Assembly: GCA_014859685.1 (NCBI GenBank)
Contig: JACUTU010000001.1
Location: 1 to 64,000 of the forward strand
Direction of reading: 5' to 3'
Length of the DNA: 64,000 nucleotides
DNA from: Sulfurospirillum sp.
Lineage (GTDB): Bacteria > Campylobacterota > Campylobacteria > Campylobacterales > Sulfurospirillaceae
The first letter of the stretch is position 1. Every line of letters starts with the position of its first letter. Made by a program: the position numbers and the translations under genes. The notes beneath the pieces were generated by a model. That model was not told the DNA's origin. It worked only from the letters and a program-made list of their open reading frames with translations, and did not search any database. Below are positions 1 through 64,000 of this stretch, piece after piece.

Positions 1-52
1 ACTATATCAAATAAATTTAATTTTTTAGGTTTACACAGTTAGATTTACGCTC

Positions 53-154
53 TCAGATTTTTTCAAAGTTTTTTTGGTTGTTGTATCCAAGAGCTTTTGA
101 AAGTTCTGTGTGATTAGAAGAGGTTAGTTTCTCTTTAATTTGCATAAATATCAT
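53..154 (-). CDS. possible 33-residue ORF or gene fragment
   Basis: On the minus strand a GGG-containing ribosome binding site precedes an ATG at 154, and an in-frame TGA follows 33 codons later. The peptide (start MIFMQIKEKL) has a short helical, HTH-like segment but matches no family I recognise. Apparent reading beyond the stop is short. It could be the decayed start of a longer gene or chance. The rest of 1-240 shows no other coding signal. Confidence 0.2.
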   Translation of the reverse strand: MIFMQIKEKLTSSNHTELSKALGYNNQKNFEKI

Positions 155-240
155 CGTATTACCCTTTTTAGTTTGAAGCTATCGATACATTTTTTATAGC
201 TTAGGCATTTTATATCAAGTGCTTTGCACAACTTGGTGTT

Positions 241-744
241 TTAATCTTCATTGTCGATAAGAATGGATTGTATTGGTTTCTCCTTCTTATCTTTAAAAAA
301 CTCATGTACGAGCCTCCACGCTTCTTCATCATCTGTGTCTCTTTTGTCTTCTAAAAGCTCTTTTACATAAGGGTAATTGTAGATATCATCTGGGTATCCT
401 ACTATCTCAAAGTCTATATCTGCTGGGTTGTATATATCAGTCTCAGGATCCACATACATCTTAGGGATAAATACATGACCACCTAAATCTCTCATAAAAA
501 ACATATCATCACTCACTTTATGAAAATAAGAGAAGATATTTTCCTCGCTTGGAGTTTTAAGATAAAAAGTGCCACACTCCATGCAAGAGCAGTACTCGCT
601 AACCTCATACTCTGCTACTTCGCTGAAAACGTTTGAATAGATAGGCGTAACTTCACTCATATACTCAGTGATAAAATAACTTACAAAACGGTGCAGGATA
701 GGAAACTCTTTTAGTTTTCTAGCAGGGGTGAGTAGGGTGCTCAA
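241..744 (-). CDS. hypothetical protein with a cysteine cluster
   Basis: A 167-residue protein that I do not recognise. It has a C-S-C-M-E-C cluster near residues 52-57, which could bind metal, and is acidic at its C-terminus. There is no signal peptide or membrane segment. The start is a TTG at 744 because AAGGAAG lies just upstream of it on the minus strand. The ribosome binding site is partly inside a 10-bp inverted repeat (744-780), so translation may depend on RNA folding. It is the last gene of a long minus-strand series of accessory genes. Confidence 0.55.
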   Translation of the reverse strand: MSTLLTPARKLKEFPILHRFVSYFITEYMSEVTPIYSNVFSEVAEYEVSEYCSCMECGTFYLKTPSEENIFSYFHKVSDDMFFMRDLGGHVFIPKMYVDPETDIYNPADIDFEIVGYPDDIYNYPYVKELLEDKRDTDDEEAWRLVHEFFKDKKEKPIQSILIDNED

Positions 745-780
745 ATAAACTTCCTTATGTTTTAGATAAAGAAGTTTATT
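744..780 (-). promoter_or_regulatory. hairpin overlapping the ribosome binding site
   Basis: Perfect 10-bp arms AATAAACTTC (744-753) and GAAGTTTATT (771-780) enclose a 17-base loop. In the minus-strand transcript the 3' arm contains most of the GGAAG ribosome binding site and runs up to the TTG start of the 241-744 gene. Folding would hide the site. The arms are seen directly; a regulatory role is inferred. Confidence 0.35.
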
Positions 781-821
781 GAGTTATTTTGACATCATTG
801 TGTCTGGGGGTTTTTTAAAAT

Positions 822-1160
822 TTAAACAATTTTTTTAATCAAAAAATGATAACACGCTACAATTTCAGCATCTAATTCTCTTTCCATCCCTTTGATGGTA
901 AAGTCATCAACACTTCCTATTTTAGCCCCACCGCCCAAAGAAGAACCATTTCTGACAGCATCACCCTTGACATTGAATAAAGGTCTACCACCACCTTTTG
1001 AGCTACCATCCCTGACTACACCATCTTTGATATTTCCAAGAGGTCTACCACCACCTTTTGAGCTACCATCTCTGACTACACCATCTTTGATATTTCCCAA
1101 AGGTTTTCCAGCTCCTATAGAGCTACCATCTCTAATAACACCGTCTTTAAAATTAGCCAT
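822..1160 (-). CDS. tandem 20-residue repeat protein
   Basis: A 112-residue protein built from about four copies of a 20-residue unit of the form N-[IV]-K-D-G-V-[VI]-R-D-G-S-S-x-G-G-G-[RK]-P-L-[GF], followed by a different 30-residue tail. The repeats are also visible in the DNA as near-identical 60-bp units between about 960 and 1160. Short glycine- and aspartate-bounded strands of this kind suggest a small closed beta-repeat (flower or propeller-like) fold, which is an inference. The start at 1160 is supported by AAAGGA upstream. Function unknown. Confidence 0.6.
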   Translation of the reverse strand: MANFKDGVIRDGSSIGAGKPLGNIKDGVVRDGSSKGGGRPLGNIKDGVVRDGSSKGGGRPLFNVKGDAVRNGSSLGGGAKIGSVDDFTIKGMERELDAEIVACYHFLIKKIV

Positions 1161-1230
1161 TTTGCGTCCTTTCGCTTTATTTTTTCACAATAAAATAATA
1201 ATAAAAGTAAAATATTATTGCAATTTTGTT

Positions 1231-2442
1231 TTAATTTTCTATTATTTGATTCTTATTCAAGAAATTTTTTATTCCATTTTTTATTGTATTTAAAATAGTA
1301 AAATAGTTTAAATCATTACTATCCCATAGTATTGAAGTAGAAATATAAAGGGTTAAGGTATCGATACCAAATTGCTTGTGAATATTAGCAACCAAATGGG
1401 AAGATTCATCATTGCCATACTCTTCATGTGTAGCTATTGATTGCCCGACATCATTCAGATTATTTTTTAGGTCTATAAAAACTTTTTTAAGATATTCTAT
1501 ATCTTTGTAGGTTTTATTTTTTATGTCAAATTCCACATTTCCTTTTTCTCCTCCAAACAACAAATGAATATTATGTTCTCTATTGGCATTTGATGTTCCC
1601 AAATAAATAAATAGCTTAGTGTGTTCTGATAATTTAATCAAATCAAATTTAAAAGTATCTAAGATTTTACAATTGTTATCTTTTTGAAAAAAATTCGCAT
1701 AACTTTGATGTTTGGCAAAGTTAATCTGTTTAGATTTTAAAGGTGCCCCAGAGCTAAAATATTCATTTGAAATATAATTAGCATTTATTGAATTAGCAAT
1801 AGTTGCTGCAAAATGCCCTATGCCCGCATCACTATAATTTTGCGTAGCAATAATAGTGATAGGTGATTTTCTATCTACAAATGAACCGTATTCTGTATTG
1901 CCAGAAAAATTTTCTATCACTATTTCTGAAATATCTTTTATTTTTCTTAACCTCAGATTTCCAAACATTCTAATAGCATTTGTTATTTCGTCTTTGGTCA
2001 CTTCAAGCCTTATCTCTGCTTCATCAAGATTAAAATTTCTTCTTTCAGCTACGAGTTGATTTTTCTTTACAAATTGTCTAGCTTGTATATTTGAAATTGT
2101 TTCAAAAGACTCCTCTAAAATTCCATGAACTGCTCGAAGTTTATTTTTTTCTACAATAGATAAAATACTAGTGGTTATTAAAGAAATCACAGACCCAAAA
2201 ACAAAAATTCCCAATAAGGTTTCAATAAATCCAACTAGTGGATACTTATCAATAACCCCGGTATAATATCCAGGATCAACAAAAAATGATAAACTTGTCT
2301 CAAAAGAGTTATAAATAATTCCAAAAGAGACAACAATTATAAGAGAAGAGAATGCCAGAAGAACAAACTGAATAGCGATTGACATATTGGTAATTATGTC
2401 ACCTATTTTTTTAAACAATAAAAATAACTTTAACATAAGCAA
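1231..2442 (-). CDS. two-helix membrane protein resembling an ion channel
   Basis: A 403-residue protein. Residues about 20-45 and 72-95 are strong membrane segments, separated by a loop containing F-V-D-P-G-Y-Y-T-G. This helix, pore-loop, helix layout followed by a large soluble domain resembles bacterial potassium-channel or CASTOR/POLLUX-like channels, but no canonical selectivity filter is visible, so the resemblance is weak. The soluble part (residues about 100-400) is mixed alpha/beta, with a stretch around S-P-I-T-I-I-A-T-Q. AGGA precedes the ATG. It lies in the minus-strand accessory series downstream of a coiled-coil membrane protein. Confidence 0.55.
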   Translation of the reverse strand: MLMLKLFLLFKKIGDIITNMSIAIQFVLLAFSSLIIVVSFGIIYNSFETSLSFFVDPGYYTGVIDKYPLVGFIETLLGIFVFGSVISLITTSILSIVEKNKLRAVHGILEESFETISNIQARQFVKKNQLVAERRNFNLDEAEIRLEVTKDEITNAIRMFGNLRLRKIKDISEIVIENFSGNTEYGSFVDRKSPITIIATQNYSDAGIGHFAATIANSINANYISNEYFSSGAPLKSKQINFAKHQSYANFFQKDNNCKILDTFKFDLIKLSEHTKLFIYLGTSNANREHNIHLLFGGEKGNVEFDIKNKTYKDIEYLKKVFIDLKNNLNDVGQSIATHEEYGNDESSHLVANIHKQFGIDTLTLYISTSILWDSNDLNYFTILNTIKNGIKNFLNKNQIIEN

Positions 2443-2609
2443 TCCTAAATATTTTCATATTATAGCCTTCAATAAATCCTCTATAATAAGATTCATAACC
2501 CAGAAAATAGTTTTTAGCATATCATCTTTTGTACCTTTTTTCCTAAAATAAATTTTAATATTTTTGGATAGCGGTAAAATGACTTATGCTCTAATATAAA
2601 GAGATACTT

Positions 2610-3686
2610 TTATTCAATAGTTTTATTTAGAATTTTATCATCTCTAAACTTTTTAAGGTTCTTTTCATAATTTGTATTAAAAGCTCTGTCTACTAGCTTT
2701 GCTAATCCCAATATAAATAATATTGGTAATAAAACATTTTTAAATAAAAATAAAACCACTAAAGTAATAAAAGTATCAAATATTTCTTCTGAGGAGCTTT
2801 TTATTTTAGCCAGAATTGCATCTGTTTTAGATTTAATTCCAAAATCCCAAAAGCTATCACTATCATCAATTTCTTTCTCAATTACTTTTATTTCATTGTT
2901 GATATTAAGTATCTTTTCTTCTTTTTTTTCAATTTGTTCTTTTGTTTTCGCATCTTGCTCTTCAAAGATTGTTGTAACACTTTCAAGCAAAGTTTTATCA
3001 CTTTTTTTGATTGCTTTTATATCTTCTTTTAATTGGTTTCTTTCTGTTTCTAAAGTTTTTATTTTTGATTCTAAAGAAGCTATTTTTAACTCTTTTTCTT
3101 TTTCAAGTTTTTTATCATCTTCAGCTGATTGATGCATACTTGTTATTTTATTTTGCAATTTTTGTATTCTTTCTTCTGAAACTTGTGCCTTCATAGATTC
3201 TAATCCGGATTCAACAGAAATAACAGAAAAAGTCATAAGAGGAATTACAAACCTTAAAAAAAGTAATAAAAATACAATTCTTAGAACTTGATTTGTGAAT
3301 TCAATTGAAAAGGTGTTTTTGATTTTGACAAATATAAAAAAGAACACAATCAATGTAAGAATTGCATTAACTATGAAAGATTGCATGAAAACAATAATTA
3401 CTTTTTGTAATCCTAAAGACATTAATGATATTAACATCACCCAAGACATTTGCCCTACAAATTCTTTTAATGGTTCAAATAAACCTCCAATAATTGATAC
3501 ATTACTTGCTAAGCCGATTATTGATTCAAATGATTTAAGAGAAGCAAAAACAATTGATGTTTCTTTTAAACTCTCTAAATTCATAACATAAGCAGCCTTA
3601 TCTAATATATTAAGCCAAGCTAAACAAGTTAAAAAAGTTAATATAGTAAAAATCACTATGTTATTCTTTGTTATATTTTTAAACAC
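2610..3686 (-). CDS. multi-pass membrane protein with long coiled coil
   Basis: About 358 residues. Several hydrophobic segments lie in the first 165 residues, a charged coiled coil of about 110 residues follows (rich in K, E, Q and L), and one or two membrane helices sit near the C-terminus. I prefer the GTG at 3686 as start, because AAAGGAG sits five bases upstream of it. An in-frame ATG at 3719 has no good site. A 30-codon ORF ends on the TAG that overlaps this GTG, suggesting coupled translation. No family is recognised. The layout suggests a membrane-anchored sensor or scaffold, which is an inference. Confidence 0.55.
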   Translation of the reverse strand: MFKNITKNNIVIFTILTFLTCLAWLNILDKAAYVMNLESLKETSIVFASLKSFESIIGLASNVSIIGGLFEPLKEFVGQMSWVMLISLMSLGLQKVIIVFMQSFIVNAILTLIVFFFIFVKIKNTFSIEFTNQVLRIVFLLLFLRFVIPLMTFSVISVESGLESMKAQVSEERIQKLQNKITSMHQSAEDDKKLEKEKELKIASLESKIKTLETERNQLKEDIKAIKKSDKTLLESVTTIFEEQDAKTKEQIEKKEEKILNINNEIKVIEKEIDDSDSFWDFGIKSKTDAILAKIKSSSEEIFDTFITLVVLFLFKNVLLPILFILGLAKLVDRAFNTNYEKNLKKFRDDKILNKTIE

Positions 3687-3778
3687 TAAATCTCCTTTAT
3701 TATACTTTTTATAATACATTGTATTTTTGAAAATTGTTCTGATGAAGAGATAAGGTCATTTGCTGTATGTGTTACCAT
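3686..3778 (-). CDS. 30-residue ORF coupled to the next gene
   Basis: On the minus strand AAGGA precedes an ATG at 3778. The frame runs 30 codons (start MVTHTANDLI) and ends in TAG at 3686-3688, which shares one base with the GTG start of the downstream membrane protein (TAGTG). A good ribosome binding site plus an overlapping stop and start suggests a leader or very small protein whose translation feeds the next gene. The peptide has no recognised motif. Confidence 0.4.
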   Translation of the reverse strand: MVTHTANDLISSSEQFSKIQCIIKSIIKEI

Positions 3779-3859
3779 AGTGTTTTCCTTAAAATATTAA
3801 TTGTTATTCTATAATGAACTATGGTTTGTACAACTCTTATCTCTGAATAAATGATAATA

Positions 3860-4046
3860 TTAGTAGCCCATTACATCTTCTGTAAAATAAACTATTTTAG
3901 GCTCATTATATTCTCTATCTATATCTAATTCTTCACCTGATACCATTATTTTGCCATTCACTACACTTAAATCATCACAATTAATATTTTCTTTGGCTCT
4001 AAATCAAACTGATTGTTACTAACTTTAAAAATTAGTGGCTTTGCCA
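3860..4046 (-). pseudogene. small gene broken by a frameshift
   Basis: An ATG at 4046 with AGGAAG upstream opens a frame reading MAKPLIFKVSNNQFDLEP, which soon stops. Shifting frame near that point restores a sensible frame (K-E-N-I-N-C-D-D-L-S...) that ends in G-Y and a TAA at 3860-3862. The span of 187 bases is one more than a multiple of three, as expected for a one-base insertion or two-base loss. The intact product would be about 62 residues. It sits downstream of the KAP NTPase. A sequencing error or programmed shift is also possible. The remaining bases of 3720-4166 show only the 30-codon ORF. Confidence 0.45.
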
Positions 4047-4166
4047 TGAAAAACTTCCTATTTTACAATCCACAGAAATGGTATCATATGAGAGATAAAA
4101 ATGATATTAAAGAAACTCATATTAGTATTTACAGATTTATCTCTCATAATTATTTTGCTTTTAGAA

Positions 4167-5933
4167 TTATTTAATTATGATTTCACAATCTACTTTAGTT
4201 TTTTTGTCTCTATAATATATGATTGAACCCTTTGGAGGATTATCTAATAAATATTTTTTCATTAAATCTTTTTTCCCAGTTTTGCTTTCATCTACAAAAT
4301 AAAATAAATTTACACTATCCATATTTTCTAAATTAACCCCATAGTTAACTCTGATTTTATCATTAATAGTATGTAGTCTTGTCTGTGCCATAAGAGTTCC
4401 TGGATTTATTTCTATACCAGAATCATTTTTTATTTTATTTTTTACCATTGTTTCTAATTCACCTCTTGTAAAAATATCATCATTATTTAGAGAATTAAAT
4501 ATATCTTGAAAATATTCCTTAACAGGTTTAGCATAACTTATTTTTTTTCTTTTACCGACATTTGAAGTATTATCATCTGTGCTTGTTACACTTGTTACAC
4601 TTGTCTCACTTATCAATTCAGAAATAATCATTTCTAAATCTTCCTTGCTATCTTTTAAAATATTGTCTTTAATAAAGTTAAAAAGTTTTGAGATTTCGCT
4701 CACTTTTTTGTAATATCTTGGTGCAATAAAACATATTCTAAATAAAGCTTGTTCCCATTCCTCATCAAAATAATCAGTTTCCTTGATATTTTCAAAATCT
4801 CTATTAAATTTTTCAATGTTTTCTTCCTCTTTTAATTTTGTAATGCTAAAAGCTAAGTTTTGATCCCAGGTAAGAAAATTTGGATAAAAATTTAGTAGCT
4901 CATATATATTTGGATACGCAATTTGTAAACATACTAAGCTGAAAAGTAAAGTTTTTTTAGATTGGTTTTTCATTATTTTTTCAGTCTCTACATTGTCTTC
5001 TAAAAAAATAGTAATTAAAGATAATGAATTTACTAGTCTTTTTATTGCCCTTGGATTACCACCAATAGTATAAGAAATAATAGTTTCAATATCTGATTCT
5101 AGAATTCCATTATTTTGATTGAAATCGATTTGGTTCAATAATGAAGATACATACTTACCAATATTATATTGACCCATAGGCATCATAAATGGTAATTGAA
5201 TAATTTTATCAAAGAATGCTCTAAATTCCCACTCATTTTCCTCTGTTCTTTTTCCAAATTTGTGTTCAAGTCCTTTTACAACAACTTGGTAATCAATAGC
5301 TAGAACAAAAACGCAACCATTTATAGAAAAAATATTTTTAAGTAATTCTAAAATTTTTACAGCTTCTTTTGGTTCTATTCTATCAAGATCATCAACATAG
5401 ACAATAATTTTTTTATATGGATTAGTAGGTCTATCCATTACTTCTTGAGAAAGTGAACTCAAACTATCTCTTAATTGTTTAATTGAATTACCTTTTGTAT
5501 GTAATAACTCTTCAGTAATTGCATTAACTTTGTCATTTAATAATGATGTACCAACTCTTAGTGCGCCTTTAAAGATTGTAGTTGCTGTTTCTTTAATTTT
5601 TTTAGATTTAGCATTATTTGGATCTGAGTCAATCATTTCATCAATAATTTCATTAATAATTTTTAATAATGCTTCTTCTGGAGTTGAGAGCAAAGAATTT
5701 TCCCATGAATTTATCCAAATCTGTTTATATATGCCTTCTTCATTTAAATCATGATATATAGAATTTAGAATTGATGTTTTACCACTTCCCCATTCACCTT
5801 GAACTCCAATAGTTAAAGGAGTTGGGCATTTTTTTATAAATTTTGATAATGCATTAGCATGTTTCTTAATATCTAATTGATCTTCAGCACCTCTTGGATT
5901 TGCTTCATCTACTATACCTATTAATTTTTCCAT
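4167..5933 (-). CDS. KAP family P-loop NTPase
   Basis: A 588-residue predicted ATPase. Walker A is G-E-W-G-S-G-K-T-S near residues 46-54, in the typical KAP context G-V-Q-G. Walker B is I-I-V-Y-V-D-D-L-D-R-I near residues 175-185. A further conserved KAP feature, G-G-N-P-R-A-I-K-R, lies near residue 293. Many KAP NTPases carry membrane helices between Walker A and B. None is visible here; instead four small membrane proteins are encoded just upstream in the same transcript and may provide the anchor. The C-terminal 130 residues form an extra domain, possibly winged-helix, that I cannot name. KAP NTPases include the phage-exclusion protein PifA, so a defence or membrane-stress role is plausible but unproven. 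Confidence 0.85.
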   Translation of the reverse strand: MEKLIGIVDEANPRGAEDQLDIKKHANALSKFIKKCPTPLTIGVQGEWGSGKTSILNSIYHDLNEEGIYKQIWINSWENSLLSTPEEALLKIINEIIDEMIDSDPNNAKSKKIKETATTIFKGALRVGTSLLNDKVNAITEELLHTKGNSIKQLRDSLSSLSQEVMDRPTNPYKKIIVYVDDLDRIEPKEAVKILELLKNIFSINGCVFVLAIDYQVVVKGLEHKFGKRTEENEWEFRAFFDKIIQLPFMMPMGQYNIGKYVSSLLNQIDFNQNNGILESDIETIISYTIGGNPRAIKRLVNSLSLITIFLEDNVETEKIMKNQSKKTLLFSLVCLQIAYPNIYELLNFYPNFLTWDQNLAFSITKLKEEENIEKFNRDFENIKETDYFDEEWEQALFRICFIAPRYYKKVSEISKLFNFIKDNILKDSKEDLEMIISELISETSVTSVTSTDDNTSNVGKRKKISYAKPVKEYFQDIFNSLNNDDIFTRGELETMVKNKIKNDSGIEINPGTLMAQTRLHTINDKIRVNYGVNLENMDSVNLFYFVDESKTGKKDLMKKYLLDNPPKGSIIYYRDKKTKVDCEIIIK

Positions 5934-5958
5934 TTATTTTCCTTTAATTAAATTTGTC

Positions 5959-6816
5959 CTATTTTATTGGGGCATTCCAACCACTATTTAGATCATTAAA
6001 TCTTTTTTTTAATAAATCATAATATTTATCAAATGGGTTATTTAAAATATCAAGTGCTTTTGCAATAACTGGAAATAGTATCAATGTTAAAGAACCACTT
6101 AATTCAAACAATGAATCTGATAAAGAGAATATAGTTATTAATGAATTATTTAATATAAATTCTTGTAAAATTGTTAAAAAAGATAGTTCATAAAATGATG
6201 AAAAAACAACTAAAATAATCAGAGACAAGATGAATGAATATAATAAACTATTTGTATTATTTCTCAATTCCTGAATATCAATCCATTTCCATTTATATTG
6301 ATTTTGTTTATCCAGAGCATCCGATAAATTACGTTCCGTTTGTTCAATTAAACTTTTTAAATCATTCCATCTCTGATTTGCTTCTTGTCCTGCTTTACTT
6401 CGTTCACTATAAAAGCCATCTTGGCGTTTGGTTATATCAAGAGATTGAATATGTTTGAGCTCTATATTTAATTTTTGCAAGTCTTTATTTGATTTATGAA
6501 ATAATTTTAAATTTTCATCACTGAGTTTGATCATTTCATCTGGTATGGACTCAATATTTGTTGGAAAGCTTTCTTTTTTATTGGACAAATACCAATATAA
6601 CGATCCATAGATGATTAATATAAAATATGTTAATGCAACTAAACTTGTCGCTGTTGCAACTGGGAATATAAAAAAACCAATTAGTGGTGGTAGAACAACA
6701 CCAATAATCAATCCCATTAAACCTAACATATATGATAGAATAACTATAGCAACAACCCATACGAAATATGAAATTACTAGTATTATCAAGATGTCAGTTA
6801 GACCTATTTCATTCAT
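5959..6816 (-). CDS. four-helix membrane protein of the KAP cluster
   Basis: A 285-residue protein. Two to three hydrophobic segments lie in residues 8-75, a soluble helical section with coiled-coil character covers residues about 95-180, and two more membrane helices lie around 190-255. AAGGA precedes the ATG at 6816. It ends 25 bases before the KAP NTPase start and begins 13 bases after the preceding gene, so it is almost certainly co-transcribed. No family is recognised. A membrane partner for the soluble KAP NTPase is a reasonable guess. Confidence 0.6.
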   Translation of the reverse strand: MNEIGLTDILIILVISYFVWVVAIVILSYMLGLMGLIIGVVLPPLIGFFIFPVATATSLVALTYFILIIYGSLYWYLSNKKESFPTNIESIPDEMIKLSDENLKLFHKSNKDLQKLNIELKHIQSLDITKRQDGFYSERSKAGQEANQRWNDLKSLIEQTERNLSDALDKQNQYKWKWIDIQELRNNTNSLLYSFILSLIILVVFSSFYELSFLTILQEFILNNSLITIFSLSDSLFELSGSLTLILFPVIAKALDILNNPFDKYYDLLKKRFNDLNSGWNAPIK

Positions 6817-6829
6817 TTAAAATCCTTGC

Positions 6830-7240
6830 TTATTTAATAGTGATATCACAATATTTTTTCAAATTGAATATTGCTTCATCAGGAATTTCCATTCTATAAA
6901 AATTATAATAGTCTAATATATATTTACTATAATCTTCACATGGAAACTTATCGTACTCTTTGTTTAGGGCGCCTTCTTTTTCTTTAATTTTGTAAATTTC
7001 TACTTCTCTTATAGTTTTCTTACCAAGTTCATCCAACCCTTCACTAAAAGAGGTTTCCCAGTCTTTATACTTTTCTTTTAAGTCAGAATCTTCTATTTCA
7101 TAACCAGCTATTTTGAGTTCAAAAAATAAATCATGATTTGAACTATTTTGAACGAATATATTTGCCCATACGCCTAAAAAAACTCCTATAAAAAAAATAG
7201 GTGTAAAAAATTTAAAAAAACTTTTAATACTCTCTATCAT
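6830..7240 (-). CDS. single-pass membrane protein of the KAP cluster
   Basis: A 136-residue protein with one N-terminal membrane helix (residues about 10-32) followed by a charged, mostly helical domain, probably on the outer face of the membrane. Its ATG overlaps the end of the previous gene by four bases (7237-7240), a strong sign of translational coupling. No family is recognised. Confidence 0.6.
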   Translation of the reverse strand: MIESIKSFFKFFTPIFFIGVFLGVWANIFVQNSSNHDLFFELKIAGYEIEDSDLKEKYKDWETSFSEGLDELGKKTIREVEIYKIKEKEGALNKEYDKFPCEDYSKYILDYYNFYRMEIPDEAIFNLKKYCDITIK

Positions 7241-7512
7241 TTTTTGCCCTCATCAATCTTACTTATTTGTTCTTGTACTTTCTTGTTTTTTATCCATTCG
7301 TCAAAATCTTTTTGCAAATTTTTGGGAATATTTTGTATATTTTTTGATTGAAATTCTTGAAACAATACTTCTTCAGCGTCCATTCGCTTAAAATACTTGT
7401 GCTGGACAAGATCCAATCCTACAAGTCCAACTATAAACCCTATAAATATTCCTAGTCCAATGATTAACATAGTGGACCTAAGTTCTCTTTCTGCAACTGT
7501 TACATAAGCCAT
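7237..7512 (-). CDS. small single-pass membrane protein of the KAP cluster
   Basis: A 91-residue protein. One membrane helix at residues about 14-36 contains glycine spacing (G-L-G-I-F-I-G-F-I-V-G), which often mediates helix packing. A lysine-rich soluble tail follows. AAAGGA lies upstream of the ATG. The gene overlaps the next one by four bases. Function unknown. Confidence 0.55.
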   Translation of the reverse strand: MAYVTVAERELRSTMLIIGLGIFIGFIVGLVGLDLVQHKYFKRMDAEEVLFQEFQSKNIQNIPKNLQKDFDEWIKNKKVQEQISKIDEGKK

Positions 7513-7524
7513 TTTGTTCCTTTA

Positions 7525-8064
7525 TTAAATAGCAAAATCACTATTGACTTTACCTTTTATAGTTTGTTTTAATGCATTTCTTATTTCATCTCTTACTTGT
7601 TTATTGCTACAATCAATTCTTTGTGAAAAACTTTTTCCATGTTGAATGCCACTGATTACAACATTCCACTCTCTCTCTTTACCTCTTTTAACTCTTGTAT
7701 AACCATTTGCTACATTTTCAATTTCATCTGTTCTATAGGTTCTTCTTCTGTATAATCCTGTAATAGGATTTAACGTAATAAAATCCAAAAATGTTCTTAT
7801 TTGATCTGCAGCTGGAATAATAACTTGATCATTTTCTACAATTAAAGGTTTATAATTCACTATAAAGCCAATAACGCTTAAAATAATAGATCCAATAAAA
7901 ATTGTACCAAAAGAATATAATAAAAATATCTGAATTTCTTTTAATATTTCAAAAATAATAGCAAAGAAAAGTAAGCATAAGTTTATAAGAATTCCCCAGC
8001 CTATTGTAGATAAAAAAACACTCACTCCTAGTTTAAAATCTTTTACTGTTCTAACTTGATTCAT
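7525..8064 (-). CDS. two-helix membrane protein, PH-like soluble domain
   Basis: A 179-residue protein with two membrane helices (residues about 18-45 and 48-70). A beta-rich soluble part then reads I-V-E-N-D-Q-V-I-I-P and contains a conserved-looking R-R-R-T-Y-R-T-D-E-I block. The layout resembles bacterial PH-domain membrane proteins (YdbS-like), but this is a shape-level comparison only. AAGGG precedes the ATG. It is the first of the tightly spaced genes leading to the KAP NTPase. Confidence 0.5.
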   Translation of the reverse strand: MNQVRTVKDFKLGVSVFLSTIGWGILINLCLLFFAIIFEILKEIQIFLLYSFGTIFIGSIILSVIGFIVNYKPLIVENDQVIIPAADQIRTFLDFITLNPITGLYRRRTYRTDEIENVANGYTRVKRGKEREWNVVISGIQHGKSFSQRIDCSNKQVRDEIRNALKQTIKGKVNSDFAI

Positions 8065-8104
8065 CGTTTTCCCTTAAATATTATTATCTATACCTTACGC
8101 ACGC

Positions 8105-8785
8105 TTAACTATGCATATGAGTGTATTTATTTTGAGCTTCATAAAACTTTATAACAGCAGGCACAAAGATTGACCTCCAATCTTTTTCATTTATTAGGTT
8201 GCTTTTTGCATTGTTGCATATTGGACAAGCAAAAATAGAGTTTTCGTAAGTATATTTATTTGAGAGTGAATCTTTTCGTTCTATCTCTAACTCACCTAAA
8301 GAGCGCTTTTGTTTACCATTTAAAGTAAAGTTTTTAGCTTTTTTTGTAAGAAACCCCAGCCGCGCTAGTTCATTACCTCTTTTTATAGCTATAGCTTCCA
8401 GTTCTTTAGCTGTTATGCCACAGTACCCACATACTCCTTTATGCTTTTCATACCATTGCATAAATCCATAAAAATCAGCAAATAAATCACTTCTCTCTTC
8501 ATTATAGTACTTCGTATATAATTCATGATATTCTTGGAAAAAGCCAATTAGTTCTTCATATAAATTATCAATGTATTTCTCATCATTTGTAAGTTTAAGA
8601 AGTTCACTTTTTATGAAATTTTTATTGACTCTATAATTTAGATTTACACTTTTATTTTTAGAAATAAGAAATTCTTTTTTTTCCTTTTTATTTTTTATCT
8701 TTTCTGCTTCTTTGAGATACTTTTTTGTAGCTTCTATTCTGTTCTTATAACGTAAATTAAAATAAAACTCTTGTAATTTTGTCAT
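8105..8785 (-). CDS. HNH-type (treble-clef) endonuclease
   Basis: A 226-residue protein. The first zinc pair is C-G-Y-C near residue 118. The second is in S-I-F-A-C-P-I-C-N-N-A-K-S-N near residue 190, preceded by L-G-E-L-E-I-E-R-K-D. This matches the HNH variant in which the leading His is replaced within an L-E-[VI]-[DE]-R-x-D motif. The N-terminal half is helical and lysine-rich and may bind DNA. It lies between a 63-residue ORF and the KAP-cluster membrane genes, all on the minus strand. A nuclease next to a WYL regulator and a KAP NTPase fits a defence-type locus, though the target is unknown. Confidence 0.7.
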   Translation of the reverse strand: MTKLQEFYFNLRYKNRIEATKKYLKEAEKIKNKKEKKEFLISKNKSVNLNYRVNKNFIKSELLKLTNDEKYIDNLYEELIGFFQEYHELYTKYYNEERSDLFADFYGFMQWYEKHKGVCGYCGITAKELEAIAIKRGNELARLGFLTKKAKNFTLNGKQKRSLGELEIERKDSLSNKYTYENSIFACPICNNAKSNLINEKDWRSIFVPAVIKFYEAQNKYTHMHS

Positions 8786-8788
8786 ATA

Positions 8789-8980
8789 CTATTTCCCTTT
8801 AGATAGTAATAAAATATTTTTATTATCTTGAAAATTTTCTAAATTATAACAAGAAGTAATTAATGTTTGAATATGATGAAACTGTGAAAAAACTAAATTC
8901 AAAACACTTTTTAATTTTATAGCAATTTTTAAAAATTTATAGACACTTTCTAGATGATCTATCTCTTCTTTTTTCGTCAT
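8789..8980 (-). CDS. small hypothetical protein
   Basis: A 63-residue ORF with AAGGA upstream of the ATG. It ends four bases before the HNH gene start, so it is probably translated in the same message. The sequence is helical with no recognised motif. It could be an antitoxin- or immunity-like partner of the nuclease, which is pure inference from position. Confidence 0.45.
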   Translation of the reverse strand: MTKKEEIDHLESVYKFLKIAIKLKSVLNLVFSQFHHIQTLITSCYNLENFQDNKNILLLSKGK

Positions 8981-9015
8981 GTTTCTATCCTTTATTACTA
9001 TTTTTGTACTGCGAA

Positions 9016-9936
9016 CTATTTTAAGTATACTTTTACTCTCTCCACTACCTTATCCCTAAGCCAAGCAGGTTCAACTACTTTGATATAAGGTATCCACTGC
9101 ATGATAGTGGGGAGTATCTCCATCTCATGGGTGACTTTAAGGCTAAACTCCATGCTCTCATCTTCTTCGTTGATACTGAGTAGTCTTTGAGATTTGCAAA
9201 TCGGTTTTCGCTGGAAGTATTTACCAGTGTTATCATCCATTTGTAACACTACTTCAAATGGCTCAACTTCTAGTGTAAACCAGATATTGATAGCATTTTC
9301 AAGCGCTTCATCGAGTTTTTTAGAACGTGTAAAGTATTTTTCCAATACTTGGATATTGCTCATGCTTTTGATGTGGTATTTTTTAAGTTCATTGTTTCTA
9401 CTATCAAGCGCTATGAGATACCAAAAGCCATCAAAGTTTGCAATTTTCAGAGGCTTTACTCCTATCTCAAAGCTTTTTGAGTGGAGTTTATACTTACATG
9501 TAAGGATTGCTTTGTTGAGTATAGCTTGTTCTATGAGGTTGATTTCACTGAGAAAATCATCTATCTTTTCTATATCAAGATTTGCATAGATGGAGCTTGT
9601 ATCTTTATTTTTGATTTTAGAGAGAAGGTGTTTTGCTCTACCATGAAATTTACTCCCTAAACTCTCACTCACTTTCTCAAGCATATCAAGGACTAGTTGG
9701 TCTTCTACTGAAGCTATCTTTTCAAGATGAAATCCCTCTTGCATCTTCCACTTTTTACCATCTTTGACTATAGGAAAAGAGATAAGCTTTTCATTAAAAT
9801 CTCTCTGGATTGTTCTTGTACTTGTGTTGAATTCTTCAGCTAGGTCAGTGACTGAAAGACTCTCTCCATCATAGAGTTTTTTAAGTATGCTTACAAGCCT
9901 TGTCATCGCTTTATCGTAGTCGTGTTTATATCCCAT
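9016..9936 (-). CDS. WYL-domain transcriptional regulator
   Basis: A 306-residue regulator. The N-terminal winged helix (residues about 15-65) contains L-A-E-E-F-N-T-S-T-R-T-I-Q-R-D-F. The WYL domain follows, with the signature F-W-Y-L-I-A-L-D near residue 170, and a C-terminal WCX-like extension ends in W-L-R-D-K-V-V-E-R-V. WYL regulators often control phage-defence and DNA-damage genes. It is the first gene of the minus-strand accessory series, so it may repress that set. It carries one TTACATGTAA site (9496-9505), unlike everything downstream of it. Confidence 0.88.
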   Translation of the reverse strand: MGYKHDYDKAMTRLVSILKKLYDGESLSVTDLAEEFNTSTRTIQRDFNEKLISFPIVKDGKKWKMQEGFHLEKIASVEDQLVLDMLEKVSESLGSKFHGRAKHLLSKIKNKDTSSIYANLDIEKIDDFLSEINLIEQAILNKAILTCKYKLHSKSFEIGVKPLKIANFDGFWYLIALDSRNNELKKYHIKSMSNIQVLEKYFTRSKKLDEALENAINIWFTLEVEPFEVVLQMDDNTGKYFQRKPICKSQRLLSINEEDESMEFSLKVTHEMEILPTIMQWIPYIKVVEPAWLRDKVVERVKVYLK

Positions 9937-10003
9937 GGTTATTCCTCAATTTTGCTCTCATGCATTATACAAAGTATTATTTTAAACTCTCTTCATATTG
10001 GTA

Positions 10004-10414
10004 TTACACATCTATATCGATTGCTATTTCATCTACGCTGAGGATTTGCTGCCATGAGAGCATAACATCATCATAGAGATGATGCAGTAGCCAACAGTGC
10101 TTTTGAGCGTTTAAAACAAGATGAGGGTAGAGGGCACTTGAGACATTGTGGTTTTGATTGTCATTGAAGTTTGAGCTTCTATCGAGTAAAAAATTTGGTT
10201 TAAAGTACTCTTCATAGGCAGTAATCTCTTCTTCCTTCGAGTAAAAAACCATGTTTACATGTAGCTCATAATCTACTATACCATCCTCTTTTTCAAGCAC
10301 TCTTTTTAAAACTTTTTGGTGCTCTTTTTTGGCAAGGGCATAAACTCTTTTTTCAACTTTTTTGAGTTTAGTATTTAGCTTGGCGATATCTCTTACTGTT
10401 TTATCATCTAGCAT
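10004..10414 (-). CDS. hypothetical protein
   Basis: A 136-residue protein. The N-terminal 40 residues are lysine-rich and helical, and the rest contains tryptophan and histidine clusters (H-C-W-L-L-H-H-L-Y-D-D). AAAGGAG precedes the ATG. It follows the truncated sirtuin gene on the same strand with a 32-base gap that holds one TTACATGTAA site. No family is recognised. Confidence 0.55.
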   Translation of the reverse strand: MLDDKTVRDIAKLNTKLKKVEKRVYALAKKEHQKVLKRVLEKEDGIVDYELHVNMVFYSKEEEITAYEEYFKPNFLLDRSSNFNDNQNHNVSSALYPHLVLNAQKHCWLLHHLYDDVMLSWQQILSVDEIAIDIDV

Positions 10415-10446
10415 TTTAGCTCCTTTGCAAAAGCTTACATGTAAAG

Positions 10447-11112
10447 CTAGACAAGCTTATGTCTTTTTGCTAAAAAGAGTTCTATATCTTTTGCAATTTC
10501 ATCGATAGCATTTGTTGCAGGTGCGTAGATAACCTTAGAAAAGAGTTTATCGTCTATATAGCTACTTGGTTCTGTGTTGTTGAGGATAGAGTATTTAATT
10601 TTTGAGAGTTTGAGCATATCCGTATCTATCACCAAGCCACTCGTGCCTATAACTACTATCATCTCACAATTCATGAGCTCTGCATGAAGATGTTTATATT
10701 GTGGGGCTCTCTCATAAAAAAAGACGACATCAGGTCTTAAGGTTTTATTGCAAACTGGGCAGCGTTTAGTGTTATCTTGAGGAGCGTAGCCGATATCTTC
10801 TTTGTAAGCGCAACTATCTCTCATGCAGCGGATATTTCTGATAAATCCATGAAGGTGGATAATCTCTTCACATCCAGCTTTTTCAAACATATCATCTACA
10901 TTTTGTGTAATGATAGCTATATTTTGGGGGTACTTGTTTTTTAACTGGGATATAACTTTGTGTGCATAGTTGGGTTCTTTGCTTCCAAGTTCAATCCTTC
11001 TTTGGTTATAAAACTCTATGGTTTGAGTTCGATTTCTCTCAAGGCAACCTTTGGTGCAAACATCTTCTATTTTGATGTCATTCCACATGCCATCACTTCC
11101 TCTAATAAGAAA
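10447..11112 (-). pseudogene. sirtuin (SIR2/CobB-type) deacylase lacking its N-terminus
   Basis: The remaining about 213-residue frame has the sirtuin core: T-Q-N-V-D-D-M near residue 60, the catalytic His in H-L-H-G-F-I, a zinc ribbon of two cysteine pairs (residues about 88-120), V-V-F-F-Y-E, and the I-G-T-S-G NAD motif. The family normally begins with a G-A-G-I-S NAD-binding loop, which is missing. Coding similarity continues upstream of the first ATG (I-R-G-S-D-G-M-W, as in F-R-x-S-D-G-L-W) until a TAA at 11113-11115 that belongs to the REP-like repeat. The repeat insertion, or a deletion ending at it, therefore removed the start. Loss of the NAD loop should abolish activity. Confidence 0.8.
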
Positions 11113-11133
11113 TTAATGGGGACAGGCTACTTT
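11110..11133 (+). repeat. REP-like element, copy 1 (single arm)
   Basis: Contains ATTAATGGGGACAGGCTAC followed by TTT. It separates the truncated sirtuin gene from the ABC ATPase gene and provides the in-frame stop that ends the sirtuin frame upstream. The same unit occurs at 12594-12635 and as an inverted pair at 62681-62757. This sequence type is common beside REP-associated tyrosine transposases (RAYT), but no such transposase is in the window. Confidence 0.8.
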
Positions 11134-11156
11134 ATTGATTATGTAGAGACTGTCGC

Positions 11157-11894
11157 TCAAAAAGTAAAAGAGTTTTTAAATAAAGACAATATCTCTTCGT
11201 AGAGCTCCTCTTTGTAACTAGAATTTTTCTCTTTTTTTACCTGTAAGGTTTTTAAAATATGCCCTGGATTTGCATCCATGACAAAAATTCTATCAGAGAG
11301 GATAATTGCTTCTTTAATAGAATGCGTTACTAAGATAGTAGTCATTTCATTTTGTGCAAAAAACTTTAAAAGTTCATTATCTATTTTTTCTCGGCTCACT
11401 TCATCAAGTGCAGAAAATGGCTCATCTAAGAGGATAAGCTTAGACTCCATCGCCAAAGCTCTTGCAAGTGCAACACGCTGTTTCATACCGCCTGATAGCT
11501 CATCGATATATGCCTTTGCAAACTTTTTTAATCCTATTTTATCTAAGCATTCAAAAGCATTTTTTTGTTTATCTTCTTTTTTATTGATGGCAAGTTTTAC
11601 ATTTTCTAGTACATTAAGCCATCTGAAAAGTCCACTATCTTGTGGAATATAGTTGCGTTCGCTATGAGGAATTTTTATCTCTTTGTCATCAAACAAAAGG
11701 ACACCACTACTTTTTTGTTCAAATCCAGCGATAAGCTTTAAAAGAGTTGATTTACCACAACCACTAGGTCCTACGATGGAGATAAATTCGCCTTTTTGTA
11801 TTTCAAAGTTTACATTTGAAAGTGCTAAGATGCAAATATTGTCTTTTTGCAGATAATAAGTTTTTGAGAGATTTTTAGCACTTAAAAGTCTCAT
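11157..11894 (-). CDS. ABC transporter ATP-binding protein (SsuB/TauB/NrtD type)
   Basis: A 245-residue ATPase. Walker A is G-P-S-G-C-G-K-S-T, the Q-loop is Y-I-P-Q-D, the signature is L-S-G-G-M-K-Q-R, Walker B is L-I-L-L-D-E-P-F-S-A-L-D, and the switch His is in V-T-H-S. The layout fits the family importing nitrate, sulfonates, taurine or thiamine precursors. The gene overlaps the permease by four bases. The permease has lost its N-terminus and no substrate-binding protein remains, so this ATPase is probably stranded. It ends 24 bases from a REP-like repeat. Confidence 0.85.
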   Translation of the reverse strand: MRLLSAKNLSKTYYLQKDNICILALSNVNFEIQKGEFISIVGPSGCGKSTLLKLIAGFEQKSSGVLLFDDKEIKIPHSERNYIPQDSGLFRWLNVLENVKLAINKKEDKQKNAFECLDKIGLKKFAKAYIDELSGGMKQRVALARALAMESKLILLDEPFSALDEVSREKIDNELLKFFAQNEMTTILVTHSIKEAIILSDRIFVMDANPGHILKTLQVKKEKNSSYKEELYEEILSLFKNSFTF

Positions 11895-12598
11895 ATACGA
11901 AGCCTTTGATGGATATACTCTTCCACTCTTGTAAAAACAAATTTTTCAGAAAAGAGTCCTACTAAGCAGATAAGCCCTATGGAGATAAAAGCAGATTCAA
12001 AATCAAGTAACCAGCGAGACTGGATGATAATATAGCCTAGTCCTTGACTTCCTCCAACAACCATCTCGGCGGCTATTAAAACTCTCCAACCGATAGCAAG
12101 TCCTATGTGAAGTCCAACGACTAAAGAAGGAAGAAGATAAGGAAAGAGGATTTTGCCTAAAAAAACTCCTCTACTAAGCCCCATCATTTGTCCTATTTTC
12201 ACATATTCTTTAGGTAGATTTGCCACAGCGGTGCTTACATGTAAAAAGATAGGAGGAAAAGCAGTCATAAATATCATAAAAAGTGTTGCCCTCTCTCCGA
12301 TGCCAAAAAGGAGCATCGCAAAAGGTATCCAAGCAAGTCCTGGCATCATCTGCAAAAGCGTTGCACTCATCACTCCTAGTTTATGAATCTTTTCAAACCA
12401 GCCGCTCATGAACCCTAAACAAAAAGCAAAGAGTGCAGCTAAAACATAGGCAAAAAGCCATCTTTTTAAACTCGCGAAAAAATGCTTTAAGATATGGTGT
12501 TCATACAAAAGCTCCCCACTTAAAAACTCATAAAATCTATAAAATACATTTTGAGGCATAGGAAACTGTACGCCCCTAAAGTGTTCAACTCCCAGAAA
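11891..12598 (-). pseudogene. ABC permease (SsuC/TauC type), 5'-truncated
   Basis: A 222-residue frame from the ATG at 12559 contains the BPD_transp_1 core with five or so membrane helices and the E-A-A-like loop (E-Y-V-K-I-G-Q-M-M-G-L). Homologous coding runs further upstream in frame (G-V-Q-F-P-M-P-Q-N, where the family has its F-P-S-P motif) and stops at a TAA at 12599-12601 inside the REP-like repeat. The first membrane helix and start codon are therefore gone. Some translation from the internal ATG is possible, but the family normally needs the missing segment. Confidence 0.75.
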
Positions 12599-12635
12599 TT
12601 AATGGGGACAGGAAATTAATGGGGACAGGCTACTT
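12594..12635 (+). repeat. REP-like element, copy 2 (tandem)
   Basis: A partial unit (ATTAATGGGGACAGG) is followed directly by a full unit (ATTAATGGGGACAGGCTAC plus TTT). It marks the break in the permease gene and supplies the stop in that frame. With copy 1 it brackets the ABC transporter remnant, and both copies point the same way. Confidence 0.8.
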
Positions 12636-12641
12636 TATTTT

Positions 12642-12680
12642 TAGCTCTACTCTTTGAGGGAAAAGTAGAGCTATTTTTTT
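12642..12680 (+). terminator. hairpin with T-run on the plus strand
   Basis: TAGCTCTACT at 12642 pairs with AGTAGAGCTA ending at 12673, followed by a run of T to 12680. Read on the minus strand it lies just after the 12685-13110 gene but lacks a T-run there. It may work in both directions because of the A-rich flank. Confidence 0.5.
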
Positions 12681-12684
12681 TGCT

Positions 12685-13110
12685 TTATTGATCTTTTTTA
12701 TCTTTTTTATCTTTTTGAGGCTTGCCATGCTTTTTTTTATCGTGTTTTTTATAGATATCATCTCCAGCTTTAAGGGCTTTAAATTCTTTTGATCCTGGTT
12801 TGATGCCCATACTTTTGGCCAAAGCGCCCCAACCTTTTTTGGTATCGCTTTGATGGTACTCTTTGAGGACTGTTTGTGTTGATTTGCCACTCATTTGTGA
12901 GAGTTTTAAAACCATGTAGGCTTCTGCTGGTCTTGTGACACTTTGAATTACATCAGAAATGATCGCATCTGCTAGGCTAAAGCGTCCGCTTAAGTCCTTT
13001 TGTAAAAGAGTTTGGTTGTTAGTATAGCGCCCGTCAAATTCTCGCATCCACTCAAAATCTCCCGCCACTAAACTCCACAAAAACAATGATGTTATGAAAA
13101 CTATTCTCAT
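12685..13110 (-). CDS. exported hypothetical protein with basic tail
   Basis: A 141-residue protein with an N-terminal signal peptide (about 16 hydrophobic residues ending V-A-G). The mature part is compact, and the C-terminus is a lysine-, histidine- and aspartate-rich tail (K-K-H-D-K-K-K-H-G-K). AAAGGAG precedes the ATG. It is likely periplasmic. The charged tail might bind nucleic acid, metal or membrane, which is inferred from composition only. No family is recognised. Confidence 0.6.
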   Translation of the reverse strand: MRIVFITSLFLWSLVAGDFEWMREFDGRYTNNQTLLQKDLSGRFSLADAIISDVIQSVTRPAEAYMVLKLSQMSGKSTQTVLKEYHQSDTKKGWGALAKSMGIKPGSKEFKALKAGDDIYKKHDKKKHGKPQKDKKDKKDQ

Positions 13111-13137
13111 GCTGATTGCTCCTTTTTTGATTACCTG

Positions 13138-13173
13138 ATGTTACACACTAAAACGCAAAAGTGCGTAACATCA
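13138..13173. repeat. TTACGCACT-ended repeat, copy A (short)
   Basis: A near-perfect 36-bp inverted repeat: GATGTTACaCACT on one side and AGTGCGTAACATC on the other, with AAAACGCAAA between. It is the two ends of a family also found at 13219-13287, 17023-17089 and 35661-35816, with the interior missing. Confidence 0.6.
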
Positions 13174-13218
13174 GTGATTACTTTGAAGATTTTACACTAA
13201 AATGATTTAAAAACTAAT

Positions 13219-13287
13219 CTTATGCACTTTTGCAAAAAAATTTGCAAATACTTTAACACGGACGCGTTCGTTTTTGTTTGTAACTTC
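13219..13287 (-). repeat. TTACGCACT-ended repeat, copy B
   Basis: In reverse orientation to copies C and D. One end is CTTATGCACTTTTGCAAAA, and the interior holds CGGACGCGTTCGTTTTT, matching the reverse complement of the CGAATGCGTCCGTTTTT block in copy D. It sits beside copy A, so two copies lie head to head in 150 bp. Confidence 0.5.
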
Positions 13288-13289
13288 AA

Positions 13290-14021
13290 CTATGAAAACT
13301 CACTCATATACTTACGATACAGCAATGGTACGAAATTTTGTTGGAGTTTTTTATTTTCACGCTCTTTTATGGCAACGCTTTGGAAGAAGACTTTCCAAAG
13401 GTTGCTAAAATGTGCTTCATCACTTGAGTGAGTTGGCTCTTCAAAACTTTGCACAACACGCATCTGTGTTGATTTTTCAGATTTCACAAAGGCAAGTTTT
13501 CTTTTGATATCGTGGATGATGAAGTTATTAGAGGCGAGTCTCTTGCAAAAATGTTTGCCTAAAAATGGAAGTACATTGAATTTTGTCTCTATTTTTGCAT
13601 ATAAGTTGCCATCTTCTAGCTCTACAAATCGCACAAAACCGTACATCTTATGCACAAGTCTAAAGAATTCTTTTTGGAGTTCGTGGAGTCTAAAAATGCT
13701 AGGGATAGTGATATTTTCTAAATATTTTTGATCTTTAAATCCCAAGATGATGTACTCTAAAAGTTCTTTTTCTACATGTACACTATCGCATAAAAAAATA
13801 TGGGTGATGCGTTCATAATGCGTTTTTTCAAACCTTGCATGTAAGGTATTGAGAACTTTTTTGGCTTGAATGGTATCGGTTTGTATCTCATAAGCATCAA
13901 AACTCAAAAGTGAAAAACTCGAGTGAGTAAAAATCTCTTGTATGCGTATTTTTTTGTAATATACAGCGTACACTACACATAAAAAACCCTCAAAACTACC
14001 ATCATACACAATTCGCATCAT
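13290..14021 (-). CDS. TIGR03915-type DNA metabolism protein
   Basis: A 243-residue protein that begins I-V-Y-D-G-S-F-E-G-F-L and ends with a F-V-P-L-L-Y-R-K-Y-M-S-E-F motif. Both are hallmarks of the family called probable DNA metabolism protein, which always travels with a radical SAM partner and in many species is fused to a uracil-DNA-glycosylase domain. Here the glycosylase domain is absent, and the gene overlaps the radical SAM gene by four bases (ATGA). The role is thought to be DNA repair or modification, but the chemistry is unknown. Family assignment is from remembered motifs. Confidence 0.75.
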   Translation of the reverse strand: MMRIVYDGSFEGFLCVVYAVYYKKIRIQEIFTHSSFSLLSFDAYEIQTDTIQAKKVLNTLHARFEKTHYERITHIFLCDSVHVEKELLEYIILGFKDQKYLENITIPSIFRLHELQKEFFRLVHKMYGFVRFVELEDGNLYAKIETKFNVLPFLGKHFCKRLASNNFIIHDIKRKLAFVKSEKSTQMRVVQSFEEPTHSSDEAHFSNLWKVFFQSVAIKERENKKLQQNFVPLLYRKYMSEFS

Positions 14022-15253
14022 ATTTCTCCGCTCAAAGCAGCATAGTTTTCATCAAACAACAAAGGTTGGATCAGTTTTGGAGAGGGTGAAAGTAGGGCTA
14101 ATTGAAGATTTTCTTTGTATAAAGGCACTTCTTTTTGGTATTTGCCACGATCTAGGATGAAGTATTTTGCTTTTTTTGTGGAAATCTTGAGTTTTGCAAG
14201 ATCTTCGAGATTGAGTGTTTTGTATCTACGAGCTTTAAGGATTTTGAAAGCACCTTTTATGCCAATGCCAGGGATTCGGATAAGCTGTTCTTTGGAGGCT
14301 TTGTTGATATCTATGGGAAAATGCTCGAGATGGTTGAGTGCCCAAAAAGTTTTTGGATCAAGGTTGAGATCAAGATTTTGTTGTTGTGTATCCAGTAACT
14401 CATCATACTTAAAGCCATAAAATCGCAGTAGCCAATCGGCTTGATACAGTCTATTTTCTCGCCTAAGGAGCGGTGTGCTTTGGGGAATTATGGGTAGATT
14501 TGCACCAACATTTACATGTACATATGCAGAATAATAAACCCTTTTTAATAATGCTTTTTCATATAAAATAGACGCAGTTTTAAGGATATCAAAATCACTA
14601 TCATCGCTTGCACCTATGATCATTTGTGTACTCATCAAGATGGGCTTTTTGCTTTTTTTCAAACTTAAATCTCTAGCGATTATAAGAGGTCCTAGCACTG
14701 TTTCTTTGCTTTTTTGTGGGGCTAAGAGTTTGAGTGATTTGCTCGATGGCAACTCTATGTTTGAGCTTACACGACTTGCTAGAGAACACGCTATATCTAT
14801 AAGTTCTTTGCTAGAGCCTGGAATCAGTTTGAGGTGTACATAGCCATCAAATCCATATTCATAGCGAAGTATCTTGAGGCAAGTGATGAGTAGTTCCATC
14901 GTGTAATCTTCATTTTTAATGATGCCTGAACTTAAGAAAAGTCCTTCTATATAGTTTCGTTTGTAAAATTCTATGGTAAGTTTTGCCAATTCTCGGGGAC
15001 TAAATGATGCTCTTTTACGATCATTGCTGACGCGGTTGATACAATAGCTACAATCATAAATGCACGAGTTACTTAAAAGCACTTTGAGTAAGGAAACGCA
15101 CCTGCCATCGCTTGTAAAAGTGTGACAAATTCCACTGTTATGCGTCGCACCAATGCCTCCATATTTTATCCGCTCATCACTACCGCTTGAGGAACAAGAA
15201 ACATCATACTTTGCACTATCAGCAAGAATGGATAATTTTTCAAAAGTTTTCAT
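14018..15253 (-). CDS. putative DNA modification/repair radical SAM protein
   Basis: A 411-residue radical SAM enzyme. The cluster motif is C-I-Y-D-C-S-Y-C near residues 69-76. The N-terminal signature A-K-Y-D-V-S-C-S-S-S-G matches the family linked to uracil-DNA-glycosylase-like proteins (TIGR03916). The C-terminal 110 residues contain a helix-hairpin-helix DNA-binding segment (I-P-G-I-G-I-K-G-A-F-K-I-L). Substrate is probably a nucleic acid base. It forms a coupled pair with the 13290-14021 gene and lies downstream of lplA-lipA on the same strand. Confidence 0.85.
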   Translation of the reverse strand: MKTFEKLSILADSAKYDVSCSSSGSDERIKYGGIGATHNSGICHTFTSDGRCVSLLKVLLSNSCIYDCSYCINRVSNDRKRASFSPRELAKLTIEFYKRNYIEGLFLSSGIIKNEDYTMELLITCLKILRYEYGFDGYVHLKLIPGSSKELIDIACSLASRVSSNIELPSSKSLKLLAPQKSKETVLGPLIIARDLSLKKSKKPILMSTQMIIGASDDSDFDILKTASILYEKALLKRVYYSAYVHVNVGANLPIIPQSTPLLRRENRLYQADWLLRFYGFKYDELLDTQQQNLDLNLDPKTFWALNHLEHFPIDINKASKEQLIRIPGIGIKGAFKILKARRYKTLNLEDLAKLKISTKKAKYFILDRGKYQKEVPLYKENLQLALLSPSPKLIQPLLFDENYAALSGEI

Positions 15254-15313
15254 GCCTTGATTGTAGTAGAAAATATCCTCTTACTATAAAATTATTGCAA
15301 AATGAAAGCTTTT

Positions 15314-16216
15314 TCAATCTGCTTTGTCACCTTTGAGATATTCATGTGCCATATATGAGCTTCTAGCATATGGGCTGGCGTGTACAAACTCAAATCCCAT
15401 ATCTAAAGCTATGTGCTTGTATCTTGTGAACTGTTCTGGTTTTACATATTCAATGACTTTGGTGTATTCGCCGCTTGGTGCTAAATATTGACCGATGCTT
15501 AGAAATTTGCATCCAACATCGAGCAAGTCTTGAAAAACAGCCACCATCTCTTCTTCACTTTCACCAAGTCCCACCATGAGAGCAGATTTAGTTTTGATGC
15601 GTTCACCACCGAGTTCTTTGAGTCTTTTGAGTACGCTTAAACTGCGTTCATAAGTAGCGTTTTTTCTGATGCGATACAAACGCGGTACGGTTTCGATATT
15701 GTGTCCGATGATGCAAGCGCCACTGTCGATGACAATTTGCAAAGATTCCTCTTTCGCTTTAAAATCTGGTATAAGAATCTCTACTTTTGTTTGTGGTGAT
15801 TTTTCTAAGATATCTTTGGTAACTTTATAAAATTGCATCGCACCACCATCTTTGAGATCATCGCGTGCTGGGCTTGTGATCACTACAAATCGCAACCCTA
15901 GATGCAATACTGAAGTAGTTACTTTGCGAATCTCATCCTCATCCACACCCAAAGGTTTACCTGTTTTGACATTGCAATACGAACACCGTCTTGTGCAAAT
16001 GTTACCAAGAATCAAAAAAGTTGCATTTTTATTGGCAAAGCATTCACTGATATTTGGACATTTTGCTTCGTGGCAGATCGTGTGCAAACCACCAACACCA
16101 GCGAGCAACTCTTCCATCTCTTTGTGTACACTTGGAACTAGTTTTTTACGCAACCATTGGGGTTTTTTGTAATGAACCACGCGTTGGTTTGTGCTATTGT
16201 TATCTTGTGCGGCCAT
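15314..16216 (-). CDS. lipA: lipoyl synthase
   Basis: A 300-residue enzyme that inserts two sulfurs into protein-bound octanoyl groups to make lipoyl cofactor. Both iron-sulfur signatures are present: the auxiliary cluster cysteines in C-H-E-A-K-C-P-N-I-S-E-C (from about residue 48) and the radical SAM motif C-T-R-R-C-S-Y-C. The family's closing serine motif A-S-P-Y-A-R-S-S-Y is near the C-terminus. AAGGA precedes the ATG. It overlaps the end of the lipoate ligase gene and is divergent from aceE-aceF-lpd, whose E2 subunit needs lipoate. Confidence 0.96.
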   Translation of the reverse strand: MAAQDNNSTNQRVVHYKKPQWLRKKLVPSVHKEMEELLAGVGGLHTICHEAKCPNISECFANKNATFLILGNICTRRCSYCNVKTGKPLGVDEDEIRKVTTSVLHLGLRFVVITSPARDDLKDGGAMQFYKVTKDILEKSPQTKVEILIPDFKAKEESLQIVIDSGACIIGHNIETVPRLYRIRKNATYERSLSVLKRLKELGGERIKTKSALMVGLGESEEEMVAVFQDLLDVGCKFLSIGQYLAPSGEYTKVIEYVKPEQFTRYKHIALDMGFEFVHASPYARSSYMAHEYLKGDKAD

Positions 16217-16940
16217 ATTTTTCCTTCAATAATCTTTGTATCTCTTCCTCTTCTTCTTGGCTTAACTTTGATAGACGCATACTTGTAGAAAAACTCTCTT
16301 CAAATGCTTGTGCAAGTAGCTCGCTAGCTGTTTCATAGCTTACATGTAAGTCAAAATCCTCTAAGCTTATGCCGATTTTTTCTTGTGTGACAGGTGAATT
16401 TTTTGGACGAAAAAGTGGGATAGAGCCGTGTTGAAAAATTGCTTTTTTTACTCTTCGTTGTGCATTACCACCGACTTTTTTACCATCAATTAAAATATCA
16501 TAGGCTTCAAATCCAATTTGACAAAATGGATTTTTGCTCAGCGTGATGTCTAGCGAATCTTTTGCATAAATTGCTTTAAGCCCCAATTTTTGATAAAAAA
16601 CAAGGATAAAAGAGCAGATTTTTTCATATGATTGTTTGATACTTTGATGGCTTACATGTAGGGCTGGTATGATGAGTGCGTAAGAGAGGTCGTGTCCGTG
16701 AAATAACACGCCACCACCGGTTATTCTCTTGGCGTAATCCCCGCCAAAAGCATCGCAAAAATCATAATCATCAAAATCTTGTGACACCCCGATACTAAAA
16801 GATTGATTCCAATGATATAAACGCAATGTTGGAAAACTTGAAGCATCAAAGCAATTTAGCAAAGCCTCATCACTTGCCATATTTGTAGCAGCGTCATTTT
16901 TACCTTGTATGATCAATCTACAATGTGTGTTTCTAAACAT
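16200..16940 (-). CDS. lplA: lipoate--protein ligase family protein
   Basis: A 246-residue biotin/lipoate attachment-fold protein. The R-I-T-G-G-G-V-L-F-H-G-H-D-L-S-Y-A block (residues about 72-88) is the lipoate/octanoate-binding loop, and G-G-N-A-Q-R-R follows near residue 155. It transfers lipoate or octanoate to carrier proteins, here most likely AceF. It lacks the long C-terminal domain of E. coli LplA, so it may be an octanoyltransferase (LipM-like) rather than an ATP-dependent ligase. It overlaps lipA and is divergent from the pyruvate dehydrogenase operon. Confidence 0.85.
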   Translation of the reverse strand: MFRNTHCRLIIQGKNDAATNMASDEALLNCFDASSFPTLRLYHWNQSFSIGVSQDFDDYDFCDAFGGDYAKRITGGGVLFHGHDLSYALIIPALHVSHQSIKQSYEKICSFILVFYQKLGLKAIYAKDSLDITLSKNPFCQIGFEAYDILIDGKKVGGNAQRRVKKAIFQHGSIPLFRPKNSPVTQEKIGISLEDFDLHVSYETASELLAQAFEESFSTSMRLSKLSQEEEEEIQRLLKEKYGRTR

Positions 16941-17022
16941 TTGTTATCCAAAAATCATTTTAATTTTTTATAATACTGCTACACTTTAAATAAAAAGCTG
17001 TTTTAGTGTATTTTAAAAACTA

Positions 17023-17089
17023 TTGTTACGCACTAAAACGATTGTCCGTTTTTCTAACTTTTTTACAAAAGTGCGTAAGGTCAGTTAAA
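17023..17089 (+). repeat. TTACGCACT-ended repeat, copy C
   Basis: Begins GTTACGCACTAAAACG, continues through GTCCGTTTTTCTAA and ends ACAAAAGTGCGTAAGGTCAG. The ends form an imperfect inverted repeat. It occupies the divergent region between lplA and aceE, where it could also affect transcription of the dehydrogenase operon. Confidence 0.65.
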
Positions 17090-17155
17090 AACTATTTTAA
17101 TTTTTGATGTATGCTTGTGCAATTTATTGATACAAAATTAATACAAGGATTTACG

Positions 17156-19843
17156 ATGCCAGAATTTTTTAAAAATGATAGCCAGCAAGATTTAGATCCT
17201 ACCGAAACAAGTGAATGGATAGAGGCACTTGAAGCTGTAATGGCTCAAGGCGGTGGCACACAAAGAGTGCATTTTTTGCTAGAAAAACTAATCGATAGAG
17301 CTAGAAAAAGTGGTGCAAATATTCCTTATAGACCCACAACTCCGTATCTCAATACAATTCCTGTGGAACTTGAACCAAAGATGCCAGCAAATCTAGTATT
17401 AGAGCGTAAGATCCGATCGATTGTGCGGTGGAATGCTCAAGCCATGGTGCTTCGAGCTTCAAAGAAAAATCTCGAATTAGGCGGACATATCTCCTCTTTT
17501 CAATCTTCAGCTACACTCTATGATGTTGGTTTTAATCACTTTTTTAAAGCGCCAAATGAAAATCAACTCGGCGATTTAATTTTTTATCAAGGACACATCA
17601 CCCCTGGTATTTATGCTCGAAGTTTTTTAGAAGGACGCTTCACTCAAGAACAGCTTGATAACTTCAGACAAGAAGTACACGGCAATGGACTTTCCTCGTA
17701 TCCACATCCACGACTTATGCCAACTTATTGGCAATTTCCAACTGTTTCTATGGGCTTGGGTCCAATTCAAGCGATCTATCAAGCGAGATTTTTACGCTAT
17801 CTCACTGATCGAGGTATCAAAGATTGTAGCTCACAAAAAGTATACTGTTTTTTAGGCGATGGTGAATGCGATGAGCCTGAAGCCCTTGGAGCGATAGGAC
17901 TTGCGGCTAGAGAAGGTTTGGACAATCTTATCTTTATAGTCAATTGTAATCTCCAAAGACTCGATGGGCCGGTTCGTGGCAACGGTAAAATCATACAAGA
18001 ACTTGAAGGAACTTTTAGAGGTGCTGGCTGGGAAGTTATCAAAGTTATTTGGGGCAGAAAATGGGATCCGCTTATAGCAAAAGATACCTCTGGAAAACTT
18101 TTAGAACTGATGGAAGAAACTGTCGATGGAGAGTACCAGAACTTCAAACAAAAGGGCGGTGCTTACACAAGAGAGAAATTTTTCAACAAATACCCACAAA
18201 CAGCAGCGCTTGTAGAAAATATGAGTGATGCTGATATTTGGAAACTTAACAGAGGTGGACATGATCCTGTAAAAATTTACGCAGCATATAAAAAAGCTTT
18301 GGAGACTAAAGGCAAACCGTCTGTCATCCTTGCAAAAACAGTCAAAGGATATGGTATGGGAGAAGCTGCTGAGGGTAAAAATATCGCTCATAGCGTGAAA
18401 AAAATTGATATCGAATCGCTCAAAGCATTTCGAGATAGGTTTGACATTCCGATAAGCGATGAGCAGATTGAAAATATTCCTTATTATCAACCATCGCTTG
18501 ATAGTGAAGAGAGTAAATATGTGCATGAAAGAAGAGCGGAACTTGGTGGATATGTGCCACAAAGAAGAGAGCGATTTAGTGAGCAATTGCAGTTACCATC
18601 ACTTGAGGCGTTTGATAGTATAACGCAAGGTAGCAATGATCGAGAGATCTCTACAACTATGGCATTTGTTCGTTTGCTTAATGTGCTTGTAAAAGATAAA
18701 AATATAGGCAAAAAAATAGTGCCTATCATTCCTGATGAAGCTCGAACTTTCGGGATGGAGGGAATGTTCCGCCAGATCGGTATCTACGCACACGAGGGAC
18801 AAAAATATATACCACAAGATAAAGATCAAGTGGCGTATTATAAAGAAGATAAAAAAGGGCAAGTGTTACAAGAAGGGATCAATGAGTTAGGCTCTATGAG
18901 TTCATGGATCGCCGCAGCTACTGCATATAGTGTCAATGATTGCGTGATGATTCCATTTTATATCTTTTACTCGATGTTTGGTTTTCAGCGAACGGGAGAT
19001 TTATGTTGGGCGGCTGGAGATCAAAAAGCAAAAGGATTTTTAATAGGTGGTACAAGCGGCCGAACGACGCTTAATGGAGAGGGTTTACAGCATGAAGACG
19101 GACATTCACACATTATCGCAAATACTATACCAAACTGTGTAACTTATGATCCAACTTTTGGTTATGAAGTTGCGGTGATCGTGCAAAATGGTTTAGAAAG
19201 GATGTATGGTGAAGGACAAGAAGATGTTTTTTACTATATCACAACGCTCAATGAAAATTATCTCCAACCAGCTATGCCACAAGGCGTGGAAGAGGGGATC
19301 ATCAAAGGAATTTACAAATTTGAAACGCTCAAAGCAAAACACAATTTCAAAGTCAATTTACTAGGCTCAGGCTCGATTTTCCAACAAGTACGAACTGCTG
19401 CCGCTATCTTGGCAGATGAGTATGGCATAGGAAGCGATGTATATAGTGTGACTTCATACAACTCTCTTGCGAGAGAAGCACAAGATGCACAAAGAACCAA
19501 TATATTACATGTAGATGAACCAGAAGTCGTCCCGTATGTCACACAAGTATTGGGCGATGATGTGGAGTCCGTGTTTGTAAGTGCGACCGATTATCTCAAA
19601 TCTTATTCACAGCAAATAAGTCCATATCTCAAAGGTAGTTTTGTAGCACTAGGTACAGATGGTTTTGGCAGAAGTGATAGCAGAGCAAACTTGCGAAATT
19701 TCTTTGAGGTGGATGCAAAATTTATCGTCTTTGCAACGCTCTCGCAGCTTGTAAAGAACAAAAAGATAGACAAATCCTTGTTTGATGAAGCGATGAAAAA
19801 ATACACCATCGACCCTCAAAAAATCAATCCAATAACAGCCTAA
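17156..19843 (+). CDS. aceE: pyruvate dehydrogenase E1 component, homodimeric type
   Basis: An 895-residue thiamine-diphosphate enzyme that decarboxylates pyruvate and acetylates the E2 lipoyl group. The thiamine motif G-D-G-E-C-D-E-P-E ... N-C-N-L-Q-R-L-D-G-P-V lies near residues 245-285. Length matches E. coli AceE (about 890). I chose the ATG at 17156 because AAGGA lies upstream; an earlier frame start at 17111 has no support. It leads an operon with aceF (11-base gap) and lpd. Many Campylobacterota use pyruvate:acceptor oxidoreductases instead, so this oxygen-tolerant complex is notable. Confidence 0.96.
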   Translation: MPEFFKNDSQQDLDPTETSEWIEALEAVMAQGGGTQRVHFLLEKLIDRARKSGANIPYRPTTPYLNTIPVELEPKMPANLVLERKIRSIVRWNAQAMVLRASKKNLELGGHISSFQSSATLYDVGFNHFFKAPNENQLGDLIFYQGHITPGIYARSFLEGRFTQEQLDNFRQEVHGNGLSSYPHPRLMPTYWQFPTVSMGLGPIQAIYQARFLRYLTDRGIKDCSSQKVYCFLGDGECDEPEALGAIGLAAREGLDNLIFIVNCNLQRLDGPVRGNGKIIQELEGTFRGAGWEVIKVIWGRKWDPLIAKDTSGKLLELMEETVDGEYQNFKQKGGAYTREKFFNKYPQTAALVENMSDADIWKLNRGGHDPVKIYAAYKKALETKGKPSVILAKTVKGYGMGEAAEGKNIAHSVKKIDIESLKAFRDRFDIPISDEQIENIPYYQPSLDSEESKYVHERRAELGGYVPQRRERFSEQLQLPSLEAFDSITQGSNDREISTTMAFVRLLNVLVKDKNIGKKIVPIIPDEARTFGMEGMFRQIGIYAHEGQKYIPQDKDQVAYYKEDKKGQVLQEGINELGSMSSWIAAATAYSVNDCVMIPFYIFYSMFGFQRTGDLCWAAGDQKAKGFLIGGTSGRTTLNGEGLQHEDGHSHIIANTIPNCVTYDPTFGYEVAVIVQNGLERMYGEGQEDVFYYITTLNENYLQPAMPQGVEEGIIKGIYKFETLKAKHNFKVNLLGSGSIFQQVRTAAAILADEYGIGSDVYSVTSYNSLAREAQDAQRTNILHVDEPEVVPYVTQVLGDDVESVFVSATDYLKSYSQQISPYLKGSFVALGTDGFGRSDSRANLRNFFEVDAKFIVFATLSQLVKNKKIDKSLFDEAMKKYTIDPQKINPITA

Positions 19844-19853
19844 GGAGTAAAAA

Positions 19854-21137
19854 GTGAGCAAATTAGTAGATATATTTATTCCAGATTTGGGGGCTGATAA
19901 AGATGTGGATCTTATCGATGTGATGGTAAGCGTCGGCGATGTAGTGGAAGTAGAAGATGGGCTTGTGACGCTTGAAACGGAAAAAGCTTCGATGGATGTA
20001 CCAACTCCATATGCTGGCATCATCAAAGAGATACTTTTAAAAGTTGGCGACAAAGTAAATAGTGGTGATCTTATCGCTCGGATGCTCCAAACTGTTGTGA
20101 TTGATGAGAAAGTGCAAGCCCCACCACAAGCCTTACATGTAACCCAACACAAGAGTGAAGAGCCACCAACTTTGCAAGAAGCAGCAGCTGTTTCTAGTTT
20201 TCAAGAGAGTACATGTGTGTTGTCACACAAGGCATCTATCATTTATGCAAGTCCAAGCGTGCGAAAAATAGCACGAGAATTTGGTGTAGATTTGGGTTTT
20301 GTAAAAGGATCTGGTGCCAAAGGTCGTTTGCTTAAAGAAGATGTGCGAGCATATATAAAAGAGCAGCTTAACAAACCAGCAAGTAGCGTAAACGGAGGAA
20401 TTGGATTTAATTTTCCACAGCTAAAAGATATAGATTTTGCACAATTTGGACAAATCGAAACTGTGCCACTCAGTCGTATTCAAAAGATTTCAGGTCCAAC
20501 GCTACATCGAAATTGGGTTGCTGTGCCACATGTAACGCAGTTTGATGAGTGTGACATCACAGAATTAGAAAAATTTAGAAAAGAACAAAATGCCATCGCT
20601 GATGGTTTTAAACTCTCTCCTTTGGTTTTTGTCCTTAAAGCCGTAGCAAAAACTCTTGCAATCCATCAAAAATTCAATGCCTCACTCAGTTTAGATGGAC
20701 AAAATTTAATCATGAAAAAATATTTTCACATTGCGATTGCTGTAGATACGCCAAATGGTCTTGTGGTTCCTGTGATCCGTGATGTTGATAAAAAAGGCTT
20801 CAAGCAATTAGCCATAGAGATGGCACAGATTTCAGCGACCGCACGCGATGGCAAACTCAAATCAAGTGATATGCAAGGTGCATCTTTTACTATCTCAAGC
20901 TTAGGTGGCATTGGAGGAACTTACTTTACGCCTATCGTTAATACTCCAGAAGTGGCGATACTTGGTTTGTCAAAATCAAGCATCAAACCTCTTTGGGATG
21001 GCAATAATTTTGTGCCACGACTGGTGTTGCCACTGTCTTTGTCGTATGACCACAAGGTTATCGATGGAGCCGATGGTGCAAGATTTACAACGACGCTCTG
21101 CCAACTTTTGAGCGACATCAGACTTTTGAGTTTGTGA
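19854..21137 (+). CDS. aceF: pyruvate dehydrogenase E2, dihydrolipoyl acetyltransferase
   Basis: A 427-residue E2. One lipoyl domain covers residues 1-80, with the modified lysine K44 in E-T-E-K-A-S-M-D. A linker follows, then a subunit-binding domain (A-S-P-S-V-R-K-I-A-R-E-F, about residue 135) and the catalytic core with S-Y-D-H-K-V-I-D-G-A-D-G near the C-terminus. E. coli has three lipoyl domains, so this is a short form. The start is a GTG preceded by AAGGAGT. One TTACATGTAA site falls in the linker and is read as L-H-V. Confidence 0.96.
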   Translation: MSKLVDIFIPDLGADKDVDLIDVMVSVGDVVEVEDGLVTLETEKASMDVPTPYAGIIKEILLKVGDKVNSGDLIARMLQTVVIDEKVQAPPQALHVTQHKSEEPPTLQEAAAVSSFQESTCVLSHKASIIYASPSVRKIAREFGVDLGFVKGSGAKGRLLKEDVRAYIKEQLNKPASSVNGGIGFNFPQLKDIDFAQFGQIETVPLSRIQKISGPTLHRNWVAVPHVTQFDECDITELEKFRKEQNAIADGFKLSPLVFVLKAVAKTLAIHQKFNASLSLDGQNLIMKKYFHIAIAVDTPNGLVVPVIRDVDKKGFKQLAIEMAQISATARDGKLKSSDMQGASFTISSLGGIGGTYFTPIVNTPEVAILGLSKSSIKPLWDGNNFVPRLVLPLSLSYDHKVIDGADGARFTTTLCQLLSDIRLLSL

Positions 21138-21147
21138 GGTGATGGTT

Positions 21148-22590
21148 ATGGATGAGATAAAAGGACAAGTTTTAATCATAGGAGCAGGTCCGGGGGGATA
21201 TTCTGCTGCATTTCGTTGTGCTGATTTGGGCTTAGATGTGGTACTTGTTGAGCGATATCCTACTTTAGGCGGAGTTTGCCTCAATGTAGGTTGTATTCCC
21301 TCAAAAGCACTTTTACATGTAGGCAAAGTTATCGAAGAAGCCGAACATCTTTCACATGCAGGTGTACATTTTGAAAAGCCTACTATCAACTTGCAAGAAA
21401 CAGCTGCGTACAAATCCGGTGTGGTGAAAAAACTCACAGATGGTTTGGGTGCTATGGCAAAAATGCGTAAAGTCAAAGTTGTGCAAGGCTATGCAAAATT
21501 TTTAGATACGCACAGTGTGATCGTAGAGCATAGCGATGTAAATGAGAAAAAAAGCAAGATAACCTTTGAGCACTGTATCATCGCAGCTGGTTCTCAAAGC
21601 ACAAAGATGGATTTTATCCCACACGATGATCCACGAGTTTGGGATTCTACTGATGCACTTGAAGTTACAGAAGTGCCAAAAAAACTACTCGTCATGGGCG
21701 GCGGAATTATCGGACTTGAGATGGGAAGCGTGTATCAAAAACTAGGTTCGCAGGTGGATTTTGTGGTGCGAGGCAAGCAATTGATGCGAGGCGTTGATGA
21801 TGATATTGTGAAAACTTATACAAAATCAAATGCAAAACGGTTTCATTTGATGTTTGAAACACAAGCACAATCGATAACTCCAAAAGAAGATGGCTTACAT
21901 GTAAGCTTTAAAGGTAAAAATGCACCCGATGCGGTTATATATGATGCGATCTTAGTAGCGATGGGTCGCAATGCAAATGGCAATAAGCTTGATCTGCAAA
22001 ATTGCGGCGTTGTGGTGGATGAGAAAGGTATCATAAAAGTAGACAACCAAATGCGAACAAATGTGGCACATATCTTTGCGATAGGCGATATAGTAGGCGC
22101 TCCGATGCTTGCACATAAGGCAGTTCATGAGGGACATGTAGCAGCTGAAGTGATCGCAGGACACAAGGTGTTTTTTGTGCCAAAACAGATTCCAAATATC
22201 GCCTATACCTATCCAGAAATCGCATGGGCGGGTATCACTGAGCTAGAAGCAAAAGAAGCCGGCATTGATTATGAAGTGGCTATATTTCCTTGGAGTGCTT
22301 CTGGTAGAGCCTTGGCTTGTGATGTTGCAAGTGATGGTATGACAAAACTTATTTTTGATAAAAAAACTGATCAAATCATTGGTGGTGCAATCATAGGTGA
22401 TAATGCCGGCGAGCTTTTAGGTGAAATTTCACTAGCACTTGAGATGGATTGTGACGCCGAAGATATCGCTTTGTGCATCCACGCACACCCGACCTTGCAC
22501 GAATCTCTCGGCATGGCAGCTGAAATATATCACGGCAATATCACAGATCTACCAAACGCTAAAGCAAAGAAAAAAAATTCCATCTCCTAA
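21148..22590 (+). CDS. lpd: dihydrolipoyl dehydrogenase (E3)
   Basis: About 480 residues. The FAD-binding G-A-G-P-G-G-Y is at the N-terminus, the redox disulfide is in G-G-V-C-L-N-V-G-C-I-P-S-K, the NAD-binding G-G-G-I-I-G-L-E-M-G is in the centre, and the catalytic H-A-H-P-T-L-H-E is at the C-terminus. It reoxidises the E2 lipoyl arm and makes NADH. I favour the ATG at 21148, with GAGGTGAT upstream; a GTG at 21139 and an ATG at 21142 are alternatives. It directly follows aceF. Confidence 0.95.
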   Translation: MDEIKGQVLIIGAGPGGYSAAFRCADLGLDVVLVERYPTLGGVCLNVGCIPSKALLHVGKVIEEAEHLSHAGVHFEKPTINLQETAAYKSGVVKKLTDGLGAMAKMRKVKVVQGYAKFLDTHSVIVEHSDVNEKKSKITFEHCIIAAGSQSTKMDFIPHDDPRVWDSTDALEVTEVPKKLLVMGGGIIGLEMGSVYQKLGSQVDFVVRGKQLMRGVDDDIVKTYTKSNAKRFHLMFETQAQSITPKEDGLHVSFKGKNAPDAVIYDAILVAMGRNANGNKLDLQNCGVVVDEKGIIKVDNQMRTNVAHIFAIGDIVGAPMLAHKAVHEGHVAAEVIAGHKVFFVPKQIPNIAYTYPEIAWAGITELEAKEAGIDYEVAIFPWSASGRALACDVASDGMTKLIFDKKTDQIIGGAIIGDNAGELLGEISLALEMDCDAEDIALCIHAHPTLHESLGMAAEIYHGNITDLPNAKAKKKNSIS

Positions 22591-22616
22591 GCTTACATGT
22601 AAGCGTTTTTTACACT

Positions 22617-22648
22617 CTTGCCCTTTATTTTAAGGGCAAGTTCTTTTT
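22617..22648 (+). terminator. intrinsic terminator of aceE-aceF-lpd
   Basis: CTTGCCCT pairs with AGGGCAAG (22617-22640) and a T-rich run follows. It lies 27 bases after the lpd stop, with a TTACATGTAA site in between (22593-22602). Confidence 0.85.
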
Positions 22649-22712
22649 CAAAAAAATTATCTTTCTATCGGGTATTATACACCAAAGCAAACGCATATGT
22701 TTTTCTAAAGCC

Positions 22713-22749
22713 TTACAAACCCTCTGCGATATTGCAAGAGGGTTTGTAA
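22713..22749 (-). terminator. hairpin after aclA
   Basis: TTACAAACCCTCTGC pairs with GCAAGAGGGTTTGTAA across a short loop, directly downstream of the aclA stop on the minus strand. The stem is long, but the T-run is weak. It also faces the lpd terminator, so the two convergent operons are well separated. Confidence 0.65.
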
Positions 22750-22754
22750 AATAG

Positions 22755-24569
22755 TTAAATTTGTTCAGCGGTTGCGACATCATATAAGATATCACTATAA
22801 GGATGCCTGTACATAGGCATTTGAAGTCTTTTTTCATCAAGGATGTGACCGATAAATCCAATGGTTCGTCCAAGAATAAAAAATGAATTCATCACTCCTG
22901 TTTCGATAAGTGTGTTTATCTCCTCTTCGTTATATCCAAGAGAACGCCACATGTCAACCATCAAGATGCCAACCGTTCCATCAACATTTAAGATGAGATT
23001 GTCTTTTTTGGAAGTTGTAAGTTGTTCCACTTCAAGAGCATAATCAAGCAAAGCAGTTTGCGGAAAAAATTCATTAGCAAATTGCTTCAAACCTTCCACT
23101 CTTTTATCGGGATTTCGCAAGGATTTGATTCTGTGTCCAATACCAGGAATCGTGATCTTTTGCTCTTTCATATATTGCAAAAATTCTTGTGGACTCAATT
23201 CTTGATCGTGTGCATATTTAAAATATTTTGCAGCCCCATCTATGGCACCACCAAAACGAGGACCGATAGTGAGTAGACCCGTTACGAGGGATTCAACAAC
23301 ACTTTTACCTGCTCTAGCTGTTACTTTTGCATTTAGCGCTCCACTCACAGCAGGACCATGATCCGCAACTGTTTTTAGCACAGTTTCTATGAAATTTGTA
23401 GCCCACCGTGGATAGCGTTTTTTAAACCATAGTAACGAAATCACATCACCTATATTAAAGCCTGTATCAGGGGTTGCTACGCTACTGATAGGATATCCTG
23501 CGTACATCGCTTCTTCGCCTCGATCATCGCTAATGGTGCAGATAAAGCTTTTTGATTTTCGAGTTTCTGGGATGATATTGTAAGGCATCTCTTCAACTTC
23601 AACGATAGAGCCATCATTTTTGAGTCTTGTGTAAACTTCGTGAATCATCAAAGGTAAATCATTGAAAGTGTTTGGTACATGTATGCCAATTGCACGCATT
23701 GCTTGATTTTTTGCAGCCGCTGTTTCTTGTTCGGCATTTGCACTAGCGCCTGCATGTCCAAATTGGACACCGCTTGAGAAATGTTTCGCAATCGTACCTA
23801 TACACCAAGCAATAAGAGGTTTTTTAATTTTTCCGCTTTTAACTGCCTCGATAACTTTGTACTCTTCAACGCCACCAACTTCACCCAATAAAACCATATA
23901 TTTTACTTGCGGATTTGCTTCCATTCGCAATAGATGATCGATAAATACAGATCCAACATAACGATCACCACCTATAGCAACTCCCTCAGCAACACCATCT
24001 GCGTTTATGGCGAGGATATTGGCAAGTTCATTGATGAGTCCACCTGATCTTGTTACGAGTCCACAACTGCCCGCACGAGTGAGTTTTGAGTTGATAACAT
24101 TGTCTATCGTTCCGCCTATATTTCCTGTGCGAAATGCACCCGGAGTGATGGCGCCAGCCGTTGCAGGACCGATGATTGTGACACCGATTTTTCTTGCTTC
24201 AAAATTCATGCGTCTAGCAAGTCGTTCAGGAATACCCTCGGCCGTCACCATAATCGTTTTAAATCCACCAATTTGCAAAGCTTTCATGCTCACATCATAA
24301 GCTCGTCGAAAAGATCCAAAATTGACTAGTACATCTGCTTGTTTGAAAGCATCACGGGCATGTTGTAGTGTGGTAAACACAGGAATCATCACTTCATCGC
24401 CACCATAAAATAGCTTCTCAAACTTGTTGTTGGAAGTTGGTGCCACGATTGCTACGATCGATGGTTTTGCCTTTTGAATCGTAAAATCATAATCAAGCAT
24501 TCTTTGAATGGCTGGCATATTGTTATTCCAAAATATTGCTTGGGTATCTTTGTTAAAAAGTGCGTTCAT
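22755..24569 (-). CDS. aclA: ATP citrate lyase, large subunit
   Basis: A 604-residue subunit. The N-terminal half is CoA-binding and succinyl-CoA-synthetase-like, with the phosphohistidine in G-H-A-G-A-S-A-N near residue 270. The C-terminal citrate-synthase-like domain contains I-P-G-I-G-H-R. With AclB it cleaves citrate, using ATP and CoA, to acetyl-CoA and oxaloacetate, the key carbon-fixing step of the reductive TCA cycle. It starts three bases after the aclB stop. Size matches the two-subunit bacterial enzyme. Confidence 0.95.
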   Translation of the reverse strand: MNALFNKDTQAIFWNNNMPAIQRMLDYDFTIQKAKPSIVAIVAPTSNNKFEKLFYGGDEVMIPVFTTLQHARDAFKQADVLVNFGSFRRAYDVSMKALQIGGFKTIMVTAEGIPERLARRMNFEARKIGVTIIGPATAGAITPGAFRTGNIGGTIDNVINSKLTRAGSCGLVTRSGGLINELANILAINADGVAEGVAIGGDRYVGSVFIDHLLRMEANPQVKYMVLLGEVGGVEEYKVIEAVKSGKIKKPLIAWCIGTIAKHFSSGVQFGHAGASANAEQETAAAKNQAMRAIGIHVPNTFNDLPLMIHEVYTRLKNDGSIVEVEEMPYNIIPETRKSKSFICTISDDRGEEAMYAGYPISSVATPDTGFNIGDVISLLWFKKRYPRWATNFIETVLKTVADHGPAVSGALNAKVTARAGKSVVESLVTGLLTIGPRFGGAIDGAAKYFKYAHDQELSPQEFLQYMKEQKITIPGIGHRIKSLRNPDKRVEGLKQFANEFFPQTALLDYALEVEQLTTSKKDNLILNVDGTVGILMVDMWRSLGYNEEEINTLIETGVMNSFFILGRTIGFIGHILDEKRLQMPMYRHPYSDILYDVATAEQI

Positions 24570-24571
24570 AA

Positions 24572-25891
24572 TTATTTCCCCTCTTGTAATGCTATACGGA
24601 CTATGTCTGTTATATGTGTTTGTGGTCCATAAACTTCTATGTACAAACCAAGTCTCTTTGATGCTTGTTCGATGTCTATCAATGCTTTTTGATAATTTGG
24701 ACCACCTCTGCGAACATATATCTTTGTGCCATGTGCTTTGAGTTTTTCTGCGTACTCCTCGAGTGCTTGTATGATGCCTGTGAAAGTTTTTGCTACATCT
24801 GTAAAATTGGCGATTGCACCACCTATGATAAGGATTTTATCTCTTCCTTTTGGATCGTCGTATCGGGTCATAAGATCAAATACGGTTTGTGCATAAAATT
24901 TCGTCTCTCCAGTTGTTGGACCACCACTATATTCACCATAATTTGCAAGATCTTCAACACCTGCAAGATCAGCTATAGTATCTGCATAAACAACACTTGC
25001 GCCACCGCCTGCAACCATCGTCCAGATGCGTCCAAAAGGGTTGAGTACTGTAAGTTTGAGCGAAGCACCACTTTTTGCGTCTGCGTTTGCCACAGCTTGC
25101 TCTTCAGGAGTCATCTCTTCCATACCAAAAGGTGTCGGATAGCTTATATTACCCCAATGTTCAGCCATCAAAAAACCAGCTGTATCATCAAGTTTTGCCA
25201 CCATATCTAGGATATTCATCGTGTTTTCTTGCATCACTAAAGGGTTTATTTCAAGGTAAGCGAAGTGCATATCTCGATAAAATCGATAAAATTGCGTACA
25301 AAAAGAGATAAATCTTTCTTTGTTATTTTGCACAATATCTTGAGGAACATTGGCTCGTATAAGGTGCTCTAAGTCATGATCATTAACTCCAATAGGAATA
25401 GAAACTTCCGTGACTTTTTCTCCCCAACCATCTTCAACACAAACGCCACCCTCTGCACTCATATATAAAACATCAAGATCATTAACTGTAGTTGCACTCA
25501 CATAATACTCTTCATCATCACTATGTTTTGTAAATGGTTCCACGATAAAATGCGTAAGTTTACCCTTTTGACCAGAGTGTAAAATTGTATCGTGAGCTCG
25601 TTTTTCATCGATCCATTTTGCAGCATCTTCAAGCGTCACATCACCTGGTGTGTTTATTTTGAAAAGCACAAGATTGTTGATCCCTCTTTTGCCAAAAAGC
25701 ATATCTGGTTTTGCAACGAGTTTTTGCTGTTTGAGCCACTCAAAACCATGCTCATTGGCTTTTTGTAGCAATTCCGCACCGCTTGTTACAAGTGCAGAGT
25801 TGTACCAAAACTGAAAACCTGAAAAATACTTATTCCATTTTCTTGAAAAAATAGCTTTGCTATCATATTCTCTAATTGCCCGTTGTGCCAT
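24572..25891 (-). CDS. aclB: ATP citrate lyase, small subunit
   Basis: A 439-residue subunit starting M-A-Q-R-A-I-R-E-Y-D-S-K, with an ATP-grasp and succinyl-CoA-synthetase-beta-like fold and a glycine-rich G-G-A-I-A-N-F-T-D segment near residue 350. It binds ATP and citrate for the AclAB complex. AAAAGGA precedes the ATG. It is preceded by two small exported-protein genes on the same strand, 16 bases away, and probably shares their message. Confidence 0.94.
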   Translation of the reverse strand: MAQRAIREYDSKAIFSRKWNKYFSGFQFWYNSALVTSGAELLQKANEHGFEWLKQQKLVAKPDMLFGKRGINNLVLFKINTPGDVTLEDAAKWIDEKRAHDTILHSGQKGKLTHFIVEPFTKHSDDEEYYVSATTVNDLDVLYMSAEGGVCVEDGWGEKVTEVSIPIGVNDHDLEHLIRANVPQDIVQNNKERFISFCTQFYRFYRDMHFAYLEINPLVMQENTMNILDMVAKLDDTAGFLMAEHWGNISYPTPFGMEEMTPEEQAVANADAKSGASLKLTVLNPFGRIWTMVAGGGASVVYADTIADLAGVEDLANYGEYSGGPTTGETKFYAQTVFDLMTRYDDPKGRDKILIIGGAIANFTDVAKTFTGIIQALEEYAEKLKAHGTKIYVRRGGPNYQKALIDIEQASKRLGLYIEVYGPQTHITDIVRIALQEGK

Positions 25892-25906
25892 AAACCATCC
25901 TTTTGT

Positions 25907-26350
25907 TTAATTTTCTTCTTTGTATTGTGTTATAAACTCATCAATTAAAAATGTGACAGATTCATCGATATCCTCATTCAATAAAGTGCTTTCAAAAAAA
26001 TCCTCTTTGCTATAAGTTGTTGCGATTGCTTTGGTTATTTTATCTCTTTTTATAGACACATCTTCTACTAAAAAAAGCCTTACATGTACGAGCTTTTGAT
26101 CTTGTAGTAAAAATGTAGAAATTGTGATAAGGAAGTTTGCAAAATTCTCACTATCTACTTTTATGCCGGCTTCTTGGAGCGTTTTTTTTACTTTTTTATC
26201 GAGTGCTTCGTAGCTTTTAATATCAAGAAGTTTCTTTTTGTCAAAAATCTTAACATTGACGCTTGTAAGATTTTCAAGTGAATAGGGTGAAATCGCAAAA
26301 AGTTGTGTGCCTATGAATATACAGACGAAGAGAAATAGAATTTTTTTCAT
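25907..26350 (-). CDS. exported hypothetical protein
   Basis: A 147-residue protein with a clear signal peptide (M-K-K-I-L-F-L-F-V-C-I-F-I-G then A-I-S). The mature part is lysine-rich alpha/beta of unknown type. It overlaps the thioredoxin-fold gene upstream by four bases and ends 15 bases before aclB. Its co-occurrence with a periplasmic thioredoxin suggests an envelope role rather than one in carbon fixation. Confidence 0.6.
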   Translation of the reverse strand: MKKILFLFVCIFIGTQLFAISPYSLENLTSVNVKIFDKKKLLDIKSYEALDKKVKKTLQEAGIKVDSENFANFLITISTFLLQDQKLVHVRLFLVEDVSIKRDKITKAIATTYSKEDFFESTLLNEDIDESVTFLIDEFITQYKEEN

Positions 26351-26772
26351 TTTCTATCCTCAAATTGTTTTTTAGCATCCTCTAACAGCTTTAAAAAAGT
26401 TTGTTGCGATTTGTAGCCTAATATCATTTGAAAACTTTTTGACTCTGATGGTATGATAAAATGGATCGTAGGGACGACTTGTACGCTGAGGTATTGCGGA
26501 TAAATATCTGTGTCTTTATCCAGTAAAACAGGTACAAAATTTTCTAGTATCTTGGTACTGACTGATGGTTTGGAAAGTGTTTGATTTTCAAGTTTTTTAC
26601 ACCATGGGCAAGTTTTTGTGACAAAAAGTACAAGCAATGGTTTTTGCAACTCTTTTGCTTTTGCATAACCTTGGTCGTAATTCTTTGCATACCCATACTC
26701 ACTAGCAAAATCATTCGCATTTAAAAAAGATAAAACTATAAAAAATATAACTATAGATTTAAATATTTTCAT
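26347..26772 (-). CDS. exported thioredoxin-fold protein
   Basis: About 141 residues with a signal peptide followed by a thioredoxin fold. The active site is T-K-T-C-P-W-C-K-K near residue 53 and the cis-proline is in V-V-P-T-I-H-F. It is probably a periplasmic thiol-disulfide reductase of the SoxW or DsbD-tail type. I prefer the ATG at 26772, with GGAG upstream, over the one at 26784. It is the first gene of a run leading to aclB-aclA. Confidence 0.8.
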   Translation of the reverse strand: MKIFKSIVIFFIVLSFLNANDFASEYGYAKNYDQGYAKAKELQKPLLVLFVTKTCPWCKKLENQTLSKPSVSTKILENFVPVLLDKDTDIYPQYLSVQVVPTIHFIIPSESKSFQMILGYKSQQTFLKLLEDAKKQFEDRK

Positions 26773-27012
26773 CACGAACTCCATAAATTTGTAACGATAA
26801 TAACACTTTTTAAGTAAATATTCTTTGAATATCTTCTAAGGATTTGATGATTTGTATCTTTTTTACGAAAATACCCATAATGCTGAGTGAATTTTTTAAG
26901 CCCCCGTTTATCTTGATACTCACTCAAAAAGAGTGCCTCAAATTTATCAAGTACTAACTCTATCTCAAAAATAGAATTTGCAAAAATAAAATGGGATACA
27001 ACAGAAAATGCA

Positions 27013-27049
27013 ATAGCACATGGAATTTTTCCCGTGCTATGGTTTTTTT
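27013..27049. terminator. hairpin at the end of the ferritin-like gene
   Basis: ATAGCAC (27013-27019) pairs with GTGCTAT (27034-27040), and inner bases extend the stem. T-runs flank it on the plus strand (27043-27049) and more weakly on the minus strand. It lies immediately downstream of the 27048-27539 gene. Confidence 0.5.
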
Positions 27050-27539
27050 AAACTGCCTCACCTATTTTGTAGAATTCTGCATTTTCTATCCACTCTTTTG
27101 GATGTTCTACATACTCAAGAATATTTTTTAAAAGCTCAGTGTGTTTGAGTTCTTCAGCGGCAATTCGTTCAAAGATCTCTTTGTGTTTAGGATCATGCAT
27201 TTCTTGTGCTTTTTGTAGATAAAATTCATGTGATTTATCCTCACTTTGCATAGCGCGTCTATAATAATCAATCTGCTGATCCCCGATATCATATGCGACA
27301 GCCATTTTTTTCATATCTGCAAAAATCTCTTTTGCATCAGCATACACTTCCATCAGTGGGATATCTATATCTGATGTATTGTGTACCATCTTTTCAAGAA
27401 CTCTAAGGTGTTTTACCTCTTCATCAGCAAGCATGGTAAAAATCTTCCTAAGGCCCTCGTTTGTAGCATTGTCAGCCAATCTTCGATAAGCAGCCTCACC
27501 TTCTTTTTCGATACTCATAGCATATTCATAAGCATTCAT
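27048..27539 (-). CDS. ferritin-like (rubrerythrin-type) protein
   Basis: A 163-residue four-helix protein with the di-iron pattern repeated twice: E-x6-Y with D-E-E-V-K-H in the first half, and E-D-K-S-H-E with A-E-E-L-K-H in the second. No rubredoxin domain follows, so this is an erythrin-like form, likely involved in peroxide or iron handling. The start is the ATG at 27539, with AAGGAGCAAGTT upstream. A frame extension of 50 residues has no ribosome binding site. Confidence 0.85.
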   Translation of the reverse strand: MNAYEYAMSIEKEGEAAYRRLADNATNEGLRKIFTMLADEEVKHLRVLEKMVHNTSDIDIPLMEVYADAKEIFADMKKMAVAYDIGDQQIDYYRRAMQSEDKSHEFYLQKAQEMHDPKHKEIFERIAAEELKHTELLKNILEYVEHPKEWIENAEFYKIGEAV

Positions 27540-27660
27540 AACTTGCTCCTTGATTTTATTTTGTTTATTGTATCTCCTTAGAGTAAATACATCAAAAAAA
27601 ATTATACTATTTTTTGCCAGAGCAAATTCGCTATAATTCCTTTCAAAAAAGGTTGCAAAT

Positions 27661-28401
27661 ATGAAATTACTTTTGATTGGCGCTGGCAATATGGGTGGAG
27701 CTATGCTTTGTGGCTTGCAAAATTATGATATCACAGTTGTTGCATCACACAAAACTAGAGCGCAAGAGCTTGCACTTCTTTATCCAACTATAAAATTAAC
27801 AGATACAATTCCATCTTTAGATGGATATATCGTTATCCTAGCCATCAAACCCCAATCGCTTGAGGCCTTACATGTAAGCGGTACTGCACATGGATTGATC
27901 TCCATTTTAGCGGGGGTTACTCTTGCAAGGCTTAAAGAGAAAATATCTGCGAAGTTGTATGTAAGAGCTATGCCAAATATGGCAGCACTTAAAGGCAAAT
28001 CAGCCACATCACTGTGCGGTGATGAAGCATTGAAGCAAGAAGCGATGGGTTTGCTTGAGAGTATCGGAAAGTGTTTTTGGCTTTCAAGCGAAAAAGAGCT
28101 TGATATTGCAACTGCACTTGCTGGCTCAGCTCCAGCATGGATTGCACTTGTTGCAGAAGCTTTGAGCGATGGTGCTGTAAATCTTGGCTTGAAGCGAGAA
28201 TTGAGTTATCAATACCTAGCACAACTTTTTGAGGGAGTTGGTGTACTTTTGCAAGAAGAACATCCAGCATTGCTCAAAGACAAAATTACTTCACCAGAGG
28301 GTACCACGATAGCTGGCCTTGCAAAATTAGAAGAGGGCGGTGTGCGAGACAGTTTTATTAAAGCTATGCAATCAGCTTATGAGAGAGCTCAAAAACTTTA
28401 A
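27661..28401 (+). CDS. proC: pyrroline-5-carboxylate reductase
   Basis: A 246-residue reductase making proline from pyrroline-5-carboxylate with NAD(P)H. The Rossmann motif is G-A-G-N-M-G-G-A-M. The family C-terminal signature appears as T-S-P-E-G-T-T-I-A-G-L near residue 215. Slightly shorter than E. coli ProC. It is divergent from the ferritin-like gene. One TTACATGTAA site is read as L-H-V at about residue 70. Confidence 0.93.
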   Translation: MKLLLIGAGNMGGAMLCGLQNYDITVVASHKTRAQELALLYPTIKLTDTIPSLDGYIVILAIKPQSLEALHVSGTAHGLISILAGVTLARLKEKISAKLYVRAMPNMAALKGKSATSLCGDEALKQEAMGLLESIGKCFWLSSEKELDIATALAGSAPAWIALVAEALSDGAVNLGLKRELSYQYLAQLFEGVGVLLQEEHPALLKDKITSPEGTTIAGLAKLEEGGVRDSFIKAMQSAYERAQKL

Positions 28402-28414
28402 AGATTGTTTTGGA

Positions 28415-28627
28415 TTATTTCTCTTGTTTGTAAAAAAATGAAAAAGTTTTGCGGATAAACTGTGGTCTATATCCGGTAAAAGCTCCCCAAATACCAACAC
28501 AAACAAGCGCTAGCCATAAAGGAAGTCCAAAAGAAGTAAGTGTATAAAACAATATAAGGCTTACAAAAAGAATGATCGCTATATCTACGATCGTATCGAT
28601 AGTTTTTGTGTTAGAAGGTTTTGACAT
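28415..28627 (-). CDS. small two-helix membrane protein
   Basis: A 70-residue protein with two hydrophobic segments (residues about 15-32 and 35-50) and a basic C-terminus. No family is recognised. It is convergent with proC. Confidence 0.5.
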   Translation of the reverse strand: MSKPSNTKTIDTIVDIAIILFVSLILFYTLTSFGLPLWLALVCVGIWGAFTGYRPQFIRKTFSFFYKQEK

Positions 28628-28672
28628 GGGCTTTCCTGTGATTTTTAAATAAAGGATAACGAAAAAAAGAGT

Positions 28673-28707
28673 AAAAAGTCAATGCAGAACAGCAATTGCT
28701 CTGCATT
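28673..28707 (-). terminator. intrinsic terminator of the YceI gene
   Basis: AATGCAGA and TCTGCATT (28681-28707) form a stem. On the minus strand it is followed by GACTTTTT. It lies eight bases beyond the yceI-family stop. Confidence 0.7.
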
Positions 28708-28714
28708 GTGAATT

Positions 28715-29281
28715 TTAGAGTTTGATAGCTTCGATGTCGATCATGATCTTGATTTTATCTCCCACAACAACCCCACCACTTTCTAAAAGTTTGTTCCAAG
28801 TTAAGCCAAAATCTTTTCGATTGATTTTTCCCTCAAGACTAAAGCCTACTCGTGTATTGCCTTGAAAATCTTTAATCACGCCGTTGATACTAGGCTCAAG
28901 TGTGATCTCTTTTGTGATCCCCTTTATGCTCAAGTTGCCTATCACTGCGTCATCTGTGATTTTTGTTGCAACAAATTCTATGTTTGCAAATTTTTGAGCA
29001 TCAAAAAAATCGGCACTTTTTAAGTGACCGTCTCTTTTAATTATGCCTGTTTCTATAGAAGCACTCTCGATAGATCCCGTAAGTTTCAATAATTTTTTTG
29101 TTTGCGTGTCAAATTCAATTTCGCCATCAAATTTTTTGAATTCGCCTTTAACTGTAGCAATTGTCATATGCTTGACGCTAAACGCTACATGTGAATGTGC
29201 CGTGTCAATTACATATTCATCGGCATTTGCGAAGTTAAAAAGCAGCGCAATAAGCATTGGAATCAGAAATAATCGTTTCAT
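28715..29281 (-). CDS. YceI-family periplasmic protein
   Basis: A 188-residue lipocalin-like protein with a signal peptide ending A-N-A. The family opening Y-V-I-D-T-A-H-S-H-V-A-F-S-V-K-H-M follows, and G-L-T-W-N near the C-terminus is also typical. Members bind isoprenoid lipids such as polyprenyl pyrophosphates or quinones in the periplasm. Monocistronic, with its own terminator. Confidence 0.88.
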   Translation of the reverse strand: MKRLFLIPMLIALLFNFANADEYVIDTAHSHVAFSVKHMTIATVKGEFKKFDGEIEFDTQTKKLLKLTGSIESASIETGIIKRDGHLKSADFFDAQKFANIEFVATKITDDAVIGNLSIKGITKEITLEPSINGVIKDFQGNTRVGFSLEGKINRKDFGLTWNKLLESGGVVVGDKIKIMIDIEAIKL

Positions 29282-29335
29282 AAAAGTCCTTTTTTAAGTT
29301 AAAGTTTGAGAATTATAAGAAATAACTGTAAATAC

Positions 29336-29797
29336 TTAATAAATATATCGTTCTATGATTTGATAGGTGATTGCAGTGCTTACACCAGCCACTACTCCAG
29401 CGAGCAAATCATCACCCATAACACCCAAACCACCTTTTACATTTCGATCAATCCTTCCTATGTATGAAGGCTTAAGGATATCAAAAATACGAAAAAATAC
29501 CAATGCAAGGAGTGCTTGCGTGATACTCGAAGTTGCGCTGATACTAAAAGCAAGCCACACTCCAACTACTTCATCGATCACGATACTTTTGTGATCGTGT
29601 AAATTTGTTTGTGCTTCGTATTTGTCAATCTCCTTAATGGCTATGATGCTTATGAGAATGGTCAATAAAACAAGGGTTTCGGCACCTAAGTAGTGCAAGA
29701 TGAAGTAACCCAGCACGGCTGCGGCAATTGAACCAACAGTTCCAGGAGCAAAAGGTGAAAGCCCTGTGTAGAAAAAAGTTAAAAAAATTCTTCGCAT
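29336..29797 (-). CDS. pgpA: phosphatidylglycerophosphatase A
   Basis: A 153-residue membrane enzyme that dephosphorylates phosphatidylglycerol phosphate. The family motifs are visible: G-L-S-P-F-A-P-G-T-V-G-S near the N-terminus, I-D-E-V-V-G-V-W in the middle and G-L-G-V-M-G-D-D-L-L-A-G near the C-terminus. It starts 12 bases after the sulfurylase-like gene and belongs to the ispDF, regulator, sulfurylase-like, pgpA operon. Confidence 0.92.
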   Translation of the reverse strand: MRRIFLTFFYTGLSPFAPGTVGSIAAAVLGYFILHYLGAETLVLLTILISIIAIKEIDKYEAQTNLHDHKSIVIDEVVGVWLAFSISATSSITQALLALVFFRIFDILKPSYIGRIDRNVKGGLGVMGDDLLAGVVAGVSTAITYQIIERYIY

Positions 29798-29809
29798 AGA
29801 TAAATACCT

Positions 29810-31000
29810 TTAAGTGAGTGAAGTTGTTTGGTAAAGATTCATGAGTTCTTGATAAAAATCTTCATCATTGTGTGATTCTAACAGTCCGCTATTTGGGAAA
29901 ATTGCATCATAAATTTTTTGAACATTTTCAAATCTATCCGGAAATATTCGACTCAGTATCATAGCCGAGATATCTTTACGCATCAAAACAGCAGGAGGCA
30001 ATATGCCAGCTTTGAGCAGTTCCATGAGAGCTTTTGAGTTGTACTTGATGTGATGATGCTGGCCGTGCGGACAAGTGTTGGAGCTTAGAAGTGTTTTGCA
30101 TTGATTGCAATAAACAAATTCGGTTATAATTTCTACTTCTATACCAAGCTTTTCATAAGTATTGAGAATAGATTTAGCTTCGTTTTGATCATAATACATA
30201 CTCATACCATTGTGGTTTCGATTGAGTACGAGTTTGTCACAACCAAAATTATGCGCACAAATACTCTCCAAAATGGCGTTATTGTACCCAGAAAAAATAT
30301 AAGTATTTTCAAATGGCACAATGACCACTCTATTTTTTGGAAGATAATTATCGACAAAATACTCCAAAGATTCTTGTCTTAATTTAAATGCAAGCACATC
30401 ATCTTTGTAAGGTTTAAGCAAAAAGATAACCAATAAATCAGTTTTTTCAAGTGTGATGCGAATCAATCGCTCATGCGCCCTGTGAAATGGTTTTGCACTC
30501 AACATTACGGCCGAAGTATGCTTGGCATTGATTTTTTCTTTGGCATCAAGAATCTGTTGTTTTGCTATCTTAATATCATCAAAATTAAGCGTATAATCCC
30601 CGGTGATCGCATAATCACCAAGTCTTCGTAAAAAGAGTTGTATATCGGGGTCGCTTTCATCATACCTGCCAAAGATTTGTTTGATACGCCTTTTTTTATC
30701 TACTTCAAAAACCTCTTGCGTGGTGATGTGTCCTCGTATTTTGCCATCAACTACAAAGTCTAAAACTTCACCTTTTTGTGTATTTTTCAAGATTTGTGTA
30801 TTTTTTTCTCCAAAAGGAGCGATGATAAAAGGAAAAGGAAAAGCGTGATCTTTATAAAGATGTGTTCTCTCAACTTCGTGTGCTTCATTTCTGTTCATAA
30901 GTTTATCGATAGGATGTAAGATGCCCTCATTCATTAAAGCAAGTGTTGCTAGAGCTTGTATGTCAATATAAAGTTGTCTATTTTTTCTTTGCGATATCAT
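29810..31000 (-). CDS. ATP-sulfurylase-like protein with altered active site
   Basis: A 396-residue protein with the overall layout of sulfate adenylyltransferase: PUA-like N-terminal part, then a nucleotidyltransferase domain, then a C-x2-C...C metal site (C-N-Q-C-K-T-L-L-S-S-N-T-C). True enzymes carry Q-x-R-N-P-x-H-x-x-H and G-R-D-H-A-G. Here these read S-A-K-P-F-H-R-A-H-E (residues about 168-177) and N-R-N-H-N-G, so catalysis of sulfate activation is doubtful. Campylobacter has a homologue in the same neighbourhood (I recall Cj1609). It overlaps the regulator gene. Actual function is unknown. Confidence 0.75.
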   Translation of the reverse strand: MISQRKNRQLYIDIQALATLALMNEGILHPIDKLMNRNEAHEVERTHLYKDHAFPFPFIIAPFGEKNTQILKNTQKGEVLDFVVDGKIRGHITTQEVFEVDKKRRIKQIFGRYDESDPDIQLFLRRLGDYAITGDYTLNFDDIKIAKQQILDAKEKINAKHTSAVMLSAKPFHRAHERLIRITLEKTDLLVIFLLKPYKDDVLAFKLRQESLEYFVDNYLPKNRVVIVPFENTYIFSGYNNAILESICAHNFGCDKLVLNRNHNGMSMYYDQNEAKSILNTYEKLGIEVEIITEFVYCNQCKTLLSSNTCPHGQHHHIKYNSKALMELLKAGILPPAVLMRKDISAMILSRIFPDRFENVQKIYDAIFPNSGLLESHNDEDFYQELMNLYQTTSLT

Positions 31001-31868
31001 ATTTTTTCCTTTTTTCCCAAAGACTTTTTCGAGATATTCCTAATTTTTTTGACAACTCTGTGTCTGGAAAGGTATTTTGAAAATTAAGTATAATATGCTT
31101 TACATAATTATCGATACTCATAATATCGCCTTTATCAAAGATTTTATCTTCATTGATGATTTGTATCTCCTCGATAATTGCATCATAGTTCTCATCCAAA
31201 TCTGTACTTGAGATAATCGCTCTTTTTTTTGCGACGAATTCAAAAATCTTTAACTTATCATTTTTTTTGATATTTTGTAAATCCACGATATATAAAAGTG
31301 CATTTTCTGGTGCTTTGAGAATTTTGTCTATTGCATTGGAGTTTGAAAGTGAGATAAAAGTAAAGGTTTCGTTATTTTGTTTTGCATAAGTAAAAACTAA
31401 AAAATCAGCACTTTTTTGAAAACTTGATCGTACAAGTAGTGGCAATTTTGTTTTTTGCGGCAAAGTTTTTACAGGCTCTTCTAAGTAATGTTGCAAATAT
31501 GCTTTGTACATTATATTTTCTTGCTGCATAGTTTGAAACAAACTCAAATGATGTAATTTGCGGATAAGTTCTTCAATCATAAATGGTTTTTGGATATAGT
31601 CATCGGCTCCAGACTTGATAGGATTTGTCACAGTATCGTTGCTAATGTAAGAGATCATGAGTATGATGATAGAGTTTTTGTATCGATCGATCACTGGATG
31701 AAAATTTTGTCCGGAGATATTTGTTGAGAGCAATATGGCATCATATTGTTCCTCTTTGAGAGCATCTTTGATTGTTGGAGCAATTTCACAATGGTGTCCA
31801 ATCTCCGTGAGTTTAGACGCAATACTTTGTGCTAAATAAATCTCATTTTCTACTATAAGTATATTCAT
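30978..31868 (-). CDS. atypical response regulator, HP1021/Cj1608 type
   Basis: About 296 residues. The receiver domain (1-115) lacks the phosphoacceptor aspartate: the expected D-A-I-L-L-D is D-A-I-L-L-S, with serine near position 48, although the lysine in Q-K-P-F is kept. The C-terminus is a Fis-type HTH (L-S-K-K-L-G-I-S-R-K-S-L-W-E-K-R). This matches the HP1021 family of phosphorylation-independent regulators, which in Helicobacter, Campylobacter and Arcobacter control oriC firing and redox and energy genes. The ATG at 31868 overlaps the ispDF stop (ATGA). Confidence 0.85.
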   Translation of the reverse strand: MNILIVENEIYLAQSIASKLTEIGHHCEIAPTIKDALKEEQYDAILLSTNISGQNFHPVIDRYKNSIIILMISYISNDTVTNPIKSGADDYIQKPFMIEELIRKLHHLSLFQTMQQENIMYKAYLQHYLEEPVKTLPQKTKLPLLVRSSFQKSADFLVFTYAKQNNETFTFISLSNSNAIDKILKAPENALLYIVDLQNIKKNDKLKIFEFVAKKRAIISSTDLDENYDAIIEEIQIINEDKIFDKGDIMSIDNYVKHIILNFQNTFPDTELSKKLGISRKSLWEKRKKYDIAKKK

Positions 31869-32986
31869 AAAGTCTTCCAATCGTGGTATTTTATACTTGC
31901 GTTCGCTATGACGCCAACACCTTCTTCACGACCAATAAAGCCAAGTTTTTCAGTAGTTGTGGCTTTTATATTTACCCGCAATATGTCTATTTGAAGCAGT
32001 GTAGCAAGCGTTTTTCGCATCTGCATTTTAAAGTTTTGCAATTTTGGTTTCTGCGCTAAAATCGTTATGTCACAATTGATGATGTCAAAGCCGATATCCC
32101 CAAGAAAAGTAACTACTTTTTGTAAAAGTATTTTTGAATCTATATTTTTAAAGCTTGCATCGGTATCTGGAAAAAGCTCCCCAATATCACCGGCTCCGCT
32201 AGCCCCTAAAAGTGCATCAATGAGTGCGTGAATTGCTACATCCCCATCTGAGTGTGCCTTAAATCCAATATCATCACGAATCTTCACGCCACCAAGCCAC
32301 ATCGTTTTTTTCTCTTCAAATGCGTGTACATCAAAACCATTACCCACAAAACATTCACTCGCAGCAGATGGCAGTTTCGCAAGAAGTTGCATATCTTGTG
32401 CAAAAGTAAGTTTATGTGCATTGTGTGAACCTAAAACAAAATGAACGGTTCCACCAATTGCTTTGATAGCACTACTTTCATCGGTAAAGAGTTGTGTTGT
32501 TTGCATCGCTTTTTTGAGTACTGCTGTTTTGGAGAGTTGTGGTGTTTGTATGCGTTTGACTTGTGTTCGATCAATCGTTTCATCACAGTAAACTACTGTA
32601 TCGCTTATGGGAAGATAAGGAACAATACAATCAGCATCAACATTACAAAATATGCGTTCAAGCATGGAAGCATCAACACAAGCGCGTGCTACATCGCTTA
32701 TAAGTACCCGTGAAGTGCTTACATGTAAGAGTGCATTTTGCAATGATTCTTGCCTGCTTGCCCCACCCACAATAAAAGTGAACTCTTCATTAAAAAGCCG
32801 TGCATAGCGTATCTCATCTGGTGAGCAAACCACTATAACCTTTGCAAAATTATGGCAAGCGGTGATTTGATTTGTAGCATAAAGCCAAAGGGGGGTGTGT
32901 GCGATCCGTAGCCAATGTTTTTTTACTTTGCCCCCAAAGCGAGTCGATGAACCCGCACTAAGCATAACAAGAGATAAATCGGGCAA
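31865..32986 (-). CDS. ispDF: bifunctional IspD/IspF enzyme
   Basis: A 373-residue fusion in the MEP isoprenoid pathway. The N-terminal IspD part (cytidylyltransferase) opens L-V-M-L-S-A-G-S-S-T-R-F-G-G-K-V-K-K and carries R-Q-E-S near residue 80. The C-terminal IspF part starts around residue 215 with G-N-G-F-D-V-H-A-F and contains H-S-D-G-D-V-A-I-H-A-L-I-D-A. The fusion is typical of Campylobacterota. The regulator gene overlaps its stop, so it heads the operon. Confidence 0.95.
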   Translation of the reverse strand: MPDLSLVMLSAGSSTRFGGKVKKHWLRIAHTPLWLYATNQITACHNFAKVIVVCSPDEIRYARLFNEEFTFIVGGASRQESLQNALLHVSTSRVLISDVARACVDASMLERIFCNVDADCIVPYLPISDTVVYCDETIDRTQVKRIQTPQLSKTAVLKKAMQTTQLFTDESSAIKAIGGTVHFVLGSHNAHKLTFAQDMQLLAKLPSAASECFVGNGFDVHAFEEKKTMWLGGVKIRDDIGFKAHSDGDVAIHALIDALLGASGAGDIGELFPDTDASFKNIDSKILLQKVVTFLGDIGFDIINCDITILAQKPKLQNFKMQMRKTLATLLQIDILRVNIKATTTEKLGFIGREEGVGVIANASIKYHDWKTL

Positions 32987-33085
32987 ATTTTATCCTTTTT
33001 TCTAAAGTGTTACGATATTATACACTACAAAAGCTTTTTTTTATCTTTTTTGTGTTAAATTCACACAAAATTAACACAAGGGTAA

Positions 33086-34435
<1,350 letters not shown>

Positions 34436-34501
34436 GCATTAAAAAAGTATTAGTTTAAATTGGATAAAATTTATCTCAAATTATGAGAAAGGAAGATATG
34501 T

Positions 34502-35626
34502 ATGAACAAAGAAACCGTTTTAGAAGCACTCAAGAGTGTCAAATATCCAGGTTTTGAAAAGGATATCGTCACTTTTGGCTTTGTCAAAGATGTAGATATC
34601 AATGAAAACAATGTATATGTGCAAGTCGAGATAACATCTGCTAGCGAAGAGATAGCAACAGAACTTAAAGCAAATATAAATGCTGTTGTGCAAAAATGTG
34701 GTGCAAGCCGAGTAGATATCGCTATCAAACAACCAAAGCCGCCAAAACAGATGAGCAATTCTCAAAGTGGCAAAAATATCGCTCCACATGTAAAGAATTT
34801 TGTTATGGTAAGTAGCGGCAAAGGTGGGGTTGGGAAAACAACTACTACAACAAACCTCGCAATCGCACTTGCAAGTCAAGGCAAAAAAGTAGGTTTGCTT
34901 GATGCAGATATTTACGGACCAAATATCCCACGAATGTTAGGCGTTGTTGGTAAAGCTCCTGAGATAGTTGGGCAAAAAGTCAAGCCTATACTAGCTTATG
35001 GCGTTGAGATGATGAGTATGGGAAGCTTGATGGAGGAGGGGCAATCACTCATCTGGAGAGGCTCTATGATCATGAAAGCGATTGAGCAATTGCTCCGCGA
35101 TATTTTATGGAGCGATCTTGATGTACTCTTTATCGATATGCCACCAGGAACGGGTGATGCGCAACTCACACTCGCACAAAGCGTACCAGTAACTACAGGT
35201 ATCTGCGTGACTACGCCGCAACAAGTTGCACTTGATGATACAGCTAGAAGTTTGGATATGTTTCAAAAACTCCATATCCCAATAGCAGGTATCATGGAAA
35301 ATATGAGTGGATTTATCTGTCCAGAAACTGGCAAAGAGTATGACATATTTGGAAAAGGAACAACTGAGCCACTTGCGAAAAAATTTGATACTCAAGTAAT
35401 CGGTCAAATCCCTATTGAGCCAGCGGTTAGAGAGGGTGGCGATGATGGAAAACCTATCGTGTTTTTTAAACCAGAGAGCGAAACGGCAAAAAGATTTCAA
35501 GAATCTGCTCGCAAATTGTGGGTTGAGATAGAAAAAATAAATGCTGAAGGTGGCGTAAGCAATGAAGCCATCCAACCAACAATAGGCACTGGAGCCACAG
35601 CTGGCAAAAGTGCTTGTTCTATGTAA
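34502..35626 (+). CDS. mrp: Mrp/ApbC-type iron-sulfur cluster carrier ATPase
   Basis: A 374-residue protein. An N-terminal MIP18/DUF59 domain (residues 1-85) is followed by a ParA-like ATPase with the deviant Walker A G-K-G-G-V-G-K-T-T and D-A-D-I-Y-G-P-N-I. The usual C-x-x-C cluster site reads C-P-E-T (residues about 279-282), so the second cysteine is replaced by threonine. The protein ends S-A-C-S-M. It probably delivers iron-sulfur clusters, but the missing cysteine makes the binding mode uncertain. The Campylobacter homologue also lies near ispDF and dapD. Confidence 0.93.
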   Translation: MNKETVLEALKSVKYPGFEKDIVTFGFVKDVDINENNVYVQVEITSASEEIATELKANINAVVQKCGASRVDIAIKQPKPPKQMSNSQSGKNIAPHVKNFVMVSSGKGGVGKTTTTTNLAIALASQGKKVGLLDADIYGPNIPRMLGVVGKAPEIVGQKVKPILAYGVEMMSMGSLMEEGQSLIWRGSMIMKAIEQLLRDILWSDLDVLFIDMPPGTGDAQLTLAQSVPVTTGICVTTPQQVALDDTARSLDMFQKLHIPIAGIMENMSGFICPETGKEYDIFGKGTTEPLAKKFDTQVIGQIPIEPAVREGGDDGKPIVFFKPESETAKRFQESARKLWVEIEKINAEGGVSNEAIQPTIGTGATAGKSACSM

Positions 35627-35660
35627 TAGCTCTACGGGATAGAGAACATTTATAACTACT

Positions 35661-35816
35661 GTTACGCACTAAAACGAATGCGTCCGTTTTTCTAAAAAAA
35701 CTTGCGTTTTGTGGCAGGGGCAAGTGTCCCTAGCAACCTCTAAAACTACGAAAAGAGTACTTTTCGAGCAAATGAGAGGTATTTACGAACTTTTTTGTAA
35801 AAGTGCGTAAGGTTAG
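35661..35816 (+). repeat. TTACGCACT-ended repeat, copy D (full length)
   Basis: The longest copy. The ends are GTTACGCACTAAAACG and GTAAAAGTGCGTAAGGTTAG. The interior holds the shared GCGTCCGTTTTTCTAA block plus extra sequence that can fold: ACCTCT pairs with AGAGGT around an inner hairpin CGAAAAG/CTTTTCG. This fold could be a small RNA or simply part of a MITE-like element. Lies between mrp and dapD. Confidence 0.65.
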
Positions 35817-35829
35817 TTTGTAACTACGA

Positions 35830-35857
35830 TACAGAGCCTTACATGTAAGGCTCTGTA
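35830..35857. terminator. 28-bp perfect palindrome containing TTACATGTAA
   Basis: TACAGAGCCTTACA followed by its exact reverse complement TGTAAGGCTCTGTA. The centre is a TTACATGTAA site. It lies between mrp and dapD. As RNA it would make a strong hairpin, but there is no adjacent T-run, so it may be a weak terminator or a protein-binding palindrome. Confidence 0.5.
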
Positions 35858-35920
35858 TATTCTATACAAAATGCATCATAAAAATTTCGCTATAATTTCA
35901 CAAAAATAAAAGGAGTAGCA

Positions 35921-37135
35921 ATGTCGCTAAAAAATATTAAAAGCATAGAGGATTTTCAAGCGTTTGTTGCCAAAATAGAGCAAAGTGAAGGTTACAAAAG
36001 ACCGATAGGCTTTGGTATTGCAAAAGTAGATAGAGGACAGTTAAACCCAGAAAAAATACTCCAAGCAAATTTTCCACTCATAAACTGGAATGAAAACTAT
36101 GGAAGCGCCGCTATCTTTATCGCAGCACTCAAAGAAAGTGGTGTAGAAGTTGATTTTAGTAGTAGTGAATTTGTATGCAATGTGAAGAAAAAATTTGTCA
36201 AAAATGCCCTCAAAGGCTTTGCTCCTTATGTTTGTGAAGCAAGTGGCGATGCACATAAAAATATTCAAGTGATTAAAACGCTACATTGGATTAGTAAAGT
36301 TGAAAAACTCAGCGACGATTTTAGGATTGTTTTTATTTTTGAAGATGTTGCACCTCAAAGTGTGGAAGCTGTGTATCTCAAGCTTTATGCACTCTCAAGC
36401 GGTAAAGCAGCTATTAGGAGCGTCAATCTAAATGGTGCTTTTGGTGTGCTTGAAAATGTAGCTTGGTCGCAAAATATTCCAATCGAACTCGCATGGCTTA
36501 GGGAAAATGAGATTGAGATGAAATTGCAAGGCAGTTACCCGCTCATCGATTTTGTTGATAAATTTCCTCGATATCTAGCACATATCATCCCAGCTGATAA
36601 CACACGCATACTTGAAGCGAGCAAAGTGCGAATGGGTGCGCAATTATGCGCTGGAACTACGGTGATGCCAGGAGCTAGTTACATCAACTTCAATGCAGGA
36701 ACTACTGGTGCTGTGATGGTTGAAGGACGCATAAGTTCGAGTGCAATAGTAGGTAAAGGAAGTGATGTTGGAGGTGGTGCAAGCATTTTGGGTGTATTGA
36801 GTGGAACCAACGGCAATCCTGTGAGCATCGGTGAAAATACCTTGCTCGGTGCCAACTCAGTGACAGGCATTCCTTTGGGTGATGGGTGTATCGTGGATGC
36901 AGGCATTGCTATTCTTGAAGGCACAAAAATCGCTATAGTAGCTTCACAATTACCAAAAATCAAAGCGGTAAATCCAGATTTTTATTACGATGAAACAAGC
37001 GATGAAATCCAATTTTTCAAAGCTTTAAGCCTTGGCGGAATGCACGGTTTGCATTTTAGACAAAATAGCACAAATGGTATGATGATGGCACAAAGAAGCC
37101 AAAGAGAAGTTGTTTTAAATAGTGATTTGCACTAA
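35921..37135 (+). CDS. dapD: tetrahydrodipicolinate N-succinyltransferase (long form)
   Basis: A 404-residue left-handed beta-helix acyltransferase in lysine/diaminopimelate synthesis. Hexapeptide repeats cover residues about 230-330, including M-P-G-A-S-Y-I-N-F-N-A-G-T and G-E-N-T-L-L-G-A-N-S-V-T-G. E. coli DapD is about 274 residues; the longer N-terminal domain here is the form seen in Campylobacter. AGGAG lies upstream of the ATG. Convergent with the GGDEF gene, overlapping by four bases. Confidence 0.93.
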   Translation: MSLKNIKSIEDFQAFVAKIEQSEGYKRPIGFGIAKVDRGQLNPEKILQANFPLINWNENYGSAAIFIAALKESGVEVDFSSSEFVCNVKKKFVKNALKGFAPYVCEASGDAHKNIQVIKTLHWISKVEKLSDDFRIVFIFEDVAPQSVEAVYLKLYALSSGKAAIRSVNLNGAFGVLENVAWSQNIPIELAWLRENEIEMKLQGSYPLIDFVDKFPRYLAHIIPADNTRILEASKVRMGAQLCAGTTVMPGASYINFNAGTTGAVMVEGRISSSAIVGKGSDVGGGASILGVLSGTNGNPVSIGENTLLGANSVTGIPLGDGCIVDAGIAILEGTKIAIVASQLPKIKAVNPDFYYDETSDEIQFFKALSLGGMHGLHFRQNSTNGMMMAQRSQREVVLNSDLH

Positions 37136-38346
37136 ACATCTGCTTTGATGACGCAATTGCGACCATTCTCTTTGGCTTTATAAAGAGCATTGTCGGCTTG
37201 CTTCATCACTTCTTGCGGTGTTTTATTTGTTTTAGAATTTGAAGCAAGACCGATACTCACAGTAAGCTTGAGCGGTTTTGCTTTTTTACTCTGTTTTGCT
37301 GCGCGATCTCGGAGGATAAAACCTCTCGTGGCTATATTTTCTCGTACTTCTTGGGCATACATGTACGCTGTGTCGCTGTCTTTATTTGTAAAAACGATGA
37401 TAAACTCTTCACCCCCATATCTATACGCTTTGCCTCCACCTTTGACTTCGCTCAGCTGCTTAGCTACAAGTTTCAAAACTTCATCGCCTATATCATGCCC
37501 GTGTGTATCGTTGAACTTCTTGAAAAAATCGATATCCACCATAGCAAGCGTGTATCTTGAACCTAACTTTAAAAAATCATCTTCCAATGCTCTTCTTGAT
37601 GGAATTTGGGTAAGGGCATCTTGATAGGCTATGGCATAAGTGTTTTTCATAAGTGTAATGATGATAAGCAAAGAAGCTAAAGTATTAAAAATTGCAAAGG
37701 CAGTGTTTTGTGCATAAAAAAGTGCAGGAGCGATGAGATATAAAAAAATCCAAACAATGAGTTGATCATTTTGATTTTCGAAAAAAAAGAGTGCAAACAG
37801 TAGCAAAAAACTCAAAGTTATGCACGAGAGTAAAAAGCTTAATTGATTCATTTTGAAGCTTGCATGTAAGTCAAAAGGAAAGATATTTGTATCAAGAATA
37901 TTTTTAAGTTCTCGAGAAAAACCATCTAAAAAATAGTAACTCACAGCAAGCAAGAGTACTGCAAGAATGACTTTGGATAAACCATAAAAAGAGTCGATTC
38001 CCCGCTCTTGCAAGATACCTATAAGTAAAAATCCAAGATTGAGTGTGGGCGTGTAGATGTACCAAAAAGATTGTTGTCCGCCATCGAGTCTCAGTGCGTT
38101 AGGATAATATGCGTACAATATAAAAAAAAGCACAAACAACTGTAGTACAAAAAGTTTGCTTTTTGAGAGATACAAACAAAATCCAGCCGAAAGTGTAAGC
38201 ATAGAAAGAGAAAAAAATGGTAAAAAAATACCAAAAGTTGATGGAAGCTTCAAAAAATAAACTATGATATGTCCCAAGCAAAAAAGTAAAAAAGCGATGG
38301 TATGTAAAGAAAAAAGCATATGTTTCATGCTTTGCAATGCCTGCAA
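37132..38346 (-). CDS. membrane GGDEF diguanylate cyclase
   Basis: A 404-residue protein. About seven or eight membrane helices occupy residues 10-235, and a GGDEF domain follows with active site R-Y-G-G-E-E-F and the earlier D-I-D-F-F-K-K-F-N-D-T-H-G-H metal segment. It should make cyclic di-GMP in response to a membrane signal. An R-x-x-D inhibitory site is not obvious. It follows a PilZ-domain gene by 12 bases on the same strand, so synthase and likely receptor are co-expressed. Confidence 0.92.
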   Translation of the reverse strand: MQALQSMKHMLFSLHTIAFLLFCLGHIIVYFLKLPSTFGIFLPFFSLSMLTLSAGFCLYLSKSKLFVLQLFVLFFILYAYYPNALRLDGGQQSFWYIYTPTLNLGFLLIGILQERGIDSFYGLSKVILAVLLLAVSYYFLDGFSRELKNILDTNIFPFDLHASFKMNQLSFLLSCITLSFLLLFALFFFENQNDQLIVWIFLYLIAPALFYAQNTAFAIFNTLASLLIIITLMKNTYAIAYQDALTQIPSRRALEDDFLKLGSRYTLAMVDIDFFKKFNDTHGHDIGDEVLKLVAKQLSEVKGGGKAYRYGGEEFIIVFTNKDSDTAYMYAQEVRENIATRGFILRDRAAKQSKKAKPLKLTVSIGLASNSKTNKTPQEVMKQADNALYKAKENGRNCVIKADV

Positions 38347-38358
38347 GACCTCACTCCA

Positions 38359-39432
38359 TTAGGTAAATAATAGATTTTTGATGAGGTCTTTTTCGTCGCT
38401 ACTTAAATTCAAAGCCACGCCATAGCGAAATGCGTTTTCATTGCCAATGATGCTCACGATATATCCACTCGCTTCAAAACTAAAATTGACTCCATTGTTT
38501 TCATCTTCATAAGATATAAAAGCTACAATTTCTTGCCCTTTTTCGAAGCTACTTTTCTCACTACTTAAAATACCTACACCGCTCTCGCTGATATCAAGCA
38601 AGTTGCCGCTGAGGTATTGGTTTTCATTAGCGATATGCACAAGACTTGTGTGGATAATCTTTGCTCGTGGATATTTGCGACTCAAAAGGGGTAGCGTTTC
38701 AAGCTCTTGAAAATTTTCAATTACAAGGGTATTGTTTTTTGGGCATAAAATTTTAGCAAAGACACGAAAGTTTTTTTCATCATCTCTGTTATGTATGATA
38801 AAAGCTGTATGTGTTGCTCCAAGCATACTGACCTGCTCATCACTGGCTTTGATCACTATAGAGTGGTTGGAGACTTGTTGGATGCTAGCATAACTCATGT
38901 TTGTGCCGATTTGTGCGTGGATAAAAAATTTGATATTTCTGCCAAGATTTTGCAAATTGTGAAAATAGTGTGCAGTGGCATTTTTAGCTGATGTATCCAG
39001 TGTTTGTGCAAACGAGAGTTTTTCGTATTCTTGCGTAAGTGTATCTTGTAAAAAAAGTTGTATCTTTTTGCATAATTGCAAAATGTCTTTGAGTCTTTCG
39101 ACGAGTACGGAGGCTTCCCTGTCTTGTTGCAAAAAATGCTCTATAAGCTGGTTATTGAGTTCATTTATAAGAAAACCTACATCTTTTTTGTTTACATGTA
39201 GGCGAACAATCCCGTACGCATACTCCTTGTAATTATCTTTGGTATTATCAAAAAGAAGATCGAAAAGATTTTCAGCCATACTCTTTTCGTCGAGTTCACA
39301 ATACTCGCAGTTATAGTTATTTTGATAAGTGTAGGTAAAAGTTTGCACAAAATTCTTTTTATGTTCAAGAAAAAATGCTCGTTCCGTCTCTAAAATAGGT
39401 AATTTTTTGATATCACTGATGTTTATACCCAT
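38359..39432 (-). CDS. PilZ-domain protein
   Basis: A 357-residue protein. The C-terminal 100 residues resemble a PilZ cyclic di-GMP receptor: R-A-K-I-I-H, then L-L-D-I-S-E-S-G-V-G-I-L, and Y-G-V-A-L-N-L-S at the end. The N-terminal 250 residues are helical, with C-E-Y-C near residue 43, and are unassigned. The upstream arginine motif is weak, so nucleotide binding is uncertain. It is paired with a GGDEF gene. Confidence 0.75.
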   Translation of the reverse strand: MGINISDIKKLPILETERAFFLEHKKNFVQTFTYTYQNNYNCEYCELDEKSMAENLFDLLFDNTKDNYKEYAYGIVRLHVNKKDVGFLINELNNQLIEHFLQQDREASVLVERLKDILQLCKKIQLFLQDTLTQEYEKLSFAQTLDTSAKNATAHYFHNLQNLGRNIKFFIHAQIGTNMSYASIQQVSNHSIVIKASDEQVSMLGATHTAFIIHNRDDEKNFRVFAKILCPKNNTLVIENFQELETLPLLSRKYPRAKIIHTSLVHIANENQYLSGNLLDISESGVGILSSEKSSFEKGQEIVAFISYEDENNGVNFSFEASGYIVSIIGNENAFRYGVALNLSSDEKDLIKNLLFT

Positions 39433-39532
39433 TTTTTGTCACCTTGTGAAAAATTTGAGTTCATTATAACGCATTTGAACTTGTTATAATATGTTATAAT
39501 CGCGAAAAATAAAAATGAGGAAAGAAGAAAGT

Positions 39533-41128
39533 ATGGTAGAAGTAAATAATCTCACTATGAGATTTGCATCACAGTTACTGTTTGAAGATATAAGTTTGAA
39601 GTTAGATGTGGCAAAACGCTATGGTTTGATCGGGGCGAATGGCGCCGGCAAGAGTACTTTTATGAAGATATTAGCAAAACAGTTAGAGCCAACAAGCGGC
39701 AATGTATCGATTCAAAGCGGTCTTAAAGTGGGTGTTTTGAGTCAAAACCAGTATGCGTATGAAGAATTTACGCTTAAAGATGCTGTTTTGGTTGGTAATA
39801 AACGGTTGTATGATGCCATTAAAGAAAAAGAAGATTTGTACATAAATGGTGATTTTGAAGATGAAAAAGTCAATGATCGTTTGGCAGAGCTTGAGATCAT
39901 TTGTGCTGAAGAAGATCCAACTTATGAAGTTGATGTGACGATTGAAAAAATTCTCTGTGCTTTAGGATTTGATATCTCTATGCATACAGATCTTATGAGT
40001 TCCCTTGCTGGTGGTGAAAAGTTCAAGATATTGCTCGCTCAGGTACTCTATCCAAAACCAGATGTACTTTTTCTCGATGAGCCAACAAATAATCTTGACC
40101 TTGAAGCGATTTCATGGCTTGAAGAACAGCTTAAAAGACACGAGGGAACAATGGTTGTTATCTCACATGATAGACACTTTTTAAATGCAGTTTGTACGCA
40201 TATTCTTGATGTAGATTTTAGAAAGATTCGTGAATTTAGCGGCAATTATGATGACTGGTATATCGCTTCAAATCTTATCGTAAAGCAGCAAGAATTGGAG
40301 CAAAATAAAAAGCTCAAAGAGAAGGAAGAACTTGAGGCATTTGTGCGAAGATTTTCAGCAAACGCTTCCAAAGCAAAGCAAGCGACAAGTCGCCAAAAAA
40401 GACTTGAAAAGCTCAATATCGAAGACTTAAAAGTCTCATCGAGACGAGATCCTAGTATTGTTTTCAAAGCTAGACGAGAGATTGGCAATGAAGTTCTTGA
40501 GGTTGAAAATATCACCAAATCTTACGGAGATTTGCAAGTATTAAAAAACATCAACTTCAAGATGGAAAAAGGCGACAAGATAGCGCTCATAGGACCAAAT
40601 GGCATTGGCAAAAGTACACTTTTAAATATCTTAATGCACCAAATACAAGCAGATAGCGGTGTTGTAAAATGGGGAGCTACTATCGAGACGAGTTATTTTC
40701 CACAAAATACAACTGATATCATCAAGGGAGAAGAGCCACTTTTTGAATGGCTGCAAGGATATGATACCAACAAAGATTTGGACGAAATTCGCAAATGCTT
40801 AGGCAGGATGCTTTTTTCTGGCGAGGAGCAAAAAAAGAGTATAGAAAACATAAGTGGTGGAGAAAAACACCGTATGATGCTCTCAAAAATGATGCTACAA
40901 AAAGGCAATTTTTTAGTACTCGATGAGCCTGACAATCACCTTGATCTTGAAGCTATTATCGCTTTGGGTGAGGGACTTTATAACTTTGTAGGCAATGTTG
41001 TGTGTGTGACACATGATCGAGAACTTATCGATGCTTTCGCAAACCGCATCATAGAGTTAAAGCCAGATGGCAGCTATCTTGATTTTAAAGGTGATTATGA
41101 GGCATATAAAGAACATATAGGCGCTTAA
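39533..41128 (+). CDS. ABC-F family ATPase (YbiT-like)
   Basis: About 531 residues with two ABC cassettes and no membrane segments. Walker A motifs are G-A-N-G-A-G-K-S-T and G-P-N-G-I-G-K-S-T, and signatures are L-A-G-G-E-K and I-S-G-G-E-K. Between them lies the charged linker typical of ribosome-acting ABC-F proteins. Likely a translation factor rather than a transporter. The ATG at 39533 has AGGAAAG upstream. The next gene begins directly after its stop. Confidence 0.92.
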   Translation: MVEVNNLTMRFASQLLFEDISLKLDVAKRYGLIGANGAGKSTFMKILAKQLEPTSGNVSIQSGLKVGVLSQNQYAYEEFTLKDAVLVGNKRLYDAIKEKEDLYINGDFEDEKVNDRLAELEIICAEEDPTYEVDVTIEKILCALGFDISMHTDLMSSLAGGEKFKILLAQVLYPKPDVLFLDEPTNNLDLEAISWLEEQLKRHEGTMVVISHDRHFLNAVCTHILDVDFRKIREFSGNYDDWYIASNLIVKQQELEQNKKLKEKEELEAFVRRFSANASKAKQATSRQKRLEKLNIEDLKVSSRRDPSIVFKARREIGNEVLEVENITKSYGDLQVLKNINFKMEKGDKIALIGPNGIGKSTLLNILMHQIQADSGVVKWGATIETSYFPQNTTDIIKGEEPLFEWLQGYDTNKDLDEIRKCLGRMLFSGEEQKKSIENISGGEKHRMMLSKMMLQKGNFLVLDEPDNHLDLEAIIALGEGLYNFVGNVVCVTHDRELIDAFANRIIELKPDGSYLDFKGDYEAYKEHIGA

Positions 41129-42040
41129 GTGGAACATATCATAAACACGCTTATTCCGATATTTACACTGATTTTATTGGGGTATTTCTTCAAGCGGATC
41201 AAGTTTCCATCAACAGATTTTTGGCCGCTTGCCGATAAGTTTACTTATTATGTTTTGATGCCCTCATTACTTATATTTAAACTTTCGCGTGCAAATGTAA
41301 ATCTAGATAATACTATAGGGCTTGTAGCAACGGCTCTTTTGGCGATAGTAGTCGTTTTCGTAACGCTTGTGGTGCTCAATTTTTTTATCAAATTTGAAAG
41401 CAAAGCCTTTACTTCTATCATGCAAGGAAGTATCCGTTTCAATTCTTATGTGCTTTTAGCTTTTGTAGATTCTGTATATGGTGATAAGGGGCTAGTGCTA
41501 GCGGCCATTGTGATGGCTTTCGTGATCCCTTCTCTCAATGTTTTGAGTATTGCAACTTTTGCTATCTATACGCAAAAGGGAAATTTTTCTTTCGCTTCTT
41601 TTGTTAAAACTATCATTAAAAATCCTCTTATCCTTGCTTGTGCTTTGGGAGGCTTGATCAATTACGCAGATATAGCTGTGCCTGTTGTGATTTTCAAATC
41701 TCTTGGATTACTCAGTGCCGCCGCGCTTCCCATAGGGCTTTTGTCGGTTGGTGTGGGCTTAGAATTTAAGTATCTACATGCAGTAAAAAGCGAACTCTTG
41801 GTTTCAATTTTTGCAAAGCTTTTTTATTTTCCCTTGATCATTTATGGTGTCGGGTTGCTTATCGGTATTGATGGGATGATGCTTAGTGTTGCGGTTATCT
41901 ATGGCGCAATGCCAACGGCAGTTTCAGGTTACATCTTGGCGCGTGAGCTTGGAGGCGATGTAGCATTAATGGCGTCTATCATTACGGTACAAACACTTAC
42001 ATGTATGCTTAGTCTTTTTCTTGTAATTCCTATTTTATAA
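41129..42040 (+). CDS. AEC-family transporter
   Basis: A 303-residue membrane protein with about ten helices and the two-half layout of auxin efflux carrier/malonate-type transporters (opens L-I-P-I-F-T-L-I-L-L-G-Y-F). Such proteins export or import organic acids. The start is a GTG immediately after the ABC-F stop, so the two are coupled. The substrate cannot be told from sequence. Confidence 0.87.
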   Translation: MEHIINTLIPIFTLILLGYFFKRIKFPSTDFWPLADKFTYYVLMPSLLIFKLSRANVNLDNTIGLVATALLAIVVVFVTLVVLNFFIKFESKAFTSIMQGSIRFNSYVLLAFVDSVYGDKGLVLAAIVMAFVIPSLNVLSIATFAIYTQKGNFSFASFVKTIIKNPLILACALGGLINYADIAVPVVIFKSLGLLSAAALPIGLLSVGVGLEFKYLHAVKSELLVSIFAKLFYFPLIIYGVGLLIGIDGMMLSVAVIYGAMPTAVSGYILARELGGDVALMASIITVQTLTCMLSLFLVIPIL

Positions 42041-42085
42041 AAAATGGCGTAGAATACAGGCATTAAAAAATTAACAGGAGTAGAA

Positions 42086-42838
42086 ATGGCACAAGTTATT
42101 TTAGTCACAGGAGCAACTTCAGGATTTGGCAAAGCAACAGCAAGTATGTTCGCAAAAGATGGCTATAAAGTCATCGCAACAGGAAGAAGAGCAGATAGGC
42201 TTGAACAATTAAACGAGGAACTAAAGGGTTGTGATGTCCATACGGTTGTTTTGGATGTAAGAGATAAAGAGGCAGTTTTCAGAGCAATAGAAAATCTACC
42301 ACAGGCGTATAAAGAGATTGATATTTTAGTAAACAATGCAGGCTTAGCACTCGGGCTTGAAAATGCACCCGAAGCACATATAGAAGATTGGGAAGTGATG
42401 ATTGATACAAATATCAAAGGCTTGCTTTATGTCACTAAAGCAGTTTTACCAGTTATGATCAAAAGAAAAAGCGGATATATCTTCAACTTAGGTTCCATTG
42501 CTGGCAATTGGCCTTATCAAGGTGGCAATGTTTATGGAAGTACAAAATCTTTTGTGCAACAATTCTCATTCAATCTTCGAAACGATTTGCGAGGCACAAA
42601 TATACGAGTGACCAACATCGAGCCAGGTTTTGCAAAAACAGAGTTTTCAAATGTAAGATTTAAAGGTGATGATGCAAAAGCAAATGCCATCTATGAGGGA
42701 ATGGAGCCACTTGTGGGCGACGATATAGCAAATCTTATCTTCACAGTCTCAAAACTTCCTGCACATGTAAATGTCAATTCGCTAGAGGTAATGCCAACTT
42801 GTCAAAGCTGGGCAGGACTTTTTATAGAAAGAACTTAA
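42086..42838 (+). CDS. short-chain dehydrogenase/reductase (YdfG-like)
   Basis: A 250-residue SDR. The cofactor motif is T-G-A-T-S-G-F-G-K, N-N-A-G lies near residue 88, and the catalytic Y-G-S-T-K near residue 152. It is closest in style to NADP-dependent 3-hydroxy acid (serine/threonine) dehydrogenases. AGGAG precedes the ATG. It is downstream of the AEC transporter on the same strand. Confidence 0.9.
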   Translation: MAQVILVTGATSGFGKATASMFAKDGYKVIATGRRADRLEQLNEELKGCDVHTVVLDVRDKEAVFRAIENLPQAYKEIDILVNNAGLALGLENAPEAHIEDWEVMIDTNIKGLLYVTKAVLPVMIKRKSGYIFNLGSIAGNWPYQGGNVYGSTKSFVQQFSFNLRNDLRGTNIRVTNIEPGFAKTEFSNVRFKGDDAKANAIYEGMEPLVGDDIANLIFTVSKLPAHVNVNSLEVMPTCQSWAGLFIERT

Positions 42839-42843
42839 TGCTC

Positions 42844-42873
42844 AAAAAAAAGAGTGGAGGGAAACCCTTCACT
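42844..42873 (-). terminator. intrinsic terminator of the selenoprotein gene
   Basis: AGTGGAGGG and CCCTTCACT form a stem (42853-42873). On the minus strand a run of eight T follows. The stem begins at the last base of the selenoprotein stop codon region, so the gene has its own terminator. Confidence 0.8.
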
Positions 42874-43109
42874 CACGCCTGATATCCATTTTCTCTTAAA
42901 AGAGCAGACAATTCACCTGGATTTGGAAAGCGATTTACTTGTGACTTAGAAAAGATGCATATTCCATCTACTTCCACATCAAAAATCCCACCAGAACTTG
43001 GCACCAACAAAATATCTGCATCAGGATAGAACGACCTTATCTCTTCTTCCGCACGGAAAGCTTTTGGTCTATAACTTCACTGATTGCAATAAATAACATT
43101 TACTTGCAT
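42873..43109 (-). CDS. SelW-like (Rdx family) selenoprotein, in-frame UGA
   Basis: A conventional frame search breaks this gene at a TGA (43077-43079). Read through as selenocysteine, it gives 78 residues starting M-Q-V-N-V-I-Y-C-N-Q-U-S-Y-R-P-K-A. The C-x-x-U motif near the N-terminus is the redox site of the SelW/SelT/SelH thioredoxin-like family. Further features fit: V-P-S-S-G-G-I-F-D-V-E-V-D-G and F-P-N-P-G-E-L. AAAGGA precedes the ATG and an intrinsic terminator follows. Downstream of the UGA, CTTTCC and GGAAG form a short stem with a GTGC loop about 22 bases away, as in a bacterial SECIS. The selABCD genes are not in the window. Confidence 0.85.
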
Positions 43110-43245
43110 AAGACAATCCTTTAAAAATTTTTAGAATTTTAGCGGTTTTTTATTAATGTGCGGTTGAAAACTAATTTTTGGAATCCCAACAAATAACTTT
43201 CGCAACGCATTTTGCTTCAATTCACTAAAAAATGATGAAAAACAA

Positions 43246-43620
43246 CTACTGTTCATTTTTGACAAAAATATCTTGCACTTTTCTTATAAAATCATCCAAA
43301 GGAGGCAAGTTAAGCTGGCCTTCTCGTTGTTTTTTACCCCACATAGGCTCTGGAAAGTAGGAGTCATTTTCAAATCTAGCCATTATGTGTATGTGTACTC
43401 GCGGGAGATAATTACCAAATAGTGCGATATTTATTTTTGTAGGTTTATAGTATTGTAGCATCTCTTGTTCGATAGTAAGCATCGCCTCTAGGATTGCAAC
43501 TCTTGTTTGCTCGTCACATTCACTAAGTTCGCGATAAGGCTTACATGTGAAGATTTTGAGCCACGGAATTTCGGATTGTTCTACTTCTATATAAAAAATT
43601 TTGTTTTCGTATATACGCAT
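43246..43620 (-). CDS. HIT-family protein
   Basis: A 124-residue histidine-triad protein. The active motif appears as V-H-I-H-I-M-A-R near residue 80, a short form of H-x-H-x-H. Members hydrolyse or transfer nucleotides on phosphoramidate or dinucleoside substrates. It starts three bases before the radical SAM gene's end on the same strand, so the two are likely co-transcribed. Confidence 0.8.
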   Translation of the reverse strand: MRIYENKIFYIEVEQSEIPWLKIFTCKPYRELSECDEQTRVAILEAMLTIEQEMLQYYKPTKINIALFGNYLPRVHIHIMARFENDSYFPEPMWGKKQREGQLNLPPLDDFIRKVQDIFVKNEQ

Positions 43621-43622
43621 GA

Positions 43623-44462
43623 TTATTCCTTAAATCTATCTTTAAAACTGCATTTTTGACAAAGTTCTTCTACGGCTTGTTTGTTTTGGAAGCCTTTGAT
43701 GATGTTTTTAGCTTTTGGAGAATTTAAAATCTCTTTTAAAGTGCCTACATGTAAGCTCCCTAAAGTTATCATACCCTCACCATCTAAGCAACACGGCACG
43801 ACTCTCCCATCAGCCAAAATTGCTATTTGTGCGTTGAGTCCGTGACAAAAGCCGTGTGAAAAATGCTCGCTTTGTAAACTTGGCCAGTCAAAATAGTTAT
43901 CAAAGTGCAAAAGGACTTTTCGTTCAAGACGAAATGTTTTTTTATTTGGTATTATCTTGATGTTAAAATATGCTTCAAGAGCTGCAAATACTTGTTCATT
44001 GTAGCTCTTTTCTGTGTTGTCTGCATCCAAATTCCACAGCCGTAGGTTGATAAAAACATCTGCATCGCCTCTTTGCTCATATAACTTGAAAACGCCTTGC
44101 ATATACGCTTCAAAACTTATCTTGGGTGTATTTTTATTGAAACTATTGAGTGAGATATTTATCTGTTTGAGGCTTGGATGGAAAAGATTTTTATGTCCAT
44201 TAAGATAAAAGCCACTGGTGGTTATATTTGCTTTAAGATGGTATTTTGATACGATATCAAGGTAGTCTCGAAGATTCGAGAGCGTGAGCGGATCTCCCAT
44301 TACATGTAGAGCCACTTCTTTTGTGTATTGGTTTGCTTGTGCGAGAATTTGCTCAAAAAAATCCAAAGACATAGTTTTTGTTGGCTGGGTTTGACTTGGA
44401 CAAAAGCTACATGTAAGCCCACAGATATTTGTAATCTCAGTATAAATTTTTTGGAATCGCAT
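43623..44462 (-). CDS. radical SAM protein with SPASM-like C-terminus
   Basis: About 279 residues. The cluster motif is C-G-L-T-C-S-F-C near residues 14-21 after the ATG at 44462. C-terminal cysteines (V-P-C-C-L-D-G-E-G and C-Q-K-C-S-F) indicate an auxiliary cluster of SPASM or twitch type. Substrate unknown; SPASM enzymes often modify peptides or proteins. An upstream frame extension to 44540 overlaps the mltC start and is unlikely. It is coupled with the HIT gene. Confidence 0.82.
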   Translation of the reverse strand: MRFQKIYTEITNICGLTCSFCPSQTQPTKTMSLDFFEQILAQANQYTKEVALHVMGDPLTLSNLRDYLDIVSKYHLKANITTSGFYLNGHKNLFHPSLKQINISLNSFNKNTPKISFEAYMQGVFKLYEQRGDADVFINLRLWNLDADNTEKSYNEQVFAALEAYFNIKIIPNKKTFRLERKVLLHFDNYFDWPSLQSEHFSHGFCHGLNAQIAILADGRVVPCCLDGEGMITLGSLHVGTLKEILNSPKAKNIIKGFQNKQAVEELCQKCSFKDRFKE

Positions 44463-44505
44463 TTGCTTCTTTTTTTGCAAATTATATCCAAACAAAAGGA
44501 AATTT

Positions 44506-45675
44506 TTGAAAAAATATCTCTTTATGCTTACATGTAGCACACTTTTTTTAGGATGTTCTACAAGTGATTACCAATCTCTAGCACGTGCAACACTGAGTAA
44601 AAATCCACAGGCGTTTAAAAGTTTTGCTACAACTAAAGGTACGCAATATGTTATAAGTCCAAAAAAACTTGAGAGTGATTTGAGATCTATTGATACAAAT
44701 ATCGCACAACTTTTTGCTGTGCTTATTGGTGAAGCCTCTAAGAATTGGGGCAAAAACAATGTCATAACCCCGAGTCAAAAAGAGTATGTGAAGTATATGC
44801 AAAACTACAAAAGCAGGGCGATGGTGGATTTTGATGCTGGAATAGTTCGGGTTGAGAGTTTAGATGGTAAAGAGAGTTTGAAAAAAGCTATCGTAACCAC
44901 TTTACTGTTTCCGCAAGATCCAAGGAGTGCCGATCTTTTCAATGCAAATGCGATAAAACTCGGCGATACTCCCTATCTTTTGGGCGAAGTAGAGGACGAT
45001 CAGGGCAAAAATATCCGCTATGAATGGCGGGCAAATCGTTATGCTGATATCTTACTCAAAACAAAATACCAAACGCAAAATATCCAAAATAACGGTAAAA
45101 ATGAACTTGTGCATTTTGTGCAAATTCCTATGATCAAAGACCATGCAGATGTGCGGGTGAAAAAATTTCAGCCTTTTGTGGAAAAATTTGCGAAAGTGCA
45201 TGGTGTGAGTAAAAACCTCATTTATGCCATTATCAAAACCGAAAGTAACTTTAACCAATTTGCAGTGAGTAATGCAGGAGCGTTTGGGCTTATGCAGATA
45301 GTGCCAAGTAGCGGGGGACGCGATGCGTACGCTTATGCCAAAGGCAAAACACTCACGCCTTCAAAAGAGTATCTTTTCAACGCCAAAAACAATATCGAAT
45401 TAGGCAGTGCGTATCTTGCGTTGATTGACACAAAATATTTGGAGGGTATTGCAGATCCGCTTTCACGCGAGTATTGTACGATCAGTGCTTACAACACAGG
45501 AAGTGGCAATGTATTGCGAACATTTCACAAAGACAAACAAAAAGCAAAAGAACTGATTAACGCCAAAAGTCCCTCTTTGGTGTATAAAACACTCAAAGAG
45601 AAACTCCCCTATGATGAAACGAGGAGATATCTCTATAAAGTGCTAGAGAACAAAAAAGAGTTTGTAAAACTCTAA
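44506..45675 (+). CDS. mltC: membrane-bound lytic murein transglycosylase (MltC-like)
   Basis: A 389-residue lipoprotein. The lipobox is L-F-L-G-C near residue 17. An MltC N-terminal domain follows, then the lysozyme-like SLT domain with catalytic glutamate in I-K-T-E-S-N-F and A-F-G-L-M-Q-I-V-P. It cleaves peptidoglycan glycan strands at the outer membrane. The start is a TTG with AAAAGGA upstream. Convergent with the GGDEF gene, overlapping by four bases. A TTACATGTAG site lies inside the signal peptide. Confidence 0.9.
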   Translation: MKKYLFMLTCSTLFLGCSTSDYQSLARATLSKNPQAFKSFATTKGTQYVISPKKLESDLRSIDTNIAQLFAVLIGEASKNWGKNNVITPSQKEYVKYMQNYKSRAMVDFDAGIVRVESLDGKESLKKAIVTTLLFPQDPRSADLFNANAIKLGDTPYLLGEVEDDQGKNIRYEWRANRYADILLKTKYQTQNIQNNGKNELVHFVQIPMIKDHADVRVKKFQPFVEKFAKVHGVSKNLIYAIIKTESNFNQFAVSNAGAFGLMQIVPSSGGRDAYAYAKGKTLTPSKEYLFNAKNNIELGSAYLALIDTKYLEGIADPLSREYCTISAYNTGSGNVLRTFHKDKQKAKELINAKSPSLVYKTLKEKLPYDETRRYLYKVLENKKEFVKL

Positions 45676-47510
45676 AAATCAGTTGAGACGCCACCATCTT
45701 GCAAGAAGTTTGTGTCAAATCGTACTACTTTATTTCTTCCGCTTTCTTTGGCTCGATACAGTGAAATGTCTGCGTATTTGATAGTTTTCCACAAAGAATC
45801 TGCGTCATCTGGAAAAATACTCACGCCGATGCTAAGTGTTTTGCTAAAGGCTTGTGCATTTGCAGGTTTGATGCTTTGTTGTTCAAAAGTTGTGCGGATT
45901 TTTTGTGCTATTTCTTCGGCTTTATCGCTTGTGCATTGGTGCAAAAGAATCAAAAACTCTTCCCCGCCAAATCGAAAAGCAATGTCAGATTCACGAATAG
46001 AGTTTTGCATAATTTTTGAGAGAACTCGGATCACTTCATCGCCTATATCGTGTCCATAAGTGTCATTTACCATTTTAAAATAATCAATATCAATCATCAA
46101 AACACCAAAATTTGTTTTAGAGCGTTTTGCTTGTGCAGTAGCTTTGTCAATGTATTCATCAAGATATTTGCGATTATATAAGCCCGTGAGCCCATCGGTT
46201 GTAGAGGAGATACGCAAAATTTCTGTAAGGTTTTTGCTTACGATTTCAGGTCTTGCTTCGTTGATATAATTTTCAAAACCAATAAGTCTTTTATGGATTT
46301 CTGCTATTTCATTAGCTGTATTTGCATCTACATGTAAGAGTATCTCGATATCACTACTAACGATAAATGGTATACATAGATAATGCGACGATTGTTGGCT
46401 ACACTGTTCGCAGATATTTGGAAATTGTTCAGAATTCACGACTTGCTTTGTGCGTAAGGCTCGACATTGTGGATTTGGAGTAAAGCAGCCATCATTTTGC
46501 ATGCCATAAACGATTTGCACACCGATGCTATTTCGCTTATCATGTTCTGCTAAGACAAAGTTGTGTAAATCAAATCTTTGTTCCAATACAGTACCAATGC
46601 GTGTATAAACTTGCATCTTATCTTCATCAAATTCGATCGTTTTTTTGAATTTATGCAAATCCGAGATCTCCTTGATGAGGTCTTTGAGTTCGATGAGCAT
46701 ATCTTTTTCATCGCTCCTTTGATGTGCAAGAAAATCTTTGACAGTTGTTTCAATTTGCATGAGTGTATCTTGGAGCTTGTCAAGCAACGAGTTGATCCAG
46801 AAGGTAACATTTTTATATTCTTGCGAGTTATTGATGAGTATAACGCGTTTTGAATAATCTCCCTCTTGAGCACTTCCCATGACTTTTGTGATAGATTCAA
46901 ACAAAACAGCAAGTGGTGAGAGTGAGCGAGAGATGATGATAAAAACTATAAACATCATCACAAGTGAGATAACCAAAACTACAGCAGAAGTCATGATACC
47001 ATTTACCTTCACATCGGAGATATCGATAATCACGCTTATAGTACCCAATACATCGCCCTCTTTTGCATCATGGCAGCTCAAACAATTTGGATTTGAACTT
47101 GAAGAGGCCACATACGGCAGTGTTACACGCAGTTTTGTCTCAGTTGTCGTCTCAAACACATCGCTAAAAGTTTTACCATTTTCCAGAACGCTAGTATCTA
47201 TGGAATCGCGTGAAATTTCATTTTTAAGCCCCACACCAAATTGCTCAACCACCGAGGGTGATCTTGTAATCCAAAGCTCATCAATATGTGAAGCATTGCT
47301 GATTTGTCCCAAAAAATAATCACGATTTGCCATGATTCCATTTACCATATGTGCAGTTAAGCCATCTTTAACGAGTTCTGCTGCGATGAGTGCTTTTTCA
47401 GTTGCGCCTTTAAGTCCGATATTTCTGATGTTGATAGCACTTGCTATAAGCAAAACAATATAGGAGATAAAAATAGTCCCCAATACAATCATAGATAGTT
47501 TTTTTTTCAT
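45672..47510 (-). CDS. GGDEF protein with periplasmic haem-type sensor
   Basis: A 612-residue protein. One N-terminal membrane helix is followed by a periplasmic DUF3365/Tll0287-like domain with a C-L-S-C-H haem c motif near residue 147 and a second membrane helix. A cytoplasmic region with clustered cysteines (C-R-A-L-R-T and C-E-Q-C) comes next, and then a GGDEF domain (R-F-G-G-E-E-F). It probably makes cyclic di-GMP in response to a redox or gas signal. It is the last gene of glnD-glmS-GGDEF on the minus strand, with a 15-base gap from glmS. Confidence 0.87.
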   Translation of the reverse strand: MKKKLSMIVLGTIFISYIVLLIASAINIRNIGLKGATEKALIAAELVKDGLTAHMVNGIMANRDYFLGQISNASHIDELWITRSPSVVEQFGVGLKNEISRDSIDTSVLENGKTFSDVFETTTETKLRVTLPYVASSSSNPNCLSCHDAKEGDVLGTISVIIDISDVKVNGIMTSAVVLVISLVMMFIVFIIISRSLSPLAVLFESITKVMGSAQEGDYSKRVILINNSQEYKNVTFWINSLLDKLQDTLMQIETTVKDFLAHQRSDEKDMLIELKDLIKEISDLHKFKKTIEFDEDKMQVYTRIGTVLEQRFDLHNFVLAEHDKRNSIGVQIVYGMQNDGCFTPNPQCRALRTKQVVNSEQFPNICEQCSQQSSHYLCIPFIVSSDIEILLHVDANTANEIAEIHKRLIGFENYINEARPEIVSKNLTEILRISSTTDGLTGLYNRKYLDEYIDKATAQAKRSKTNFGVLMIDIDYFKMVNDTYGHDIGDEVIRVLSKIMQNSIRESDIAFRFGGEEFLILLHQCTSDKAEEIAQKIRTTFEQQSIKPANAQAFSKTLSIGVSIFPDDADSLWKTIKYADISLYRAKESGRNKVVRFDTNFLQDGGVSTDF

Positions 47511-47525
47511 CTTCTCGTCTCCTTT

Positions 47526-49337
47526 TTATTCTACTGTGACTGATTTTGCGAGGTTGCGTGGCATATCGACATCATTGCCGAGTCGAACTGATATCTCAAG
47601 TGCTAAAAGTTGCGTGATGATCATCATCTCAAAAAATTCGCTCATAGGATGCGTTTGTTGTGAGGTTTTGATAAAATCATCAGCAAGTGCAAATTCTACA
47701 GGCGAGATAGCAAGGATAGTTGCATCTCGCGCACTGAGTTCTTCTACATTACTTTTTGTTTTTTCATAAAGGATCGTTTGCGGCATCAATGCTATGGTAA
47801 AAAGTTCACTATCAGCGAGTGCGATAGGACCGTGTTTCATTTCACCAGCAGGATAACCCTCTGCGTGTAAGTAGCTGATCTCTTTGAGTTTAAGCGCACC
47901 CTCAAGCGCTAATGGATAAAAGATATCGCGGCCTATGAAGAAAAAACCGTGCCCATGCAGGTATCTTTTGGAGAGTCTTCTTATCTTTTCGTGTAAAAAA
48001 TCGTTTACATGTAAGCAAAGTGGGATTTTTACGAGTGCTTGTAACTCATCTTCCAATTTTCCTTGTGTTATTGTTTTTTTCATACCGGCTATAAAGAGTG
48101 TGAGCATCCACAGTGTGATGATCTGCGTTGCAAAAGCTTTTGTGCTTGCAACACCTTTTTCAATGCCGGCTCGAGTGAGAATAGTAGCATCTGCGAGCCT
48201 GACTATAGAAGAATTATCTACATTGCAAATGGCAAGGGTTTTTAAACCAGCATTTTTAGCCATTTTAAGCGCTTCAAGTGTATCAGCTGTTTCCCCACTT
48301 TGGCTTATAACTATAAAAAGTGTTTTTGGATCAAGGAGCGGTTCTTTGTAGCGAAATTCACTAGCTATTTCAACTTGAACAGTTGTTTTTGCAAATCGCT
48401 CGAAAAGATAAGAAGACACAAGTGCCGCGTGGTAACTCGTTCCACATGCACAGATTTTGATAGCGTGTATATTTGAAAAATCAAACGATTGCAACTCTTC
48501 AAATTCTATGGAATTATCTCGCACACGACCCATCATCGTATCGCTCACTACTCTTGTTTGCTCATAAATCTCTTTTTCCATAAAGTAACGATACCCCTCT
48601 TTTTGTGCTGAGAGTTTATCTTGTGCGAGTGCTTTGTATGTGGGGACAATTTTTTTACCCCGTTCAAAAAGATCTAAAGTATTGTTTTGTATCCAGCCAT
48701 ATTGTCCATCTTCAAGATAGATAACCTCGTGGGCATACCCTATAAGTGGCGAATCAGCTGAGGCTAAAAATTTTTCACCCTGCGTGTTTTGAGCTACGAT
48801 AAGTGGTACGGCGTTTTTAGAAAAAAAGATCATATCGGGAGCTTTTTTAGTGATAAGCAAAATCGCATACGCACCTTGTAATCTAGCGATAGTTTGCACG
48901 AAAGCTTCACGAACCTCTAAGCCTTGTGTGACAAATCGTTCAAAAAGATGTACGATGACTTCAGTGTCGGTTTGGCTCAAAAACACTAAACCATCAGCCT
49001 GTAGTTCCTCTTTGAGTTCACGATAATTTTCGATGATGCCGTTATGTACAACAAAAGAGTATTTGCCCCAATGCGGGTGTGCGTTTGTTTCAGTTGGCTT
49101 GCCATGAGTTGCCCATCTCGTGTGTCCTATGCCTATGCCAAACTCTTTAGACTCAAAATTTTGTGTTTTTAATACAAGGTTTGCAAGTTTTCCAGTAGCT
49201 TTAAAGGATTGGATATCACCATTTTGCATAACAGCGATGCCAGCACTGTCATAACCTCGATACTCTAATTCTTTAAGTCCTGCAAGTAAAAATGATTTTT
49301 TTTCAGATTCTCCTATGTAGCCCACGATACCGCACAT
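47526..49337 (-). CDS. glmS: glutamine--fructose-6-phosphate aminotransferase
   Basis: A 603-residue enzyme making glucosamine-6-phosphate for the cell wall. The N-terminal nucleophile is Cys2 in M-C-G-I-V-G-Y-I-G. The glutaminase domain (1-240) is followed by two SIS sugar-binding domains with S-Q-S-G-E-T-A-D-T and the C-terminal L-A-K-S-V-T-V-E. It starts 15 bases after the glnD stop. No glmS ribozyme or leader is seen. Confidence 0.96.
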   Translation of the reverse strand: MCGIVGYIGESEKKSFLLAGLKELEYRGYDSAGIAVMQNGDIQSFKATGKLANLVLKTQNFESKEFGIGIGHTRWATHGKPTETNAHPHWGKYSFVVHNGIIENYRELKEELQADGLVFLSQTDTEVIVHLFERFVTQGLEVREAFVQTIARLQGAYAILLITKKAPDMIFFSKNAVPLIVAQNTQGEKFLASADSPLIGYAHEVIYLEDGQYGWIQNNTLDLFERGKKIVPTYKALAQDKLSAQKEGYRYFMEKEIYEQTRVVSDTMMGRVRDNSIEFEELQSFDFSNIHAIKICACGTSYHAALVSSYLFERFAKTTVQVEIASEFRYKEPLLDPKTLFIVISQSGETADTLEALKMAKNAGLKTLAICNVDNSSIVRLADATILTRAGIEKGVASTKAFATQIITLWMLTLFIAGMKKTITQGKLEDELQALVKIPLCLHVNDFLHEKIRRLSKRYLHGHGFFFIGRDIFYPLALEGALKLKEISYLHAEGYPAGEMKHGPIALADSELFTIALMPQTILYEKTKSNVEELSARDATILAISPVEFALADDFIKTSQQTHPMSEFFEMMIITQLLALEISVRLGNDVDMPRNLAKSVTVE

Positions 49338-49352
49338 ATTTACCCCTCTTTT

Positions 49353-51872
49353 TTAGATAAAAAATTCTAAAATTTTTTGTTTATTTTTGCATAATTCTAT
49401 CTTTTTTTCGATTAAGATCAGGTTTCTAGCCCTGTTTTTAATCGTGACAATTTTAGCATTTGCAACATCTATGCCCTCCGTATCAAAAATACTCATCATA
49501 TATGCCATCATTCCTTTTTGATTTTTAGCGTTGATAGTCATTTTTGCGTATGTTTTTGAATGATCACAATCAAGCTTTATCTCACCACTCAAAATGATAG
49601 GTTTGGTGAGTTTTGTTGTTTTGTTCATATCAAAACTCTCATCAATGAGTTGTTTTATATATTCAATATCATCATCGCCAACCCGTTCGTTGAACTCGAT
49701 TTTAAAATATTTTTTGTCGTCAAAAAGCTTGAAAATCTCCATATTGATAAGATCTAAAAAGCTCAATTTTCCCAAAAGATAGCCAAGGTTTAAATCTTTT
49801 GATTTGATGATTGAAAGAGTTAAATAAGACTCATTTTCTATCTTACATGTATAGATTGTATCACTTGCGGCGATTTTTATAATTTTCATGATTTCATGCG
49901 ATTTGTGTTTGATAAAAAAGAGATTAGAATTGATAAGAAAAGTTTTTCTTTGTAAGCTTTTTGGGAGTGCTTGAAATGCCTCGCTTTTTTTGAGAATATT
50001 TTCTCGTCTGAGCCTTCTTTTTGTCTCACCCATCAACTCTTTTTTATCGAACATCTCCACGGACAGATTGTAAAGTTCATGCAATAATCGGGCGTTAAAA
50101 TTTGTATAAATTCCCTTTGCAACGGAATTAAGATCACAATAAGTAAGAATATATAGTAGTTTCAATACCCTAACATCTTCAAGTTTTGAGATAAAAGAGA
50201 GAATAACCGCTTCACTATAAATATCTTCTTTTGTAGCGATAGAACTCATAAGCGTATGGTGTTTGATGAGAATTTGCCCAAACTTAATGCCCTCATCACT
50301 AAAATGCAGCTTTATGGCGTAAGTTTTAAAGATAATAGCGCCAATATCGCGGTGATCCGCTCTTCTTCCTTTGCCGATATCATGCATGAGTGCAACAAGT
50401 TTGATCAATGCTTTGCCCTCACCGCACAGATCATCATAGAGTGCTTTGATAAAAAAATCCTTGATATTTTCTAAATGATATAGATTTAAAAGTGAGTGTT
50501 TATCAACAGGGTAAGCGTGGTAGCCGTCAAATTGAGCAAGATTGGTGATGCGTTCAAAAGGTTTAATGAGTTTTGAAAGCACACTAGCATCATAAAGCAT
50601 ACAAAAAGTGGCGTAAACATATTTGTTGAAAAATAACGCTCGAAGTTGTTTGTAAATCTGCTTTGAATTTACAGATGGATAATGTGATCTTCGCACAAAA
50701 TCAACAAAACTGATGTCATATTGTAGATTTGCAGAGTCAAATTTTGTGAGTTTTGCAAGAATGTCTGTGATATTTGAAGGATTTTGATGTCTCGAAGCCA
50801 CAACGCATTCATCAATGAGATAGACCCCTTTTTCAATTCGATGTTCTTTTAATTTTTGCAAATTCTTCAGCGAAAAAAGATAGGGCGCTGTAAGTTTTTT
50901 TAAAAATATCTGCGTGGTGATGTCGATCGTATGCATAGAAGCAAGCGTTTTCTCACTCAATTGCACCTGTGCATTTTTGAGTTTTTTGTCTATAAAGCCT
51001 AATTTTTTTGCAATATCTGGGATATATTCTAAGTTGAGTTTATCCTGTTTTTTTCGCACAGTGATGTGCAGTGCTGAACGCACTCGAAAGAGAAATTCAA
51101 GCGCTATGCGGAACTCTCTAAATTCCTCTTCGCTGATATATTTTGGTACAAGATCTTTGAGTTTGGTGATGTTTAAAATGGCTTTTGCTACCCAAAAAAG
51201 AGTATTTGTATCACGCAATCCCCCAACACTATTTTTTATATCAGGCTCCATACTAAGGGGATATCTCGTTCGTCTGTCTTTGTGAGCTGCTAATTTTTCT
51301 TTTATAAATTCTTTTAAATGATAGTTTCGTATCTTGTGAAGTTCCCTTGAACTCTCAATCCAGATAAATTGTGAGCCAAAGAGAAAGCGAGATTCTAGCA
51401 TCGCTGTTTTGATAGTGAGGTCGCTATTGCTTGCTGTAAATATATCCTCAATCTTATGAACGCGATGTCCAAGTTTGATCCCAGCATCCCAAATAAGCCG
51501 AAGCATAGATTCGATAATCGCCTCTGTATTGTAGCCTCGAATTTCTTTGTAAACGATCATTAAATCTATATCAGAATAGATACATAACTCCTCTCTGCCA
51601 TAACTCCCCATGGCGATAAGAGCTATGGGGAGTTGGTTTTGAAAAGGAATATAATTGCCAAAAAATTTCCGTAGGGTATATTTGTAGATAAGGATTAAAA
51701 AATTATCAATTCTTTTGGTGTGCTTCACAAGAAAATCTTTGCCTTGATTTTCTTCAAAAAGTTTATCTAGTGAGCCTAAGTACTTGCGGATATGGTTTTT
51801 AATAAGTTGTGAAATTTCAAATTCACTCGCATTTTTTGCAAATAATTCCTCTATGTGGTAACGCAGTTGCAT
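49353..51872 (-). CDS. glnD: PII uridylyltransferase/uridylyl-removing enzyme
   Basis: About 839 residues. The nucleotidyltransferase domain has G-S-Y-G-R-E-E-L-C-I-Y-S-D-I-D-L-M near residue 90. The HD domain follows with L-M-H-D-I-G-K-G-R-R-A-D-H-R-D, and then two C-terminal ACT domains that sense glutamine. It modifies PII proteins in nitrogen control. I choose the ATG at 51872; the frame extension to 51941 has no homologous character. It is divergent from trpB and co-directional with glmS, where glutamine is the substrate. Confidence 0.92.
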   Translation of the reverse strand: MQLRYHIEELFAKNASEFEISQLIKNHIRKYLGSLDKLFEENQGKDFLVKHTKRIDNFLILIYKYTLRKFFGNYIPFQNQLPIALIAMGSYGREELCIYSDIDLMIVYKEIRGYNTEAIIESMLRLIWDAGIKLGHRVHKIEDIFTASNSDLTIKTAMLESRFLFGSQFIWIESSRELHKIRNYHLKEFIKEKLAAHKDRRTRYPLSMEPDIKNSVGGLRDTNTLFWVAKAILNITKLKDLVPKYISEEEFREFRIALEFLFRVRSALHITVRKKQDKLNLEYIPDIAKKLGFIDKKLKNAQVQLSEKTLASMHTIDITTQIFLKKLTAPYLFSLKNLQKLKEHRIEKGVYLIDECVVASRHQNPSNITDILAKLTKFDSANLQYDISFVDFVRRSHYPSVNSKQIYKQLRALFFNKYVYATFCMLYDASVLSKLIKPFERITNLAQFDGYHAYPVDKHSLLNLYHLENIKDFFIKALYDDLCGEGKALIKLVALMHDIGKGRRADHRDIGAIIFKTYAIKLHFSDEGIKFGQILIKHHTLMSSIATKEDIYSEAVILSFISKLEDVRVLKLLYILTYCDLNSVAKGIYTNFNARLLHELYNLSVEMFDKKELMGETKRRLRRENILKKSEAFQALPKSLQRKTFLINSNLFFIKHKSHEIMKIIKIAASDTIYTCKIENESYLTLSIIKSKDLNLGYLLGKLSFLDLINMEIFKLFDDKKYFKIEFNERVGDDDIEYIKQLIDESFDMNKTTKLTKPIILSGEIKLDCDHSKTYAKMTINAKNQKGMMAYMMSIFDTEGIDVANAKIVTIKNRARNLILIEKKIELCKNKQKILEFFI

Positions 51873-52002
51873 GGCGATCCTTTGCAAATATAATCGTGCA
51901 ATTGTAACATTTGTTTTTGAAGAACAGTGACTTTGCGGCACTTTACATGTAAATTCAAGAAATATGGATTATAATTGAAAAATTATTACAAAAAGGATGC
52001 AA

Positions 52003-53211
52003 ATGCAAAATAAACCTTATCTCAAAGCATTTCCAGATGCAAACGGATATTTTGGCAAGTTTGGTGGAGCGTTTTTGCCACCACAACTCATAGAGCAATT
52101 TCAAAGTATAGAGCAAGCGTATCTTACCATCGGTAATTCGCATGATTTTATCAGCGAGCTTAGGAGTATTCGCAAGCATTATCAAGGCAGACCAACGCCT
52201 GTTTATTATGCCAAAAATTTGACCGAAAAAATTGGTGGTGCGAGAATTTATCTCAAGCGAGAGGATCTTAATCATACGGGAGCACATAAACTGAACCACT
52301 GTATGGGCGAGGCGCTTTTGGCAAAATATCTCGGTAAGAAAAAATTGATAGCTGAAACAGGAGCTGGGCAACATGGTGTAGCACTTGCGACTGCTGCTGC
52401 GTACTTTGGCTTGGAATGCGAAATCCATATGGGCGAAGTGGATATTGCAAAAGAGCATCCAAATGTAACGCGAATGCGTGTTTTAGGTGCAAAAGTTGTC
52501 CCTGTGAGTTTTGGTGCAAGAACACTCAAAGAAGCAGTTGATAGTGCATTTGAAGCGTACCTCAAAGATCCGATAAATTCTATCTATGCAATTGGTTCGG
52601 TTGTCGGTCCGCACCCGTTTCCCAAAATGGTGCGAGATTTTCAAAGTGTTGTTGGTTTTGAAGCAAGAGAGCAGTTTTTAGAAATGACAGGCAATTTGCC
52701 GGACAATCTTGTAGCATGCGTTGGCGGCGGCAGCAATGCTATGGGTTTATTTAGTGCATTTATTGAAGATTCTTGCGAGATGTATGGGGTTGAACCAGCT
52801 GGTACAGGCACAAAATTAGGTGAACATGCTGCGAGTTTGACTTATGGAAGCGAGGGCGTATTGCATGGATTTAACTCTATCATGTTGCAAAATGCAGATG
52901 GATCTCCTGCTGCTGTACATTCTATAGCAAGCGGGCTTGATTATCCTTCTGTAGGACCTGAACATGCGTATCTAAGTTCTATTCAAAGAACAAAAATAGC
53001 CACTGCAAATGATGCAGAAACAATCAATGCTTTTTATACACTTTCACGGCTTGAAGGGATTATTCCAGCGCTTGAGAGTGCGCATGCAATAGCATTTGCT
53101 ATGAAACTAGCGAGCGAGAAAAAATACGAATCCATTCTTGTAAATCTTTCTGGAAGAGGCGATAAGGATATCGATTTTGTTGTAGAAAATTTTCCACCTG
53201 AAAAGTATTGA
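52003..53211 (+). CDS. trpB: tryptophan synthase beta chain
   Basis: About 402 residues. The pyridoxal lysine is in H-T-G-A-H-K-L-N-H, the phosphate loop is [10 protein letters not shown], and [10 protein letters not shown] is present. It makes tryptophan from indole and serine. No trpA or other trp gene is adjacent, so it stands alone here. AAGGA precedes the ATG at 52003, and another ATG lies two codons upstream. Ends in its own terminator. Confidence 0.95.
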
Positions 53212-53236
53212 GTCGCTAAAAGGCGACTCTTTATTT
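53210..53236 (+). terminator. intrinsic terminator of trpB
   Basis: GAGTCGC and GCGACTC (53210-53229) form the stem around TAAAAG, followed by TTTATTT. The stem starts at the trpB stop codon. Confidence 0.85.
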
Positions 53237-53297
53237 AGGATATTGTAAATTTATTTAGATAGAATGTGATTTTTTAATTTCATATCGAAAGTACTAC

Positions 53298-54359
53298 ATG
53301 ACTCTTATAGAAAAATTAGAAGCAGGGACTCGTTTAAGTTATGAAGATGGCTTGGCTTTATATGAGCTTGATCTCTTTACTCTTGGCAAATATGCCGATG
53401 CGAAACGCCAATCTCTTTATGGTAAAAAATCCTTTTTTAACATCAACAGACATATAAACCCCACAAATATCTGTAAAGATATCTGCAAATTTTGCGCTTT
53501 CAGCGCCAATCGTAAAAACCCAAACCCTTATACTATGGCGCATGATGAGATACTTGCTATTTTGCAAGATGCTACAAGTCGTGGTATAAAAGAGGTGCAT
53601 ATCGTCTCAGCACATAATCCCCAAACAGGTTTACAATGGTACTTGGATATTTTCAAAAAGATTAAGGAGCAATTTCCACTCTTACATGTAAAGGCGCTTA
53701 CCGCAGCTGAAGTGAATTTTTTAGCGCAAGAGTATCATTTTTCATACGAAGAGATTTTGAAAAAGATGATCGAAAATGGTGTGGATTCTATGCCTGGTGG
53801 TGGTGCTGAAATCTTTGATGAAGGTGTGCGGGATTATATCTGTAAGGGCAAGGTTAGTTCGAGCGATTGGTTGAAAATTCATCAGTATTGGCACAAACTA
53901 GGACGCCAATCAAATGCTACAATGCTTTTTGGACATATAGAAGAGCCAGCACATAGAATCGATCATATGCTAAGACTTCGTGATTTGCAAGATAAAACAG
54001 GCGGTTTCAATGCTTTTATTCCACTGGTGTATCAAAGAGAAAATAACTATCTTAAAGTAGATAAGTTTTTAAGCTCTAACGAGATTTTAAAGACTTATGC
54101 CATAGCTCGTTTGATGCTTGACAATATAGCGCATATTAAGGCGTATTGGGCAACTTCTACAATCAATTTAGCGCTTGTGGCGCAAGAATTTGGAGCTGAT
54201 GATCTTGATGGAACGATAGAAAAAGAAGCTATTCAATCAGCAGCAGGGGCAAAAAGTGCTAGCGGAATGGAGCTTAAAGACTTTTTAGATCTCATCCAAA
54301 CAAGCGGATTTATCCCCGTTGAACGCGATAGTTTGTATAATGAGTTACGGGTTTATTGA
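53298..54359 (+). CDS. mqnE: aminofutalosine synthase
   Basis: A 353-residue radical SAM enzyme of the futalosine route to menaquinone. The cluster motif is C-K-D-I-C-K-F-C-A-F near residue 57, and N-P-T-N-I-C precedes it. The futalosine pathway is the usual menaquinone route in Campylobacterota. The downstream purine permease and phosphoribosyltransferase may salvage adenine or hypoxanthine released by the pathway, which is an inference from position. Confidence 0.93.
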   Translation: MTLIEKLEAGTRLSYEDGLALYELDLFTLGKYADAKRQSLYGKKSFFNINRHINPTNICKDICKFCAFSANRKNPNPYTMAHDEILAILQDATSRGIKEVHIVSAHNPQTGLQWYLDIFKKIKEQFPLLHVKALTAAEVNFLAQEYHFSYEEILKKMIENGVDSMPGGGAEIFDEGVRDYICKGKVSSSDWLKIHQYWHKLGRQSNATMLFGHIEEPAHRIDHMLRLRDLQDKTGGFNAFIPLVYQRENNYLKVDKFLSSNEILKTYAIARLMLDNIAHIKAYWATSTINLALVAQEFGADDLDGTIEKEAIQSAAGAKSASGMELKDFLDLIQTSGFIPVERDSLYNELRVY

Positions 54360-54384
54360 TAAAAGTACCACAAAGGAGGGCATC

Positions 54385-55665
54385 TTGGATTTTTTTAAAT
54401 TAAAACAACACGGCAGTGATGTGAAAACAGAGATTACTGCTGGGTTTACAACATTTTTGACGATGATGTATATTGTGCCGGTCAATGCTATCATTATGAG
54501 CAAAACAGGTATGGATTTTGGAGCTTTGGTTACTGCTACGGCTTTGATCACCATCTTTTCAACCGTGCTTAACGGGCTTTGGGCAAATACTCCTATAGCG
54601 ATGTCTGTTGGCATGGGACTCAATGCGTACTTTACTTTTGGTCTCGTGCTTGGTATGAAAATCCCTTGGCAGAGTGCTTTGGGTATTGTTTTTATTTCAG
54701 GTATCCTCTTCTTAGCACTCTCATTTACAAAATTTCGTGTATGGATTATGCAGAGTGTACCGCATGATTTGCGTCGCGCTATCAGTGCTGGTATCGGCTC
54801 ATTTATCGCTTTTATAGGGCTCAAAGAGATGGGTATGGTTGTCGCAAATCCAGCTGTTTTGGTTGGATTGGGGGATTTTAGTAACTCAAATGTACTTTTG
54901 GGTGTTGTTGGTTTGATTCTTGTTTTTGGATTTTTTGCATGGCATATAAAAGGCGCTTTTATCCTAGCAGTTTTGGCTACTTCCTTGATCGCTTGGGTAA
55001 GTGGACTTGCGGCGTATCCTACGGAATTTTTCTCATGGCCAAGCTCCATCGCACCGATAGCCTTGCAGCTTGATGTTGGTTCAGCCCTTACTCTAGCATT
55101 GCTTCCTGTTATCATCACTTTTTTGATCACAGATATGTTTGATTCGCTTGGAACACTCACAGGCGTTGGTTTCCGAGCTGGTATCTTCAAAGATGATTCC
55201 AAAGAGTTGCAAAAAACACTTGAAGCTGATGCCGCGGCTACAGTTGTGGGAACGCTTTTTGGAACTTCAACAACTACAAGCTTCATAGAAAGTGCGAGTG
55301 GTGTGGAAGAGGGCGGAAGAACAGGACTCACAGCCGTTGCAACGGGGTTGTTTTTCATTTTGACTCTTTTTATGATGCCACTTTTCAAAGCAATTCCAGC
55401 CAATGCAATCTACCCTGTCTTGGTGATGGTTGGTGTTTTGATGTTCTCTGAGCTTGCAAATATCAACTTCAAAGATATCTCCATCTCAGTTGCAACTTTT
55501 TTAATCGTTGTGATGATGCCACTTACCTACTCTATAACAAATGGTTTAGCTTTTGGTTTTATCGCCTTTTTGATTCTGAAAGTATTGAAACGAGAATTTG
55601 CAGATATCAATATAGGCGTTGTCGTATTAGCGGCTATTTCATTGATAGCTTTTATTGTACATTAA
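54385..55665 (+). CDS. NCS2 purine permease (AzgA/PbuG type)
   Basis: About 426 residues with 12 or more membrane helices. Opens F-K-L-K-Q-H-G-S-D-V-K-T-E-I-T-A-G-F-T-T, and has the family N-A-Y-F-T-F and E-S-A-S-G-V-E-E-G-G-R-T-G motifs. It imports hypoxanthine, guanine or adenine. I choose the TTG at 54385 because AAGGAGGG lies just upstream; the frame extends into mqnE without support. It is followed by a phosphoribosyltransferase gene. Confidence 0.92.
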   Translation: MDFFKLKQHGSDVKTEITAGFTTFLTMMYIVPVNAIIMSKTGMDFGALVTATALITIFSTVLNGLWANTPIAMSVGMGLNAYFTFGLVLGMKIPWQSALGIVFISGILFLALSFTKFRVWIMQSVPHDLRRAISAGIGSFIAFIGLKEMGMVVANPAVLVGLGDFSNSNVLLGVVGLILVFGFFAWHIKGAFILAVLATSLIAWVSGLAAYPTEFFSWPSSIAPIALQLDVGSALTLALLPVIITFLITDMFDSLGTLTGVGFRAGIFKDDSKELQKTLEADAAATVVGTLFGTSTTTSFIESASGVEEGGRTGLTAVATGLFFILTLFMMPLFKAIPANAIYPVLVMVGVLMFSELANINFKDISISVATFLIVVMMPLTYSITNGLAFGFIAFLILKVLKREFADINIGVVVLAAISLIAFIVH

Positions 55666-55687
55666 ACTTTACATGTAAGGAATTTAA

Positions 55688-56137
55688 GTGCGTTTTTATA
55701 GTTATGAAGAGTTTAGAGTTGATGTAAATATGTTAGCAAAAGAGATAAAACCTTATGCTCCAGATGTGATTTTGGCGGTTGCTAGAGGCGGAATGACTTT
55801 GGGGCATTTTTTAGCAGAAGCACTTGAGTTGCGAGATCTTTATTCGATTAATTCTGTGCATTATGAGGAAACTAGAAAACTTGATACGATTCAAATTTTC
55901 AATATCCCAGATCTTTCGCAAGCTAAAAAAGTAATTATCGTTGATGATATCATCGATAGTGGTGAAACCATGATTGAGATAAAAAGGATTTTGAGTGAAA
56001 AATACCCACATGTAGATCTCAAAGTTGCTTCAGTTTTTTACAAAGAAAAAGCGCTATTGCATCCAGACTTTGCTGCGAGAGAGGCAAACGAATGGATAGA
56101 GTTTTTTTGGGATTTTCAGATAGACAATTATAAATAA
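55688..56137 (+). CDS. purine phosphoribosyltransferase
   Basis: A 149-residue type I phosphoribosyltransferase. The PRPP loop is V-I-I-V-D-D-I-I-D-S-G-E-T near residue 80, and A-R-G-G-M lies near residue 35. It probably converts xanthine, guanine or hypoxanthine to the nucleotide. The start is a GTG. It follows the NCS2 permease by 22 bases, forming an uptake-and-salvage pair, with a TTACATGTAA site between them. Confidence 0.87.
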   Translation: MRFYSYEEFRVDVNMLAKEIKPYAPDVILAVARGGMTLGHFLAEALELRDLYSINSVHYEETRKLDTIQIFNIPDLSQAKKVIIVDDIIDSGETMIEIKRILSEKYPHVDLKVASVFYKEKALLHPDFAAREANEWIEFFWDFQIDNYK

Positions 56138-56146
56138 CGAGTACTT

Positions 56147-57292
56147 TTGCAAAAAGTCCAAAACGCTGATTTTATCATCGTCTATGCATGTACCATCTTA
56201 GCACTGTGTACGCTTTATGCAGTGCAACCTATCCAGCCACTTTTTGAGAGCGAGTTTTCGCTTACAAGATTTGAGGCGGTTATCTTTACAACTGCCATCA
56301 TGCTTCCTTTGGGCTTTGCACCTATCTTTTATGGATATATCCTAGAGAGTGTTTCGCTCAAGCGATTTTTGCGTAATGCTATCTTGCTTTTGGGTATCTT
56401 GGAGTTGCTTTTTGCAGCAAGCGATACATACCCGCTTTTACTGTTTATTCGGGCATTGCAAGGATTTTTGATTCCCGCAATTCTTACATCTTTGATGAGT
56501 TATATCTCTTTTATCACACCAAAAGAGTTGGTGCAACAAGCTATTGGGTATTATATCGCAGCGACTATTTTTGGGGGTTTTATCGGCAGATTGCTGAGTG
56601 GCATTTTGAGCGATCTTTTTGGCTGGCGTGTATTTTTTATGCTCCTTGGATTAGCACTTTTGGTGATGTATGGATTGCTTATTTATCTTAGTGAAGAGGC
56701 AAAAGTAAGTTTTGTTAAACCAAAAGCAAAAGAGATCCTAGATATCTTACATGTAAAGCCTTTTGCTACTATATTTGCGATGATGTTTCTTATCTTTTTC
56801 GTTTTTCAAGCAGTGTTAAACTTTTTACCATTTAGACTCACAAGTATGAGTTCGCAGATAGGATTTGGTAAAGTTGGCTTGATGTATGCTGGCTATATCA
56901 TAGGATTTGTGATCTCTGTGCGTGTTTTGTGGCTCATCAAATTTTTCAAAGGTGAAACAAGAGCTATCATCATCGGTATTTTTATCTATCTTGCGAGCTT
57001 ACAACTTTTTTATATAGGCAATTATGCTGTTTTATTTGTTGCTATGTTTGCTTTGTGCGCTGGTTTTTTCATCATCCATTCTGTGGCATCTGGACTTATC
57101 AACAAGTTAGCTCATGAAAAAAGAGCTATCTCAAATGGCTTGTATCTCTCTTTTTACTACGCAGGTGGTGCTTTTGGTACTTTTGCCCCCGGTGTATTTT
57201 TTCAATATCTAGGTTGGAACGCTTTCATTGTTTTACTCTCAACCATCGTTTTTGCATCACTCTTTTTTGCTTTTAAAGTCAATAAAAACTAA
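56147..57292 (+). CDS. MFS transporter (YnfM-like)
   Basis: A 381-residue major facilitator protein with 12 helices. Opens with A-V-Q-P-I-Q-P-L-F near residue 27, and has a motif-A-like stretch R-L-L-S-G-I-L-S-D-L-F-G-W-R near residue 145. Substrate unknown, possibly drugs or arabinose-like compounds as in its relatives. It starts nine bases after the phosphoribosyltransferase stop with a TTG and a poor ribosome binding site, so its exact start is less sure. Confidence 0.87.
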   Translation: MQKVQNADFIIVYACTILALCTLYAVQPIQPLFESEFSLTRFEAVIFTTAIMLPLGFAPIFYGYILESVSLKRFLRNAILLLGILELLFAASDTYPLLLFIRALQGFLIPAILTSLMSYISFITPKELVQQAIGYYIAATIFGGFIGRLLSGILSDLFGWRVFFMLLGLALLVMYGLLIYLSEEAKVSFVKPKAKEILDILHVKPFATIFAMMFLIFFVFQAVLNFLPFRLTSMSSQIGFGKVGLMYAGYIIGFVISVRVLWLIKFFKGETRAIIIGIFIYLASLQLFYIGNYAVLFVAMFALCAGFFIIHSVASGLINKLAHEKRAISNGLYLSFYYAGGAFGTFAPGVFFQYLGWNAFIVLLSTIVFASLFFAFKVNKN

Positions 57293-57547
57293 AAAAATCT
57301 TCCTAATTTTTGGCAACAATTATGATTTGAATAGAAAGTTTTTTGAAATAATGCACGAAATTTTTTCACAACAACCTCAAAGTTTTTTTAATGTTATAGC
57401 CAATTATAAACACATCAAGCAAGCTTTAATTTTTCTATGTATTTTATGCACAAAATAGCCAGAAATACGGCTTTAAAACGATTTTTTTATTAGTTAAAAT
57501 TAATCAAAAAAAGAGTACAATCACGAAATTTTTATGATAGGTTTTCT

Positions 57548-57700
57548 ATGCAAAAGAGCAAAAATACCTTTTCAATGTTTAAAGCTATCGCTCTTGTTGT
57601 TGGAGCAAATTTGCCTTTTGTTGCACCGCACCATATCGTGCGACTATTTTTAGTGATGGGTGTAGCGTCTGTGCTTTTAAAATTTTGGACGAGGGTGTGA
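57548..57700 (+). CDS. 50-residue hydrophobic protein leading the cit operon
   Basis: An ATG at 57548 opens a 50-codon frame (M-Q-K-S-K-N-T-F-S-M...) with one hydrophobic stretch and a basic end, stopping in TGA at 57698-57700. The citC ATG overlaps that stop (ATGA), which argues for a real, translated gene. No good ribosome binding site is visible. A TACAAT -10-like box at 57516-57521 could drive the operon. Function unknown; a small membrane protein is likely. The region 57293-57547 shows no other convincing gene. Confidence 0.5.
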   Translation: MQKSKNTFSMFKAIALVVGANLPFVAPHHIVRLFLVMGVASVLLKFWTRV

Positions 57701-58713
57701 TGATTACTTTTTCTCTTGTTCCAAGCACTAGCACTTTGCGTTTAGCAAAGATCAAAGAATTTCTTGCCTTATTTGAACTTGAATGTAGTGAAGATGTTGA
57801 ATCTTTTGTGGTTGCAAAAGAGGATGCAAAGATAATAGCTTGCGGAGGAATAGCTGGAAAAGTTTTGAAAGATATCGCTATTGATGGGCTTTATCAAGGC
57901 AAGCACCTTGCGTTAAAATTGATGAGCGAACTCTTACATGTAGCCTATGAAGCAGGCAGGCAAGAGCTTTTTTTATTTACAAAACCTTGTTATGTGGAAG
58001 TATTTGAGGATTGTGGTTTCAAGTATATAACGCAAGCAGCTAAAACGATAGCATTGATGGAAAACCACCAAAACTTAGAGCCGTATTGTAAATCACTACG
58101 AGCATTGAGGGTAAAAGGCAACAAGATAGGCTCTCTTGTAGTCAATTGCAATCCTTTTACGCTAGGGCATCTGCATCTTGTAAAAAGTGCTTGTGCTACT
58201 TGTGATTGGGTGCATTTGTTTGTAGTGAAAGAGGATGCTTCCTATTTTCCTTATGTTACAAGACTCGCTTTGATTCGCGAAGGGTTGGAGGGAATTAAAA
58301 ATCTTACAATTCATGAAGGATCAGATTATATCATCTCAAAAGCGACTTTTCCAACTTATTTTATCAAAGATAAACGCAAGATAGACTCACTTTTTACCGA
58401 GCTAGATCTCAATCTTTTTCGTAATCATTTAGCCCCTCAACTTGGTATAACGCATCGTTTTGTGGGGGAAGAACCGTTGTGCGTAGTAACGCACGAGTAT
58501 AACCAGCAGATGAAAAAGTGTCTTGCGCAAGTAGGTGTTATGCCAAGTATAGAGGTGGTCGAGATCAAGAGAATATACCATGCAAATGAGCCTATATCGG
58601 CATCAAGAGTTCGCAAAGCGATGCAAGATGGGGATATTGAACTTATCTCGCATCTTGTTCCATCAAGCACACTTTATGCTATTCAAAATATACTTAAAAA
58701 ACAGGAGAAATAA
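57700..58713 (+). CDS. citC: [citrate (pro-3S)-lyase] ligase
   Basis: A 337-residue enzyme that acetylates the prosthetic group of the citrate lyase carrier protein using ATP and acetate. The N-terminal part resembles an acetyltransferase fold. The nucleotidyltransferase domain begins G-S-L-V-V-N-C-N-P-F-T-L-G-H near residue 145. The ATG at 57700 overlaps the previous stop, and citD overlaps its end by one base. Confidence 0.92.
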   Translation: MITFSLVPSTSTLRLAKIKEFLALFELECSEDVESFVVAKEDAKIIACGGIAGKVLKDIAIDGLYQGKHLALKLMSELLHVAYEAGRQELFLFTKPCYVEVFEDCGFKYITQAAKTIALMENHQNLEPYCKSLRALRVKGNKIGSLVVNCNPFTLGHLHLVKSACATCDWVHLFVVKEDASYFPYVTRLALIREGLEGIKNLTIHEGSDYIISKATFPTYFIKDKRKIDSLFTELDLNLFRNHLAPQLGITHRFVGEEPLCVVTHEYNQQMKKCLAQVGVMPSIEVVEIKRIYHANEPISASRVRKAMQDGDIELISHLVPSSTLYAIQNILKKQEK

Positions 58714-59009
58714 TGCAACAAAATATAATTCCATCACATGCAGGTACGCTTGAATCAAGTGATTTGTTTGTAAGAATTTTGCCTAAAAAAGAGGGCGGTG
58801 TGAGCATTGAGCTTGAGAGTAGCGTGTGTGAAATCTACGCTGATGCGATCAAAAAAACTGTGTTAGAATGTGCCAATGCTTTTGGTGCAGATGGAATGAG
58901 TATAATCGTGCAAGACAAAGGGGCGCTTGATTATGTGATCAAAGCGAGGGTGCAAACAGCACTTTTGCGAGCATTTGGTATGAATGAGCTAGATTGGAGT
59001 GTATTATGA
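58713..59009 (+). CDS. citD: citrate lyase acyl carrier protein (gamma)
   Basis: A 98-residue carrier. The serine that holds the phosphoribosyl-dephospho-CoA group is in A-G-T-L-E-S-S-D near residue 14. It shuttles acetyl and citryl groups between CitF and CitE. Overlaps both neighbours (ATGA with citE). Confidence 0.93.
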   Translation: MQQNIIPSHAGTLESSDLFVRILPKKEGGVSIELESSVCEIYADAIKKTVLECANAFGADGMSIIVQDKGALDYVIKARVQTALLRAFGMNELDWSVL

Positions 59010-59896
59010 TACAACAAAAGCTCAGAAGAAGTATGCTTTTTGTGCCAGGCTCGAATGTCTCTATGGTGTGTAATGCTTTTATCTACCAACCAGATACTGT
59101 GATGTTTGATCTTGAAGATTCAGTTGCATTGAGTGAAAAAGATTCTGCAAGATTGTTGGTGTATCACGCTTTGCAACATTTTACATACAAAGATATAGAA
59201 ACCGCTGTGCGAGTCAATCCGCTCAATACGCCTTTTGGAATTTTGGATCTTGAAGCGGCTATCAGAGCTGGCGCGGACATCATTAGATTGCCAAAAACAG
59301 ATAGCGTTGATGATGTGCTTGAGATGGAACAAGAGATAGCTGATATCGAAAATCGTATCGGCCGTCAGAAAAAAACAATGATGCTTGCTGCTATTGAAAG
59401 TGCTTTAGGAGTTGTCAATGCTGTAGATATCGCAAGATCTTCAAAAAGATTGATGGGCATTGCTTTGGGAGCCGAGGACTTTGTGCGTGATTTGCGAACA
59501 CAACGCACCAAGGCAGGGAGCGAACTTATGGCAGCTCGAAATCAGATATTGCTTGCAGCACGGGCAGCGAAGATCAGTGCTTTTGACTCTGTTTTTTCTG
59601 ATGTCAAAGATAAAGAGGGTTTTGTGTATGAAGTAAATTATATCAAGGGTTTAGGTTTTGATGGCAAATCACTCATCAATCCAAACCAAATTCCATGGTT
59701 ACATAAGGCATTTGAGCCGTCAATTGAAGACATAACATGGGCGCAAGAAGTTTTAGAAGCCGCAAAAGATTCCAAAATACGAGGTCTCGGTGTTGTTTCT
59801 ATTGATGGTAAAATGGTTGATGCACCCATCATCGCAAGAGCTCGCTGGATAGTGGATTTAGCAAAGGCTTCAGGCGTATTAGGAGAAGAGGTATGA
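59006..59896 (+). CDS. citE: citrate lyase beta chain (citryl-ACP lyase)
   Basis: A 296-residue TIM-barrel lyase. Opens R-R-S-M-L-F-V-P-G-S-N and contains M-F-D-L-E-D-S-V and R-V-N-P-L-N-T, the magnesium and citryl site. It splits citryl-ACP to acetyl-ACP and oxaloacetate. The start at 59006 overlaps the citD stop; the frame extends 12 bases upstream without need. Confidence 0.95.
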   Translation: MIQQKLRRSMLFVPGSNVSMVCNAFIYQPDTVMFDLEDSVALSEKDSARLLVYHALQHFTYKDIETAVRVNPLNTPFGILDLEAAIRAGADIIRLPKTDSVDDVLEMEQEIADIENRIGRQKKTMMLAAIESALGVVNAVDIARSSKRLMGIALGAEDFVRDLRTQRTKAGSELMAARNQILLAARAAKISAFDSVFSDVKDKEGFVYEVNYIKGLGFDGKSLINPNQIPWLHKAFEPSIEDITWAQEVLEAAKDSKIRGLGVVSIDGKMVDAPIIARARWIVDLAKASGVLGEEV

Positions 59897-61353
59897 ATAA
59901 TTTAAAAACCTTTACATGTACAGAAAAAATCAAGGGTGAAAACAGAGAAACAAAACTCTTTACTACCATACAAGAAGCGATAAAAGCATCTTGTTTGCAA
60001 GATGGTATGACGATTTCATTTCATCATGCTTTTCGTGGTGGCGACTTGATTCTCAATAAAGTCATCGATATCATTGCCGCTATGGGATTTAAGGATCTTA
60101 CTTTGGCTTCAAGTTCGCTTGCAAGTATTCACGATACGCTCATAGCACACATCAAATCAGGTGTCATAACACAAATCTACACCTCAGGTTTGCGTGGTAA
60201 ACTTGGAGAAGCTATCTCCCATGGACTGATGGAAAAACCTGTGCATATTCATTCGCACGGTGGCAGAGTACATCTCATCCAATCTGGCGAACTCAATATT
60301 GATGTTGCTTTTGTAGGCGTGCCGGTAAGTGATGTTTTCGGCAATGCAAATGGACATTCGGGTCGTTCAAAATGTGGTTCACTTGGTTATGTTATGAGTG
60401 ATGCACAGTATGCAAAGCATGTGATTATTCTCACAGAAGAGTTAGTGGCATATCCAAACAAACCCTCATCCATTTCGCAAGATCAAGTAGATAGCGTCGT
60501 GGTAGTGGACGCTGTAGGAGATCCTGCTAAGATAGGTGCTGGTGAAACCCGTATGACATCTAATCCAAAAGAGCTTATGCTAGCACGCCTAACAACCAAA
60601 GTGATCGAACACTCGGGACTTTTTAAAGAAGGTTTTAGTTTGCAAACAGGCACGGGCGGAGCTTCCTTGGCGACTACAGTATTTTTGAGCGAAAAGATGG
60701 AATCAAAAGGTATAACCGCTAGTTTTGGACTCGGCGGGATAACGGGAACCATGGTATATATGCTCAAACGAGGCTTGATTAAAAAGCTACTTGATGTGCA
60801 AAGCTTTGATGAGTTTGCAGCAAAATCACTCGGTGAAAATGAAAATCATATCGAAATTTCAGCCAATGAATATGCAAATCCAAGTTCAAAAGGTGCAGCC
60901 ATCAAGCAGCTTGATATCGTCGTTTTAAGCGCACTTGAAATTGATCTTGATTTTAATGTCAATGTTATCACTGGCTCAAAAGGACTATTGCGTGGCGCAT
61001 CTGGCGGACATTGCGATACAGCAGCTGAAGCAAAACTTTCTATCATCGTAGCCCCACTCACTCGCGGTAGAATTCCAACAATAACCAAAAGGGTAAATAC
61101 GATAGTAACCCCAGGTTCAAGCGTTGATGTGGTTGTAACAGATCAGGGCATAGCGGTACATCCAAGACATCCAGAGCTTGCGGCGGCACTCAAAAAAGCA
61201 GGGCTTATTGTGTTGGATATGCACGCACTGTATGAAAAAGCGATGGCATTGTGCGGTGAACCGCAAGAGATCAAATACACAGACAAAGTGGTTGCACTCA
61301 TCCGCTACCGCGATGGTTCCATTATCGATGTGGTGCGACAACTCGCCAAATGA
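59893..61353 (+). CDS. citF: citrate lyase alpha chain (citrate-ACP transferase)
   Basis: A 486-residue CoA-transferase-like subunit that swaps acetyl for citrate on the carrier. Recognisable from F-H-H-A-F-R-G-G-D, S-G-L-R-G-K-L-G and V-T-D-Q-G-I-A-V-H-P. It overlaps citE (ATGA) and citXG by four bases. One TTACATGTAC site lies in its first codons. Confidence 0.95.
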   Translation: MNNLKTFTCTEKIKGENRETKLFTTIQEAIKASCLQDGMTISFHHAFRGGDLILNKVIDIIAAMGFKDLTLASSSLASIHDTLIAHIKSGVITQIYTSGLRGKLGEAISHGLMEKPVHIHSHGGRVHLIQSGELNIDVAFVGVPVSDVFGNANGHSGRSKCGSLGYVMSDAQYAKHVIILTEELVAYPNKPSSISQDQVDSVVVVDAVGDPAKIGAGETRMTSNPKELMLARLTTKVIEHSGLFKEGFSLQTGTGGASLATTVFLSEKMESKGITASFGLGGITGTMVYMLKRGLIKKLLDVQSFDEFAAKSLGENENHIEISANEYANPSSKGAAIKQLDIVVLSALEIDLDFNVNVITGSKGLLRGASGGHCDTAAEAKLSIIVAPLTRGRIPTITKRVNTIVTPGSSVDVVVTDQGIAVHPRHPELAAALKKAGLIVLDMHALYEKAMALCGEPQEIKYTDKVVALIRYRDGSIIDVVRQLAK

Positions 61354-62687
61354 TAGACCAAGCATGCCCACTGAGTATTATTTTAGCTAACAAAGAGGAG
61401 CGTGCTAGAAGACAAAAAGAGCTTTTAGTACGCAACAGTGGATGTTTTCTCATCTCTTTGAGTATCAATACCCCAAGTGCCATCAAACTTTCTCTAGCTT
61501 CATTGGTGATTTATGAAATTGCTTGTCAAGCTATAGACTCAATACTCACGCAAAATGGTTTTGAATGTCTTGCGGTACAAGAGCAAAAAGCATTAAGTGG
61601 CGCTGAAAAACTCTTTACATGTAGAGGCGATGCGAGGGCTTTCAAGATACTTACATGTAAGCTTGAAGTAAAACACCCGCTAGGACGACTGATGGATATT
61701 GATGTGTTTGATCCAACGGGAGTTTTACTTTCAAGAACAGATTTTGGCTTTGAAAAACGGCGTTGTTTGCTATGTGAAAATGAAGCTTTTGTCTGTGCAA
61801 GAGAGCAAAAACACTCTTATGCTACGCTCAATGCTTCTATTAAAAAATTAGTATGGCAGTATGCAAATGAGCATTATATTGCACTTGCATGTGAACTTGC
61901 TATGCAAACAGAAGTACAACTCACCCCAAAGCCAGGACTTGTAGATAGCAACAATAGCGGCGCACATAGTGATATGAATATACACACTTTTTATGCAAGC
62001 ATACAAGCGATAAAGCCCTTTATATCAAGCTTTTTAGCAGCAGAACCACTTGATTTTGCGACACTTCGCACCATCGGCATTGCATGTGAAAAAGCAATGC
62101 TCAAAGCGACACATGGCATCAACACACACAAGGGTATGATCTTTTGTCTCGCACTTTTTTGTGGTGCTATCCAACAGTTACAAAAAAGAGGGGAAAAGCT
62201 TACATGTAAGCACATGCAAGAACAAATAAAATTGCTTGCCAAAAATCTTGTCAAAAAAGATCTCATTGATCAAAACCAACATAGTGCAGGTGCGAGATAT
62301 TTTGCTCATAGTGGACATGCCGGCATCAGACAATACGCCCAAGAAGGCTTTATGATAGTCTTTGCAGGAAGTGTGCCATTTTTTCAAAAACAAAGCCAAT
62401 ACCATGAACAATCACACGCCCTCAAACTTACCATGCTCTGGCTCATGGCAAATCTCATCGACACAACACTCTATGCAAGAGGCGGCGATGCAGCGCTTTT
62501 ATATGTACAACAAAAAGCAAAAGATTTGCTTACATGTAAGTACAAAAACGAAAAAGAACTTAATGCAAAACTTTATGAATTTGATGCCGATCTCATAGCT
62601 AAAAACCTCTCAGCAGGAGGCAGCGCAGACCTCCTAGCCCTCACATGGCTAGCCAGCAAACTTCTTGAGGATGAGACCAAGAATTAA
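61350..62687 (+). CDS. citXG: fused CitX/CitG prosthetic-group enzymes
   Basis: A 445-residue fusion. The CitX part (residues 1-170) has P-L-G-R-L-M-D-I-D-V-F-D and R-R-C-L-L-C; it attaches the prosthetic group to CitD. The CitG part (residues 175-445) has T-P-K-P-G-L-V-D-S-N-N-S-G-A-H-S-D-M; it makes the prosthetic group from dephospho-CoA and ATP. The stop TAA lies in the REP-like repeat, so the last few residues may have been replaced. Four TACATGTA-core sites fall in this one gene, mostly read as T-C-K or T-C-R. Confidence 0.93.
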   Translation: MIDQACPLSIILANKEERARRQKELLVRNSGCFLISLSINTPSAIKLSLASLVIYEIACQAIDSILTQNGFECLAVQEQKALSGAEKLFTCRGDARAFKILTCKLEVKHPLGRLMDIDVFDPTGVLLSRTDFGFEKRRCLLCENEAFVCAREQKHSYATLNASIKKLVWQYANEHYIALACELAMQTEVQLTPKPGLVDSNNSGAHSDMNIHTFYASIQAIKPFISSFLAAEPLDFATLRTIGIACEKAMLKATHGINTHKGMIFCLALFCGAIQQLQKRGEKLTCKHMQEQIKLLAKNLVKKDLIDQNQHSAGARYFAHSGHAGIRQYAQEGFMIVFAGSVPFFQKQSQYHEQSHALKLTMLWLMANLIDTTLYARGGDAALLYVQQKAKDLLTCKYKNEKELNAKLYEFDADLIAKNLSAGGSADLLALTWLASKLLEDETKN

Positions 62688-62757
62688 TGGGGACAGAGAA
62701 TTAATGGGGACAGGCTACTTTTTTATAAATCAAAAAAGTAGCCTGTCCCCATTAATT
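62681..62757. repeat. REP-like element, copy 3, inverted pair
   Basis: A partial unit (62683-62696) is followed by a perfect 26-bp inverted repeat (62699-62724 and 62732-62757) around a 7-base loop. Each arm is ATTAATGGGGACAGGCTAC plus flanking bases. It overlaps the end of citXG, supplying its TAA, and separates the cit operon from the hipBA module. As RNA it would be a strong hairpin and may terminate both transcripts. Confidence 0.9.
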
Positions 62758-62804
62758 TCCCATTTGGTATAAATAGCTCAGCCTTTTTCATAATACTAAA
62801 ATTA

Positions 62805-62857
62805 TGCCATATTTGACATATATAATTATAAATACTATAATTAAGTCAAATATGGCA
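62805..62857 (+). promoter_or_regulatory. hipBA promoter inside a 13-bp inverted repeat
   Basis: TGCCATATTTGAC (62805-62817) and its exact reverse complement GTCAAATATGGCA (62845-62857) flank the promoter. TTGACA at 62813-62818 and TATAAT at 62836-62841 are 17 bases apart, a perfect sigma-70 pair. The left arm covers the -35 box and the right arm covers the start region, as expected for autorepression by HipB with or without HipA. Confidence 0.8.
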
Positions 62858-62866
62858 GGAATAACA

Positions 62867-63127
62867 ATGAAGAAAATAAATAGCACTGATGAATTAGGAT
62901 TAGAAATACAAAAAATTAGAAAAGAACAAAAAATGTCAAGAAAATCTTTAGCACGACTAGCTGGTGTATCCGAACGAACTATTAGTCGGCTTGAAAATGG
63001 TGAATTAATTGATGTTGGCATCACTAAAATATTTTTCATCCTTGATATTCTAAATAGAGCAATCGAAATTACATCAAGCAGTAGAATTTTAACACTTGAT
63101 GAGCTCAACCAAGGGAAGACATATTGA
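62867..63127 (+). CDS. hipB: HipB-like antitoxin (XRE-family HTH)
   Basis: About 86 residues with a helix-turn-helix: S-R-K-S-L-A-R-L-A-G-V-S-E-R-T-I-S-R-L-E-N-G. It should bind the flanking operator and neutralise HipA. AGGA at 62857-62860 points to the ATG at 62867; an ATG at 62852 lies too close to the transcription start. The hipA frame begins two bases after its stop or overlaps it with a TTG. Confidence 0.85.
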   Translation: MKKINSTDELGLEIQKIRKEQKMSRKSLARLAGVSERTISRLENGELIDVGITKIFFILDILNRAIEITSSSRILTLDELNQGKTY

Positions 63128-63129
63128 CC

Positions 63130-64000
63130 ATGAAAAAATTAAAAATCTTTTCAAATAAAAATGAGATAGGAAAATTAATTTTTGACAAAAAATTTGAATA
63201 CTCTTATAACGATAATCCCTCGACTCTTCTATCTATTACCATGCCTAATCGACCCCTTTCATATGTAAGTGATTCAATCCCACCTATTTTTGAAATGAAT
63301 CTCCCCGAAGGTGCACTGAAAGAAAAAATAAAAAATCATTTTGGAAAAATAGAACCAGTTAATGATGTAAGACTGCTTGAAATAATTGGCCCCTATGTTT
63401 TAGGAAGAATTAAAGCAGGCTCAGCTAGTGATATGCAAGAAACTCAAATAAAATTAAATGAATTGCTTGAACCAAAAGAGGGATACTTTGAAAGTATTAT
63501 GGAAAAATTTGCTATTCGCTCAGGAATTTCAGGCGTACAACCAAAACTTTTAGTAGATATTAAAGATGCTAGAACATTAAAACTAGAACACTATATTGTT
63601 AAATCTTGGACAGATGAGTACCCTGAGTTGGCACTCAATGAATACTTTTGTATGAGTGCATGTAAAAAAGCAGGACTTAGTACTCCCAATTTTTATTTAA
63701 GCAATGATCGAAAAATGTTTATTATGAAGCGATTTGACTTTGAAGAAAATGGCGACTATTTAGGGTTTGAAGATATGTGTGTCTTGCTTGGTAAAAATAC
63801 AGATGAAAAATACAATGCAAGTTATGAAGATGTTGCTAAAGCATTCAAAAACATAACGGGCTCTAAAAAAGATATGCATCAATTTTTTAAAGCACTAATA
63901 ATGAATCATTTGCTAAGAAATGGAGATGGTCATTTAAAAAATTATGGTGTAGTGTATAAAAAATACCCTGAAATAAATGATATTCAGATGGCTCCAATCT
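63130..64000 (+). CDS. hipA: HipA-like serine/threonine kinase toxin, 3' end beyond window
   Basis: About 290 residues are in the window and the frame is open at the edge. Visible family features are an N-terminal HipA domain, S-G-V-Q-P-K-L-L near residue 137, the kinase K-R-F-D, and the catalytic loop G-D-G-H-L-K-N-Y-G-V. HipA of E. coli phosphorylates glutamyl-tRNA synthetase and induces persistence; the target here is unknown. No TACATGTA sites occur here, in contrast to the neighbouring cit operon. Confidence 0.87.
   Translation, partial: MKKLKIFSNKNEIGKLIFDKKFEYSYNDNPSTLLSITMPNRPLSYVSDSIPPIFEMNLPEGALKEKIKNHFGKIEPVNDVRLLEIIGPYVLGRIKAGSASDMQETQIKLNELLEPKEGYFESIMEKFAIRSGISGVQPKLLVDIKDARTLKLEHYIVKSWTDEYPELALNEYFCMSACKKAGLSTPNFYLSNDRKMFIMKRFDFEENGDYLGFEDMCVLLGKNTDEKYNASYEDVAKAFKNITGSKKDMHQFFKALIMNHLLRNGDGHLKNYGVVYKKYPEINDIQMAPI

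Follow-up and report, generated by a model that had tools for sequence, protein, structure and literature searches.

A KAP NTPase gene set with linked membrane protein genes in Sulfurospirillum sp.: a candidate variant of KAP-based anti-phage defence

The window analysed is a 64,000-nucleotide stretch of Sulfurospirillum sp. whose first base is also base 1 of its contig (C7). ORF calling delimits eight co-directional ORFs on its minus strand between positions 4167 and 9936. In transcription order they code for a WYL-domain regulator, a 63-residue product, an HNH-type nuclease, proteins of 179, 91, 136 and 285 residues, and a KAP NTPase. The intergenic gaps in the same order are 35, 3, 40, 12, -4, 13 and 25 nt, in agreement with the original prediction of short gaps or overlaps, and a Shine-Dalgarno-like purine-rich sequence precedes most of the eight starts. 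Scans for promoters and terminators did not clearly exceed the level of shuffled sequence. The seven genes from the 63-residue ORF through the KAP gene have a GC3 of 0.12–0.26 and adjoin genes of higher GC3. The WYL gene has a host-like GC3 (0.355), and therefore a joint arrival of all eight genes is not required.

The WYL gene (9016–9936, minus strand) codes for a 306-residue transcriptional regulator with HTH, WYL and WCX regions (Pfam PF13280, 36.6 bits for a cut-off of 21.8; PF25583, the WCX match, 42.8 bits). Two genes outside it resemble it in composition, a 136-residue ORF (GC3 0.343) and a Sir2-like gene (GC3 0.355). In genome G065 both a Sir2-like gene and a relative of this 136-residue ORF stand after a WYL relative; in G078, a WYL relative and a relative of the ORF are separated by about 3 kb. 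The shared composition and these neighbourhoods suggest that the WYL gene may have been in place before the cargo arrived next to it. Across the family, WYL relatives adjoin McrBC-like, type I-B CRISPR (Cas8b confirmed) and Sir2-like genes. The Sir2-family gene at 10447–11088 (minus strand), beside an ABC transporter gene, has an ORF that begins past the usual N-terminal GAGxS region and is likely 5'-truncated.

The 63-residue ORF (8789–8980, minus strand) has a GC content of 0.198, is preceded by a Shine-Dalgarno-like sequence and found no family match in the Pfam scan. It is followed by the gene of the 226-residue HNH-type nuclease (8105–8785, minus strand), which carries CxxC zinc-binding pairs and passes PF01844 barely (21.8 bits, cut-off 21.4). 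The expectation that a WYL regulator and an HNH nuclease lead the set holds as far as the two domains are concerned, whereas membership of the WYL gene in the set is uncertain given its different GC3. HNH relatives lie beside WYL and DUF2779 genes in locus L155, and one has a restriction-gene neighbourhood on contig C23, which belongs to the same genome as the window. Another is found directly 3' of a QatABCD operon (L154, 8195–8767) and could represent a fifth gene in a subset of Qat systems.

Hydrophobic segments are present in all four proteins encoded just before the KAP NTPase, as the original prediction had it. The 179-residue protein (7525–8064, minus strand) has two predicted membrane helices according to hydropathy, followed in an AlphaFold2 model of moderate quality (pLDDT 68) by a beta-sandwich with a C-terminal helix. 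This second domain is modelled as PH-like: the top Foldseek matches are mostly PH domains with probabilities up to 0.99, at E-values of about 0.09 or worse that are not significant. The 91-residue (7237–7512) and 136-residue (6830–7240) proteins, whose minus-strand genes overlap by 4 nt, are each predicted to span the membrane once (hydropathy 10–38 and 7–26, respectively); no convincing homologue of either was found in 249 genomes. The 285-residue product (5959–6816, minus strand) is a predicted multi-pass membrane protein with a cytoplasmic coiled coil and a KRQDGFYSERSKAGQEAN motif, its hydropathy profile showing an N-terminal block and segments at 187–218 and 239–258. Its homologues in L113 (43% identity) and L022 (29% over 112 residues) both adjoin a homologue of the 179-residue protein. 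A single weak relative (E 0.003) beside a second KAP gene in L040 is not relied on, and scans of viral contigs with the 285-residue protein alone or with its alignment returned no relatives. Matches of the small proteins to KilA-N, TcpE and spanin families were weak and are taken as chance.

The AT-rich block extends beyond position 4167, through two more membrane genes (1231–3719, minus strand), to the contig start. The window begins at base 1 of the contig and the left part of the island is consequently missing. The two genes lie downstream of the KAP gene across a 447-nt gap and may form an operon of their own within this island. The first codes for a 369-residue membrane protein with a coiled coil (2610–3719, minus strand, AT-rich), of which a relative (L145, 8042–8866) is encoded on a 40-kb contig that also carries a WYL relative and parA/parB-like genes. 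The second, also AT-rich, codes for a 403-residue membrane protein with an ion-channel-like amino terminus and a degenerate filter (1231–2442, minus strand); Ion_trans proteins encoded near KAP genes of Bacteroidota (L059, L071, L092) are relatives of its C-terminal part. A gene at 822–1160 (minus strand) codes for a 112-residue protein of repeats that matches Pfam Bflower_3 (6-fold beta flower), with close relatives (up to 53%) near KAP genes in the SAR86 loci L036 and L038.

The last gene of the set (4167–5933, minus strand) codes for a 588-residue protein that passes Pfam PF07693 with 137 bits for a cut-off of 20. Its Walker A (GVQGEWGSGKTS) and Walker B (VYVDDLDR) motifs are intact and conserved. 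The interval between them has no hydrophobic helix (maximum Kyte-Doolittle value 0.51), and the sole hydrophobic call of the protein (194–213) falls inside the NTPase core. The predicted lack of membrane helices between the two motifs is thereby borne out, but it is normal for the subfamily. A scan of 84,980 species genomes supplied the best 80 KAP loci, and of the 64 KAP proteins with both motifs in the collected set, 62 likewise have no transmembrane-like helix in the insert. Solubility being the norm, it does not imply that a membrane anchor was split off into separate genes. That reading is not supported and was rejected, also because QatA, a known KAP protein of defence, has been purified as a heptamer or octamer (PMC13279940).

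By its sequence, the KAP protein is a soluble P-loop ATPase with intact motifs; its core (residues 1–448) is conserved and its C-terminal module (449–588) exchangeable, the change starting after a conserved SSVTSV-like motif. There was no detectable tail similarity (z <4) in 17 of 81 KAP pairs with core identities of 60–97%. The clearest cases are L041, L024 and L042, each compared with L045 (core 0.77, 0.75 and 0.73; tail z 0.3, 1.0 and 0.5, respectively). L024 and L042, at a core identity of 0.75, have a common tail (67%) and different partners; L041 and L042 have the same membrane partner and only distantly related tails. The tail thus does not track the partner, and we infer that it may act as a sensor. 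The tail of the window protein has no relative among the collected ORFs, no plasmid match and nothing meaningful among PDB sequences; a DUF7669 match at E 0.096 is below the cut-off and serves as a lead only. Viral contig scans with the KAP protein alone, its alignment or its C-terminal tail found no relatives. An AlphaFold2 model built from 39 sequences has a core pLDDT mostly above 85 and a poor, unreliable tail. The nearest solved folds of the core model are the RdrA rings of RADAR, followed by Orc/Cdc6.

KAP matches occur in 35 of 249 genomes, with only one close relative besides the window protein. The latter groups with proteobacterial KAP proteins (with L029, support 100/99) and lies outside the separate clade (99/99) formed by the Campylobacterota proteins of L024, L041, L042 and L045. 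A homologue of the 179-residue protein adjoins the KAP gene in L041 (29 nt) and L042 (26 nt), while L045 has a fused form upstream of KAP at a distance of about 390 nt, all three being Campylobacterota loci. One clade (support 1.000) unites the 179-residue proteins of the window, L041 and L042. The pairing thus involves two KAP lineages, a point in favour of a functional connection. The 179/285-residue pair is adjacent in two other loci that have no KAP gene, L113 and an Alteromonas plasmid. In L113 (7586–9835) the homologue of the 285-residue protein is fused to ankyrin repeats, and the neighbours code for a probable GIY-YIG nuclease, a GGACT protein and a WYL protein.

The co-occurrence of the KAP protein with the membrane genes is supported in this restricted form, for the 179-residue protein in L041, L042 and L045, but neither for the four membrane genes together nor as a general enrichment. 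Membrane genes make up 49 of 156 genes flanking the KAP family and 362 of 1273 control genes; within the KAP clade of the window the counts (12/25 versus 57/180) are suggestive only. The full set of eight genes was found nowhere else among the genomes searched. Most KAP relatives have no 179-residue protein, and L024 combines a close KAP protein with an Exo_endo_phos nuclease instead. Relatives of the 179-residue protein also occur as solo genes, including in ordinary Campylobacterota contexts, and in T4-like phage contigs (L165, 3578–4129; L166, 7136–7735; L167, 3075–3674), hence the protein is not specific to this system. In these phage contigs the gene of the two-helix PH-like membrane protein sits among replication genes. 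Plasmid and phage searches gave no match for the 179-residue protein.

The association with defence that had been anticipated is supported by the neighbours of the KAP relatives. DUF2779 nuclease genes lie within 4 kb in 15 loci, GIY-YIG genes are neighbours in six, and GmrSD-type and PvuRts1I-like/SRA enzymes are found as well. A more distant KAP relative is encoded beside McrBC and WYL genes on a Butyrivibrio plasmid. The distribution of the KAP loci is patchy, and in each genome they are inserted between different core genes.

KAP NTPases serve several defence systems, among them PifA, Tmn and QatA, and all 39 aligned KAP relatives match the PADLOC models of PifA, QatA and PDC-S20 over the KAP domain. 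The window protein matches QatA in its core (E 9e-29) but scores 111.8 bits for an equivalog cut-off of 600. Pfam and PADLOC detect no QatB, QatC (QueC-like) or QatD (TatD-like) at the locus, where the partners are membrane proteins. QatA reportedly binds DNA and assembles into heptamers or octamers (PMC13279940). The likeness to PifA of the F plasmid, for which a membrane-directed abortive infection was proposed, is to the KAP domain (E 2e-32) and is limited to positions 8–325 of a 720-position profile, thus not full-length. PifA is described as killing by depolarising the membrane (PMC8594841). It was assayed as a one-gene Abi system, whereas the window locus has several linked membrane genes. 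Tmn, a KAP-family NTPase of anti-phage defence (PMC11846954), has two transmembrane domains within the NTPase itself, in contrast to the helix-free insert of the window protein. The PADLOC entry PDC-S20 is matched at E 2e-31 (profile 17–357 of 464), but it is a candidate only and its definition, as listed, includes no linked membrane genes. Among solved structures, the core model is matched best by RdrA of RADAR (E 2e-7, TM-score 0.38), a similarity of fold only at 12–15% identity; the Pfam matches at the locus include no adenosine deaminase RdrB. PADLOC, NCBIfam and literature searches agree with the original prediction that no named system has this composition. The locus is best read as a candidate variant of KAP-NTPase defence with a gene composition of its own.

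Our preferred explanation, to which we assign a probability of about 0.4, is that of a mosaic, horizontally acquired anti-phage cassette in which a KAP ring whose sensor tail can be exchanged activates membrane effectors and perhaps a nuclease as well. The KAP core would assemble into a ring, as in QatA and RdrA, and its variable tail would sense infection through phage DNA or protein. An ATP-driven rearrangement of the ring could then recruit or open a membrane module composed of the 179- and 285-residue proteins, perhaps with those of 91 and 136 residues. The module would damage or depolarise the membrane and so abort infection. The HNH nuclease may contribute DNA cleavage as an accessory effector, and the WYL protein may regulate the locus or else be its older neighbour. 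Action as a single machine, the KAP ring, the sensing tail and the lethal membrane proteins are all inferred by analogy with QatA, RdrA and PifA.

The genes may alternatively be a juxtaposed defence island of a solo KAP, a solo HNH, a WYL gene and unrelated membrane genes that do not work as one machine. This is a tentative but credible explanation in view of HNH relatives that stand beside Qat, restriction and other defence genes outside any such cassette, the distinct composition of the WYL gene, the orphan status of the 91- and 136-residue proteins, and KAP genes without the 179-residue partner in L024 and most relatives; a KAP gene alone is what PDC-S20 describes. The tight spacing of eight genes with one overlap is less easily accommodated by it, as are the three further loci where the 179-residue protein adjoins KAP, which bring the KAP lineages involved to two, and the two others where it adjoins the 285-residue protein.

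A different division of labour, in which the KAP ring senses or loads DNA, the HNH protein cuts as main effector and the role of the membrane proteins is confined to bringing the complex to where phage DNA enters, appears distinctly unlikely. It would fit the DNA binding of QatA (PMC13279940), the HNH relative directly after QatABCD in L154, the Exo_endo_phos partner in L024 and the several nuclease types near KAP relatives, but the KAP-membrane pairs of L041 and L042 have no directly adjacent nuclease. A complex with a housekeeping or envelope-stress role in the host lineage, as the solo relatives of the 179-residue protein in ordinary Campylobacterota contexts might suggest, is very improbable: the patchy distribution already disfavours it, as do the low-GC3 cargo, the insertion site that differs in each genome and the neighbouring defence genes.

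The preferred explanation, that of a cassette built around a KAP ring, can be extended to a wider proposal that we regard as rather unlikely, namely a family of KAP immune switches with a ring-forming core, a tail exchanged at the fixed SSVTSV junction and a separate two-helix PH-like membrane effector, which would correspond to PifA and Tmn in a split, modular form. Should the reading of the locus itself be right, sensor tail, ATPase core and membrane effector would be separated in it into individually testable pieces, and tail swapping at a fixed junction would suggest how the KAP family alters recognition.

A coiled-coil protein of about 85 residues recurs near KAP genes, often directly upstream, in 15 Bacteroidota loci (for example L078, 9725–9982, and L094, 9711–9968).

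Follow-up and report, generated by a model that had tools for sequence, protein, structure and literature searches.

The window, a 64,000-nucleotide stretch of Sulfurospirillum sp. DNA, contains a locus that we read with very high confidence as a functional gene, probably monocistronic, that encodes a SelW-like selenoprotein; its UGA at codon 11 is read as selenocysteine (Sec) by means of a SECIS hairpin, to yield a probable C-x-x-U oxidoreductase. The gene (Rdx family; 42873..43109, minus strand) comprises 78 codons including that for Sec, followed by a TGA stop at 42875..42873. As proposed from the sequence-only reading, standard gene calling misses it owing to the in-frame TGA at codon 11 (43077..43079, minus strand): the standard ORF list has no minus-strand ORF at 43109..42873, and the frame read through this TGA is intact, giving a 78-residue translation (MQVNVIYCNQUSYRPKAFRAEEEIRSFYPDADILLVPSSGGIFDVEVDGICIFSKSQVNRFPNPGELSALLRENGYQA, with U at codon 11). 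The earlier coordinates were correct and lacked only the strand; the C-x-x-U motif (C8-N-Q-U11) and the ribosome binding site (AAAGGA, 43117..43122, minus strand, 7 nt before the ATG) were both found as described. With this locus, the Sulfurospirillaceae genome gains a well-supported selenoprotein at a place left empty by ordinary gene calling, and a known pattern is confirmed.

Membership of the Rdx (SelW/SelT/SelH) family, also suggested previously, was borne out by two profile models, as the read-through protein scored above the curated cut-offs of both Pfam Rdx (PF10262; E 5e-18, 65.5 bits, cut-off 22.6) and NCBIfam NF041051 (SelTWH_Campy; 90.8 bits, curated cut-off 88), an equivalog model for Campylobacterota named "SelT/SelW/SelH family (seleno)protein". 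Searched as DNA, where the Sec site counts as a stop, the gene scored 82.3 against NF041051. Solved structures matched by sequence search were 2fa8, 3dex, 2oka, 2p0g, 2obk, 2ojl, human C17orf37 and mouse SelW. Structure prediction from 25 sequences (the window protein and fetched loci) gave a mean pLDDT of 95, with 2fa8 as the best match (TM 0.87, rmsd 1.0) and a TM of 0.73 to mouse SelW (2npb). The 78-residue protein is predicted to adopt a thioredoxin-like Rdx fold, with the redox motif C8-N-Q-U11 following the first strand (modelled strand, residues 2-8; modelled helix, residues 14-27); this fold and motif position are common to the Rdx family (PF10262; SelW/SelT/SelH; solved in 2fa8, 2obk, 2oka, 2p0g and mouse SelW 2npb), of which the window protein would be a Sec form. 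Thioredoxin-fold selenoproteins with C-x-x-U carry out thiol/selenol redox chemistry, and the predicted fold and the C-x-x-U motif indicate that the window protein most likely functions as a thiol/selenol oxidoreductase.

Support for the SECIS element comes from covariation, not from single-sequence folding. The apical hairpin, CUUUC-CGUGC-GGAAG, lies within the coding sequence (43046..43060, minus strand), and its pairs are kept, with compensatory changes, in relatives. A SECIS-like hairpin about 22 bases after the UGA had been proposed; its existence was upheld, and covariation fixed its register, with the stem 16 nt and the loop (CGUGC) 21 nt after the UGA. When the sequences were aligned gap-free at the UGA, all 38 distinct Campylobacterota sequences kept five of five pairs; the stem, 16 nt downstream of the UGA, is 5 bp long and closes a 5-nt loop, mostly CGUGU/CGUGC or AGGGU. 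Among 34 distinct 30-nt rows, 100% of the cells were paired and both sides had changed in four of the five pairs (26 such cells); covariation was 0.509 compared with 0.204 for shuffled alignments, and none of 500 shuffles reached the observed values, whereas slid partners were only 52-68% paired. Codon choice within the hairpin was likewise constrained in a set of 56 sequences: Ala6 was encoded by GCT in 55, and Arg8 only by CGT, AGG or CGG and never by AGA, the commonest codon at Arg3. Folding of the RNA after the UGA, which the sequence-only reading had recommended, gave a non-significant z of 0.12 for the window hairpin alone, in contrast to its conservation in the 38 sequences, and minimum free energy over the 54 nt after the UGA, compared with synonymous shuffles, showed no general excess of structure (family mean z 0.13). 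Since the shuffled codons came from these same constrained genes and only five pairs make up the stem, the SECIS was assessed by covariation. The hairpin rule of the family, applied to both strands of the whole window, matched the selW site only (0.47 matches expected in shuffles with free spacing and 0.03 with exact spacing), although this rule was derived from the selW family itself and the scan is hence not independent support. An Rfam search at the locus returned nothing relevant, with chance-level matches only. For the SelW genes of Campylobacterota, covariation gives a clean view of the SECIS in use.

The gene had been taken to imply that the organism makes selenocysteine, and the same genome indeed encodes selA (514.7 bits by profile search), selB (286.4 bits; adjoining selA on contig C8), selD (356.3 bits) and tRNA-Sec (56.8 bits, gathering cut-off 47). 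The selD gene (C8:14786-15700) has its own in-frame TGA (KAAGU), as does a formate dehydrogenase alpha-like gene (C8:26274-27116) about 10 kb from selA; counting selW, this brings the probable selenoproteins of the organism to at least three. Each of these two TGAs is followed by a hairpin with a 5-bp stem and a 5-nt loop (GGCTC-CGGGT-GAGCT in selD and TCGCC-GGTGT-GGCGA in the formate dehydrogenase gene), at a slightly shorter distance than in selW. Decoding of the UGA by some other route, such as near-cognate Trp or another form of suppression without selenocysteine, drew no support from any result and is very improbable given the conserved SECIS hairpin at a fixed distance, the same hairpin type in the SelD and formate dehydrogenase genes, and the occurrence of Cys at this position in a homologue (L098). 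These sequence features, along with the Campylobacter jejuni orthologue, indicate that UGA 11 is almost certainly read as selenocysteine in this organism. Several genomes of a sister genus, including G013 and G014, carry SelD without an internal stop; the two such loci read have Cys at the site, and Sec in the genus of the window would represent a Sec/Cys switch inside one taxonomic family.

The in-frame UGA is conserved well beyond the window. The nearest named relatives by protein identity were Sulfurospirillum sp. UBA12182 (67%) and S. arcachonense (60%). The gene was present in 35 of 44 genomes of the taxonomic family, each copy with exactly one internal stop, a TGA, and in 115 of 397 sampled genomes of the phylum, where every best match but one had a single TGA; the exceptional match starts after the Sec site and is uninformative on the UGA. 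All 56 members of the extracted sequence set had TGA at the site. Missing selA, selB and selC, combined with random decay in close relatives, had been named earlier as evidence against a selenoprotein; the machinery is present, and the retention of the UGA across relatives argues against random decay. A decayed pseudogene, arising from a Cys-type Rdx gene whose TGC or TGT mutated to TGA with no read-through, would require a change of only one base, and the Cys form is known in L098, yet this least probable of the readings is refuted by UGA conservation (a single TGA in the same place in every family copy found and in the 56 extracted sequences), and the intact remainder of the frame, the compensatory changes in the SECIS stem and the full Sec machinery of the genome also stand against it. 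The genome with the Cys form, G430, was considered as a machinery-free control and dropped, as it has a strong tRNA-Sec match.

The gene appears to be dispensable, since four relatives (G011, G013, G014 and G028) have selA and no match to the selW model. Another genome, G025, is 99% complete and keeps the selW UGA with an intact SECIS stem, and selA, selB, selD and tRNA-Sec were all without matches above the cut-offs. In G013, no more than 35 kb holds selA, selD and tRNA-Sec, and with such clustering a single deletion or assembly gap would account for G025. Second Rdx copies were observed in three genomes, about 370-415 bases from the first, start to start; two of these copies are without a stop (G198 and G297) and the other has one TGA (G149).

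From the gene, its family, the Sec machinery, the SECIS covariation and the predicted fold, all sequence-derived, we infer Sec read-through at this locus as well as the chemistry and substrate of the protein. SelB with Sec-tRNA-Sec would bind the short hairpin that lies 16 nt beyond UGA codon 11, so that selenocysteine would be inserted there instead of termination, and translation would end at the second UGA, behind which there is no hairpin of this kind. In the protein, U11 may attack an oxidized substrate (a peroxide, sulfenic acid or disulfide), C8 would resolve the U11 adduct as a selenenylsulfide, and cellular thiols could then reduce this selenenylsulfide.

The window gene adds a further example to a protein family known, with experimental proof, from the related C. 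jejuni, and the novelty implied by the sequence-only reading is correspondingly reduced: an equivalog model, NF041051, exists for the group, and the C. jejuni orthologue has been demonstrated by Ribo-seq and proteomics. Ribosomes occupy its transcript throughout, termination peaks where the full-length frame ends, and peptides were detected from the part downstream of the Sec site (PMC11955535). C. jejuni SelW (transcript CJnc60; NF041051) shares with the window gene its family, an N-terminal CxxU, an in-frame UGA, a length of about 80 residues and its omission from standard annotation; the window gene differs in having 78 residues and a UGA stop, and its read-through is predicted, whereas that in C. 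jejuni is experimental. SelW selenoproteins and their SECIS elements have been described in Epsilonproteobacteria, where SelW genes especially were entirely overlooked by genome annotation (PMC4607533); the name Sulfurospirillum is absent from the main text of that paper. The epsilonproteobacterial Fdh, SelD and SelW SECIS elements reported there are intragenic 5/6-bp hairpins a few nt downstream of the TGA, as in the window, with no material difference seen. Reviews of prokaryotic selenoproteins also include SELENOW-like proteins with CxxU.

The terminator noted previously was confirmed directly 3' of the gene (42844..42874, minus strand), as a hairpin at 42874..42852 that overlaps the stop codon and a U run at 42851..42844. 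It was recovered by direct folding (-12.1 kcal/mol, z -2.47; 6 of 200 shuffles were equally good) and is absent from the list produced by a simple terminator scan. Recoding of the final UGA (42875..42873) was also considered and dropped, as the hairpin behind it begins right at the stop codon, carries no G in its UUU loop and leads into the U run, a terminator-like arrangement; TAA or TAG ends most Campylobacterota relatives' genes, which further disfavours it. The gene is convergent with a short-chain dehydrogenase gene (42086-42838, plus strand), and upstream on its own strand are a HIT-like gene and a radical-SAM/SPASM gene, separated from it by a gap of 136 bases. No promoter match was found upstream on its own strand; the selW-like gene is probably transcribed alone. 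The neighbouring genes at 39515-42838, encoding an ABC-type ATPase, a Mem_trans (auxin-efflux-type) transporter and the dehydrogenase, also occur near selW in several relatives, in partly conserved order.

Relatives in the Acidimicrobiia would matter more than the window gene if our reading of them is correct. SelW-like proteins at 13 Acidimicrobiia loci have two in-frame TGAs within the motif ITYUVPU[DN][YF]S, and we consider it likely that in this branch the partner Cys has also been replaced by Sec to give a diselenide redox centre, U-x-x-U, for which both UGAs may depend on a single SECIS; they would then be the double-selenocysteine version of a family so far listed with a single Sec. UxxU is known from other families (Prx-like, FmdB and a metal-binding protein), and no report of U-x-x-U in the SelW family was found in the literature searched. 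Two of the loci lie on single contigs of more than 3.5 Mb, making assembly error unlikely, and many of the codon differences between species are synonymous. Among 11 genomes of this subfamily, selA was present in 10 and selB exceeded the cut-off in the same 10; the other, G427, lacks both at cut-off level and has tRNA-Sec. The U-x-x-U loci have a hairpin with the loop CGUGA, 17 nt after the second UGA and 26 nt after the first, and two of their relatives (L095 and L101) have CVPU at the corresponding motif.
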